From the NCBI RefSeq assembly GCF_000423845.1, contig NZ_AUIT01000013.1:1-46882 (forward strand): DNA of 46,882 nt. The letters are read 5' to 3'. Made by a program: the position numbers and the translations under genes. This DNA is from Thermodesulfobacterium hveragerdense DSM 12571. GTDB lineage: Bacteria; Desulfobacterota; Thermodesulfobacteria; Thermodesulfobacteriales; Thermodesulfobacteriaceae. Under the pieces are notes generated by a model. The model was not told where the DNA came from and did no database searches. It worked only from the letters and a program-made list of their open reading frames with translations. Below, piece after piece: positions 1 through 46,882 of the stretch (its first letter is position 1; each line of letters starts with the position of its first letter).

Positions 1-611
1 TGGTGAGAGCGATGGATGATTATATACCTGAGCCTGTGAGGGATGTAGACAAGCCGTTTTTGATGCCTGTTGAGGACGTATTTAGCATATCTGGAAGGGG
101 GACGGTGGTAACGGGTAAGGTAGAGAGGGGAGTGCTTAAGCCTGGGGAGGAGGTTGAGATAGTAGGGCTTAGGCCTACGGTGAAGACGGTGGCTACGAGT
201 TTGGAGATGTTTAGGAAGATATTGGATGAGGCGTTACCTGGTGATAACATAGGGGTGTTGTTGAGGGGTATAGGAAAGGATGAGGTAGAGAGGGGTCAGG
301 TGTTGGCAAAGCCTGGTAGTATTAAGCCGCATACGAAGTTTAAGGCAGAGGTATATGTGTTGAAGAAGGAGGAGGGAGGGAGGCATACACCGTTTTTTAA
401 CGGGTACAGGCCTCAGTTTTATTTTAGGACAACAGACGTGACAGGTGTGGTGAAGTTACCAGACGGGGTTGAGATGGTGATGCCAGGTGACAATGTGGAG
501 TTAGAGGTTGAGTTGATCAAGCCTGTTGCTTTGGAAGAGGGTTTGAGGTTTGCGATTAGAGAGGGTGGAAGGACAGTTGGTGCTGGCGTAGTAACTAAAA
601 TAATAGAATAA
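1..611 (+). CDS. tuf: Elongation factor Tu, C-terminal part (5' truncated by window edge)
   Basis: EF-Tu carries aminoacyl-tRNA to the ribosomal A site as a GTP complex. The window opens inside the gene, in the linker before domain II ([15 protein letters not shown]), and keeps all of domain II ([14 protein letters not shown]) and domain III ([18 protein letters not shown]). The GTG at position 3 is an internal Val codon, not a start; the G domain lies off the left edge. The gene stands directly before rpsJ, the usual str-S10 junction, with a 20-nt gap. Codon choice is odd: Glu is almost always GAG, Lys AAG, Leu TTG and Thr ACG, whereas the following ribosomal genes use many A- and T-ending codons. 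The family is certain. Confidence 0.97.
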
Positions 612-631
612 GGGAGTGTGAGGTTTAGAAG

Positions 632-943
632 ATGATACCCACACAGAAGATAAGAATAAAATTAAAAAGTTTTGATTACAGAGTTTTGGATAAGTCTGTG
701 GCTAACATAGTGTCTACAGCTAAGGAGACAGGGGCTAAAGTGGTAGGTCCTATACCGCTACCTACTAAAATAAGTAGATGGACTGTGTTGAGGTCTCCAC
801 ATATCGATAAAAATTCTCGAGAACAGTTTGAGATGAGAATACATAAAAGGCTTATCGAGATTTTAGAACCCACACAGCAAACCATCGATGCGTTGATGCA
901 GTTGGAGTTACCTGCTGGTGTGGAAGTTGAAATAAAGGTGTAA
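632..943 (+). CDS. rpsJ: 30S ribosomal protein S10
   Basis: S10 sits in the 30S head near S3 and S14 and, as NusE, also pairs with NusB in antitermination. The 103-residue product has the usual length and the family signature around residues 25-60 ([20 protein letters not shown] and [15 protein letters not shown]). The ATG follows a purine-rich stretch after the tuf stop. It is the first gene of the S10 block, so it is probably transcribed through from tuf; no terminator is visible between them. The assignment is secure from sequence and gene order. Confidence 0.98.
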
Positions 944-957
944 GGGGAGTGTTGGCC

Positions 958-1593
958 ATGAAGGTTGAAGGCTTGATAGGCAAAAAATTAGGGATGACAA
1001 GAGTTTTTGATGCCGACGGTAATGTGGTGCCTGTAACGGTAATTCAGGTGGGGCCTTGCGCAGTAGTTCAAGTTAAAACAGAAGAAAAGGATGGTTATAA
1101 CGCAGTCCAGTTAGGGTTTGACCCTAAAAAACTAACTAAATTTACCTTGCCTATGATAGGGCATTTTTTGAAAGCTGGTTTAGATACAGGTTTTTATCTT
1201 TTGAAGGAGTTTAAAGTTGAAAATCCCCAAGAGTTTGTGCCTGGGCAGGTTTTAACCTTGTCTGATTTGGGTTTGGAGAAGGGTATAAAGGTAGATTTGG
1301 TTGGAATTACTAAGGGAAGAGGTTTTACCGGAACGATAAAGAGATGGAATTTTCAACGTCAACCTATGAGTCATGGTGCCAAAAAGGTTCATCGTAAAAG
1401 AGGTTCAAGTGGTGCTAACACTTTCCCAGGAAGGGTAATTAAAGGGAAAAAGATGGCAGGTCATTATGGAGTTGAAAGAGTTACGATAAAAAACCTTACC
1501 GTAGTTGATATAGACCCTGAAAAAAACCTCCTTTTAGTAAAGGGTGGTGTTCCTGGATGGAACAATGGATATGTAATGGTTTATTTTAAATAA
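958..1593 (+). CDS. rplC: 50S ribosomal protein L3
   Basis: L3 is an early assembly protein whose loop reaches toward the peptidyl transferase centre. The product shows [14 protein letters not shown] at the N-terminus and the conserved central segment [15 protein letters not shown]...[18 protein letters not shown], which holds the glutamine that is methylated in other bacteria. The frame is open from a GTG at 949, but the ATG at 958 is preferred: an AGGGGAG ribosome-binding site at 942-948 is well spaced for it, and L3 proteins normally begin a few residues before GLIGKK. That gives 211 residues. It lies between rpsJ and rplD. Confidence 0.97.
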
Positions 1594-1607
1594 AGGGGAG
1601 TTAAGAG

Positions 1608-2240
1608 ATGGAGGCTATAAAAGCTAAAGTAATCGACGCCAGTGCTAAGATAGTAGGAGAGATGGATCTGCCTCTTGATATTTATGGTGTCTATCCTAAG
1701 GAAGGGATTTTGCATGAGATAGTGAGATGGCAAATGGCGAGATGGAGGGCTGGTACAGCTTGTACCAAGACAAGGGGAGAGGTAAGAGGAGGCGGTAGGA
1801 AACCTTGGCCTCAAAAACATACTGGAAGGGCACGTCAGGGTTCTATCAGAGCTCCTCAATGGGTTGGTGGTGGTATAGTACATGGTCCTAAGCCAAGAAG
1901 TTATGAATTTAAGTTAAACAAAAAGGTTAGAAGATTAGGATTAAAAATGGCTCTTTCTTCAAGGGCTTTGACAAATAGAATCTTTGTAGCAGAAGGTTTT
2001 CCTGTGGCTGAACAACCTAAAACCAAGCTTCTTAAGTCTTATTTAGAGACGTTAGGGATCAATGAGGCACTTATCATAGTTCCTGAAAGAAATTTGACCT
2101 TAGAAAAAAGTGCTTCTAATCTTCCTAAAGTTAAGGTATTGGCCGTTGAAGGATTAAACGTTTATGATATCTTAAATCACGAAAACTTGATAGTTTCTAA
2201 GGAAGCCTTAGATAAAATAGAGGAACGTTTAAGGAGATAG
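1608..2240 (+). CDS. rplD: 50S ribosomal protein L4
   Basis: L4 lines the exit tunnel of the 50S subunit and in some bacteria also autoregulates the S10 operon. The 210-residue product has the conserved RAGTACTKTRGEVRGGGRKPWPQKHTGRARQGS loop region (about residues 46-78), which forms the tunnel extension, and the downstream KVRRLGLKMALSSR helix. It begins at an ATG 14 nt after rplC with a GGGGAG binding site. No E. coli-like S10 leader is present here, so L4-mediated attenuation cannot be claimed. Confidence 0.97.
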   Translation: MEAIKAKVIDASAKIVGEMDLPLDIYGVYPKEGILHEIVRWQMARWRAGTACTKTRGEVRGGGRKPWPQKHTGRARQGSIRAPQWVGGGIVHGPKPRSYEFKLNKKVRRLGLKMALSSRALTNRIFVAEGFPVAEQPKTKLLKSYLETLGINEALIIVPERNLTLEKSASNLPKVKVLAVEGLNVYDILNHENLIVSKEALDKIEERLRR

Positions 2241-2243
2241 AAA

Positions 2244-2534
2244 ATGAGGGACCCAAGAAAGATTATCTTAGTTCCTATCATTAATGAAAAGTCTATGTTT
2301 TTAAAAGAAAGAAATAATCAGGTTTCTTTTTGGGTAGATCCAGCGGCTAACAAGATAGAAATAAAACAGGCAGTAGAAAAACTGTTTGATGTAAAGGTAG
2401 TAGACGTGCAAACGATAAGGGTAAAAGGAAAACCTAAGGGTGGATATAGAAATCCTGGAAAAACATCGTTAAGAAAAAAGGCCATAGTCAGGCTTCAGCC
2501 TGGGCAGACGATAGAATTTTTTGAAACCATATAA
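2244..2534 (+). CDS. rplW: 50S ribosomal protein L23
   Basis: L23 surrounds the exit of the nascent-chain tunnel and is the docking site for trigger factor and SRP. Trigger factor is also encoded in this window, at 17406. The 96-residue protein has the family pattern: an N-terminal PRKIILVPIINEKSM segment, a central VDPAANKIEIKQAVEKLFDVKV core and a basic loop before the last strand. Its start lies 4 nt after the rplD stop, inside an AAGGAGATAGAAA context that supplies the binding site. Length and order are standard. Confidence 0.97.
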   Translation: MRDPRKIILVPIINEKSMFLKERNNQVSFWVDPAANKIEIKQAVEKLFDVKVVDVQTIRVKGKPKGGYRNPGKTSLRKKAIVRLQPGQTIEFFETI

Positions 2535-2547
2535 GAGGTGATAAGAG

Positions 2548-3369
2548 ATGCCTATAAAGAAGTGTAAGCCTACCTCTCCTGGTAGAAGGTTCCAGACCTA
2601 TTTGGTTAACCCAGAACTTACCAAAAAAGAGCCAGAAAAATCTTTAGTTGAGCCTTTAAAGAAGTCAGGTGGGAGAAACAATTATGGAAGGGTTACCATA
2701 AGGTTTAGAGGAGGAGGGCATAAAAGGCTTTATCGTATCATAGATTTTAAAAGGGATAAGGATAATGTACCAGCTAAGGTGGTTGCTTTAGAGTATGATC
2801 CTAATAGGTCTGCTAATATAGCTTTGTTGCAGTATGCAGACGGAGAAAAGAGATATATCATAGCACCTGTGGGTCTTAAAGTAGGTGATGTGGTGATGTC
2901 TGGAGATAGTGTAGAGATTAAGGTAGGGAATGCTTTATTTCTTAAAAACATTCCTGTAGGTACTATGGTGCATAATGTAGAACTTAGGCCTAAAAAAGGC
3001 GGGCAATTAGCTAGAAGTGCTGGATCTTTTGCTCAAGTTCTTGGAAAAGAAGGTGATTATGTGATTTTAAGGTTGCCCTCTGGTGAGATAAGAAAAGTCC
3101 ATGGGAATTGCAAGGCTACCATCGGTCAAGTAGGGAATCTTGAATGGGAAAACGTGATGCTTGGTAAGGCAGGAAGGTTGAGATGGCTTGGTAGAAAGCC
3201 TCATGTACGTGGTATAGCCATGAATCCTGTAGATCATCCTCTTGGTGGTGGAGAAGGAAGGTCTCATGGTGGAAGACATCCTTGTTCTCCTTGGGGATGG
3301 TTATGTAAAGGTCGTAAGACCCGTAAGAAAAAGGCATCTGATAAGTTTATACTTAGAAGAAAGGGTTAA
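2548..3369 (+). CDS. rplB: 50S ribosomal protein L2
   Basis: L2 is a primary 23S rRNA binder needed for subunit association and peptidyl transferase activity. The 273-residue product has the N-terminal [10 protein letters not shown], the central [12 protein letters not shown] segment and the C-terminal [17 protein letters not shown] loop. The first His of DHPxGGGEG, equivalent to the functionally important His229 of E. coli, is kept; the second His common in other species is Leu here. The binding site is AAGAGGTGATAAG before the ATG. It is 13 nt downstream of rplW. Confidence 0.98.
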
Positions 3370-3391
3370 TTAGTTAGGAGGTGCTTTAAAA

Positions 3392-3682
3392 ATGCCAAGG
3401 TCTAAGAAAAAAGGTCCTTTTGTGGACGACCATTTATTAAAAAAGGTTTTGGCAGCAAGAGAAACAGGAGATAAAAAACCTATAAAGACTTGGAGTAGAA
3501 GGTCTACTATCGTTCCTGAAATGGTAGGGTTGACCTTTGCGGTTCATAATGGACATAAGTTTATACCGGTTTATGTAACGGAAAACATGGTTGGACATAA
3601 GTTGGGTGAGTTTGCTCCTACCAGAACCTATAAAGGACATCCTGCAGATAAGGGAAAAGTAAAAGGAGTAAAGAAGAAATAA
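3392..3682 (+). CDS. rpsS: 30S ribosomal protein S19
   Basis: S19 sits in the 30S head with S13 and contacts the A-site tRNA and bridge B1a. The 96-residue protein starts [19 protein letters not shown] and contains the conserved [17 protein letters not shown] and [19 protein letters not shown] segments, ending with a basic tail. A strong TTAGGAGGTGCT binding site precedes the ATG, one of the best in this operon. Gene order rplB-rpsS-rplV is canonical. Confidence 0.97.
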
Positions 3683-3696
3683 AAAGGAGATAGGAT

Positions 3697-4053
3697 ATGA
3701 AGGCTCGAGCTACTGCGAAATATGTTTTGATTTCTCCTTATAAGGCAAGGTTGGTAGTAGATTTAATAAGAGGAAAAAAGATAGATGAGGCTCTAAACAT
3801 TTTAGCCTTTACCCCCAAAAAAGCAGCAAGAATTGTTAAGAAAGTTTTGGAGAGTGCTATAGCTAATGCAGAAAACAACTACGGTATGGATGTGGATAAA
3901 CTTTATGTGGCAGAGGCCTACGTAAATGAAGGTCCTCGTCTTAAAAGGATTTGGCCAAGGGCATGGGGGAGGGCAAGTAGGATCTTAAGAAGGATGAGCC
4001 ATATTACGGTGGTGGTAGAAGAAAAAGAAGAAAAAAGTAAAAAGAGGAGGTAA
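3697..4053 (+). CDS. rplV: 50S ribosomal protein L22
   Basis: L22 lines the exit tunnel opposite L4; its beta-hairpin contributes to the constriction and to macrolide sensitivity. The 118-residue product carries the [21 protein letters not shown] helix and the hairpin region [20 protein letters not shown] (about residues 77-96). The very basic and acidic C-terminal tail ([11 protein letters not shown]) is slightly longer than in E. coli, as often seen in thermophiles. The binding site is AAGGAGATAGG. Confidence 0.97.
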
Positions 4054-4056
4054 GCC

Positions 4057-4719
4057 TTGGGGCAGAAAGTTAATCCTATTGGGTTGAGAATCGGTATTAC
4101 CAGAACTTGGGATTCTCGTTGGGTTGCTAAACCTTCAGAATTTCCTAAATACGTATATGAGGATTATTTGATAAGAAAATTTTTGAAAGAGAAATACTTT
4201 CATGCTGGGATATCTAAGATTGATATAGAGAGGGCAGCTAACAAGGTTAGGGTGATTATCTATTCGGCTCGTCCAGGAATAGTGATAGGTAAGAAAGGCG
4301 CTGAGATAGAAAAGATAAAAAATGAGTTAGGGAAGTTAATCAAGGAAAGAGAGTTTGAAGTTTTGGTGAACGAGGTTAGGAGACCAGAGCTTGAAGCCCA
4401 GTTGGTAGCAGAAAACATAGCTACCCAAATAGAAAGAAGGGTTTCTTTTAGAAGGGCGATGAAAAGAGCTGTTTCTTTGGTGATGCGTTTTGGGGCTCAG
4501 GGGGTTAAAGTTCAGTGTTCTGGAAGACTTGGAGGTGCTGAAATAGCGAGGAGTGAATGGTATAGGGTTGGAAGAGTTCCTCTTTCTACTTTAAGGGCTG
4601 ACATAGACTACGGTTTTGCTACCGCAGTAACCAAATATGGAAGTATAGGGGTAAAGGTTTGGGTTTTTAAAGGAGAAGTTTTACCTGAAAAAGAAGGGCA
4701 GGAAAGGTTAGTTATCTAA
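4057..4719 (+). CDS. rpsC: 30S ribosomal protein S3
   Basis: S3 forms part of the mRNA entry channel and has helicase-like activity with S4 and S5. The 220-residue product begins with the universal [21 protein letters not shown], contains a type II KH domain ([19 protein letters not shown], about residues 70-88) and the C-terminal [18 protein letters not shown] segment. The start is TTG at 4057, chosen because GAGGAGG at 4044-4050 is optimally placed and the next residues match the S3 N-terminus exactly. It is one of several non-ATG starts in this operon. Confidence 0.97.
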
Positions 4720-4740
4720 AAAATATAGGGGTGAGAAGAC

Positions 4741-5157
4741 ATGTTGCTCCAACCTAAAAAAACTAAATACAGGAAGCAACAAAAAGGAAGGGTTAGAGGA
4801 AAGGCCACCAGTGGGCATACGGTTGAGTTTGGAGAATATGGGTTAAAGGTGCTTGAAGGTGGTTGGTTGACTGCAAGACAGATAGAGGCAGGCCGTGTAG
4901 CTATAGTCAGGGTAGCAAAAAAGGGAGCTAAGGTTTGGATCAGGGTTTTTCCAGACAAACCGATTACCAAAAAACCTGCAGAAACCCGTATGGGAAAGGG
5001 TAAAGGAGCTGTGGAAGAGTGGGTAGCTGTAGTTAAGCCAGGTAAGATTATATATGAGATAGCAGGTGTTCCCGAAGAGGTGGCTAAAGAAGCTTTAAGA
5101 ATGGCTGCCAGTAAGATGCCTTTTAAATGTAAAATAGTTAGTAGGGAGGAGTTTTAA
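4741..5157 (+). CDS. rplP: 50S ribosomal protein L16
   Basis: L16 is a late assembly protein near the A site that helps position tRNA. The 138-residue protein has the usual [17 protein letters not shown] start, the conserved [26 protein letters not shown] segment and the C-terminal [16 protein letters not shown]. The stop codon shares its last base with the rpmC start (TAATG), which suggests translational coupling. The GGGGTGAGAAG binding site precedes the ATG. Confidence 0.97.
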
Positions 5158-5354
5158 TGAAGGCCCGTGATTTGAGGGAGTTGTCCATCCCTGAGTTAAA
5201 AGAAAAGTTGGCAAGCTTAAGAGAAGAGCTTTTTAATCTCAGGTTTCAGAAAACCATTTACAAACTTGAAAACCCTATGAGAATTAGACAGGTTAAAAGA
5301 GATATTGCCAAAGTTTTGACAGTTATAAGAGAAAAAGAACTTAACATACGATAG
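5157..5354 (+). CDS. rpmC: 50S ribosomal protein L29
   Basis: L29 is a small two-helix protein at the tunnel exit beside L23. The 65-residue product contains the diagnostic [10 protein letters not shown] helix and the [20 protein letters not shown]-terminal helix. Its ATG overlaps the rplP stop by one base. The GGGAGGAG upstream, inside the end of rplP, serves as ribosome-binding site. Order rplP-rpmC-rpsQ is standard. Confidence 0.96.
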
Positions 5355-5367
5355 GGTGAGGATGGAT

Positions 5368-5652
5368 ATGAGTGGAAAAAAAAGTTTTATAGGGACGGTG
5401 GTCAGTGATAAGATGGATAAGACCGTAGTAGTCATGGTAGAGACCTTGGTAAAGCATCCCCTTTACGGGAAATACATCAAAAGAAGAAAGAAATATATGG
5501 CCCACGATGAAAATAACGAATGTAAGATAGGTGATAAGGTTTTGATCGAAGAGACAAGGCCCCTTTCTCGTAGAAAAAGATGGAGGGTAAGAGAGATCAT
5601 AGAGAAGGCCAAAGTGTTAGAGGTTAAAGAGGATTTAGAAGGGGGTGAATAA
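5368..5652 (+). CDS. rpsQ: 30S ribosomal protein S17
   Basis: S17 is a primary 16S rRNA binder with an OB fold. The product has the family core [20 protein letters not shown] and [20 protein letters not shown], then [18 protein letters not shown]. The frame is open from a GTG at 5356, and there are ATGs at 5362 and 5368. The last is preferred because GTGAGG at 5356-5361 then has normal spacing and the protein starts as most S17 proteins do. This gives 94 residues; the acidic tail after RWRVREI is an extension seen in several thermophiles. Confidence 0.95.
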
Positions 5653-5654
5653 GA

Positions 5655-6023
5655 ATGATTCAGCAGCAGACTTATTTAAACGTAGCTGATAATTCTGGGG
5701 CTAAAAAGATAATGTGTATAAGGGTTTTAGGTGGTTCTCACAGGAAGTATGGAAGTGTGGGTGATATCATAGTTGCTTCAGTAAAAGAAGCTATTCCTAA
5801 TTCAAAAGTAAAAGAGGGAGATGTAGTTAAAGCTGTGATTGTTAGAACAAAAAAAGAAGTTGCAAGACCAGACGGAACTCACATAAGGTTTGACGAAAAC
5901 GCAGCTGTTTTAATCAATCAGTATAAAGAGCCGATAGGGACTCGTATTTTTGGACCTGTAGCCAGAGAACTTAGGGCTAAAGGTTTTATGAAAATCATTT
6001 CTTTAGCCCCTGAAGTTATATAA
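5655..6023 (+). CDS. rplN: 50S ribosomal protein L14
   Basis: L14 forms part of the subunit interface (bridge B8) and is the target of the silencing factor RsfS. The 122-residue protein, the standard bacterial length, begins [20 protein letters not shown] and contains [17 protein letters not shown] and the [22 protein letters not shown] segment, ending AREL...[11 protein letters not shown]. It starts 3 nt after the rpsQ stop, with the binding site GGGGGTGAAT inside the end of rpsQ. Confidence 0.97.
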
Positions 6024-6036
6024 AAGGAGTTTAACC

Positions 6037-6405
6037 ATGATAAAGCGCGGGATAAATAAAAAAGCACCTAAACCTCATGAAGTTAAATTACACGTAAGAA
6101 AAAACGATATGGTAGTTGTTATAGCAGGTAAGGATAAAGGAAAGATAGGGAAAGTTTTAAAGGTATTCCCGAGGAAAGGAAGGGCTGTGGTTGAAGGAGT
6201 TAATTTAGTTAAGAGACATATGAAGCCTACTCCTTACAGCAGTGGGGGTATAGTTGAAAAACCAGCACCTGTACATATTTCTAACTTGATGGTTTATTGT
6301 CCTAAATGTAAAAAGGGTGTAAAGATAGGTCGAAAGTTTTTAGAAGATGGAACCAAGGTTAGATTTTGTAAAAAATGTGGAGAAATCATCGAGGTGAAGG
6401 AGTAA
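6037..6405 (+). CDS. rplX: 50S ribosomal protein L24, zinc-ribbon form
   Basis: L24 initiates 50S assembly. The N-terminal half is a KOW domain ([24 protein letters not shown]). The C-terminal half, about residues 88-118, holds two CxxC pairs (CPKC and CKKC) that form a zinc ribbon, so this is the longer zinc-binding form rather than the about 104-residue E. coli type. Length is 122 residues. The binding site is AAAAGGAGTTT ahead of the ATG. Confidence 0.96.
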
Positions 6406-6408
6406 GAC

Positions 6409-6948
6409 ATGAGCTGGTTAAAAGATTATTACAAAAATGAAGTGATCTCAAGATTAAGAGAAAGGTTTGGATATAAAAACATCCATCAGGTGCCCAAATT
6501 AGAAAAAATAAGTGTTAACATGGGGTTAAACGAGGCGGTGGCTAACCCTAAGATTATAGACCAGGCTATGGTAGAGTTAGCTCAACTTACTGGTCAAAAG
6601 CCCAAGGTGTGTAAGGCGAGGAAATCGATAGCAGGGTTTAAGTTAAGAAAAGGTATGCCTATAGGGGTTATGGTAACCCTGAGAGGCGACAGAATGTACG
6701 ATTTTCTCACCAGAGTTATAAACATTGCTTTGCCCAGGACCAAGGATTTTAAAGGTCTTTCTAAGTCTGGTTTTGATGGAAGAGGTAATTATACTTTTGG
6801 TATAAACGACCATACGATTTTCCCTGAGATTGACAGCAGTAAAGTAGACAAGATTAAAGGTTTAAGTATAACCATCGTTACCACAGCCAAAACCGATGAA
6901 GAGGCTTATGCTTTACTAAAAGAGTTGGGAATGCCATTTAGGGGGTAA
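6409..6948 (+). CDS. rplE: 50S ribosomal protein L5
   Basis: L5 binds 5S rRNA with L18 and contacts the P-site tRNA. The 179-residue product has the typical [22 protein letters not shown] start, the central [22 protein letters not shown] and the conserved [20 protein letters not shown] segment. It follows rplX by 3 nt, so coupling is likely; GAAGGAG precedes the ATG. Length and order are normal. Confidence 0.98.
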
Positions 6949-6954
6949 TTTTAT

Positions 6955-7140
6955 ATGCCAAGAAAAGCTCAAAGAGAAAAAGCGAAAAGAAAGCCCAAGT
7001 TTCAGGTTCGTCACAGAAATAGATGTTCTGTTTGTGGACGTGCCAGGGCCTATATAAGAAGGTTTGGGCTTTGTAGGATGTGTTTCAGAAAGTTGGCTTC
7101 AGAGGCTAAAATCCCTGGGGTTAGGAAAGCTAGCTGGTAA
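6955..7140 (+). CDS. rpsN: 30S ribosomal protein S14, zinc-binding (type Z)
   Basis: S14 completes the 30S head with S3, S10 and S19. This is the short 61-residue form with four zinc-ligand cysteines, CSVC at about residues 24-27 and CRMC at about 40-43, the type common in thermophiles and Gram-positives. The longer zinc-free form is not seen in this window. The binding site is TTAGGGGG with the stop of rplE inside it. Confidence 0.97.
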
Positions 7141-7154
7141 GGAGGAAAAGAGGT

Positions 7155-7550
7155 ATGATGACAGACCCTATAGCAGATATGCTAACCAGGATAAAAAATG
7201 CTCTTCAGAGCAGGCAAAAAACGGTGGTTGTCCCGTCTTCTAAAATCAAGCTTGCAATCTTGAAAATATTGAAAGAAGAGGGATATATAGAGGATTTTAT
7301 CTATCATGATGAAAAACCTCAGGGCAAGATAGAGATCGTCTTAAAGTATGACGAGTTGAAAAGACCGGTTATTTCTGGTATAAAGAGGGTAAGCAAACCA
7401 GGGAGAAGAATATATAGAGGATACAAAGATTTACCCAGAGTTTTGGACGGACTTGGGATTGCTATAGTTTCAACCTCTCAAGGCATTATGACAGATCATC
7501 AGGCAAGACGCCTTAAGGTAGGCGGCGAAGTTATTTGTGAAATTTGGTAA
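7155..7550 (+). CDS. rpsH: 30S ribosomal protein S8
   Basis: S8 is a primary binder of the central 16S domain and in enterobacteria represses the spc operon by binding its mRNA. The 131-residue product shows [28 protein letters not shown] and ends [26 protein letters not shown], the standard C-terminus. Two adjacent ATGs (7155 and 7158) follow AAGGAGGAAAAGAGGT; either could be used. No S8 repressor hairpin was identified near rplE. Confidence 0.97.
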
Positions 7551-7564
7551 AGGGGTGACTGGTT

Positions 7565-8152
7565 ATGGGAGAAGTTTCTCGTGTAGGAAGAAAACCAATA
7601 AAGATTCCCAATGGAGTAAAGTTTTATTTAAAAGAAGACGGTTTTATGGTAGCTGAAGGACCTAAAGGAAGGCTTGAAAAAAAGCTTCCTCCATTGGTTA
7701 AGGTAGTGGTAGAAGGAGACACGATAATAGTGCAGCAGGATGAGGTAAGAAAAAAATTAAAAAACAAGGCCAAAGCCTTTCAAGGTTTAACCAGGGCTTT
7801 GATTAACAACATGGTAATAGGGGTTACTCAAGGTTTCCAAAGAGCTTTAGATATCGTAGGTTTGGGATATAAAGCTGAGGTCAAGGGAGAGGAGATAGTT
7901 TTTAGTTTGGGATATTCTCATCCGATAAATTTTAAACTTCCCAAAGGTATTACAGCTAAGGCAGAAAGAGGTACAGGAGAAGTACAGGTTAGGTTAACTT
8001 TAGAGGGTATAGATAAAGAGTTGTTAGGTCAAGTGGCTGCAAACATTAGAAAGCTAAGACCACCTGAGCCATATAAAGGAAAAGGTATTAGGTATGCTGA
8101 TGAGGTTATTTACAGAAAGGCTGGTAAATCTGGTAAAGGTGGTAAAAAGTAA
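7565..8152 (+). CDS. rplF: 50S ribosomal protein L6
   Basis: L6 has two similar alpha/beta domains and lies near the GTPase-associated centre. The 195-residue protein starts SRVGRKPIKIPNGV after four extra residues and ends with the family hallmark LRPPEPYKGKGIRYADEVI followed by a Gly/Lys-rich tail. It is slightly longer than the usual 177-180 residues because of that tail. The binding site is AAGGGGTGA. It lies between rpsH and rplR, as expected. Confidence 0.97.
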   Translation: MGEVSRVGRKPIKIPNGVKFYLKEDGFMVAEGPKGRLEKKLPPLVKVVVEGDTIIVQQDEVRKKLKNKAKAFQGLTRALINNMVIGVTQGFQRALDIVGLGYKAEVKGEEIVFSLGYSHPINFKLPKGITAKAERGTGEVQVRLTLEGIDKELLGQVAANIRKLRPPEPYKGKGIRYADEVIYRKAGKSGKGGKK

Positions 8153-8174
8153 AACCTTTAGGGAGAGGTAATCC

Positions 8175-8564
8175 ATGGCAGAGTTGAGAAAAAGAGAAAA
8201 AAAGGTTGAAGCAAGGTTAAAAAGAAAAAAAAGGGTAAGAAAAAAAGTCTTTGGTACTCCTGAAAGACCAAGGCTTAGTGTATATAAAAGTTTAAAAAAT
8301 ATTTATGTTCAAATCATAGATGATGTTACAGGACATACTTTAGTAGCAGCTTCTTCTCTTTCCCCAGAGATAAGGGAAAAAATAGCTGAGCTTAGATCTG
8401 AGGGTGGAAAGATAGAAGTAGCTAAAGCGGTAGGAGAGCTTATAGCCAAAAAGGCTTTAGAAAAAGGGATTACTAAGGTGGTTTTTGACAGAGGTGGTTT
8501 TAAATACCACGGAAGAATTAAAGCCCTTGCTGATGCAGCCAGAGCTGCAGGCTTACAATTCTAA
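8175..8564 (+). CDS. rplR: 50S ribosomal protein L18
   Basis: L18 carries 5S rRNA into the 50S subunit together with L5. The 129-residue product has a strongly basic start and the signature [23 protein letters not shown], then [26 protein letters not shown] at the C-terminus, which is near-invariant in bacteria. About 10 extra Lys/Glu-rich residues at the N-terminus ([15 protein letters not shown]) exceed the usual length. GGGAGAGGTAAT precedes the ATG. Confidence 0.97.
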
Positions 8565-8578
8565 AAGGAGGGAAGGCT

Positions 8579-9082
8579 TTGGTTAGAGGCACTGAAGAAT
8601 TTGTAGAAAAAATAATACAGATAAGTCGAGTTACTAAGGTAACCAAGGGTGGTAAAAAACTTAGGTTTTCCGCTTTGGTGATAGTCGGAGACGGAAAAGG
8701 TAGGGTAGGCTATGGGTTAGGAAAGGCCCCTGAGGTGCCTGATGCTATAAGGAAAGCTATAGAAAAAGCCAAGAAAAGTTTGATTCAAGTACCTATCATA
8801 GGAGGAACTATCCCTCATTCTATCGCAACCAAGTTTGGGGCAAGTACTATTCTTTTAAAACCTGCTAAACCAGGTACAGGAGTTATCGCAGGTGGTACAG
8901 TGCGTGCTATCATGGATGCGGTAGGCATTACAGATGTGGTTACCAAATGTATAGGAAGTAGTAATCCTCATAATTTGGTTAAGGCTACTTTTAGGGCGCT
9001 TTCACAGCTTCAAGGTTTAGATTATGTGGCTAAGAAAAGAGGAAAAACCTTTGAAGACCTAAAGAGGGAGATGAGGGTATGA
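8579..9082 (+). CDS. rpsE: 30S ribosomal protein S5
   Basis: S5 lies at the mRNA entry tunnel and affects decoding accuracy. The product has the double-stranded-RNA-binding-like N-terminal domain ([41 protein letters not shown]) and the C-terminal domain with [18 protein letters not shown]. The start is TTG at 8579, supported by AAGGAGGGAAGG just upstream and by the absence of any closer ATG. Its TGA stop overlaps the rpmD start (ATGA). Confidence 0.97.
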
Positions 9083-9264
9083 AAAAGCTTAAGATTACCT
9101 TAGTTAGAAGCAAGTATGGAAGGACACCTAATCAAAGAGAAAATTTGAAAGGATTAGGTTTAAAAAAGATAGGTCAGACTGTTTTGAGAGAAGATACTCC
9201 CATGATAAGGGGTATGATAAAAAAAGTAAGCCATTTAGTTAAGGTGGAGGAAGTCGATGAATAA
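9079..9264 (+). CDS. rpmD: 50S ribosomal protein L30
   Basis: L30 is a small 50S protein present in most but not all bacteria. The 61-residue product has the family pattern [31 protein letters not shown], followed by a variable end. Its ATG overlaps the rpsE stop by 4 nt (ATGA), and its last 8 nt overlap the start of rplO, so the three genes are probably translationally coupled. Length is typical. Confidence 0.96.
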
Positions 9265-9718
9265 GGTTATAGACTTAGAAGAGTTAAAACCCCTTGCTGG
9301 TTCAAAACATAGAGAAAAAAGGGTAGGAAGAGGACATGGTTCTGGCCATGGTAAGACCTCTTGTAAGGGACATAAAGGGCAGAAGGCTCGTAGAGGTTTA
9401 GAGATTCATCCTTGGTTTGAGGGTGGTCAGACTTCTTTAATCAGAAGGGTTCCTAAGAGAGGTTTTAATAACGTATTCAAAAAAGAGTATGAAGTGGTAA
9501 ACGTAAAAGATTTAGCAGAAAGGTTTGAGGCTAACGCAGTGGTAGATTTAGAGAGTTTACGATTAAAGGGATTGTTAAAAGGAAAAAACAAGTTGGTTAA
9601 ACTTTTGGGCGACGGAGAGATAGACAAGGCTTTGACAATTAAAGTGCATGCGGTTTCTAAAACTGCTAAAGAAAAGATTGAAAAGGCAGGCGGCAAGGTA
9701 GAGATAGTTAAGGCATAG
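9257..9718 (+). CDS. rplO: 50S ribosomal protein L15
   Basis: L15 is a late assembly protein with an extended basic N-terminus that threads into 23S rRNA. The 153-residue product has the diagnostic [28 protein letters not shown] region and the [17 protein letters not shown] motif. It starts inside the end of rpmD, with GTGGAGGAAG as binding site. It directly precedes secY, the usual spc order. Confidence 0.97.
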
Positions 9719-9737
9719 TTTTTGGAGATAAGCGGTA

Positions 9738-11048
9738 GTGAACGGAAGAGAAAATCTTTTAAGTTTAGCTAATATTCCTGAGTTAAAAAAGAGACTTTTT
9801 TATCTTTTTTTAGGTTTAGCTATTTATAGATTTTCTATTCATATACCTACTCCAGGTATCAACGGTGAGGCATTTTTAAGTCTTTTTCAGCAGGCAGGTG
9901 GGACTATCTTTGGTTTTATGGATATTTTTTCTGGAGGTGCTTTAAGAAGGTTTTCTATTTGTGCTCTTGGTGTGATGCCTTATATCAGTGCTTCGATCAT
10001 CTTGCAACTCATGACTGTGGTCTATCCTACGATAAAAGAACTTTATAAAGAAGGCCCAGAAGGAAAAAGAAAGATAGCTTATTATACCAGATATTTAACA
10101 GTTCTTATATGTTTAATACAGGGATTTGGTATAGCTATAGGTTTGGAACGAATGACCGCTCCTAACGGTGTTCCTATCGTTTCTGACCCAGGGTGGAGTT
10201 TTAGGATAATTACAACGGTTAGTTTAACGGCTGGAACGATGTTTTTGGTATGGTTAGGTGAACAGATGACAGAGCATGGGATCGGAAATGGAATTTCTAT
10301 GATAATATTTTCAGGTATTGTAGCCGGTATCTTCCCAGCTATCTCAAGGACGATAAAGTTTGTCCAAACAGGTGAGTTTTCAGTGTTTTATCTTCTTTTA
10401 ATTTTAGTGTTGTTAATAGGAATTTTGGCTTTTACGTGTTTTATGGAGATTTCTCAAAGAAGGATCCCTATCCATTATGCACGAAGACAGGTAGGAAGAC
10501 AGGTAGTAGGTGGTCAAACAAGCTATTTACCTTTAAAAATAAACACCGCAGGGGTTATTCCTCCTATTTTTGCTTCAGCAATTTTAATGTTTCCTGCTAC
10601 ATTAGCCAGTTTTGTTCCTATTGCTGCGTTTAAACAGGCAAGTGACTTTTTAAGTCCTGGGGCTATTCTTTATGAGGCTATTTTTGCTGCATTGATTATC
10701 TTTTTTTGCTATTTTTATACTGCAGTGGTTTTTAATCCTAAAGAGGTGGCTGACAATCTTAAGAAATGGGGTGGTTTTATTCCAGGGATAAGGCCAGGTA
10801 AGGCTACTGAGGAATTTTTAGACAAGGTGCTTAACAGGATTACGTTTATAGGTGCGCTTTATGTAGCTTTTATTTGTGTTATTCCCAGTTTTTTTATTAC
10901 TAAGCTAAACCTTCCTTTTTATTTTGGAGGTACCTCTTTGCTGATTGTGGTAGGAGTAGCTTTAGATATTATGGGACAGATAGAGGCTCATCTTATTTCC
11001 AGGCAGTATGAAAGTTTTATCAAACAAAGCAAACTAAAAATTAAATAA
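9738..11048 (+). CDS. secY: Preprotein translocase subunit SecY
   Basis: SecY is the channel of the general secretion translocon in the inner membrane, with SecE and SecG. The 436-residue product has the usual ten hydrophobic segments; the plug region follows TM1 (YRFSIHIPTPGIN), and signature segments GIGNGISMIIFSGIVAG and the cytoplasmic loop QVGRQVVGGQTSYLPLKINTAGVIPPIFA are intact. The start is GTG at 9738, nine bases after GGAGA. It is located between rplO and adk. No secretion-stress regulation is visible. Confidence 0.98.
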   Translation: MNGRENLLSLANIPELKKRLFYLFLGLAIYRFSIHIPTPGINGEAFLSLFQQAGGTIFGFMDIFSGGALRRFSICALGVMPYISASIILQLMTVVYPTIKELYKEGPEGKRKIAYYTRYLTVLICLIQGFGIAIGLERMTAPNGVPIVSDPGWSFRIITTVSLTAGTMFLVWLGEQMTEHGIGNGISMIIFSGIVAGIFPAISRTIKFVQTGEFSVFYLLLILVLLIGILAFTCFMEISQRRIPIHYARRQVGRQVVGGQTSYLPLKINTAGVIPPIFASAILMFPATLASFVPIAAFKQASDFLSPGAILYEAIFAALIIFFCYFYTAVVFNPKEVADNLKKWGGFIPGIRPGKATEEFLDKVLNRITFIGALYVAFICVIPSFFITKLNLPFYFGGTSLLIVVGVALDIMGQIEAHLISRQYESFIKQSKLKIK

Positions 11049-11059
11049 GGGGGTGGGGT

Positions 11060-11707
11060 ATGAACATAGTTTTTTTAGGACCACCAGGAGCTGGTAAGGG
11101 AACTCAGGCTAAGATTTTGGTAGAAAAGTATAATATTCCTCAGATCTCTACAGGAGACATGTTGAGAGAACATGTAGCTAAAGGCACAGAGTTAGGGTTA
11201 AAAGCTAAGGAATATATGGAAAAAGGACAGCTTGTTCCTGATGAGGTTATCCTTGGGATGGTTAAAGAACGTCTTAGTCAACCTGACGCTCAAAAAGGAT
11301 TTATTTTAGATGGATTTCCAAGAACAGTTGCTCAAGCTGAAGCCTTAGATAAAATGTTAGAAGAAATGGGGAGAAAGCTTGAAGTAGCTTTAGCTTTGAT
11401 AGTACCTGATGAAGAGCTTGTCCTTAGGCTTACCGGCAGAAGAACTTGTAAAAATTGTGGAATGATGTATCATATAAAATTTAAACCTCCCAAAGTAGAA
11501 GGTAAATGTGATGCTTGTGGAGGAGAGCTTTATCAAAGAGCAGACGATAACGAAGAGACTGTAAGAAATAGGTTAAAGGTTTACCATGAGTCCACAGCAC
11601 CCCTTATTGAGTATTATAAAGGTAAAGGTATCTTAGCTGAGATCGACGGAAGCAAGAGTATAGAAGAGATAACCCAACAAATTATAAATATTTTAGAAAA
11701 GAAATAA
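11060..11707 (+). CDS. adk: Adenylate kinase, zinc-binding lid form
   Basis: Adenylate kinase interconverts ATP, AMP and ADP in the cytosol. The 215-residue protein has the P-loop GPPGAGKGTQ at residues 7-16, the AMP-binding STGDMLRE and GFPRT segments, and a long LID with CKNC (about residue 131) and CDAC (about 151), which bind zinc. This is the long zinc-containing type common in thermophiles. It lies 11 nt after secY with a GGGGGTGGGG binding site. Confidence 0.97.
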   Translation: MNIVFLGPPGAGKGTQAKILVEKYNIPQISTGDMLREHVAKGTELGLKAKEYMEKGQLVPDEVILGMVKERLSQPDAQKGFILDGFPRTVAQAEALDKMLEEMGRKLEVALALIVPDEELVLRLTGRRTCKNCGMMYHIKFKPPKVEGKCDACGGELYQRADDNEETVRNRLKVYHESTAPLIEYYKGKGILAEIDGSKSIEEITQQIINILEKK

Positions 11708-11709
11708 AA

Positions 11710-12483
11710 TTGTATAATTCTTATCTTAAAAAAAGAGCGATACTTAAGACCCAGGCAGAGATAGAACTTTTACGTAAGGCTAATGCTATAGTAATGGAGG
11801 TTCTTCTCAGGCTAAAAGAGGAGGTAAAGCCTGGGGTTAGTGCCTGGGAGTTTGAAGAGTTAGCTCTAAGGCTTTGTGAAAAGAAAGGAGTAAAACCAGC
11901 TTTTAAAGGGTATAGGGGATATCCCTATGCCCTTTGTGTATCTATAAACGAAGAAATAGTGCATGGTATGCCTAAGAAAGAAAAGGTTTTAAAGGAAGGA
12001 GATTTGGTGAGTTTTGATTTTGGTGTAATTTATGAAGGTTATGTAGGGGATGCTGCTTTGACTGTTGGTGTGGGAAGGGTTTCGGAAAAAGCAGAAAGGT
12101 TGATGAAGGTTACACAAGAGGCCCTTTATAAGGGTATTGAAAAAGCTCATTTTGGTAATAAAATAGGAGACATCTCTTTTGCTATTCAATCCTATGTAGA
12201 AAGGCATGGGTTTAATGTTATAAAAGAATTTGTTGGCCATGGAGTAGGAAGAAGTTTGCATGAGCCTCCAGAGGTGCCTAATTGGGGAAGGCCAGGAAGG
12301 GGGCCAAAAATTGAGGTAGGAATGGTTTTAGCGATAGAGCCTATGGTTTCTGCAGGAGATCCGAGGGTAGAGATTTTGGTGGATGGTTGGACTGCGGTAA
12401 CTAAAGACAGAAGTTTGGCAGCCCATTTTGAACATTCTATAGCTGTAACCCCTAAGGGACCAGAAATTTTATCAAAGGTGTAG
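11710..12483 (+). CDS. map: Methionine aminopeptidase, type I
   Basis: MetAP removes the initiator Met from nascent proteins. The five expected metal ligands are present: Asp in [11 protein letters not shown], Asp in [10 protein letters not shown], His in [10 protein letters not shown], Glu in AIEPM and Glu in HFEHSIAVT. Length from the TTG at 11710 is 257 residues, normal for type I without a zinc-finger extension. The TTG is only 2 nt after adk, with GAAAAG upstream, so the start is less certain than the family; a later start would trim only a few residues. Confidence 0.95.
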
Positions 12484-12485
12484 TT

Positions 12486-12725
12486 ATGGCAAAAGATGAT
12501 GTAATTCTTTTCGAAGGAAAGGTGATAGAACCTCTTCCTAATGCAATGTTTAGGGTTGAGTTAGAGACAGGTAATAGAATTTTGGCTCATATTTCTGGGA
12601 AGATGAGGATGCATTACATTAGAATTTTGCCTGGAGATACAGTAGTAGTAGAATTGTCTCCTTATGATTTGACAAGGGGTAGGATAGTTTATAGAGGTAG
12701 TTTAAAAGATTATAAAGGGGGTTAG
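12486..12725 (+). CDS. infA: Translation initiation factor IF-1
   Basis: IF-1 occupies the A site of the 30S subunit during initiation. It is a single OB fold: [28 protein letters not shown], then [36 protein letters not shown]. At 79 residues it has a short C-terminal extension (SLKDYKGG) over the standard 72. It starts 2 nt after map and precedes rpmJ, the usual bacterial arrangement. Confidence 0.97.
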
Positions 12726-12730
12726 TGTTT

Positions 12731-12844
12731 ATGAAGGTTAGTCCTTCGGTTAAAAAAAGGTGTAGAAAATGTAAGATCATAAAGAGAAAGGGTGTGGTAA
12801 GGGTAATTTGTGAGATACCTAAGCATAAACAAAGGCAAGGTTAG
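12731..12844 (+). CDS. rpmJ: 50S ribosomal protein L36, zinc-binding form
   Basis: This 37-residue gene lies between infA and rpsM. Translation gives [17 protein letters not shown], then [20 protein letters not shown]. It has the three Cys and one His (C11, C14, C27, H32) that bind zinc in the C+ form of L36. The ATG at 12731 overlaps no other gene; the GGGGGTTAG at the end of infA is its binding site. Length and position are diagnostic. Confidence 0.96.
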
Positions 12845-12855
12845 GAGGAAAGATT

Positions 12856-13227
12856 ATGCCCAAGATCGCTGGAGTTGACATTCCAGAAAACAAGCCTATA
12901 GAGGTTGCGCTTACGTATATTTATGGTGTAGGAAGAACTTTGGCTCAAAAAGCCTGTACTAAGGCTGGGATAGACTGGTTTAGAAAGGTAAGAGATCTTT
13001 CTGAAGAAGAGATTAACCGTTTAAGACAGATTGTTGAAAAGGAGTATGTGGTAGAAGGAGATCTGAGAAAAGAGGTAAGACAGAACATTCAGAGGCTTAT
13101 GGCCATAGGTTGTTATAGAGGATTGAGGCATAAGATGGGGCTTCCTGTAAGGGGACAAAAGACAAGGTCCAATGCCAGGACGAGAAAGGGTCCCAGACCA
13201 GGTTCCTTAAGAAAGAAGAAGAAATAA
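12856..13227 (+). CDS. rpsM: 30S ribosomal protein S13
   Basis: S13 in the 30S head contacts L5 and the P-site tRNA. The 123-residue protein begins [25 protein letters not shown] and contains the helix-two-turn-helix region and the conserved C-terminal [26 protein letters not shown]. The binding site is TTAGGAGGAAAG. It heads the alpha block rpsM-rpsK-rpsD-rpoA-rplQ. Confidence 0.98.
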
Positions 13228-13240
13228 GGAGGGATAGAAG

Positions 13241-13621
13241 GTGGCTAAACCTAAAAAGAAAAAGATTAAAAAGTCTGTGGCAGAGGGTATAATACATATT
13301 CATTCTACTTTCAACAATACCATCATCACAATAACAGACAAACAGGGAAATGTTCTTTCTTGGGCCAGTGGTGGAACAGAAGGTTTTAAGGGAACGAGAA
13401 AGGGAACACCTTTTGCTGCTCAACTGGCTATGCAGTCAGCCTTAAAGAAGGCTCAACCTTATGGTTTAAAAGAGGTTTGGGTGTATGTAAAGGGTCCTGG
13501 TCCAGGGAGAGAGGCTGCTTTAAGGGCTTTGCAAGGATCTGGGCTTAGGGTAACTCTTATAAAAGATGTTACTCCCATACCTCATGATGGATGTCGTCCA
13601 CCTAAGAGAAGAAGGGTCTAA
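13241..13621 (+). CDS. rpsK: 30S ribosomal protein S11
   Basis: S11 lies in the 30S platform near the E site. The 126-residue product has [27 protein letters not shown] and the C-terminal [18 protein letters not shown]...[18 protein letters not shown], the family hallmark. The start is GTG at 13241, with AAGGAGGGATAGAAG well placed upstream. Order and length are normal. Confidence 0.98.
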
Positions 13622-13656
13622 GGATATAAAAAAGAAAGTTAAGGAGGTTAGGTAAG

Positions 13657-14289
13657 GTGGCTAGATATACTGAAGCAAGATGCAGGCTTTGTAGAAGAGA
13701 AGGTATGAAGCTTTTTTTAAAAGGAGATAGATGTTATACAGATAAATGTGCTTTTGAAAGAAGGAGTTATCCTCCTGGGCAACATGGACCTCAGCAGGTG
13801 AGGGTAAAACTTTCAGACTATGGAATCCGTTTAAGGGAAAAACAAAAAGTAAAGAGAATTTATGGTATTTCTGAGAAGCAGATGAGGATGTATTATGAAA
13901 GGGCAACTAAAATGCCTGGTCAGGCAGGTCATAATCTTCTTCAGTTGTTAGAAAGAAGGTTGGATAATGTAATCTATCGCTTAGGTTTTGCATCTTCAAG
14001 AAATCAGGCAAGACAATATGTAAATCATGGATTTTTTAAGGTGAACGGAAGAAATGTAGATATTCCTTCTTATTTGGTAAAGCCGGGAGACGTGATCGAG
14101 CTTAAAGAAAAATATAGAAACAATCCTCAGGTTTTAGAAAGTTTAGAGACGGTTATCAGAAGAGGAGTCCCTTCTTGGCTTGAGTTGGATGCCGAAGGTT
14201 TTAAAGGTGTCGTTAAAGGGTTACCTACTCGAGATGAAATTACCATGCCTATTCAGGAAAGCTACATAATTGAGTTTTACGCTAGGTAA
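13657..14289 (+). CDS. rpsD: 30S ribosomal protein S4, zinc-binding form
   Basis: S4 nucleates 30S assembly and in enterobacteria represses the alpha operon. The 210-residue product has an N-terminal [23 protein letters not shown], which gives four Cys for zinc as in thermophilic S4, then an S4 RNA-binding domain ([28 protein letters not shown]). The start is GTG at 13657 with AAGGAGG upstream. It is preceded by 35 nt without a visible regulatory structure. Confidence 0.98.
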
Positions 14290-14343
14290 ACTTCAGGTTT
14301 ATAAGGTGGTAAGACTATAAAAATAAAAGAGGTAAAAGTACCG

Positions 14344-15309
14344 ATGAAGAAGGAAATAGAGCTTATTAAGCCTGAAGAGATTCGAGTTCATAAGGATAGT
14401 CAGTTTCCTTATTATGGGAAGTTTGTTATAGAGCCTTTAGAAAGAGGATATGGAATTACCTTGGGGAACGCTTTAAGAAGGGTTCTACTTTCATCTATAC
14501 CTGGTTATTCTATCACTGAGGTAAGGATAGAAGGTGTTTCTCACGAGTTTACCAGTTTGCCTGGAGTGGTTGAGGATGTAACGGAGATCATCTTAAATTT
14601 AAAGGGAGTAAGGTTTAAACTGGAGGGAGAAGGTCCTTTTTATTTTAAGCTTGAAAAAATAGGAGAAGGCGAGGTAAAGGCAGGAGATATTCAGGTTGAA
14701 GATAAGGGGATTATAGTAAATCCTGAGGTTCACATAGCTACTTTAACCAAAGATGGTAAGTTGTTGATGGAGATTAAGGTAGAAAAAGGTAGAGGTTACG
14801 CTCCAGCAGAATATAACAAAAATAATGAGATAGGGATTATTCTGGTTGATGGTTTGTTTTCCCCTATTACCAAGGTAAATTTCACGGTTACTCAGGCTCG
14901 TGTAGGGAAAAGTAGTGATTACGATAGTTTGGTGTTAGAGATATATACAGACGGGACGATAGACCCTAAAGAAGCTTTGGTTAAGGCTGCTAAGATTTTA
15001 GTAGAACAGTTTATGGTATTTTTAGGTGAAGAGAAAATAGGGTTAGAGACAACCTCTTCAGATGTTAGTACTCCCCAGAATGTTTTAAACCTTCCTATAG
15101 AAGAGCTTGACCTTTCTGGCAGGGCATACAATTGTTTGAAGGCTGCTAACATAAACTATGTAGGCCAGTTGGTCCAAAAGACTGAATCTGAGCTTTTAAA
15201 GCTTAGAAGTTTTGGTAAGAAATCTTTAGACGAAATAGTAGAAAAACTTAACAGGTTTAACTTAAAGCTTGGCATGACAGATCTTAAATGGAAACCTCCA
15301 AAAGATTAG
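14344..15309 (+). CDS. rpoA: RNA polymerase subunit alpha
   Basis: Alpha dimerises to scaffold RNA polymerase, and its C-terminal domain contacts UP elements and activators. The 321-residue protein has the N-terminal dimerisation domain (EPLERGYGITLGNALRRVLLSSIPGYSITEV, about residues 31-62), a linker, and the alpha-CTD (LDLSGRAYNCLKAANINYVGQLV, then LRSFGKKSLDEI). The ATG follows AAAGAGGTAAAAGTACCG. It lies between rpsD and rplQ as usual. Confidence 0.98.
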   Translation: MKKEIELIKPEEIRVHKDSQFPYYGKFVIEPLERGYGITLGNALRRVLLSSIPGYSITEVRIEGVSHEFTSLPGVVEDVTEIILNLKGVRFKLEGEGPFYFKLEKIGEGEVKAGDIQVEDKGIIVNPEVHIATLTKDGKLLMEIKVEKGRGYAPAEYNKNNEIGIILVDGLFSPITKVNFTVTQARVGKSSDYDSLVLEIYTDGTIDPKEALVKAAKILVEQFMVFLGEEKIGLETTSSDVSTPQNVLNLPIEELDLSGRAYNCLKAANINYVGQLVQKTESELLKLRSFGKKSLDEIVEKLNRFNLKLGMTDLKWKPPKD

Positions 15310-15328
15310 AAAGTAAGGAGAGGAGAAG

Positions 15329-15856
15329 ATGAGGCATAGAAAAGTTAGTAGAAGATTGGGTAGAGATACAGAACATCATTGGGCGATTATGAGAAATCAG
15401 GTGAGAGACCTTTTAAAACATGGTAAGGTTGTTACTACAATAGCTAAAGCTAAGGAGTTAAGAAGGGTTGCAGAGAAGATGATAACCTTGGCAAAGAAAG
15501 GTGACCTTGCTGCCAGAAGAAGGGCGTTAAGTTTTATCAATGACAAAGAAGTAGTAAGAAAACTTTTTAAAGACTTAAGGGAGAAGTTTTTAGACAGGTC
15601 AGGTGGATATACCCGAATTATTAAGATTGGCCCAAGACAGGGCGATGCTTCTATGATGGTGTTGGTGGAGTTGGTAGAAGAAAAGGTTTCTGCTAAATCT
15701 GGTAAAAAGAAAGGAGAAAGGCTTAAAAAGGTGTTGGAATTTATAGAAAAAAAGAAAAAACAGTATGGGGTAAAACCTCAAGAAGAAAAATCAACTGTCG
15801 AAAAGACAACTCAAGAAGATAGCTCGGTTGAGGGGGCTCAAGAAATTCAAGCTTAA
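15329..15856 (+). CDS. rplQ: 50S ribosomal protein L17 with long charged tail
   Basis: L17 sits at the outside of the tunnel exit. Residues 1-118 form the standard protein (MRHRKVSRRLGRDTEHHWAIMRNQ; TRIIKIGPRQGDASMMVLVELV). A Lys/Glu/Ser/Thr-rich tail of nearly 60 residues follows (KKKGERLKKVLEFIEKKKKQ and then an acidic end), making 175 residues against about 116-130 in most bacteria. The tail looks unstructured. It is the last gene of the superoperon, with the terminator directly downstream. Confidence 0.97.
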   Translation: MRHRKVSRRLGRDTEHHWAIMRNQVRDLLKHGKVVTTIAKAKELRRVAEKMITLAKKGDLAARRRALSFINDKEVVRKLFKDLREKFLDRSGGYTRIIKIGPRQGDASMMVLVELVEEKVSAKSGKKKGERLKKVLEFIEKKKKQYGVKPQEEKSTVEKTTQEDSSVEGAQEIQA

Positions 15857-15873
15857 CCATAGATCTTTCTTTT

Positions 15874-15895
15874 CCCCCCTTCGGGGGGTCTTTTT
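15874..15895 (+). terminator. Intrinsic terminator of the ribosomal operon, abutting the next start codon
   Basis: A run of six C, the loop TTC and six G (15874-15888) can form a very stable stem, with a UUCG tetraloop if five pairs are used. It is followed by TCTTTTT. The last T is immediately before the ATG at 15896. The structure fits a Rho-independent terminator for the tuf-rplQ operon. Because the G run lies 7 nt before that ATG, the 3' arm could also act as the Shine-Dalgarno of the downstream gene. Confidence 0.85.
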
Positions 15896-17350
15896 ATGAA
15901 TGTTTTAACTTTAGGTCAAGAAAAGATTGTCGAATTTTTAACCCTTCTTGCCTTTCCTGAAAAAGAAAAGGAACGTCTTCTTTCTTTTTTAAGAAAGTTC
16001 TCTAACAGAGACGATTTTTTTATAGTAGGTGGCGCAGTCAGGGATTTCTTTTTAGGTAAAAGGATTTTAGACCTTGATTTATGTGTAAAAGAAGGGGTAG
16101 AGGCTTTAGCTCTTTTTGCTAAAGAGTATCTTGGCTATAATTTAGTCCCCTTGGCTCCAGAGTTAGGTATTTACAGAATTGCTAAAGGAGAAAACAGCTT
16201 AGATTTAACCCTTTTTAGAGGAAAAACTTTAGAGGAGGACCTTAGGGCCAGAGACTTTACTTTTAATGCGATGGCCATTCCTGTAAGCTCTCTTTTTTCT
16301 GAAAGTTTAAAGGTAGTAGACCCTTTTGATGGATGTTCACATCTTATCGCAGGTAAGATAAAGATTATAGGAAAAGTGAACGTAATCGAAGATCCTCTCA
16401 GAATTCTTAGGGGTTATCGATTTTTTGCTCAAGGAATAGGGGAAATAGAAGAAGATACAAGGAGGATTTTTAAACTTCACAGAAAGGAGCTTTTATCTTG
16501 CGCAAAAGAGAGAATTTTACAAGAGCTTAGTTATATTTTTCTTTCAGAAAAATGTTATGAGACTTTTAAGCTGATGGATGAAGATGGGGTCCTGGGAGAG
16601 CTTTTTCCGTTTTTTGAGAAAACAAAAGGGGTGGCACAACCAAGTTTTCATCATTTAGACGTTTGGGGCCATCTTTTAGAAAGCCTTAAATGGGCTGAAA
16701 AGATATTAAAAAATCCTGAGGATTACTTAGGTTTAGAAAAAACAGAGGATTTTCATAAAGAGGAAGTGGTAATACCAGTGAAATTGGCAAGCCTTTTTCA
16801 TGATTTGGGTAAGGCTTTTACGTTTGGAAGAAATGAAGAAAGGATAACTTTTTATGGTCACGAAAAGGTTTCAGCAGAGCTTTTTAAAGAGAGTTTTGAA
16901 AATTATCGGTTAAAAAAAGATTTACTCCATAAGACCTATGTGTTGATAAAAAATCATATGAGGCCTTTTCATCTGTTAAACGAAAAGGAAAAAGGGACTC
17001 TAACTATAAGGGCCAAAAGACATCTTTTAACCGATGTGCCATATTGGCTTGAACTTTTTGTGGTGGCTATGGCTGATTCTTATGCTAGTCAAGGACCAGA
17101 TAAAGAACCAGATTATGAAGAGAGGCTCAAGGCTTTCTTTTTTGAGCTTAAAGAACTTAAAGCTGAGATGGAAAGCATGTCTCAAAAGAGAAGTTTTATT
17201 ACCGGCCAAGATTTGATAAGTTTAGGATTAAAACCAGGACCTATGTTTAAAGAGATCTTGCAAGAGATAGAGTTGCTTTTTTTAGAAAAAAAGATACATA
17301 ACAAGGAGGAAGCCTTAGACTTAATCAAGTCAAGGTATCTAAACTTGTAA
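15896..17350 (+). CDS. CCA tRNA nucleotidyltransferase / poly(A) polymerase family protein with HD domain
   Basis: This is a class II nucleotidyltransferase of the pcnB/cca family. The head domain has FIVGGAVRDFFLGKRILDLDL (about residues 40-60), with the GG and the metal-binding DxD. The neck has DPLRILRGYRFFAQG, and a central HD domain has LASLFHDLGKA, His and Asp being the metal ligands. The 484-residue length and HD domain fit bacterial CCA enzymes, but sequence alone does not separate CCA-, CC-, A-adding and poly(A) activities. The tRNA-Asn at 38286-38358 lacks an encoded CCA, so the organism needs such an enzyme. The ATG sits directly on the U tract of the upstream terminator, with no other binding site than the G run of that hairpin. 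Confidence 0.88.
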   Translation: MNVLTLGQEKIVEFLTLLAFPEKEKERLLSFLRKFSNRDDFFIVGGAVRDFFLGKRILDLDLCVKEGVEALALFAKEYLGYNLVPLAPELGIYRIAKGENSLDLTLFRGKTLEEDLRARDFTFNAMAIPVSSLFSESLKVVDPFDGCSHLIAGKIKIIGKVNVIEDPLRILRGYRFFAQGIGEIEEDTRRIFKLHRKELLSCAKERILQELSYIFLSEKCYETFKLMDEDGVLGELFPFFEKTKGVAQPSFHHLDVWGHLLESLKWAEKILKNPEDYLGLEKTEDFHKEEVVIPVKLASLFHDLGKAFTFGRNEERITFYGHEKVSAELFKESFENYRLKKDLLHKTYVLIKNHMRPFHLLNEKEKGTLTIRAKRHLLTDVPYWLELFVVAMADSYASQGPDKEPDYEERLKAFFFELKELKAEMESMSQKRSFITGQDLISLGLKPGPMFKEILQEIELLFLEKKIHNKEEALDLIKSRYLNL

Positions 17351-17405
17351 AAATGAAAAATTAAGTTAAGGTAAAAATAAAAAATCCTTAGAAAGGGGTA
17401 AAGAG

Positions 17406-18692
17406 ATGAGGATAGAAGTAGAGAATTTAAGCGAAGTGGAAAAAATTTTAAAGGTAGAGTTGCCAGAAGAGGTTGTTCAGTCAGCCATAAAAGAGGTTAC
17501 CAATGAACTAAAGAAAAAGGCTAAGGTTAAGGGATTTAGAGAGGGTAAGGTCCCTGAGTATCTAGTAAAAAAGCTATTTAAAGAAGAGATAGAGGGTAGA
17601 GCAATAGATAAGTTGATTGAAGAAACTCTTTATGAAGCGATAAAAGAAGCTAAATTAGAACCTCTCTTAAGGCCAAGAGTAGAAGAGTTAGGAGAACTTA
17701 AGGAAGGAGAAAAGTTTAATTATTCTGTGTTGGTGGAAATAAGGCCTGAGTTTGAGTTGAAAAAAGAAGATTATCTTGGGTTAGAGGTAGAAAAAGAAAA
17801 AGATGAAGTAAAGGATGAAGAGGTAGAAAGGTTGGTAGATGAGTTGAGGTATTCCTTTGGACAACTTAAAAAGATAGAAGATGAAGAACCTATTGCTGAA
17901 AGGTATGTAGCTGTTATAAGTTTTGAAGCCTATGATGAGAATGGGCTTATTCCGGGACATCAGGCAGAAGCACTGTTTGTAGACGTAGGAACTGGAGAGT
18001 TTAACAGAGAAGTAGAAGAAGCTTTGGTAGGAAAAAAGTTAGGAGATAAGTTTAGTATAGAGGTAGAGTATCCTAAAGAAGGGTTGAACCCACTTCTTGC
18101 AGGAAAAAAAGTAAAATATGAGATAGAGGTAAAAGAGATTTATAAAAGAGAGCTGCAGGAACTGACCGATGAGTTTATAAAAAATCTTAGCATAGGTTTT
18201 GAAACTGTTGAGGCCTTAAAGGAGTCAGTCAGAAAAAGATTGTTAGAGGAAAAAAAGAGAAAAAACGAAAATGCAGTCAAAGAGAGGGTGTTAGAAAAAA
18301 TTCTTGAAAAAGTAGACATAAAAGTTCCTGCAAGGTATGTAGAACTAAAACTTTATCAATTGATAGAACAGATTAAAGAAAACTTAGAAAGAGATGGTTT
18401 TAGTTTCGAGACTTTAAATATTTCTATAGAAAAATTGAAAGAAAAACTACAACCTATAGCAGAGAAACAGGCCAAAGAAGAGCTAATCCTTGAAAAAATT
18501 TCAGAGATAGAAAACATTGAAATACCTCAGGAAGAAATAGATAAGACAGTAGAAGCTATTTCCCAAGGGTTGAAAATTTCTGTAGAAGAGGCAAGAAACA
18601 TAGTGTTTTTTAACATTTTGCCAAAAAAATTAGCAGAAAAAACCTTAACCTTTTTGATAGAGAATGCCAAAGTGATTGAGAAGGAGAGTTAA
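17406..18692 (+). CDS. tig: Trigger factor, ribosome-associated chaperone and prolyl isomerase
   Basis: Trigger factor docks on L23 at the tunnel exit and shields nascent chains. The 428-residue protein has the N-terminal ribosome-binding signature [14 protein letters not shown] (about residues 39-52), a FKBP-like PPIase domain (about 150-240, [12 protein letters not shown] to [10 protein letters not shown]) and a long Lys/Glu-rich helical C-terminal domain. It follows the nucleotidyltransferase by 55 nt of AT-rich DNA and has GAAAGGGGTAAAGAG before its ATG. It heads a tig-clpP-clpX-lon proteostasis block; that order is common in bacteria. Confidence 0.97.
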
Positions 18693-18694
18693 AT

Positions 18695-19285
18695 ATGAGT
18701 TATTATATCCCTATAGTGGTGGAGCAGACAGGGAGAGGAGAAAGAGCATATGATATTTATTCTCGTTTACTTAAAGAGAGGATTATTTTTTTAGGGACAG
18801 CTATAGACGAACAGGTAGCTAACTTAGTTATAGCTCAACTTCTTTTTTTAGAGGCAGAGGATCCTGATAAGGACATCATGCTTTACATCAATTCTCCTGG
18901 GGGGTTGGTTACCGCAGGGCTTGCGATATATGATACGATGCAGTATATCAAACCAGATGTGTGCACTATTTGTGTAGGTCAAGCTGCAAGCATGGCAGCT
19001 GTGCTTTTGGCAGCAGGAGCTAAAGGTAAACGTTATGCCCTTCCACATTCAAGGATTATGCTTCATCAACCTATCGGGGCTTTTCAAGGACAGGCAACTG
19101 ATGTAGAAATACAGGCCAAAGAGATCCTTAGATTAAGGGAAATGCTTAACGAAATTTTAGCCCAGCATACCAGCCAACCTAAAGACAAAATCAAGCAAGA
19201 TACAGAAAGAGATTTTTATATGTCTCCGCAAGAAGCTCTTGAATATGGAGTAATAGACAATATTTTAAATAAAAGGACGGGGTAG
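18695..19285 (+). CDS. clpP: ATP-dependent Clp protease proteolytic subunit
   Basis: ClpP is a tetradecameric serine protease fed by ClpX. The catalytic triad is visible: Ser99 in [11 protein letters not shown], His124 in MLHQPIG and Asp173 in TERDFYMSP. The N-terminal [23 protein letters not shown] is typical, and there is little or no propeptide. It starts 2 nt after tig with GGAGAG inside the tig end and is followed 8 nt later by clpX, so both are likely co-translated. The 196-residue length is normal. Confidence 0.98.
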
Positions 19286-19293
19286 GTATAGTT

Positions 19294-20547
19294 ATGGGGT
19301 CAAAAGACCAGGAACTAAGGTGTTCTTTTTGTGGTAAACCACAGTCTGAAGTGCGTAAGTTGATTGCAGGGTCTTCAGCTTATATTTGTAATGAATGTGT
19401 AGAACTTTGTAATGAAATTTTAGAAGAGGAATACGAGCGGATCAACCTTAAAGAAGACAGCACACTTCCCAAACCTTCTGAAATTAAGGCTTATTTAGAC
19501 CAGTATGTAGTAGGACAAGAGAGGGCAAAAAAAATCCTTTCGGTAGCTGTCTATAACCATTATAAAAGAATAGAATATGAGAAAAACTTTAAACATAAAT
19601 TCAAAGATGTAGAAATCCAGAAAACCAACATTTTTTTGATAGGGCCTACTGGTTCTGGTAAAACCCTTATGGCTCAAACATTGGCTAAGTTCTTGAGAGT
19701 ACCTTTTACGATAGCCGATGCTACTCCTTTGACTGAAGCGGGTTATGTAGGAGAGGATGTGGAGAATATTCTACTTTATCTTTTACAAGCAGCTAACTAT
19801 GACCTTGAGTTGGCTCAAAGAGGAATTGTTTACATAGACGAGATAGACAAGATTGCTAAAAAAAGCGAGGGACCTTCTATTACCAGAGATGTTTCTGGAG
19901 AAGGAGTTCAACAAGCTTTGCTTAAGATTTTAGAGGGTACCTTGGCTAACATCCCACCTAAGGGCGGTAGAAAGCATCCTCAACAAGAATACATCAGAAT
20001 GGACACCACGAACATTCTTTTTATCTGTGGTGGGGCTTTTGTAGGTTTAGAAGACATCATCAAAAAAAGGATAGGTAAAGGTTCTATAGGTTTTGGGGCA
20101 GAGGTAAAAAGTGTTAAAGATTTAACTTTAGGAGAGATACTTTCTCAAGTTCAGCCAGAAGACCTTATCAAGTTTGGTTTTATACCTGAGTTTGTAGGTA
20201 GGATCCCGGTAATTGCTACTTTGGATGAGCTTTCTGTGGATGATTTGGTTAAAATCTTAGTAGAGCCTAAAAATTCAATTGTTAAACAATATCAAAAACT
20301 TTTTGAGATAGAAGGAGTTGAACTTAAGTTTACTGAGGGTGCCTTGAGGTTGGTAGCAGAGGAGGCATATAAAAGGAAAACTGGGGCCAGAGGGCTTAGG
20401 GCTATCATAGAAGAGGTGATGATAGACGTAATGTATGAACTCCCCTCCTTAGGAGATGTAAAAGAATGTGTGGTTACCGAAGAGGTGGTCTTGAAAAAGG
20501 AAAGACCCATCTTAATTTTTAATAGAAAAAAGATAAAGGAGGGGTAG
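19294..20547 (+). CDS. clpX: Clp protease ATP-binding subunit ClpX
   Basis: ClpX is an AAA+ unfoldase that delivers substrates to ClpP. The N-terminal zinc domain has [11 protein letters not shown] and CNECVELC (four Cys within residues 10-40). The AAA+ module has Walker A GPTGSGKT, Walker [15 protein letters not shown], and the ClpP-docking loop with the IGF tripeptide ([11 protein letters not shown]). The sensor 2 region [13 protein letters not shown] is intact. Length is 417. The ATG follows GGGGTAGG. Confidence 0.98.
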
Positions 20548-20555
20548 GTAACCTT

Positions 20556-22976
20556 ATGGAAACTCAATTAAAAACTTTGCCTTTACTCCCATTAAGGGAG
20601 ATAGTAGTTTTTCCTAATACAGTAGTGCCTCTTTTTATTGGGAGGGCTAAAAGTATACTTGCCATAGAAAAAGCTTATTCAGGTGATAAAGTTATCTTTC
20701 TTTCTGCTCAGAAAGACGCTAAAATAGACAATCCTACAGAAGAGGAAATCTATAAGGTAGGAACCATCTGCCGTATTTTACAGCTTCTTAAACTACCTGA
20801 TGGTACTTTAAAGATCTTGGTAGAAGGTCTTAGTAGAGGAAGGATTGTAAGGTTTCTTGAGAATTTAGACTTTTTTATGGTTGAGGTTGAACCTAAGACT
20901 GAAGTGTTAGAGAATGACGTAGAAAGTTTAGCTCTTTTGAAGCTTTGTAAAGAGTCCTTAGAAGAATATTCCAACTATAACAAGAAGCTTAATTTAGATG
21001 CAGTTTCTAATCTTTTGGAAATCGAAGATATAGCAGAGTTTAGCGACCGTTTAGCCGCTATTTTAAACCTTAAATTAGAACAAAAACAAAAGCTTCTTGA
21101 GACGATCAGCGTAAAAAAACGTTTAGAAATTTTGCTTAACCATCTAAGAGGTGAGATAGAGGTCATAAAAACTGAGGCTCGTATCAGAGAAAGAGTTAAG
21201 AAACAGATGGAAAAGACTCAGAGAGACTATTATCTCCAGGAACAGATGAAAGCCATCCAGAAAGAACTTGGTGAACGGGAAGACGGAAGAAAAGACCTGG
21301 CAGATTTAGAGAAGCGTATCAAAAAGAAAAAATTACCTAAGGAAGTAGCCGCGATAGTAAGGAAAGAGTTTAGCAAACTTTCTATGATGTCTCCGATGTC
21401 TGCAGAGGCTACGGTAGTCAGAAACTATATAGATTGGTTGTTAAGCCTTCCTTGGTACGAAAAAACCAAGGACAACATAGACTTAGAAAAGGTAGAATTT
21501 TTACTTAATAAAAACCATTATGGATTAGAAAAACCTAAACAGAGGATTATAGAGCACCTTGCGGTGCAAAAGCTTACCAAATCTATCAAAGGACCTATTC
21601 TTTGTTTTGTCGGACCTCCTGGAGTGGGAAAGACCTCTTTAGCTAAGTCTATAGCTGAGGCGATAGGAAGAAGGTTTGTAAGGTTATCCTTGGGTGGCGT
21701 AAGGGATGAAGCAGAGATTAGAGGGCATAGAAGAACTTATGTAGGAGCTTTACCTGGTAAGATCATTCAGGGTATGAGAAAGGCAGGTACCATCAATCCA
21801 CTCTTTTGTTTAGATGAGGTAGACAAGATAGGTATGGACTTTAGAGGTGATCCAGCGGCTGCTTTGTTAGAGGTTTTAGACCCAGAACAAAATTTTGCCT
21901 TCCAGGACCATTATTTAGAAGTACCCTATGACCTTTCTAAGGTACTTTTTATTACTACAGCTAACTCTCTTTATACCATTCCTGCACCTCTTCTTGACAG
22001 GATGGAAATTATCGAACTTCCTGGTTATACTGAAGAAGAAAAATTAGAGATAGCCAAAAACTATCTTCTCCCAAGACAACTTTCTGCTCATGGATTAAAA
22101 CCTGAGATGGTACCTATTACTGAAAAAGCTTTACTCGAGATAATTAGAAGGTATACTAGAGAGGCTGGGGTAAGAAATTTAGAAAGAGAAATTGCTAACA
22201 TCTGTAGAAAAATAGCCAGAGATGTGGCTAAAAATTCTGAGGAGTTTAAACCTATAAAGATAGGGGTTTCTAAATTAGAAAAGTTTTTAGGTGTACCTAA
22301 GTACAGGTATGGGATCGCTGAAGAGAAACCTCAAGTAGGGATCGCTACAGGTCTTGCCTGGACTGAAACCGGAGGGGCTTTGCTTCAAATAGAAGCGGTT
22401 ATCATGCCAGGTAAGGGTAACCTTCAGATAACCGGAAAACTTGGTGAGGTCATGCAAGAGTCAGTACAAGCAGCCATGAGTTATGTAAGGTCAAGAGCTC
22501 TTCAGCTTGGACTACCTTTAGATTTTTATAGAAAGATAGATATTCATGTGCATGTACCTGAAGGAGCTATCCCCAAAGATGGGCCAAGTGCAGGTATTAC
22601 CATCGCAACCGCAATAGTTTCAGCCCTTTTAAAAATACCGGTGAAAAATACCGTAGCGATGACCGGTGAGATTACTTTAAGGGGTAGGGTCCTTCCTATA
22701 GGAGGACTCAAGGAAAAATTGCTTGCAGCCATAAGAGGTGGGATTAAGACAGTACTTATTCCTAAAGAAAACGAAAAGGATTTAAAGGAGATAAACCACA
22801 AGATACTGAAAGATTTAGAGGTTATCTTGGTGGACAATGTCGATGAGGTCTTAAAGCTTGCGTTAGACCTTCAAGATATTTCGAAACTATTCAAAGAAGC
22901 TCCAACCTTAGATGTATGGGAATTGGTAGACCTACAGCAAAAACTTGCAGAAAAAACCATAGCTTTAGAACATTAA
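20556..22976 (+). CDS. lon: ATP-dependent Lon protease (LonA)
   Basis: Lon degrades damaged and regulatory proteins as a soluble hexamer. The 806-residue product has the N-terminal substrate-binding domain ([23 protein letters not shown]), a coiled region around residues 200-260, the AAA+ module (Walker [14 protein letters not shown]; Walker [12 protein letters not shown]), and the protease domain with the catalytic dyad Ser678 (KDGPSAGIT) and Lys721 ([10 protein letters not shown]). No transmembrane segment is present, so it is LonA rather than archaeal LonB. It starts 8 nt after clpX and ends the block before a strong terminator. Confidence 0.98.
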
Positions 22977-23004
22977 GTATAAGCATAGGTCTACTTATTT
23001 ATTA

Positions 23005-23047
23005 GGGTTTCTACCGGGGTTAATTCCTCGGTAGAACCCCCCTTTTA
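23005..23047 (+). terminator. Intrinsic terminator after lon
   Basis: The 5' arm GGGTT(T)CTACCGGGG and the 3' arm CCTCGGTAGAACCC form about 14 base pairs with one bulged T and a TTAATT loop (23005-23039), followed by CCCTTTTAT. It separates the proteostasis block from the CRISPR-Cas operon. Confidence 0.85.
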
Positions 23048-23254
23048 TCTCCAGAAATTATCATTCTTAGATTTGGGATTTTAATTTTTATAATTAGAAA
23101 ATCCATCGAAAATCAGCATTTAAATTCATTCTACCTCTGAAAATTTTCGTTTCTATACCTTGACTAAGGAAAAAAACATATAAAAATTATTTTTATAAAA
23201 CATACAAATAATTTTTTGTTAATAAACTTTAGTTTAGAGAAAAAAGGGACTACT
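23048..23254. other. AT-rich intergenic region upstream of the cas operon
   Basis: No convincing gene is present. A TTGACT at 23160-23165 could be a -35 box for the cas operon, but no good -10 lies at the right distance; AT-rich candidates such as TATAAA at 23179-23184 are too close. The promoter of the operon must lie here or within the terminator-flanking sequence. The composition drops sharply toward A and T compared with lon. Confidence 0.4.
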
Positions 23255-24046
23255 ATGAGGCTTCAATTTAGATTTAAAGTTAACAAACTTCCTATACTTT
23301 ATCGACACAGATTTATGGCTTTGATAAAAGAAGCTATATCCAATCAAGATCTTCGTTATAAGAAGATGCTTTATCCAGATAAAAAAGCTGGTTTTTCTAA
23401 AGTAGTAAAACCCTTTACTTTTGCAGTGGTTCTTCCAAAAAATAAAGAAATAAAAAAAGAAAAAATACAGATTGATGAATCAACCTCTATTAAAGATCTG
23501 GTCTTTTACTTTTCACCAGACTCCTATATATCTTTTTTTGTGAGTTCTTTTGATTTAGAGTTTATGATTAATCTTTATAATGGTCTGCTTGAGCTTGGTA
23601 GTTTTGATTTTGGAGGAGGTATTATTCTTCATCATCAAAAAACACATCTCATTAAAGAAAAGAAAATTAACTCTAATGAAGTAATATTTAAAACCTTATC
23701 ACCAATTTTGATTGAAAGTAAAGATGGTACTCCTTTACTTCCAGTTGATGGGCAACTGGATGATTTTAATCTGCATTTTAATGAAATCCATAAAAGAATT
23801 TTTAAAGATACAAGAGGCAAAGAACCTATGGAGGAGTTTTTTCTGGAACCAATATTAATAAAAAAATCAGTTGTCAAACACACGTTAAAAGGATTTAGAG
23901 AACAGACAGGGAAACCTTACATGATGCTTACGTGTTTTGATGGTTGTTTCAAATTAAAAGGAAATCCAGAGGATTTGCAGTTGCTATATCAAGCAGGAGT
24001 AGGCTTAAGGACAGGTCAGGGCTTTGGCATGGTAGAGGTGGTATAG
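23255..24046 (+). CDS. cas6: CRISPR-associated endoribonuclease Cas6
   Basis: Cas6 cuts the repeat in pre-crRNA to give mature guides. The product has two ferredoxin-like halves and ends in the glycine-rich loop GVGLRTGQGFGMVEVV that defines the family. An N-terminal LPILYRHRFMALIKEAI supplies a candidate catalytic His. The frame is open from a TTG at 23216, but the ATG at 23255 is preferred: AAAAAGGG stands just before it, and Cas6 proteins begin with a strand such as MRLQFRFKV. This gives 263 residues. It is the first gene of the cas operon, and its stop directly abuts the next ATG. Confidence 0.93.
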   Translation: MRLQFRFKVNKLPILYRHRFMALIKEAISNQDLRYKKMLYPDKKAGFSKVVKPFTFAVVLPKNKEIKKEKIQIDESTSIKDLVFYFSPDSYISFFVSSFDLEFMINLYNGLLELGSFDFGGGIILHHQKTHLIKEKKINSNEVIFKTLSPILIESKDGTPLLPVDGQLDDFNLHFNEIHKRIFKDTRGKEPMEEFFLEPILIKKSVVKHTLKGFREQTGKPYMMLTCFDGCFKLKGNPEDLQLLYQAGVGLRTGQGFGMVEVV

Positions 24047-24316
24047 ATGGATAGAAAAGAAAAAAATCTTAATAAAATAAAGCCTCTTTTCTGGGACTAT
24101 GAATGGGATTCTGTAAAGAAAAACTTAAACTCTCCATTTGTAATTGCAAGAGTTCTTGAAATGGGAAATCCCGAGCAGTTTAAAATTTTAGTTTCAGTAG
24201 TAGGTGATGACAAGATTATAAAATTTTTACAGGAAAGTGGTAAAAGACTACTTTCCAGAAAGTCATTGAATTTCTGGAGAATTTACTATGAGAAAAAAGC
24301 TAAAAGAAGAGCATAG
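24047..24316 (+). CDS. DUF6922-like putative antitoxin embedded in the cas operon
   Basis: This 89-residue protein contains LFWDYEWDSVKKNLNSPFVIARVLEMGNPEQFKIL and ends in FWRIYYEKKAKRRA, the pattern of small DUF6922 proteins that usually stand just upstream of AbiEii-type nucleotidyltransferase toxins. Such proteins are taken to be antitoxins; that is inference from genomic association. The ATG follows the cas6 stop with no gap, with AGAGGTGG inside cas6 as binding site, and its last 29 nt overlap the following toxin-like gene. It may be an inserted module kept for addiction, or a passenger. No catalytic residues are expected. Confidence 0.65.
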   Translation: MDRKEKNLNKIKPLFWDYEWDSVKKNLNSPFVIARVLEMGNPEQFKILVSVVGDDKIIKFLQESGKRLLSRKSLNFWRIYYEKKAKRRA

Positions 24317-24602
24317 GAAATCTGTCCAGAAGATCGAGGATTTCCTGAAGAAGGGTGATTTTTATCTTGCTGGTGGAACGGCAGTTTATTATTATCTGAA
24401 TCATAGAGAATCTCTTGATCTTGATTTCTTTACGAAGAGAAAAATTGACTTCAGAAATTGGAAGCCCATTTTTGAAAAATTTGAGATTATGGAATATACT
24501 GATTTTGAAGACGCCGATAAAGAAGGAGATTTGAAGATGATAAAAAAGATATCCTGGGATAAAATAAAGAAGTATTTTATAAAAAAGTTCGTAGAGGTGT
24601 AA
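24288..24602 (+). pseudogene. AbiEii-like nucleotidyltransferase toxin, shortened, probably internally deleted
   Basis: The N-terminal 65 residues carry the nucleotidyltransferase core FYLAGGTAVYYYLNHRESLDLDFF, with the Gly-Gly and the DxD metal motif expected of MNT/AbiEii toxins. The last 35 residues (EDADKEGDLKMIKKISWDKIKKYFIKKF) match the usual extreme C-terminus. Family members are about 190-220 residues long, so roughly 90 residues of the middle, including the third acidic residue region, seem to be missing, with the frame kept. At 104 residues it is probably inactive, although a minimal form cannot be excluded. It overlaps the antitoxin gene upstream and ends 3 nt before cas8. Confidence 0.6.
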
Positions 24603-24605
24603 GAT

Positions 24606-25814
24606 ATGCCAGATGGAAGCATAACACTATATCCTTCAAACTGGCTTTATAATGCAGGGGTGATTGGGTTTTTGAGAGTTATAGCAGAGGCACGTGGTGA
24701 ATCAGTTGTCGAAAATTGGATACAAGAAAATGGGACTGTTACAATTGATGTTGAGATTTTTAGAAATGCAATGGTTGGAGATAAAGAAATTCCAATCCCA
24801 AAATGTATGAAATACTTAGTTGAGTATCTTGTTAATGATGAAGATGTTAAAGAATGGCTTTATAAAAAAGATAAAAAGGGAATAACAAATAATGAAAAAT
24901 ACAAAGACATTGCTAATCAATTAGGAGATTTTGGCTATAAATTTATTCGGGCAGGTAATATGTTATTTGCCTCGAATATGCCATATCAAAATCTTGTTCA
25001 GTTAAGCGAGTGGAGTTCACTTGAATTTGCTAGGTTAGTAAGTAATTTGATTAAATATCCGAAAATAAAATCTAACATAACATGTGGTTTATGTAGCAAC
25101 AATAAAGTCTTAAATCCAAAGGTTGATAGTAAATTAGAGAATAGGTTATTCGTTTTCCAAGAACCACATATGAGATTACTAGGACCTTCAATAGGCAAGT
25201 TTCCCAATGCCTTCTGGAATTTCAATCACTCTATTTTAATATGTCCGCTTTGTGCTTATCTTATAATTCATCACCATGTTACTTTTGAGAGTGCAAGAAC
25301 ACAAAATGGTCAAATATTTATCAATGCTCCATCCTTCAAATTAATGTGGTATCTCAATAAATATGCCTCAGAGATTCTAAATAAAAGAAAGACTTATCAG
25401 CTCAAAGAGATATTAGGGATCAGTTTCATTGAGTTAGCACAGAAGGTTTTTACAACGCTCGGTGCATGGAGCATGATAAATATTGAGATGGTAATAAAAA
25501 ATAAAGATTCTATAGATTACTATTCTTTGCCTTATGAAGTTTCCAAGGTTATTTTAAATAAAGAAGTAGCTAGTTTAATCAGTCAGACAAATGAAGAATT
25601 TATTCTTGAGATTATATTAGATGGTAAATTTGATGAGTTGTTAACCCTTAATCAAAAAATTTTGCGTTATGCCATAACAAACTCCGGTGCATATGATGAT
25701 AAATATCTTTCAAAACTTAGAAATAAGGATGCCTACAGTCTGAAAAAACTTTCAACCATATTGCCTGAACTTTACGTAAAAATAGATAACATCTTAAAGA
25801 GAGGTGAACTATGA
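24606..25814 (+). CDS. cas8b: Type I-B Cascade large subunit Cas8 (Cst1, CXXC-CXXC family)
   Basis: The large subunit recognises the PAM and recruits Cas3. The 402-residue product has the two CxxC pairs that define the Cst1 group: CGLC at residues 160-163 and CPLC at 213-216, probably binding zinc. The first lines (ITLYPSNWLYNAGVIGFLRVIAE) also fit Cst1. It is on the short side for this subunit, and a separate helical gene overlaps its stop by 4 nt (ATGA), which suggests that the small-subunit part has become its own gene. The binding site is GAGGTGTAAG. Divergence of Cas8 proteins makes the exact subfamily less sure than the role. Confidence 0.85.
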   Translation: MPDGSITLYPSNWLYNAGVIGFLRVIAEARGESVVENWIQENGTVTIDVEIFRNAMVGDKEIPIPKCMKYLVEYLVNDEDVKEWLYKKDKKGITNNEKYKDIANQLGDFGYKFIRAGNMLFASNMPYQNLVQLSEWSSLEFARLVSNLIKYPKIKSNITCGLCSNNKVLNPKVDSKLENRLFVFQEPHMRLLGPSIGKFPNAFWNFNHSILICPLCAYLIIHHHVTFESARTQNGQIFINAPSFKLMWYLNKYASEILNKRKTYQLKEILGISFIELAQKVFTTLGAWSMINIEMVIKNKDSIDYYSLPYEVSKVILNKEVASLISQTNEEFILEIILDGKFDELLTLNQKILRYAITNSGAYDDKYLSKLRNKDAYSLKKLSTILPELYVKIDNILKRGEL

Positions 25815-26359
25815 GTATTTACGAAGAAATTTCTCGGAAATTAGATGAGTTAAACGAAAAGATAAAACCTGATAATGTTGATGAATGGTTAAATGATGTA
25901 AGAAGAACGGTAAACCTTTTTCTTGAAGGAGATAAAATATCTCAGTTTAGAAAAATGCTTGAATGTGTAGCAGATGAGTTGAAAGAAGATAAAAACAAAA
26001 CAGAACAACTTAGAAAACTTAAAGGGATCATAAATAATCTTGAAAAATCAGAGCCTGATTTCTTGATTGAGAGGATAAAAAAAGTGAGCTGGAAATACGC
26101 AAGTAAAGGTGATTTGAAAGAAGCAATCAACAAGAGTGCTCTTAGGCTTCTTGAACAAATCAGGCTTGGAAAAAGAGATGAAGTAATTGGTATATTAATG
26201 CGTATATTTACAACGAGAAATATTGAATTTCCCACAGAACTTTTAGAGGCACTTAAGCCGAAATATGATTTAAACCTTTTTAGAGCATTTATGTATGCTT
26301 TTTTAAGTGCTTTTACAACTGAAAAAAGTGAAACTAAAGAGGAGGTAGAAAATGAGTAA
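25811..26359 (+). CDS. Small helical protein between cas8 and cas7, candidate Cas11 small subunit
   Basis: I do not recognise this 182-residue protein by motif. It is charged and apparently all helical (EEISRKLDELNEKIKP; DELKEDKNKTEQLRKLKGIINNLEK), with a more hydrophobic C-terminal third (EVIGILMRIFTTRNIEFPTELLEALKPK; FRAFMYAFLSAF) that would suit an interface. It overlaps the cas8 stop by ATGA and its own stop overlaps cas7, the place where type I-A operons encode the small subunit Csa5. In most I-B systems the small subunit is instead made from an internal start within cas8. The Cas11 role is inferred from position, size and helicity only. Confidence 0.65.
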   Translation: MSIYEEISRKLDELNEKIKPDNVDEWLNDVRRTVNLFLEGDKISQFRKMLECVADELKEDKNKTEQLRKLKGIINNLEKSEPDFLIERIKKVSWKYASKGDLKEAINKSALRLLEQIRLGKRDEVIGILMRIFTTRNIEFPTELLEALKPKYDLNLFRAFMYAFLSAFTTEKSETKEEVENE

Positions 26360-27842
26360 AGAAAATCTCAAAATTAGAGATGATTTGAAGGGTATAACTT
26401 TTACCATTATATTTGAGGCTGATGCACTAAATAGAGATGAAAAAATCGGAGGAAACATCCCATCCATAAAGAAACTTACAAGATTTGGTAATAAAACTTA
26501 CAGTTATTTATCGCGAGTTGCGATGAGACATTATCTGTTTGAGACCCTTAGCAAGAATTATCCTAATGAATGGAAACCAGCAAATTGTATTGAATCTGGC
26601 ACAGGAGAGAAAAAGGTTGTTCAATTTGACTTGCAGACTCAGAATATTTTGACACATGCTGAACTTGATGCATTTGGTTATATGTTCACAATAAGTGGTC
26701 AGACGAGTATTACAAGGAAAGCACCTGTTGGTATCACAAAAGCAGTGGCATTAGAGACATGGGAAGGTGATATGCAATTTAATGCAAACCACGACCTTGC
26801 CAATAGGTGTAGAGCTAATCCTAATCCTGTTAACAAAGAAGAACATAAGTCTTTTTTTAAAGTGTCTTTTACCATAGATGTTGAAAAACTTGGATATGAT
26901 GAATGGTGGATTAAAGATTATAATTATGATGACACAAGTAAAAAACTAACATTGTTTTTATCTGAAAGAGGAACGGATGTAATTTTAAAGAATGTTAAGA
27001 AAGGAGAGGAAGAATTTCAATACTTTATTGATAATAAAGAAATAAGAATTGATGGACTAACATGTTATGTAGATAAAGAACTAATGGAAGAGAAGACAAA
27101 AAAGGATAAGAAAACTAAAGATGAGAAAAAATATATCACATTTAAAAGTAATTTATTGGAAAAAAAGAAAGAAGAACATATAACAGAAGAGTCTTCTGGA
27201 AATAAGGACAATTCAAAAGGCTCCAAAAATAAAGGCAAGTCAAAAACTTTTGAAATATATGAAGGGGACTATTCATTTGATGATGAACAAAATCTTTATC
27301 AATTTACTATAGGAAAATATTTTTATGATGAACAGAAAAACACTCTGATGCTATCAATGGTATTATTAGCACATACTATAGATGCTGAAAAAGAGCAAGG
27401 TGAAAAATATAAGATAATTAAAGATAATTTAAAGATTGGCCAGATAGAAATTAAAAATGAAGGGCAAAATAAAAAAGCCATTTTTCAATTGGAGGACCGA
27501 GAAAAACAAAAAAGACTTTATCAGATTCTTGAAGTTTTGCGAAATGGACTTATCTACCACAGTAGCGGAGAAAATTATGGGATAGTTCCACAGTTTATTA
27601 TTGCTGCTGGGCTTAAATTACCCATCCCAATATTTCACTCTTTTGTTGAACTTAACAGTTTTGATCGTTCTATTTTAGAGAATGCATACATACTTAAACA
27701 TGAAAAAAGTGATGCAAATCAAAATAAAAAGCTTATTTTTGCATATAAATCTGAAAAATTTAGAAATTTAGATGTCTCTGATGCCTGTGGTGATTGGTAT
27801 GAATTTCTAATGAGTTTAGGTCTTGGATGTGGAGAAAAATAA
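26352..27842 (+). CDS. cas7: Cascade backbone Cas7 (Cst2/DevR family) with a large insertion
   Basis: Cas7 subunits polymerise along the crRNA. The N-terminal part (GITFTIIFEADALNRDEKIGG; THAELDAFGYMF; RKAPVGITKAVAL) and the C-terminal part (LYQILEVLRNGLIYHSSGENYGIVPQFIIAAGLKLP) are typical of Cst2. Between about residues 180 and 390 there is a long insertion, largely Lys/Glu/Asp/Asn-rich with an apparently disordered centre (KKKEEHITEESSGNKDNSKG). The total of 496 residues compares with about 300 for the family. It overlaps the preceding gene by 8 nt and the cas5 start by one base (TAATG). Confidence 0.88.
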   Translation: MSKENLKIRDDLKGITFTIIFEADALNRDEKIGGNIPSIKKLTRFGNKTYSYLSRVAMRHYLFETLSKNYPNEWKPANCIESGTGEKKVVQFDLQTQNILTHAELDAFGYMFTISGQTSITRKAPVGITKAVALETWEGDMQFNANHDLANRCRANPNPVNKEEHKSFFKVSFTIDVEKLGYDEWWIKDYNYDDTSKKLTLFLSERGTDVILKNVKKGEEEFQYFIDNKEIRIDGLTCYVDKELMEEKTKKDKKTKDEKKYITFKSNLLEKKKEEHITEESSGNKDNSKGSKNKGKSKTFEIYEGDYSFDDEQNLYQFTIGKYFYDEQKNTLMLSMVLLAHTIDAEKEQGEKYKIIKDNLKIGQIEIKNEGQNKKAIFQLEDREKQKRLYQILEVLRNGLIYHSSGENYGIVPQFIIAAGLKLPIPIFHSFVELNSFDRSILENAYILKHEKSDANQNKKLIFAYKSEKFRNLDVSDACGDWYEFLMSLGLGCGEK

Positions 27843-28639
27843 TGGCACAGCAGGTTCTCAGAATTAAAATCTATCAGTCAGATGCCCATTATAGAATTCC
27901 TTTTAGTTATCAAAGAAGGTTTACCTATCCTATTCCGCCTCATTCTACTGTAAAAGGTTTGATATGTAATGTGATGGGAATTAAATCTAGTGAAGATGAA
28001 AAGTTTATAAATCTAAAACAAGGTTTGTCTCTTGCTATTTATGGAACTTATGAAAGTCTGGTGAAAGAATATTTATGGTTCAGAAATTTAGAAAAAGATA
28101 GTCATATTAGCAAATTCAAATCTGTAAAAAACCGAACAGTTGATAATATACCTAATCATCCTGGCGGACAAATGCCTGTAACTGTTGATGTTCTTCATAA
28201 TGTTGACTTGATTGTTTATGTTTATCATCCTGAATTAATGGAAGAGATTAGGCAAGCTTTTGAAAATCCATCAGCTCGACTTTCAATACTTCATCTTGGT
28301 AGAGCTGAAGATTGGATTGTTATTAAAGAAATTAAACTGATTGATATTATTAAGGATAATGTAAGTCAGCTTTCTTTCTTTGCCTGGATCCCCTCACCAG
28401 CTGACATTGATGATGAATTAATTCCAGACAAAGAAAATTATGAAAAATTTTACACACAGGTAAACGGAAATTTATTTAGACTGCCAATATTTTATGAAAT
28501 TACGAACTCTAATCAAAGAATATTCAACAGATATATTGAAGCCAAACTTTTTGAAAAGGGTGGATTTAGAAAACAAAGTTTTTATATGGACAGTGAATTG
28601 AAAATACCTTTATTTTTTGCAAAATTGAGGGCAGATTAA
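27842..28639 (+). CDS. cas5: Cascade subunit Cas5 (I-B type)
   Basis: Cas5 caps the 5' handle of the crRNA in Cascade. The product begins AQQVLRIKIYQSDAHYRIPFSYQRRFTYPIPPHSTVKGLICNVMG, the RAMP-like N-terminus with the proline-rich PPHSTVKGL segment found in Cas5 proteins. The frame is open from ATG 27827, but ATG 27842 is preferred: GGAG at 27831-27834 is then correctly placed and the start overlaps the cas7 stop by one base. This gives 265 residues. Cas3 starts 2 nt after the stop. Confidence 0.88.
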   Translation: MAQQVLRIKIYQSDAHYRIPFSYQRRFTYPIPPHSTVKGLICNVMGIKSSEDEKFINLKQGLSLAIYGTYESLVKEYLWFRNLEKDSHISKFKSVKNRTVDNIPNHPGGQMPVTVDVLHNVDLIVYVYHPELMEEIRQAFENPSARLSILHLGRAEDWIVIKEIKLIDIIKDNVSQLSFFAWIPSPADIDDELIPDKENYEKFYTQVNGNLFRLPIFYEITNSNQRIFNRYIEAKLFEKGGFRKQSFYMDSELKIPLFFAKLRAD

Positions 28640-28640
28640 T

Positions 28641-31250
28641 ATGGGTGAGATTTTAGCAAAAAGTAAGAAGGCTATTTCATTAAAAGAACATACAGGTGGG
28701 TTACTTAATCAGCTAAAAGTTTTAATAGAGAAAATTCCAAAACTTAGAGAATATGAAATATTACTTAAACTTGCTGCCTTTGCTCATGATTTGGGAAAAG
28801 TAGCCCCTTCTTTTCAAGTCTCGTTAAAAAATTGGAACTATACGCCTCGTCCGGTTTTTCCTGATTTGCCTCATAGTTTATTTTCTTTGCTATGGCTTGA
28901 TGAGAGTAAGATTAAAGAAAAAATAAACGATGAATTTGATAGGAAATTGCTCTTTTCTGCGATTGTTTTTCATCACTGGAGAGATAATTTTCAGGATATA
29001 TTATTTGGTACGGATAAAAAATTTAAAGAAGCTGTAGGCCTGTTATTGGAAAACGAAAGTTTAAGAAATGAGTTACTAAACAATCTGAAAAATCACTTTA
29101 AAGATAATGAATTAAAAGAATTTGCAGAAATTTTAGGTTTTAACAGTGATTTTGCAGAAACTGTTGTGCGGGGCACAGGTCTTTTTGATTTTTTAATTCC
29201 ACCTTATTATTCATACTTTTTGCCGTATAGATTAGAAATGAATTTGTCTCAGAAGAAAAAATGGATTAACCTTGCAGGTAATTTAATCAGAATTGATCAT
29301 TTTGTGTCTTATATTCAAGAAGAAGGGATTGAAGAAAGTATAGAAAAAGAAATACCCGATACTTCGTTTGTGAAGAATAATATTAAAACAGAGATAAGGG
29401 GAAAAATTAACGATAGTAAAAAGTCAATCTGGCAATTAGAAACATTTAACAATTATAAGGATAAAAACATAATTCTTATTGCCCCTACAGGTTCAGGAAA
29501 AACAGAGTTTGCATTTTTATGGGGAGCTGGGACTAAATTAATATTTACTCTGCCTTTAAGAACTGCTGTAAACTCTATTTATAATCGTTCATTGAAATAT
29601 TTTGGAGAGAACAATTGTGGGCTTTTACATTCAGATGCAGATATTTATTTGTTTACGGAAGATATAAAAATAGAAGGCGAATTACTAAGAGTCTTAAATA
29701 TGGCCAAGCATTTATCCTTTCCCGTGTTGATTTCTACAGGTGACCAGATTTTCCCCTCAGCTTTGAAATATCCGTATTACGAGAAAATTTATGCTACACT
29801 CGGTTATTCGAAATTGGTTATAGATGAAGTTCAGGCCTATGATCCAAAAGCAGTTGCTATAATAGTAAAACTTATAGAAGATATCGTAAAAATTGCCGGT
29901 AAGTTTTTATTAATGACGGCGACACTGCCTAATTTTGTAAAAAAAGCTATTGAAGAAAGAATAGGAAAAGAAAATTTTGAGATTATTGACCGGTATGAAA
30001 CTGGCGAATGTAAAAAAATTGGTAAGCATAAAGTAAAACTTTGTCAGGGTGATATTGAAGATAAAATTGATGTAATATTGAGTAAGGCGGAAAAAGGAAA
30101 AAGAGTGCTTGTTATTCTTAATACTGTTGAGAAAGCACAAAATGTTTATATAAAACTTAAAGAAAAGAATAATGATATTTATATTAAACTTATTCATTCA
30201 AAATTTACGCTTGAGGATAGGAAAAGACTTGAAGAAGAGATTGTTGGACACTATGATGAAAGTCAGAGATGGATTCCAGGGACTTTTGGCAATCCCAAAC
30301 CTGATGATGAAAGAGAAGGTAAAATACTTGTGGCTACACAGGTAGTTGAAGCTTCTTTGGATATAGATGCAGACATACTTTATACAGAACTTGCACCGAT
30401 AGATGCCCTTATCCAACGAATGGGACGGGTATTGAGGCGAATCAGATGTAAAGATACTTATAAAAAGTATTTAGGTTCAAAAGAACTTTCTGAACCTAAT
30501 GTTATAGTTTTTTACCAGAAGCCAGATGATAAAAATAAGTTAACCTCTGGAGCAGGAACTGTTTATCAAAATGACCTTTTAGCTTTTTCTCTTGCGTTGT
30601 TTTTGGGAGTCCCTGAGAATAAAATAAATGAACTAAAAGAGAAACATTGGAAAGAATTAAAAAAGAATAAACCAAAAACTAAAGAGACAATCACAAGCTT
30701 TTTAAATGATTTATTTAAGTTTCTTGGGAAAAATAATCAAGAAAATATTTCTTTTTTAACCGAAGAAGATAAAAAGTTATTGGTCGAAAAATTATATGAT
30801 CTTTTGCCAGTAAATTCTGGTTACTTACACGAGTTTTATAACACCCTTGAGATTCTTGATGCAGGCTATATGTCAGATAAAAAGCAAGAGGCATTGAGGA
30901 TTTTTAGAGAAATTTATACTGTTCCAGCTGTGCCGCAACAAAGAATAGAGGAGTTTGAAAAGGCTATAGAAGAATTTTTAAATAACGATACAATTAATTA
31001 TACAAAATTCAAGACTGATGTGCTTTCAAAATTCGTTGTAAATATAGATATCAGAAAATATTTCTATAACAATGCTTTGAATTTAAAAAATGCTTCATCC
31101 ATTGCGTATGAGATTGAAATTGATAATGAAAAAATAAAGAAAATTAAAAGATGGCTCAGTGATATTTACATCTTTGATGGAGAATATGATTCATGTTTGG
31201 GAGTTTACTTTGAGAGAGCAAATCATGGACTTTCAGGAGAAATTTGGTAA
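28641..31250 (+). CDS. cas3: CRISPR-associated helicase-nuclease Cas3
   Basis: Cas3 unwinds and degrades target DNA after Cascade binding. The N-terminal HD nuclease domain has His17 and HDLGK at about residues 49-53, with FHHWR further on. The superfamily 2 helicase domain has Walker A APTGSGKTEF (about 280-289), the DExx box variant DEVQ (about 395-398), motif III LMTATLP and motif VI QRMGRVLRR (about 592-600). The C-terminal domain extends to residue 869. HD and helicase are in one polypeptide. It begins 2 nt after cas5, and its stop overlaps the next start by one base. All catalytic motifs appear intact. Confidence 0.95.
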   Translation: MGEILAKSKKAISLKEHTGGLLNQLKVLIEKIPKLREYEILLKLAAFAHDLGKVAPSFQVSLKNWNYTPRPVFPDLPHSLFSLLWLDESKIKEKINDEFDRKLLFSAIVFHHWRDNFQDILFGTDKKFKEAVGLLLENESLRNELLNNLKNHFKDNELKEFAEILGFNSDFAETVVRGTGLFDFLIPPYYSYFLPYRLEMNLSQKKKWINLAGNLIRIDHFVSYIQEEGIEESIEKEIPDTSFVKNNIKTEIRGKINDSKKSIWQLETFNNYKDKNIILIAPTGSGKTEFAFLWGAGTKLIFTLPLRTAVNSIYNRSLKYFGENNCGLLHSDADIYLFTEDIKIEGELLRVLNMAKHLSFPVLISTGDQIFPSALKYPYYEKIYATLGYSKLVIDEVQAYDPKAVAIIVKLIEDIVKIAGKFLLMTATLPNFVKKAIEERIGKENFEIIDRYETGECKKIGKHKVKLCQGDIEDKIDVILSKAEKGKRVLVILNTVEKAQNVYIKLKEKNNDIYIKLIHSKFTLEDRKRLEEEIVGHYDESQRWIPGTFGNPKPDDEREGKILVATQVVEASLDIDADILYTELAPIDALIQRMGRVLRRIRCKDTYKKYLGSKELSEPNVIVFYQKPDDKNKLTSGAGTVYQNDLLAFSLALFLGVPENKINELKEKHWKELKKNKPKTKETITSFLNDLFKFLGKNNQENISFLTEEDKKLLVEKLYDLLPVNSGYLHEFYNTLEILDAGYMSDKKQEALRIFREIYTVPAVPQQRIEEFEKAIEEFLNNDTINYTKFKTDVLSKFVVNIDIRKYFYNNALNLKNASSIAYEIEIDNEKIKKIKRWLSDIYIFDGEYDSCLGVYFERANHGLSGEIW

Positions 31251-32308
31251 TGATGGACCAAACTTTCTTCATCCTTGAATCAGTTAACAATCCAAAATTC
31301 CCCTATCGCCTGACTATCAGGCAGGGGGAAAAGGTGCTTCTTGCTATAAGGGTTCAGGATAGATGGCTCAGGCAAAAGGGGAATATCTTTTGTATAAGAG
31401 AGGACAACAAAGAGCTTGACCCACCTGTTGAGGAAATTGAAAGAGTCCCTGTTGTTTCATTAAGGCGTTATGGAAAAAGATTAGCTATTGTTCTTGATAG
31501 ACCTATAAATAAACGATGTGATTTTCTTTTTTTAAAAAAGAAATACAAAACCAAAGAAGGTGAATACGAACAGATATTCTGGAGGACTCAAAGGGCTCTT
31601 ACTGAAAGGAGCCCAAGGGTTAAGCTCAGTACTTACCACAAAGGCAAACTAAATTTGATAGTGGATGCAAATGAAAGATATCCCTGGAAATTTCCTGAAT
31701 TTGAAATAAAGAAAGAGAAATTACCTGTGGGTGATTATGCATTGATTAACGAAACAGGCATAGTTGCAGTGGTAGAGAGAAAGACTTTTGACAATCTTCT
31801 TGCTGAATTTGGCAGAATGTCTGCGTTTCATCAGCAACTTGGAGAGCTTGAAGCATACAGGTATTCAGCAGTAGTAATAGAGGCAAATTACTCTGATTTC
31901 CTTAATCCTAAAAAGATTAAATTTTATACTCCAGCTTTTGCCGCCAAGGCTATTGCTGAGCTTTATGCGATGCATCCAAATCTCGCCATAGTATTTGCAG
32001 GCAATCGCAAACTTGCCAATGAATGGGCTTATAGATTTTTTTGTGCTATAAATGCTCATGAAAATGATACCCCACATGCAAAAGTCTCTGAAGTGATTGA
32101 AGAATACGGAGCCTCTCAGGAAACCAGGGGAGGGTTATATTTCGAATTAAGAAAGAGCATCATTGAAGGATTTCAAGAAGAGTTTACACTTTCAGAAATA
32201 AAAGAAAAATTTCCACATGCATCTGTTTCAACCATAAGAAAACTGCTTAATGATTTAAATAAAGAGGGTGTTATTACAAAGTACACCAAAGGCAGGAAAA
32301 GCTATTAG
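31250..32308 (+). CDS. ERCC4/XPF-type nuclease with winged-helix C-terminus, inside the cas operon
   Basis: The middle of the protein (about residues 130-275) is an ERCC4 nuclease domain: LIVDANERYPWKF, LPVGDYALINETG and VVERKTFDNLLAEFG reproduce the GD...ERK active-site layout of XPF/Mus81 proteins. The Asp that closes the usual ERKxxxD motif is not in register (ERKTFDN, so D is one residue early), which may affect catalysis. The first 120 residues are an unrecognised basic domain; the last 75 look like a winged helix (FTLSEIKEKFPHASVSTIRKLLNDLNKEG), suggesting DNA binding. The ATG at 31250 overlaps the cas3 stop and has AGGAGA at 31235-31240; cas4 follows after 19 nt. Its role in immunity or spacer acquisition is unknown. 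It appears less AT-rich than the preceding cas genes. Confidence 0.85.
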   Translation: MMDQTFFILESVNNPKFPYRLTIRQGEKVLLAIRVQDRWLRQKGNIFCIREDNKELDPPVEEIERVPVVSLRRYGKRLAIVLDRPINKRCDFLFLKKKYKTKEGEYEQIFWRTQRALTERSPRVKLSTYHKGKLNLIVDANERYPWKFPEFEIKKEKLPVGDYALINETGIVAVVERKTFDNLLAEFGRMSAFHQQLGELEAYRYSAVVIEANYSDFLNPKKIKFYTPAFAAKAIAELYAMHPNLAIVFAGNRKLANEWAYRFFCAINAHENDTPHAKVSEVIEEYGASQETRGGLYFELRKSIIEGFQEEFTLSEIKEKFPHASVSTIRKLLNDLNKEGVITKYTKGRKSY

Positions 32309-32327
32309 AAAAAAATAGATAAAGCTG

Positions 32328-32852
32328 ATGAATGAATTAAAAGAAGATAGCTTTGACTTTCAAACACTTAAAACCAATGGTATCAAAGTAAACTATCTCT
32401 ATGTCTGCGAGCGCAAGCTCTGGCTTTTTGACAGGGGAATCCAGATGGAGTCAAAATCTGACAGAGTTCTTATGGGGAAACTTCTTGGAGAGTATTCATA
32501 CCCAAGAGATGAAAAAAAGGAAATACTTATTGACAACCTGATAAACATAGACATCGTTGGAAACAGTAACATAAGAGAAGTTAAATACAGTAACCGCCTT
32601 GCCCATGCAGATAGAATCCAGCTTCTTTATTATCTTTACTATCTAAAGCAGTTGGGTGTAGAAAAGCGAGGCATTATAAACTATCCTAAGATGCGAAAAC
32701 GAAAAGAAGTTATCCTAACGCCTGAATCAGAAAAAGAAGTTGAAGAAGCTTTGCTCAAAGTTTATGAAATAACAAAAATGGATAAACCTCCACCTCTTCA
32801 AAGAAAACCTTACTGCACTAAATGTGCTTATTATGAATTCTGCTGGGGATAA
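32328..32852 (+). CDS. cas4: CRISPR adaptation exonuclease Cas4
   Basis: Cas4 trims prespacers and selects PAM ends with Cas1-Cas2. The 174-residue product has the first cluster Cys in YLYVCERKLW (about residue 27), the RecB-like active site including REVKYS, and the C-terminal cluster ligands YCTKCAYYEFC (about 163-173), which gives the four Cys of an iron-sulfur cluster. It lies between the ERCC4 gene and cas1 (3-nt gap). Length is typical for Cas4a. Confidence 0.92.
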   Translation: MNELKEDSFDFQTLKTNGIKVNYLYVCERKLWLFDRGIQMESKSDRVLMGKLLGEYSYPRDEKKEILIDNLINIDIVGNSNIREVKYSNRLAHADRIQLLYYLYYLKQLGVEKRGIINYPKMRKRKEVILTPESEKEVEEALLKVYEITKMDKPPPLQRKPYCTKCAYYEFCWG

Positions 32853-32855
32853 AGC

Positions 32856-33833
32856 ATGAGAAACTACTATATTTTCTCAAATGGAAGACTGAAGCGAAAG
32901 GATAATACCATTTATATAGAAAACGAGAAGGGAGAGAAAAAAGCTATCCCCATTGAAGATGTAGATACAATCCATGTTTTTGGAGAAGTTGACTTAAACA
33001 GCAAAGTTCTTAATTTTCTCTGCCAGCACGGAAAGACTGTACATTTTTACAACTACTATGGATTCTACTCTGGAAGTCTCATGCCAAGAGAGAGAAACGT
33101 GTCAGGGCATCTTTTAGTAAAACAGGTTGAACATTATCTTGACTCAGAACGTAGATTTTATCTTGCTTTTTCCTTTGTAGAGGGTGCAATCTTTCACATG
33201 TTAAGAAATCTCAGAGAATACAAAAACACTGAAGGATTTCAGGAAAAAATCAAAAAAGAGTTAACTAATGCAATTGAGTCAAAAACTATTAGTGAGCTTA
33301 TGGGATGTGAGGGTAGGGCAAGAGATGTTTATTATGAAGCCTTCAATACTATTTTAAAATCCGATTTTTCAATAGAAAAAAGAGAAAAAAGACCTCCTAC
33401 AAATCCCGTTAATGCTTTAATTTCCTTTGCAAACAGCATGATTTACACAACAGTGTTGAATGAGATATATCATACCCAGCTTAACCCTACAATAAGCTAT
33501 CTTCATGAGCCAGGGCACAGGCGATACTCTCTAAGTCTTGATATTGCAGAGATATTTAAACCTCTCATAGCAGACCCAATTATATTTAAATTGATAAACA
33601 ACAAAATGCTCAGGCTTGATGACTTTGAGGAAGATGTAAATTATTGCTATCTGAATGACAGCGGTAGAAAAAAGTTTATTAAAGAATTTGACCAGAAGCT
33701 TACCACAACGATAAAGCACAGAAAAATGAAAAGAAATGTCTCTTACAGAACTATCATCAGAATTGAGTGCTACAAGCTCATTAAACATTTCATTGAAGAT
33801 GAAACATATGTGCCTTTTAAGGCGTGGTGGTGA
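32856..33833 (+). CDS. cas1: CRISPR integrase Cas1 (type I-B)
   Basis: Cas1 integrates new spacers at the leader-proximal repeat. The 325-residue protein starts MRNYYIFSNGRLKRKDNTIYIE and has the catalytic Glu in GCEGRARDVYYEAFN, the His in LHEPGHRRYSLSLDIAEIFKPLIADP and the Asp/Glu of the same segment. This layout fits Cas1 of I-B loci. It begins 3 nt after cas4 and ends 3 nt before cas2, consistent with an adaptation cassette cas4-cas1-cas2. Confidence 0.97.
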   Translation: MRNYYIFSNGRLKRKDNTIYIENEKGEKKAIPIEDVDTIHVFGEVDLNSKVLNFLCQHGKTVHFYNYYGFYSGSLMPRERNVSGHLLVKQVEHYLDSERRFYLAFSFVEGAIFHMLRNLREYKNTEGFQEKIKKELTNAIESKTISELMGCEGRARDVYYEAFNTILKSDFSIEKREKRPPTNPVNALISFANSMIYTTVLNEIYHTQLNPTISYLHEPGHRRYSLSLDIAEIFKPLIADPIIFKLINNKMLRLDDFEEDVNYCYLNDSGRKKFIKEFDQKLTTTIKHRKMKRNVSYRTIIRIECYKLIKHFIEDETYVPFKAWW

Positions 33834-33836
33834 AAT

Positions 33837-34103
33837 ATGCCGTATTTGATTGTTACATATGACATAGCAGAAGAAAGGCTAAATAAAGTGAGAAAAATTC
33901 TTAAAAAATACTTTATGTGGGTTCAGAATTCGGTTTTTGAGGGAGAGATTAGTGAGGGAAAGTTATTAAAGTGCAAGTTAGAGCTGGAAAAGGTAATCGA
34001 TAAAGAAAATGATTCTATATATTTTTACAGTCTTGAGAACAGGTTGAACTACAGAAAAACAGTCCTCGGAATTGAAAAGGATATGACAGGGAATATTTTA
34101 TGA
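33837..34103 (+). CDS. cas2: CRISPR adaptation protein Cas2
   Basis: Cas2 is the structural core of the Cas1-Cas2 integrase. The 88-residue product has the ferredoxin-like start PYLIVTYDIAEERLNKVRKIL, with the Asp of the first strand, and the FMWVQNSVFEGEI segment. It is the last cas gene, followed by the array leader. The length is normal. Confidence 0.95.
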   Translation: MPYLIVTYDIAEERLNKVRKILKKYFMWVQNSVFEGEISEGKLLKCKLELEKVIDKENDSIYFYSLENRLNYRKTVLGIEKDMTGNIL

Positions 34104-34315
34104 TTTTGCATCGAACCTGGTTTTCTGCCAAAATTTGAATAAACTTAATGAATGCTATATAATAAATAAAGATAGATTTTATTATCTTTTTTAAAATCGA
34201 TTAAAGGTTTGATGCAGATAAAATAAAAATCCAGGTTGTAGATAAAATTATAGATTGTTTTAAAATTTTTATATATAAAGCTTTTGCATGTAATTTGATG
34301 TTCTTTGACAATTGG
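34104..34315 (+). promoter_or_regulatory. AT-rich CRISPR leader between cas2 and the array
   Basis: These 212 nt contain no gene. A promoter-like pair TTGAAT (34135-34140) and TATAAT (34158-34163), 17 nt apart, points to the array. TGCATCGAACCT (34107-34118) and AGGTTTGATGCA (34205-34216) are near-perfect inverted copies flanking it, and G(C/T)AGATAAAAT occurs twice 24 nt apart (34214 and 34238). The segment 34252-34280 ends ATATAAAG, like the repeat, and lies 35 nt before repeat 1, so it may be a decayed repeat. A Cas1-Cas2 anchoring role for these motifs is inference. Confidence 0.7.
34135..34163 (+). promoter_or_regulatory. Candidate promoter of the CRISPR array
   Basis: TTGAAT, a 17-nt spacer, and a perfect TATAAT. 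Transcription would start near 34170 and read the array in the direction in which the repeat ends in ATATAAAG, the expected 8-nt crRNA 5' handle. Confidence 0.6.
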
Positions 34316-35522
34316 GGTTCATCTGAACCATGTGGGATATAAAGGTTGATATTCTAAGCTTAATGTTCCATGGTTTCAGTGGTTCATCTGAACCATGTGG
34401 GATATAAAGGTTTGATAGACGATGACAAGTATTTTTCATCTGGACGGGTTCATCTGAACCATGTGGGATATAAAGAATAAGAGATTTCATCTTGCTGCTT
34501 CTTAAGGGATAGGGTTCATCTGAACCATGTGGGATATAAAGCTGTGAGTCAGTGAGGGAGTTGACGGATGCGGTATGGGTTCATCTGAACCATGTGGGAT
34601 ATAAAGATCAAAACTTCTTCTTTTGTGAGCAAACTTACAATCGGTTCATCTGAACCATGTGGGATATAAAGAGTTTAAAGAAATCTTTGGTTTTGAACCA
34701 GAATTAGGGTTCATCTGAACCATGTGGGATATAAAGTTTTATAACCAATGTTATCCTGAAGAGGCAAAGATTTCGGTTCATCTGAACCATGTGGGATATA
34801 AAGTTGTAAACATTGCAGGTATAATCATTTCTGCAGCTCGGGTTCATCTGAACCATGTGGGATATAAAGTTTTATAACCAATGTTATCCTGAAGAGGCAA
34901 AGATTTCGGTTCATCTGAACCATGTGGGATATAAAGTTGTAAACATTGCAGGTATAATCATTTCTGCAGCTCGGGTTCATCTGAACCATGTGGGATATAA
35001 AGCCTATCTTTTTTCTTTTATTATAACATAGTTTTAAAGGTTCATCTGAACCATGTGGGATATAAAGTATGTATCTCAAAATATGTAAGAATTGATTTAG
35101 GATGGTTCATCTGAACCATGTGGGATATAAAGCCACAATTGCCTGCTCTACAATACTTTCAAGACACAGGTTCATCTGAACCATGTGGGATATAAAGGAA
35201 GATGCTAATGTATATGAAGTATTGACATATCAAGGTTCATCTGAACCATGTGGGATATAAAGGACTTTAGTTTAGAATTATTCTAATTTATCGGTTATGG
35301 TTCATCTGAACCATGTGGGATATAAAGGAGATTTTCTAAAAAATCCCTCTCGCTCTCCCACAAGGTTCATCTGAACCATGTGGGATATAAAGCTTGAACA
35401 TGTTTGTTATAAACTCATTCTTTTCATTGGTTCATCTGAACCATGTGGGATATAAAGATCGGGGCAGTGGCAGGGGCAAGAGTAAGAGAGTGCGGTTCAT
35501 CTGAACCATGTGGGATATAAAG
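34316..35522 (+). CRISPR. CRISPR array, 19 repeats of 29 bp and 18 spacers
   Basis: The repeat begins GGTTCATCTGAACC, a 6-bp dyad, continues ATGTGGG and ends ATATAAAG; all 19 copies read identically. Repeats start at 34316, 34381, 34447, 34513, 34578, 34643, 34708, 34775, 34841, 34908, 34974, 35039, 35104, 35169, 35234, 35299, 35364, 35429 and 35494. Spacers are 36-38 bp, mostly 36. The end of the repeat resembles the TGGGATTGAAAC end of many I-B and III repeats, so the plus strand is probably the crRNA strand with ATATAAAG as handle and the leader next to cas2. Spacers 7-8 recur exactly as spacers 9-10. Confidence 0.98.
34737..35002 (+). repeat. 133-bp tandem duplication within the CRISPR array
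   Basis: Positions 34737-34869 and 34870-35002 are identical. Each consists of a 38-bp spacer (ttttataacc...), a repeat, a 37-bp spacer (ttgtaaacat...) and a repeat. It looks like unequal crossing-over between repeats or re-integration of a two-spacer unit. Confidence 0.95.
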
Positions 35523-35609
35523 GGAACTCCCAAATCAATTGGCAATGTTAGAAATATTTTGTTTCTTTAGAAATTAGTAGTATATTTTAGTTAATGTATT
35601 CTTTTAACT
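35523..35609. other. Distal flank of the CRISPR array
   Basis: No repeat remnant is visible after the last full repeat. The sequence is AT-rich. On the minus strand a weak TTAAAA-N17-TATACT promoter could be drawn, but the left-side leader is the better candidate for transcription of the array. Confidence 0.4.
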
Positions 35610-35625
35610 TTGGAATACACTCGTA

Positions 35626-36017
35626 TGCCTGCTATATTGAGTTTGTCTTTAAAGTCTATCATAGGTCTTCTCATCGGTCCTTTGATGGTTTTATTTTTTA
35701 TTGCATTTGTAGTTGTTTTTTTAGTTGTTGTGTTTTTAAAAACTTTAGTAGAAGCCTATTTGATTCCTTATCTTATAAAAAAGAAAAAAAGGAGATATTT
35801 AAGAAGGCTTCTTAAAGAAAAACTTATCTCCCTTAATGTTTTTATTTATTTTTTAAATAAATATTTCTCAAATATTCCGGTAGAAGTTGGACAGGATAAG
35901 TTTTCTCTCCAATTTTCTCTAAATGCCACCACCAGTGGTCAAAAGGATACTTTTGAGGATCATCAAATAAGTCAGAAGGATCTGCCCCTTTTTGTAATAC
36001 AACTTCTATTAACATAA
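35626..36017 (+). CDS. Possible small membrane protein next to the array
   Basis: An open frame starts at ATG 35626 (or 35610). It begins with a strongly hydrophobic stretch (IGLLIGPLMVLFFIAFVVVFLVV) followed by a basic segment (KKKKRRYLRRLLKEKL), the pattern of a single-pass inner-membrane protein with a cytosolic tail. Codon use up to about 35845 looks coding. After that the frame runs antisense to the two-repeat gene, which is certainly coding there, so the real end is doubtful and this may be the broken N-terminus of a longer protein. No clear ribosome-binding site precedes it. I recognise no family. Confidence 0.3.
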
Positions 36018-36526
36018 GATCAGCGATTTGTACATCCTCTTCATCATCAAGACCTTGTTGATGAATTTCCTCTCTTGTTTCTAAAAGGGCAGGTGCAGAA
36101 GCATAATAACGAAGATCGTCAGGAAATTCACAGAATAAAACCCAACTTTTTATTAATTCACTTTGATAAGAATCGTAGATTAACCTGATCTCACCTTTTA
36201 AAGCTTTTTCGTAAACTACTCTAAGATATTCAGGAAGGAGTTCTTGGGGATAGGATTTTTCAACAATTTTATCTAAATGCCACCACCAGTGGTCTTGAGG
36301 ATACTGCATCGGCTCATCAAAATACTCTATCAACCCTTTTCCCTTTCTAAGCAAAGTTGTAATAAGGTTTAAATCTGCTTTTTTTCACCTTTGCTTCACT
36401 ATCAAGTTTATGTTGATAGATTTTTTCTCGTATCACAAAAAGATTTAAATCAGTAGCATGATATCGAAACTTAAAGCAAGAAGGTTCACATAACAGACAC
36501 CACTCGTTAATAAGCTTTGTTTTCAT
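35842..36526 (-). pseudogene. Two-repeat protein of unknown function (YPxDHWWWHL), frameshifted at an A7 run
   Basis: Reading the minus strand from ATG 36526 gives KTKLINEWCLLCEP...REKIYQHKLDSEAKV, then the frame fails at seven A (36379-36385) and stops soon after. One base less in that run joins it to ADLNLITTLLRKGKGLIEYF, then the frame open to 35842. The restored protein would have about 227 residues made of two similar units of about 105: each has a (K/E)LI-(N/K)-(E/S)-W-x-L-x-CE stretch, a DLxLI segment, and FDxPxxYPxDHWWWHLxKIxEKxYPxxLLPEYLRxxY. I know no family with this motif. Either the gene is newly broken, slippage on the A run rescues it, or the base is a sequencing error. A TTG at 36354 could start a shorter product. 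Confidence 0.7.
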
Positions 36527-36786
36527 ATTTCTTTTCTATTACATAATAACTTTAATTATCCTTGAATTATTATATTAAGCATATAAAGATTGTCTAATCT
36601 TTATAGTACATGTTAGAGCAAAAATATAGCTCTACAAGATGCAGAGATGCTTTTCTTTTTTCTGAGAGGATTGTTAGGTTTAAAAGGGCAACTCTTTCTT
36701 TTATTTATATTCAATTAAAAAAACACTACGGATTAAATCTGATGCCTATCTTACATTTTTTCTAACGTCGAGGAAAGGTTTAAAAT
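36527..36786. other. Intergenic stretch between the two-repeat gene and rho
   Basis: Besides the promoter and dyad at 36569-36605, it holds only a weak 51-codon plus-strand open frame (36610-36765, starting MLEQKYSSTRCRDAF), without a ribosome-binding site and with no recognised similarity, and a small hairpin TAGAGC...GCTCTA. No confident gene. Confidence 0.4.
36569..36596 (-). promoter_or_regulatory. Candidate promoter of the two-repeat gene, -35 inside a perfect dyad
   Basis: On the minus strand TAGACA (36591-36596) and TATAAT (36569-36574) are 16 nt apart, about 43 nt before the ATG at 36526. The -35 box is inside a perfect 10-bp inverted repeat, TATAAAGATT-GTCT-AATCTTTATA (36582-36605), which may be an operator. 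Confidence 0.5.
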
Positions 36787-36823
36787 AGGAAACCTTGGTA
36801 GGTGGTCCTGACCAAGGTTTCCT
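36787..36823 (-). terminator. Hairpin terminator downstream of rho
   Basis: A perfect 13-bp stem, AGGAAACCTTGGT against ACCAAGGTTTCCT, with an 11-nt loop. On the minus strand it is followed by ATTTTAAA, a weak T tract, and it lies just after the rho stop. It probably ends rho transcription; terminator strength is uncertain. Confidence 0.65.
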
Positions 36824-36829
36824 GTCGAT

Positions 36830-38164
36830 TTACTGATTCATTTTGCTTAGAAAGTCTTGGTTGCTTGAGGTGTCTTTCATCTTTTCGATAAGGAACTCCA
36901 TACATTCTACTGAAGAGAGAGGCGAGAGAACCTTCCTTAATAACCAGACCTTGTGAAGAATATCAGGAGGTAATAAAAGTTCTTCTTTTCTTGTACCACT
37001 AAGATGGATGTCTATGGCAGGCCAGATCCTTCTATCAGCCAAGCGCCTATCTAAGACTATTTCCATGTTACCTGTACCTTTAAACTCTTCGAAGATTACT
37101 TCATCCATACGGCTTCCTGTATCTATAAGACAGGTGGCGATGATAGTGAGGCTACCTCCTTCTTCTATGTTTCTTGCAGCTCCAAAGAACCTTTTGGGCT
37201 TGTGTAAGGCGTTGGCATCAATTCCTCCTGAAAGAAGTTTTCCGCTTGAAGGAACTACCACGTTATAAGCCCTGGTTAAACGGGTAAGACTGTCAAGTAA
37301 GATTACCACGTCATATTTACACTCAACCAATCTTTTAGCCTTTTCTATAACAATTTCTGCTACTTGAGTGTGCTTTTGAGGTGGTTCATCAAAGGTAGAG
37401 CTTACGATCTCAGCCTTAGGAACTATTCTCTGCATTTCTGTTACTTCTTCAGGTCTTTCGTCTATCAAAAGGATTATTAAATGTACATCGGGATAATTAG
37501 TTACTATTCCATTGGCGATATTCTGCAACAAAACCGTTTTTCCTGTTCTCGGAGGTGCAACGATAAGACCTCTTTGTCCTTTTCCTATAGGAACGAATAA
37601 GTCTATAATCCTGGTTGAAAGATTATCTGGGGTGGTTTCTAACCTAAGCCATTGGTTAGGATGGATAGGGGTAAGATGGTCAAAAGGGGTTCTGGTTCTA
37701 ACTATTTCTGGTGAAAGATAGTTAACTCTTTCTACCTTGGCTAAAGCAAAATATTTTTCCCCTTCTTTAGGTTGTCTGATGTAACCAAAGATCGTATCAC
37801 CAGTTTTTAGACCAAACTTTCTTATTTGTGGAGGAGAAACGTAGATGTCTTCAGAACTTGGAAGATAATTATAGTCGTTAAACCGTAAAAAACCAAAACC
37901 TTCTGATAAAACTTCTAAGACGCCTTCTACGATGATTTCTACACCTTTATTAAGCAAGGTACTTATGATGTTGTAGATTACATCAGATTTTTTATAGTAG
38001 TTATAGATGTTTTCTATGTTTAATTGTTCTCCTATAGAATAAAGTTCCGTAAGGTTTTTTCTCCTAAGTTCTGAAAGATAGATTGGGCTACCTAATTCTT
38101 CAAGAACTTTCTCTACACTGTCTTCTGAAGGAACGATACTTTTTCCTTTTTGGATCTCTTCCAT
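36830..38164 (-). CDS. rho: Transcription termination factor Rho
   Basis: Rho is a hexameric RNA-dependent helicase that ends transcription of untranslated RNA. The product has the N-terminal helical domain ([19 protein letters not shown]), the cold-shock-like RNA-binding domain ([23 protein letters not shown]), and the ATPase core with Walker [12 protein letters not shown], Walker [17 protein letters not shown], and the Q and R loops ([22 protein letters not shown]). The ATG at 38164 is preferred over an upstream TTG because AAAGGAG lies seven bases before it; this gives 444 residues. It stands alone on the minus strand, 121 nt downstream of tRNA-Asn. Confidence 0.97.
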
Positions 38165-38285
38165 CGGCAAACTCCTTTGATTTAAATTTTAGACAAAAAT
38201 TTTTTAGACATCTAAAGAAACCTAATGGTGGAATTTTAGATTAATTCAAAGATAGATTCTCACAAGTTTTAAAAATTAAAATAAG

Positions 38286-38358
38286 CTCCCCGGGCAGGAC
38301 TCGAACCTGCAGCCTATGGGTTAACAGCCCACCGCTCTGCCGATTGAGCTACCGGGGA
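38286..38358 (-). tRNA. tRNA-Asn (anticodon GTT)
   Basis: The minus strand folds as a full cloverleaf: acceptor TCCCCGG/CCGGGGA, D arm GCTC...GAGC, anticodon stem GTGGG/CCCAT with loop CTGTTAA (anticodon GTT), a five-base variable region AGGCT, and T arm GCAGG/CCTGC with TTCGAGT. The discriminator base is G. The 3' CCA is not encoded, so a CCA-adding enzyme must supply it. It lies upstream of rho on the same strand. Confidence 0.97.
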
Positions 38359-38379
38359 ATATTTTATGAGATATTCATA

Positions 38380-38407
38380 AAAATAAAATAAAATCATATT
38401 TTGTCAA
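38380..38407 (-). promoter_or_regulatory. Candidate promoter of tRNA-Asn
   Basis: On the minus strand a perfect TTGACA (38402-38407) and TATTTT (38380-38385) are 16 nt apart, with transcription expected to start some 15 nt before the mature tRNA. Confidence 0.6.
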
Positions 38408-38452
38408 GGCCCTCAAGAGGTCTAATGTTAAAATTTTTCAATCATTTGAGGT

Positions 38453-39196
38453 TTAATAACAGGATAAAACCACATAGGCAGAAAGTTCTACTGTTTGTTC
38501 TTGTTTGGGGCTTGGAGGCTCTATCGTCGTTTTTTCTTCAGAAAAACTTCTAATAAAAGAGGCTTTTGGGATGACGATGCCTTCACTGCGCTGGTCAAGG
38601 TTTAGGGTAGTGATGTGACAAGATTTATTAAGGGTTGTAGAAACCTTTTCGGCAAATTTTATAGCTTTGGTTATTAAGGTTAATTTTAACTCTTCTGTAA
38701 TGGTTTCCAGGTCTTTTTCTGTTATCGTCCAGTAAGTGTTGGTTACAGAAAAATCAAGTTTATCACCATACATCTTTTTAGCCTCTTCAAACATAGAGTA
38801 AACCTTGGTTTGTTCGTTGGGATCTTTTAGCTCAAAAACATAAGAAAGGAAGCCCTTATAACCATAGCATACTTGTTTATCCTTTATCCATTGACAGTTT
38901 TTGTATATATTGTACCTTCCTCCCTGGTATTTTACCCCTAAGTCCTTCACTTTTTTGTCTATCGTACCTAAAAGGTTTATGACTTCTATCTCCTTAGGTA
39001 AAGGTTGGGTAGATGCTTCAACAGCAAGCTTCAACACGTTCGGTATGATTTCCTTTTTTTCTTTAAGTGAGGTTGAAACAGTCGTGATCTTAGTATGACT
39101 ACTTTTAGTTTCTGCGTAAACTAATCCCTGGTTTAAGAGAAAGGTCCCCCAAGCTATTACCACCAAAATTATCATTGACAAGCCTTTTTTATCCAT
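38453..39196 (-). CDS. Secreted SIMPL-domain (DUF541-like) protein
   Basis: An N-terminal signal peptide is clear (KKGLSMIILVVIAWGTFLL, cleavage near VYAET), so the mature protein is periplasmic or exported. The mature part has a central CQWIKDKQVCYGYKGFLSYVFELKD segment and a helical AIKFAEKVSTTLN region, and ends LSAYVVLSCY. This resembles SIMPL/DUF541 proteins, whose function is poorly known (linked to stress tolerance and outer-membrane quality in some species). The 247-residue length fits. AAGGAGGG precedes the ATG at 39196. The gene stands alone. Confidence 0.6.
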   Translation of the reverse strand: MDKKGLSMIILVVIAWGTFLLNQGLVYAETKSSHTKITTVSTSLKEKKEIIPNVLKLAVEASTQPLPKEIEVINLLGTIDKKVKDLGVKYQGGRYNIYKNCQWIKDKQVCYGYKGFLSYVFELKDPNEQTKVYSMFEEAKKMYGDKLDFSVTNTYWTITEKDLETITEELKLTLITKAIKFAEKVSTTLNKSCHITTLNLDQRSEGIVIPKASFIRSFSEEKTTIEPPSPKQEQTVELSAYVVLSCY

Positions 39197-39234
39197 CCTT
39201 CCCTCCTTATCCTCTGATGGTAAGCTTTTATAAC

Positions 39235-39263
39235 ATTTTGAAATTAAAACCTCTTTTTGTCAA
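39235..39263 (-). promoter_or_regulatory. Candidate promoter of the SIMPL-type gene
   Basis: On the minus strand a perfect TTGACA (39258-39263) is 17 nt from CAAAAT (39235-39240). The -10 box is weak. It lies in the divergent region shared with the phosphatase gene at 39335. Confidence 0.4.
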
Positions 39264-39334
39264 CCTATCGATTAGTAATAAAAATAAGGAAGGCGTCTTG
39301 TAATTTTGGAAGATTATAATATTTTTTATTTATA

Positions 39335-40540
39335 ATGGATTGGATAAAGCTGATAGACCCTCTAAAAAATCTGGTTTTAGAAGTTGGCAGTTTTCAAAAA
39401 CAAGCTTATTTTTCTTCGGTTGAGGTTTTTCATAAGGAAAAAATAGATCTGGTAACCTCTGTTGACCTTAAGTCTGAGGAAAAGCTTAAAGATGGCTTAA
39501 AACGAATTTTTCCTTTTGCCTCTATTTTAGCCGAAGAAAGTTATCATCCTCAACAAGATTTGCCCGAGGTTTTTTGGTTGGTTGACCCGTTAGACGGTAC
39601 CACCAACTTTGCTCATCGCCTTCCTTGGTTTGCCATTTCTGTGGCTTTAATGCAAGGGGAAACCCCTGTTTTAGGGATGGTTTATAATCCGATGACAGAA
39701 GAGCTTTTTTATGCAGTACGAGGTCAAGGGGCCTACCTAAACGGCAATGCTATTAGAGTTTCTTCGGCAGATAATCTGCTATCCTCACTTTTATGTACTG
39801 GTTTTCCTGTATCTAAAATCATGGATAGTCCTGATTTGTTTATCCTTTTGTTTAAAGAGTTTATGACGAAATGTCAGGGGGTTAGACGCTTTGGTTCTGC
39901 TGCTCTTGATTTGGCATACGTTGCCTGTGGGAGGTATGAAGGGTTTTGGGAACCTTATCTTAAACCCTGGGATACTGCAGCTGGAATCCTTCTTGTGGAA
40001 GAGGCAGGAGGTAAGGTTACAGACTATTTAGGTAACCCTTACCATCCTTTCCTAAACACCATAGTGGCTTCAAACAGTCATATTCATCAAGCCATGATAG
40101 AGATAACCTCAAAATACCATCCAGATACCTTTAAACCTTATAAAAACCCCTTTCCTACGGTAGATATTATCATTAAGTTTGCAGACGGGATTGTGTTAAT
40201 CTATAGAAAAAATTCCCCTCAGGGATGGGCATTACCTGGAGGTTTTGTAGACTATGGAGAATCCCTTGAACAGGCAGCGATAAGAGAGGCTAAGGAAGAG
40301 ACTAATTTAGACATAGAGCTCGAATATCTTCTTGGTTGTTATTCAAGTCCTAACAGAGACCCAAGGTTTCATACTATTTCTACAGTATTTGTGGCTAAAG
40401 GGAAAGGAATGCTTAAAGGAATGGATGATGCTAAAGAGGCACAAGTGTTTAAGTTAGAAAAAATTCCCTGGGATTCTTTGGTTTTTGACCATGCACAGAT
40501 ACTTAGAGATTTTTTAAAAAGAGAAAAAGAGGAATTTTAG
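39335..40540 (+). CDS. Inositol monophosphatase family protein fused to a Nudix hydrolase
   Basis: Residues 1 to about 265 are an IMPase/SuhB domain. Metal ligands are present in ILAEES (Glu) and [17 protein letters not shown] (DPLDGTTN), and the C-terminal motif [20 protein letters not shown] is intact. From about residue 275 a Nudix domain follows, with the box [25 protein letters not shown] matching GX5EX7REUXEEXGU except at the final Gly. Substrates cannot be told: inositol-1-phosphate, fructose-1,6-bisphosphate or similar, and a nucleoside diphosphate derivative. The ATG has no Shine-Dalgarno; TATAAT at 39315-39320 would put the transcript start only about 8 nt upstream. A GGDEF gene overlaps the stop by one base. 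Confidence 0.88.
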
Positions 40541-41433
40541 TGAAGTTAGCTAAGTGGTTAGATTTAATAAAGACAGAGCTTAAAGAGAATCCAAAAATTT
40601 TAGTTTATGATCAGGGAAAAGAAGTAACCTTTTTTTTGGAAGAAGTTTTAGAGACCTATAAGGTGGAAATAACAAGTGTTGAAAGGTTAGAGTTTTTTAA
40701 AGAAGAAACTTTTCAATTGGTGGTGTTGGTGGGGAGAGGAGGGGAAGATCTTTCGTTTCTTCTAAACAAAGTTACAGAATTCTATAAAGAATCTAAGGTG
40801 TGTGTGGTTTTAAACTTTTTAAAAGAGGAAGATATAGCCCGTTATTTTGACTTAGGGGCAGATGAGGTTATTTTTAAACCTTTTAGTATAAACGAACTTA
40901 AAGCCAGGTTGGCTAAACTGTTTAAAGAATATTACCTGGATAAAAAGATAAAGCGTTTTTTGATAGAAGACCCTTTGACAGGGGTTTATAACAGGAGGTT
41001 CTTTGAAGAAAAACTGAGAGAAGAAGCCTATAAAGCCCTTAGACAGAGACATTCCCTTAGTTTAATGATGATAGACCTTGACAACTTTAAATGGTATAAC
41101 GATAATCTTGGGCATAAAGAGGGAGATGCTTTGCTAAAGTTGGTAGGAGAAACGCTTTTAAATAGTGTAAGAGCAGGGGTAGACCTGGTTTTTAGATATG
41201 GAGGAGATGAGTTTGTTATCCTTTTACCCTATACTACCAAAGAGCAAGCCGCCCAGGTAGCTGAAAGGATTAAGAAAAACTGGGAGAGGTATAACATTCC
41301 TAATGTTAGGATTTCTATTGGTATTGCTCAGTTAGAAGATAAGGAAGATTTAAAAAGGTCTATAGAAAATATACTTGCAACGGCAGATGCTTTGATGTAT
41401 TCTGAAAAGAAAGCTAATAAAAATTCAGTTTAA
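40540..41433 (+). CDS. GGDEF-domain diguanylate cyclase with degenerate receiver domain
   Basis: The C-terminal domain (about residues 140-290) is a GGDEF domain: DPLTGVYNRRFFEEKL, MMIDLDNFKWYND and FRYGGDEFVILL have all residues expected for c-di-GMP synthesis. The canonical RxxD inhibitory site is not in register (RAGVD), so product feedback may be lost. The N-terminal 120 residues resemble a response-regulator receiver (KILVYDQGKEVTFFLEEVL, EVIFKPFSINELKARL) but lack an Asp at the phosphorylation position (FQLVVLVGRGG). The GTG start overlaps the stop of the phosphatase-Nudix gene (TAGTG), so both are coupled. The stop overlaps that of the convergent RNase gene. Confidence 0.88.
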   Translation: MKLAKWLDLIKTELKENPKILVYDQGKEVTFFLEEVLETYKVEITSVERLEFFKEETFQLVVLVGRGGEDLSFLLNKVTEFYKESKVCVVLNFLKEEDIARYFDLGADEVIFKPFSINELKARLAKLFKEYYLDKKIKRFLIEDPLTGVYNRRFFEEKLREEAYKALRQRHSLSLMMIDLDNFKWYNDNLGHKEGDALLKLVGETLLNSVRAGVDLVFRYGGDEFVILLPYTTKEQAAQVAERIKKNWERYNIPNVRISIGIAQLEDKEDLKRSIENILATADALMYSEKKANKNSV

Positions 41434-43421
41434 TCAAGTTTCAGCCTCAACACCTCTAATCTGGGGTTGACCTTTTCTATTTTAACGATTATTTCTTGCC
41501 CAGGATTAAGGTTTTCTTTGAACCCTATCAGGTCTCCTGTAAGGTTAAAATCAACCAAGTATACCTTAGCCCTTTTGTTTTGTACCTGCAAAACCAGACC
41601 TTTTAAAGGTTGGTCTTTAACCTGGGTTTGCAAGTATTTAAGTAGAAAATATTTTTCTCTTTTGTTTTGAAGAAAGGTTGCTCTTTGAAGGTTAGTTTGC
41701 AATTCTGGTAGAATTTGGTTCAGTTCCTTTTCTGAAAGGGGAGGGGTACCAGCAATAAGGGCTTTCAATTGGTATTGGTTTACCAAGTCTGCAAACCTTC
41801 TTATCGGAGAAGACAAGGTCGCATAAGCTTCAAGCCCTAACCCAGAATGATATTCTGGGAAAAGAGAGAGCTCAGATTTTGCAAGATATCTTAGTTGAAG
41901 AAGTTTAAGATAAAGGCTTTCCTCAAAGTTTTCTATTATTTCTGCAGGTTTAGGTTGAGAACGAAAAATTCCAGGAATTTGATTTTGTTGAAGTAGTTTG
42001 GCTCCTAAGTAGTTCGTGAGAACCATGGCTTCAGCCACCAACATCCTGGCAGGGGTCATTTCTATCTTGAAAACCGAGATGGTCCCATCCTCAGCTACCT
42101 TAACCTCAACTTCAGGCAAAAAGATGGCAAGAGCTCCATTTTCATCTCTTTTTCGTTTAAACTGCATAAAAAGATGATAAAGTTTTTGCCAGAAAAGTTC
42201 TCCAGAACTGAGATATGAGTCTACCTCTTTATAAGTAAGTCTCTTTTTTACCTTAATAAGAGAGGAGGTGGCTTTAAATTCTTTAAGCTCTCCGTCTTTT
42301 TGCAGGTAAATCTTAAAGGTTAAGGCAGGTCTTATTTCTCCTTGTTTTAGACTAAATTTTTCATGAGAAAGAGAAAACGGTAGCATAGGGATGATTTTTT
42401 CAGGAAGATAAAGGGTTAACGTTCTTTCTAAAGCACTATTCCAAAGAGGGGTTCCAGGTTTGATAAATCCAGCCACATCTGCGATATGGACATAAACTAA
42501 ATATCCCTCTTCTGTCTCCTCAAAACTTAGGGCATCATCAAAGTCCTCTGTGTCTTCAGCGTCTATGGTGAAAGTGCCTAAATGGGTTAAGTCTTCTCTG
42601 GGTTCATCATCTAATGAGGAACGAGAAATCTCTTCTGCCTGTTTTATTTCTTCCAAACTAAAGTCTAAAGGAAACTTTGTTTTTAAAAACTCTACGTTTT
42701 CGTCTTCGTCAAACAGGTTTAGTCTAACTAACAGGTCGAAAATCTGATTTTGTTCCTTAATTTCTGTCTTCTCTAAAACGTCTTTAATCATCTTTCCTGA
42801 GGGACTCTGCTCTTCCCATAAAAAATAGTCTTTTAAAGCAGTTCCCCAAAACTCTATGGTTTCTTGGTCAAACTTTTCTATAGATCCTGATTTTAGAGAT
42901 TTTATAAACTCTATACCTTGGTTTATTTTTTTTAATCTTTCGAGTTCTTTTTCTCTCCTATGGATTTCCCTTTCTACTTCGTCTCGAGGCATTATTTCTA
43001 CTTGGTTAGGTGCCTTTAACCTGAAATAGAGTTTAGCCTCGCAGACCTTTCGTAAAAAACCTGCGATTTCGTCTTCTTCTGGTACTTTTCCAAGAAAAAG
43101 TTCCACCAGGTCTTTAGCTAAAAAGTCTCCCCCTTCATCAACCACCACTTCCCAAAGTTCTTTTAAGTTAAAAGTATCCTTTAGTTTTTCTCTTTTTTCA
43201 TGTTTTTCTTTGAGGACAGTTCCTACCTGGGTTAGGTCTTTTAATGAGATAGATTTTTCTTCAAAGGATATTAAAGCGTGGTAGTTGATGGTCTCTTCTT
43301 TGCCAGAAGGTAAGACCACATGAAGGCGTTTGCCTTTTACATCTTTAACGTAAGCGGTAGTTGTTTTTTCTCGATAGAAGATATCTACTATCTTATTTTT
43401 TAAAAAAATAAGGTCCATCAC
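41430..43421 (-). CDS. RNase II-family (RNB) exoribonuclease
   Basis: This protein is a 3'-5' exoribonuclease of the RNase II/R family. The catalytic centre is the RNB domain, TIDAEDTEDFDDALSFEET, with the Asp cluster that binds magnesium, and the C-terminal YATLSSPIRRFADLVNQYQLK carries the conserved Arg residues. A basic N-terminal part and a short S1-like end (PLKGLVLQVQNKRAKVYLVDF) flank it. At 663 residues it is nearer RNase II than RNase R, and the cold-shock domains look reduced. Its ATG overlaps the hisA stop (ATGA), and it is the last gene of a lipoprotein-hisA-RNB cluster. Confidence 0.9.
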   Translation of the reverse strand: MMDLIFLKNKIVDIFYREKTTTAYVKDVKGKRLHVVLPSGKEETINYHALISFEEKSISLKDLTQVGTVLKEKHEKREKLKDTFNLKELWEVVVDEGGDFLAKDLVELFLGKVPEEDEIAGFLRKVCEAKLYFRLKAPNQVEIMPRDEVEREIHRREKELERLKKINQGIEFIKSLKSGSIEKFDQETIEFWGTALKDYFLWEEQSPSGKMIKDVLEKTEIKEQNQIFDLLVRLNLFDEDENVEFLKTKFPLDFSLEEIKQAEEISRSSLDDEPREDLTHLGTFTIDAEDTEDFDDALSFEETEEGYLVYVHIADVAGFIKPGTPLWNSALERTLTLYLPEKIIPMLPFSLSHEKFSLKQGEIRPALTFKIYLQKDGELKEFKATSSLIKVKKRLTYKEVDSYLSSGELFWQKLYHLFMQFKRKRDENGALAIFLPEVEVKVAEDGTISVFKIEMTPARMLVAEAMVLTNYLGAKLLQQNQIPGIFRSQPKPAEIIENFEESLYLKLLQLRYLAKSELSLFPEYHSGLGLEAYATLSSPIRRFADLVNQYQLKALIAGTPPLSEKELNQILPELQTNLQRATFLQNKREKYFLLKYLQTQVKDQPLKGLVLQVQNKRAKVYLVDFNLTGDLIGFKENLNPGQEIIVKIEKVNPRLEVLRLKLD

Positions 43422-44140
43422 TCCGCAAGTAGCAAGGCCTCTTTGAGGTTTAACGTGCCTTCATAAAGGGCTCTCCCGGTTATAACCCCCATCAATCCTG
43501 AATTTTCATAAGGTTTTAATTTTTGGATATCTTCTAAAGTGGAAACCCCTCCTGCTAAGATGATAGGATGTTCTGAAACCTGTAGTGCCTTTTCTAATCT
43601 ATCTACTTCTACTCCTTTTTGGGTACCATCTCGTTCGATAAGGGTTAAAATAATCCCAAAAAGCTTAAGACCTTTTAGATTTCTTATAAAATCCAAATAG
43701 TTTACCTCCGATGTTTCCAACCATCCTGCTATGGCTACCTTTTCACCTTTTACGTCTACACTTACGATTATTTTTTGAGGATATTGACTGGATAAGGTTT
43801 TTAACCAATCAACCGAAGAGACAGCTTTAGTTCCTAAAATGACCTGAGAGACCCCATTTTTTAGATAGGTCTCTACATCTTCTTTTGTTCTTATCCCTCC
43901 TCCTACCTGAACAGGGATGTCAAGACTTTGGGCAATTTTTATCACCAGGTCTTGATGGACTGGTTTCCCTTCTTTGGCTCCATCAAGGTCTACTATATGA
44001 AGCCTCTTAGCCCCTTGTTGCCTGAAAAATCGGGCATATTCCTCAGGGTTTTCTCCGTATACTTTAGTTTTTTCATAATTTCCCTGAAAAAGCCTTACTA
44101 CCTTATGATTTCTTAGGTCAATAGCCGGTATTACCAACAT
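43418..44140 (-). CDS. hisA: ProFAR isomerase HisA (histidine biosynthesis)
   Basis: HisA converts ProFAR to PRFAR in the fourth step of histidine synthesis. It is a TIM barrel of two half-barrels: catalytic Asp8 in IPAIDLRNHKVVRLFQG, the VQVGGGIRTKEDVETYL phosphate site, VSVDVKG with the second catalytic Asp, and PIILAGGVSTLEDI. Length 240 is standard. No other his gene is adjacent; it is between a lipoprotein gene (3 nt upstream) and the RNB gene (4-nt overlap), so the pathway is scattered in this genome. Confidence 0.96.
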   Translation of the reverse strand: MLVIPAIDLRNHKVVRLFQGNYEKTKVYGENPEEYARFFRQQGAKRLHIVDLDGAKEGKPVHQDLVIKIAQSLDIPVQVGGGIRTKEDVETYLKNGVSQVILGTKAVSSVDWLKTLSSQYPQKIIVSVDVKGEKVAIAGWLETSEVNYLDFIRNLKGLKLFGIILTLIERDGTQKGVEVDRLEKALQVSEHPIILAGGVSTLEDIQKLKPYENSGLMGVITGRALYEGTLNLKEALLLAE

Positions 44141-44143
44141 TTT

Positions 44144-44794
44144 TTACCTCTTGGCACCAGGAAATTTTTGTAAAAGAAGTTCAATTCCATTTTCAGCCAG
44201 TTCCTTAGCGGTAAGCCATTTGATTTTTTTGTAGATTTTAAGGTTTAATAGGTTTTCACTCAAAGGCTTTTGGGTCTCGTCAAACATTTCTGCCCAGACA
44301 ATCTTTCCTGAAGAACCATCGTAAAGTACCAAGATAAAGGCCACACTTGCTGGCTCGTTTACAGAAAAACCACTCCCTTGTCTTTCCTGATAGCGATAAA
44401 TCCTTCCGTAAAGGATGGTATCTACTCCAGTTTTTGAAGCTAACATTCTAATAAATTCAGGAAAACTTTGGCTTTCGGCAACTGTTTCTGAAATTAAAGT
44501 TTCCGCCTCTTGAGGAGTAAGAGGCCTAAACTGATAAGGAAGGTTGACAGTTTGCAATCGTTTTCTTAATACTTGGTTAAGGGTTTCTGAAGCTGACATT
44601 TGGATGGGGCCTGAAATTATTCCTTTGAAAGGTACTATGAAAATTTCTCTTTGTTCTGGGTTGAAAGACTCAAAGGGAAGAACTAAAACGGTTTTAAAAG
44701 AGGTAGTCGTAGATTTGGTTTGAGGAGGTGAAGTTGCACAGCCTCCACACATTAAAACCAAACATAACCCGAGGCAAAAAAGAAAATTTTTCAT
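44144..44794 (-). CDS. Putative lipoprotein
   Basis: The N-terminus KNFLFCLGLCLVLMCGGCATS is a lipoprotein signal with lipobox MCGGC; Cys19 would be acylated and the protein anchored to a membrane. The mature part begins with a Ser/Thr-rich linker, then VLVLPFESFNPEQ, a helical LNQVLRKRLQ segment, GVDTILYGRIYRYQERQGS and FILVLYDGSSGKIVWAEMFDE. This alternation resembles small outer-membrane lipoproteins of the CsgG/LpoB/GNA1162 type, but I cannot name the family. Length is 216. A GCGAGG site precedes the ATG. The first gene of the hisA-RNB cluster. Confidence 0.7.
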   Translation of the reverse strand: MKNFLFCLGLCLVLMCGGCATSPPQTKSTTTSFKTVLVLPFESFNPEQREIFIVPFKGIISGPIQMSASETLNQVLRKRLQTVNLPYQFRPLTPQEAETLISETVAESQSFPEFIRMLASKTGVDTILYGRIYRYQERQGSGFSVNEPASVAFILVLYDGSSGKIVWAEMFDETQKPLSENLLNLKIYKKIKWLTAKELAENGIELLLQKFPGAKR

Positions 44795-44820
44795 AAAAAA
44801 ACCTCGCAGTTAATTTTTAG

Positions 44821-44856
44821 TGTTATACATGTATTATAACATACTAAACTAGTTTA
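44821..44856. promoter_or_regulatory. Two adjacent dyads over the promoter of the lipoprotein gene
   Basis: TGTTATA-N7-TATAACA (44821-44841) and the perfect palindrome TAAACTAGTTTA (44845-44856) lie side by side. On the minus strand the first contains TATAAT, a likely -10 box for the lipoprotein-hisA-RNB cluster, so a repressor could bind here. The regulator is unknown. Confidence 0.45.
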
Positions 44857-44960
44857 TCCACTAAAACGAAAAAACAAAAGGGTAGTAAACCTGAACACAC
44901 CAACCATGGTTAGATTGATTAGAAAGCTTCGTTTAAGGTATTAAAAAATAAAACTTCAAG

Positions 44961-44990
44961 TTGACGAAAAGGAGTTTTTTTTAATATATT
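44961..44990 (+). promoter_or_regulatory. Candidate promoter of the purine permease gene
   Basis: TTGACG (44961-44966) and TATATT (44985-44990) are 18 nt apart, about 38 nt before the ATG at 45028. AGGAG at 45021-45025 is the binding site. I looked for a purine riboswitch in this leader and see none; it is too short. Confidence 0.6.
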
Positions 44991-45027
44991 TGCATTATAT
45001 TTTCAAAAAAATAAAGGTTTAGGAGAT

Positions 45028-46347
45028 ATGCTAAAAAATTTAGAAAGTTTTGCCCAACGGATCTTTAAGTTAAAACAAAGAAATACCGACGTAAAAACAG
45101 AGTTTATAGCGGGTTTTACCACGTTCATGACGATGGCTTATGTGCTTGCGGTAGTACCTTCTATCCTTTCTAAGACGGGAATGCCAAAAGAACCTCTTTT
45201 TACCTCTGTAGTTTTGATGTGTATGTTTTCTACTTTTTTGATGGGGGTTTATGCTAACTTACCTTTTGCCTTAGCCCCTGGGATAGGGTTATGCGCCTTT
45301 TTTACTTATACCGTGGTTTTAGGAATGGGATACTCTTGGCAAACAGCTCTTACTGCTGTGTTTTTAGAAGGGATAATTTTTATCTTCCTTACAGTTACCA
45401 ACCTTAGGACTGCTATTGCTAAAGCTATCCCTGAAAATTTGAAAAGAGCAATTTCTGTAGGTATAGGCCTTTTTATAGCCTTTATAGGGCTTCAAAATGC
45501 TCATATTGTGGTTAAAAACCCTAATGTTCTTGTTCAACTTGGAGACTTAACCAACCCTGAAGCCTTTTTAGGGCTTTTAGGAATAATCATTACAGGGGCT
45601 TTACTTTTCTTTAAGATAAAAGGAGCTTTGCTTTTGGGTATTCTTATTACCGCAGTCTTTGGGATCCCTTTGGGAGTAACTCGCTTAGAGAATTTACAAT
45701 TTTTGTCTTTACCCTTTTCTTTGTCTCCGGTTTTTTTTAAGTTTGATTTTAATAACATTTGGTCAGGGGATTTTTTTATCATCATTCTTACTTTTCTTTC
45801 TATAGATCTTTTTGATACCATCGGAACGCTTATAGGTGTTTCTACTAAAGCAAGACTTGAAGAAAGATTTGAAGAAAGTATAAACTTTAAACGAGGGCTT
45901 TTGGTAGATGCTATAAGTACAACTGTAGGTGGTATCTTGGGAGTTTCAACGGTTACTGCTTATATAGAAAGTGCTTCAGGAGTTACAGAAGGTGGAAGGA
46001 CAGGACTTACCTCTGTTTTTACCGCTTTCTTTTTCTTTTTAGCTTTGTTTTTTTCTTCTCTTTTTTTATCAATCCCTTTTTCTGCCATTACTCCTGCTTT
46101 GGTGTTGGTAGGGCTTTTTATGTTAACCGTCATCAAAGAGATAGATTTTGAAGATTACACCGAAGGGTTGCCTGCCTTTTTAACCATAATGTTCATGCCT
46201 TTAACTTTTAGCATAGTAAACGGCATCATCATCGGGGTGTTGAGCTATGTCTTTTTGAAACTTTTATCTGGTAGAAGAAGAGAAGTTCCTATCCCTACCT
46301 TTTTGATAGCCTTGTTTTTTATAGTTAAACTAATAATAGGTTTTTAG
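45028..46347 (+). CDS. NCS2-family purine permease (AzgA/PbuG-like)
   Basis: This is an inner-membrane proton symporter for purine bases. The 439-residue protein has 12-14 hydrophobic segments and the AzgA-subgroup features: the N-terminal TDVKTEFIAGFTTFMTMAYVL, LPFALAPGIGLCAFFTYTV, SIDLFDTIGTLIGVS and the STVTAYIESASGVTEGGRTGLTSV stretch, which bears the substrate-binding Glu. Guanine/hypoxanthine or adenine specificity cannot be read from sequence alone. It is monocistronic, with its own promoter and AGGAG. Confidence 0.93.
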   Translation: MLKNLESFAQRIFKLKQRNTDVKTEFIAGFTTFMTMAYVLAVVPSILSKTGMPKEPLFTSVVLMCMFSTFLMGVYANLPFALAPGIGLCAFFTYTVVLGMGYSWQTALTAVFLEGIIFIFLTVTNLRTAIAKAIPENLKRAISVGIGLFIAFIGLQNAHIVVKNPNVLVQLGDLTNPEAFLGLLGIIITGALLFFKIKGALLLGILITAVFGIPLGVTRLENLQFLSLPFSLSPVFFKFDFNNIWSGDFFIIILTFLSIDLFDTIGTLIGVSTKARLEERFEESINFKRGLLVDAISTTVGGILGVSTVTAYIESASGVTEGGRTGLTSVFTAFFFFLALFFSSLFLSIPFSAITPALVLVGLFMLTVIKEIDFEDYTEGLPAFLTIMFMPLTFSIVNGIIIGVLSYVFLKLLSGRRREVPIPTFLIALFFIVKLIIGF

Positions 46348-46360
46348 GTTTATGATAACC

Positions 46361-46377
46361 TCACGTTTACAACGTGA
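46361..46377. promoter_or_regulatory. Perfect dyad TCACGTT-TAC-AACGTGA over a -35 box
   Basis: A 7-bp perfect inverted repeat with 3-nt centre. It overlaps the TTTACA -35 box of the downstream promoter and is not followed by a T run, so it is more likely an operator than a terminator. Confidence 0.5.
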
Positions 46378-46393
46378 TAGATGGGATTATAAT
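46366..46393 (+). promoter_or_regulatory. Candidate promoter of the interrupted HD-type gene
   Basis: TTTACA (46366-46371) and TATAAT (46388-46393) are 16 nt apart; the start codon at 46414 follows 20 nt later with no clear Shine-Dalgarno. Confidence 0.6.
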
Positions 46394-46413
46394 TTAAATA
46401 TTAGGTCGATCCT

Positions 46414-46534
46414 ATGGATCCTTTAAGTTTGCTTGAAAAGTACGGCAGAGATAACCCTGAGTTTTTAAATCTTATCGTTAAACACTCTCAGGCAGTTGCT
46501 AAAAAGGCTTTGGAAATAGCCAAAAAATTTCCCC
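46414..46534 (+). pseudogene. N-terminus of an HD-type protein, interrupted by an IS256 element
   Basis: About 40 codons remain: MDPLSLLEKYGRDNPEFLNLI and VKHSQAVAKKALEIAKKFP, the usual opening of small HD-domain phosphohydrolases (a His in VKHSQAVA, then the HD pair which would follow). The coding frame then runs into the insertion sequence at about 46535 and reads through to 46602 in IS sequence. The rest of the gene is either beyond the window or lost. The HD assignment rests on a short match. Confidence 0.6.
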
Positions 46535-46882
46535 GACACTTGTCAAGAGAATTGTGTCTCCTTATAAAATCTCTTTACAAACATTTGCCTCAATTCGTAT
46601 AAAGCAGACTTAATTAAAGGAAGTGGTTTTTGCCATCTCGTTTTCTGAATCCGACTTACTGTTATGTATATCGCAACCTCTGCTGTCTTGATTGATTGAA
46701 AATATCCCCCTGTATTTACCCTTATCAGCTCTATCCTGCTATTTATATTCTCAACCACATTCGTCGTGTATATATACCTCCTCACCCCCTCAGGATATTT
46801 CTTATAAACAAAATAATGCTCCTTCTTTTTCAAAAGTCCCTTTATATAAGCTGGATACTTCTTCTCATAACTCTTACATAAT
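46535..46882 (-). mobile_element. IS256-family insertion sequence, right part only (runs off window)
   Basis: The left boundary is set by GACACTTGTCAAGAGAATTG, which looks like a terminal inverted repeat directly outside the transposase stop, and by the break in the HD gene. The other end and any target duplication lie outside the window. Confidence 0.75.
46543..46882 (-). CDS. IS256-family (mutator-type) transposase, C-terminal part
   Basis: The transposase copies and moves the element. The visible 113 residues (LCKSYEKKYPAYIKGLLKKK to the end FYKETQFS) include RRYIYTTNVVENINSRIE, in which the Glu of NxxEN is the last residue of the DDE catalytic triad in IS256 proteins, and the C-terminal GGYFQSIKTAEVAIYI. 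The frame is open to the window edge, so the TTG at 46833 is internal and not the true start. The first two catalytic Asp lie outside. Confidence 0.9.
   Translation of the reverse strand, partial: LCKSYEKKYPAYIKGLLKKKEHYFVYKKYPEGVRRYIYTTNVVENINSRIELIRVNTGGYFQSIKTAEVAIYITVSRIQKTRWQKPLPLIKSALYELRQMFVKRFYKETQFS

Follow-up and report, generated by a model that had tools for sequence, protein, structure and literature searches.

An ERCC4-type nuclease gene resident between cas3 and cas4 in type I-B CRISPR loci and carried with cas4

We report that the type I-B cas operon of Thermodesulfobacterium hveragerdense DSM 12571 carries, between cas3 and cas4, a gene for an ERCC4-type protein with three predicted domains. 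The stretch analysed, referred to as the window, comprises all 46,882 nucleotides of positions 1 to 46,882 of contig NZ_AUIT01000013.1. Comparison with other genomes shows that the gene stays with cas4 when the effector genes are exchanged, and that it is dispensable across the cas4-cas1 lineage to which the locus belongs. Our preferred reading, to which we give roughly even chances, is that it codes for a portable accessory nuclease with a DNA-processing function of its own, which resides in the I-B locus and is carried with cas4.

The gene and its operon

The operon represents a complete I-B set in the order cas6-cas8b-cas11-cas7-cas5-cas3-ERCC4-cas4-cas1-cas2. The features discussed below are (positions in the window):

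23249..24046, + strand, cas6
24606..28639, + strand, I-B effector genes cas8b, cas11, cas7 and cas5, swapped en bloc with cas3 in T. thermophilum
28641..31250, + strand, cas3 (HD and helicase), upstream neighbour with a 1-base overlap with the start of the ERCC4 gene
31250..32308, + strand, ERCC4-type nuclease gene, 352 amino acids, three domains (open reading frame, Pfam ERCC4, AlphaFold2 model, dN/dS)
31259..31603, + strand, N-terminal domain, residues 4-118, predicted LigD 3'-phosphoesterase-like fold lacking the catalytic His/Asp (separate model, structure comparison)
31640..32068, + strand, ERCC4 nuclease domain, residues 131-273, with D139, E142, D162, E176 and K178 (Hef match, motif residues)
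32123..32305, + strand, C-terminal winged-helix domain, residues 292-352 (modelled helices, weak structural matches)
32328..32852, + strand, cas4, next gene downstream and the steadiest partner (profile matches, locus comparison)
32856..33833, + strand, cas1 (TIGR03641)
33837..34103, + strand, cas2 (TIGR01573)
34316..35523, no strand assigned, CRISPR array downstream of the cas operon, 19 repeats, period 65-67 bases

The first-pass annotation had placed an ERCC4-type open reading frame between cas3 and cas4, and both its position and its spacing were confirmed: the first base of the ATG is the final A of the cas3 TAA, and 19 nt separate the stop codon from the cas4 start. The protein matches Pfam ERCC4 above the family cut-off (E=2.5e-9), and this open reading frame gave the sole match to that family in the whole genome. 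A scan for relatives, taking one genome per species, found 371, and the best 80 were kept; among these the closest named relative is that of Thermodesulfobacterium thermophilum DSM 1276, with a protein 96% identical to that of the window. The dN/dS ratio between the two copies is 0.23, i.e., purifying selection, and by one method resembles that of cas6. Among the main texts of open-access papers searched, none was found to describe an ERCC4 gene within a cas locus.

Predicted domains and active-site residues

The full-length AlphaFold2 model was built from 46 homologs (mean pLDDT 88.5). In this model the central domain is nearest the nuclease domain of Pyrococcus furiosus Hef (Z 15.7, rmsd 2.0, 127 aligned residues), and the next structural matches are Aeropyrum XPF and MUS81. 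The earlier annotation had read an ERCC4 active-site layout from the motifs VDANER, GD and ERK, adding that a structure lacking the ERCC4 fold would argue for a chance neighbour; the predicted structure has that fold, and the layout agrees with the Pfam match and with the conservation of the motifs. Specifically, VDANER (D139, E142), G161-D162 and E176-R177-K178 vary little or not at all among the 46 homologs, which extend down to approximately 30% identity. The last Asp of the XPF motif ERKxxxD had also correctly been described as out of register, its position being occupied by N182. Asn is present at this position in most of the lineage, however, and Asp in the actinobacterial homologs. Local degeneration of the active site was consequently rejected as an explanation. 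Judged by its conserved residues, the protein is probably an active nuclease.

XPF is a human DNA repair nuclease and, like MUS81 and Hef, nicks near DNA junctions. With these proteins the window protein shares the ERCC4 nuclease fold and the VDxxE, GD and ERK residues. It differs from them in having no helicase domain, in its predicted phosphoesterase-like barrel in front and winged helix behind, and in the Asn in place of the last Asp. Nor was a helix-hairpin-helix tail found: the protein has no match to an HhH family in Pfam, and its C-terminus was modelled as a winged helix. This supports the winged-helix end that had been suggested from the sequence, though the matches of residues 292-352 to winged-helix chains are weak (Z 6.9 and below).

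The N-terminal domain, which had been left unknown, was modelled alone from 37 homologs (pLDDT 81), and structure prediction assigns it a fold like that of the LigD 3'-phosphoesterase (PE), a DNA 3'-end-healing enzyme. All five solved LigD PE entries listed took the first five rows (Z 10.6, 9.5, 8.6, 8.6 and 7.9), the top match being 3p43, and the sixth row had Z 3.4. This assignment derives from a second look with VIA-align 2; Foldseek alone gave no match at E 0.001 or better. Searches by sequence (Pfam, phmmer, a profile search of solved structures and hhalign) returned nothing significant for this domain, and there was no LigD match among the Pfam families listed for 46 family members. Against 18 LigD_N sequences hhalign gave a probability of 0.4%, which is not significant, with a short alignment that still lies on the same N-terminal start.

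The catalytic residues of LigD PE are His42, His48 and Asp50, and Arg52 and His84 are phosphate ligands (PMC8656161). Of the positions that bind metal (His, His, Asp) or phosphate (Arg, His, Tyr), the aligned ones are Val, Pro, Arg and Thr here. Residues 1-120 of the window protein include no His at all, and across the 37 homologs no His is conserved in the domain, nor are the PE His/Asp positions. An active LigD-type phosphoesterase was rejected since the ligand residues have no counterparts in the family. The likeness to LigD PE thus concerns the fold of residues 4-118, and the difference lies in the metal and phosphate ligands and in the non-significant profile match. Going by the model, the domain resembles PE in its fold but lacks the PE active site, and the barrel may bind 3' ends.

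A barrel that is catalytically dead, a winged-helix end and an Asn for the last Asp of ERKxxxD are what a DNA-binding pseudo-enzyme or regulator might present, in which winged helix and barrel would control the cas operon while the nuclease is inactive or nearly so. We regard this as improbable: in a dead nuclease, D139, E142, GD and ERK would not be expected to stay (near-)invariant across 46 divergent homologs, the protein also occurs at sites remote from any cas operon, and those actinobacterial homologs that have the canonical Asp carry an Lsr2-type DNA-binding end instead.

Occurrence outside and inside CRISPR loci

Most homologs are solo genes among unrelated genes, as seen in about 40 loci. 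These bacterial "ERCC4 domain-containing proteins" of thermophiles, Bacillota and Actinobacteria, with distant full-length relatives also on actinobacterial plasmids, are 28-75% identical to the window protein over the full length, including the N-terminal domain; they differ from it in lying outside cas operons and, in the actinobacterial case, in the Lsr2-type end. No recurring partner gene was found among the 137 neighbours of solo homologs, which represent 210 Pfam families with at most 4 proteins per family, and which include a single Cas1 and a single Cas6. Of the solo loci, L015 adjoins cas1-cas2 and L016 adjoins cas6, hinting that nearness to CRISPR may be non-neutral. Cas1 is present somewhere in the genome of 30 of 49 homolog carriers, a figure that has no background rate and is not counted as evidence. 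A survey of the phylum covered 297 genomes, 43 of them with a cas4 match, and among these 43 only the two Thermodesulfobacterium genomes have the ERCC4 gene before cas4. A phage source was rejected: the protein had no match in annotated phages and, by single-protein search, none in viral contigs, where an alignment gave only two distant ERCC4-domain matches. Taken together, the homologs do not form a CRISPR family.

The copies at least 71% identical to that of the window behave differently from the remaining family, in that a cas neighbourhood recurs among them in diverse genomes. All six are at a cas3/cas4 junction on the same strand, in two phyla, with one of the loci decayed. They are those of the window, T. 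thermophilum (G032, L008), Thermodesulfovibrio sp. N1 (G327, L009) and three further Nitrospirota genomes (G404, G461 and G538) drawn from the phylum of the latter. In the tree the six form one branch (support 97/97) together with one non-CRISPR copy (L020, 69% identity). At L020 the ERCC4 gene overlaps an upstream UPF0149/SEC-C gene, the product of which is 45-46% identical to a protein encoded at the cas3/cas4 junction of two other genomes. According to the first-pass annotation, homologs found mostly outside CRISPR loci would indicate a chance neighbour. This applies to the family as a whole and fails for the six-genome branch, for which chance was rejected because the same junction recurs in six of six cases across two phyla and next to three different effector modules.

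The window and T. thermophilum provide the clearest case of exchange. Homology of their DNA covers cas6 and its neighbours and is absent throughout the effector block, where cas3 is only 29% identical; it sets in again 12 bases into the ERCC4 gene, and ERCC4 and cas4 together have 94.7% DNA identity. Moreover, in T. thermophilum a Cmr module with Cas10 and Csx1 lies between cas4 and cas1, G404 has a cas3 of the T. thermophilum type, and G461 has a third effector type. Since the effector genes were swapped while ERCC4 stayed with cas4, the stable partner is cas4 and not cas3. In all five intact loci the two genes lie close together: the ERCC4-cas4 gaps are 19, -8, -1, 5 and -16, i.e., overlap or near-contact.

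These data bear on the suggested link with Cas3, of which the adjacency held and a functional link is disfavoured. A helper in interference that cuts or clears branched target DNA from Cas3 unwinding would fit a gene adjoining cas3, overlapping it by one base in the window; we consider it very improbable, given that the neighbouring cas3 genes belong to different groups across genomes and that in L009 and G404 the cas3 stop is 40-69 bases from the ERCC4 gene.

The presence of the gene in the lineage is patchy. Eight genomes lack it, although their cas4 and cas1 are 55-84% and 65-87% identical, respectively, to those of the window, and this absence from 8 of 13 same-lineage loci agrees with the earlier view that it is not a standard I-B component. 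In four of the eight the cas3/cas4 junction is short (G715, G478, G610 and G616), in two it holds a UPF0149/SEC-C gene (G487 and G647), and in two an AAA_14/DUF4143 ATPase (G540 and G388); the junction thus behaves as a cargo slot. Presence of the ERCC4 gene takes 4 changes on the cas1 tree and 4 on the cas4 tree, no fewer than in approximately half of the shuffles. In G538 only remnants of cas3 and cas4 are left and the ERCC4 gene is intact. The neighbour count that had been proposed as a check gives a divided answer, with a mostly solo family and patchy presence near cas4-cas1 on one side and the six-of-six branch on the other.

Possible roles of the protein

Because presence is patchy in the cas4-cas1 lineage, adaptation does not require the ERCC4 gene; and because close relatives lack it and most of the family is outside CRISPR loci, it is better seen as an optional passenger or helper than as a core CRISPR part. 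The patchiness, the alternative occupants of the junction and the intact orphan copy in G538 favour the portable accessory nuclease.

That the gene moves together with cas4, and that the barrel has a 3'-end-type fold, speak instead for a dedicated adaptation accessory, which with Cas4-Cas1-Cas2 would trim or flap-cut prespacer 3' ends, or resolve half-integrated branched intermediates, to leave a clean 3'-OH. Across two module exchanges and three effector types the ERCC4 gene has kept its place beside cas4, it is coupled to cas4 by overlap or near-contact, its CRISPR copies are on one branch with a single exception, and the N-terminal fold predicted for its product matches a 3'-end-healing enzyme. 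It is also adjacent to the I-B adaptation module and exchanged with it, although it belongs to a nuclease family other than that of Cas4 and is absent from most same-lineage modules. Adaptation modules are known to be shuffled freely against effectors (PMC5704561). Set against this, cas4-cas1 systems of the same lineage function, or are at any rate maintained, where the gene is absent, its presence tracks neither the cas1 nor the cas4 tree, it survives without cas4 in G538, cas1 of T. thermophilum is 7.6 kb from the ERCC4-cas4 pair, and the PE metal site is lost. We consider such a dedicated role possible, if unlikely. The six-of-six occurrence at one junction, the overlap with cas4 and the purifying selection could equally reflect a real role in adaptation, and the patchiness could reflect loss of a useful accessory. 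That a new architecture, i.e., a dead PE-like barrel with an ERCC4 domain and a winged helix, was recruited specifically to serve Cas4-Cas1-Cas2 at prespacer 3' ends or branched integration intermediates seems to us rather doubtful.

For the portable accessory nuclease we suggest the following. One branch of an ERCC4 family that is widespread in bacteria as solo genes would have settled in the variable cas3/cas4 slot of thermophile I-B loci, to be carried with cas4, and usually with cas1-cas2 too, when effector modules are exchanged. As a dimer or monomer the protein would grip duplex DNA through its winged helix, the catalytically dead barrel would dock a 3' end or branch point, and the ERCC4 domain, with D139, E142, D162, E176 and K178, would nick near the junction in the manner of XPF, MUS81 and Hef. 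The primary task of the protein would be CRISPR-independent, a repair or defence function on DNA that is branched or has damaged ends. Presumably co-expressed with cas3 and cas4, it may in addition, and optionally, tidy up the DNA ends that Cas3 leaves or the branched intermediates that arise with Cas1-Cas2.

Beyond a handful of model systems, there is an incomplete understanding of how prespacer 3' ends are processed and branched integration intermediates settled. A presumably structure-specific XPF-type nuclease travelling with cas4 represents a testable adaptation candidate in cultivable thermophiles, for which the sister loci with and without the gene provide natural controls. Should the gene prove to be only a passenger, it still defines a bacterial ERCC4 family whose domain order we did not find described in the literature searched, and still indicates that junctions in I-B loci serve as slots in which cargo genes can be exchanged.

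ERCC4 homologs in other loci

The ERCC4 homologs of three loci, Francisella-like and alphaproteobacterial (L037, L039 and L042), have the N-terminal domain twice, with the additional copy placed ahead of the usual one, and are 462-476 aa long. Two solo-type copies, i.e., family members of the kind otherwise seen among unrelated genes, adjoin cas genes:

L015 3081-5651, solo-type ERCC4 copy with cas1-cas2 directly downstream
L016 9153-11071, solo-type ERCC4 copy with a divergent cas6 directly upstream

Genes of the I-B junctions

At the cas3|cas4 junction, where the ERCC4 gene resides in the window, two genomes (L198 and L201) have a gene for a UPF0149 protein with a SEC-C motif at its C-terminus; such a gene is also present upstream of the non-CRISPR ERCC4 gene that falls on the CRISPR branch of the tree (L020):

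L198 7455-8237, UPF0149/SEC-C gene in the cas3|cas4 slot
L201 about 4696-5442, UPF0149/SEC-C gene in the cas3|cas4 slot
L020 8161-8889, UPF0149/SEC-C gene upstream of ERCC4

The T. thermophilum I-B locus (L008) has the following features, and the presumed large subunit had no match among the PADLOC models at 1e-5:

L008 4895-6019, effector-block gene for the presumed large subunit, 374 aa
L008 11616-19202, inserted Cmr module (type III-B, including Cas10 and Csx1), flanked by cas4 and cas1 of the I-B locus

The cas6|cas8 junction

In three relatives (L198, L202 and L203) this junction was inspected and gene names were assigned by reading the sequence. On this basis G487 has a RelBE-like pair and two ORFs resembling ORF6N-type proteins, G388 an AbrB/PIN pair and G478 a four-helix-type protein.

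The genes at this junction in the window and T. thermophilum are:

window 24047-24602, DUF6922 gene and AbiEii-type nucleotidyltransferase gene between cas6 and cas8b
L008 4261-4888, DUF6922 gene and partial AbiEii gene

DUF6922 is intact in the window and retained in T. thermophilum, while the window nucleotidyltransferase seems internally shortened and the T. thermophilum AbiEii gene is missing a different part, which resembles the outcome of two decay events in an addiction pair. Cargo slots look like a general trait of the junctions in these I-B loci.
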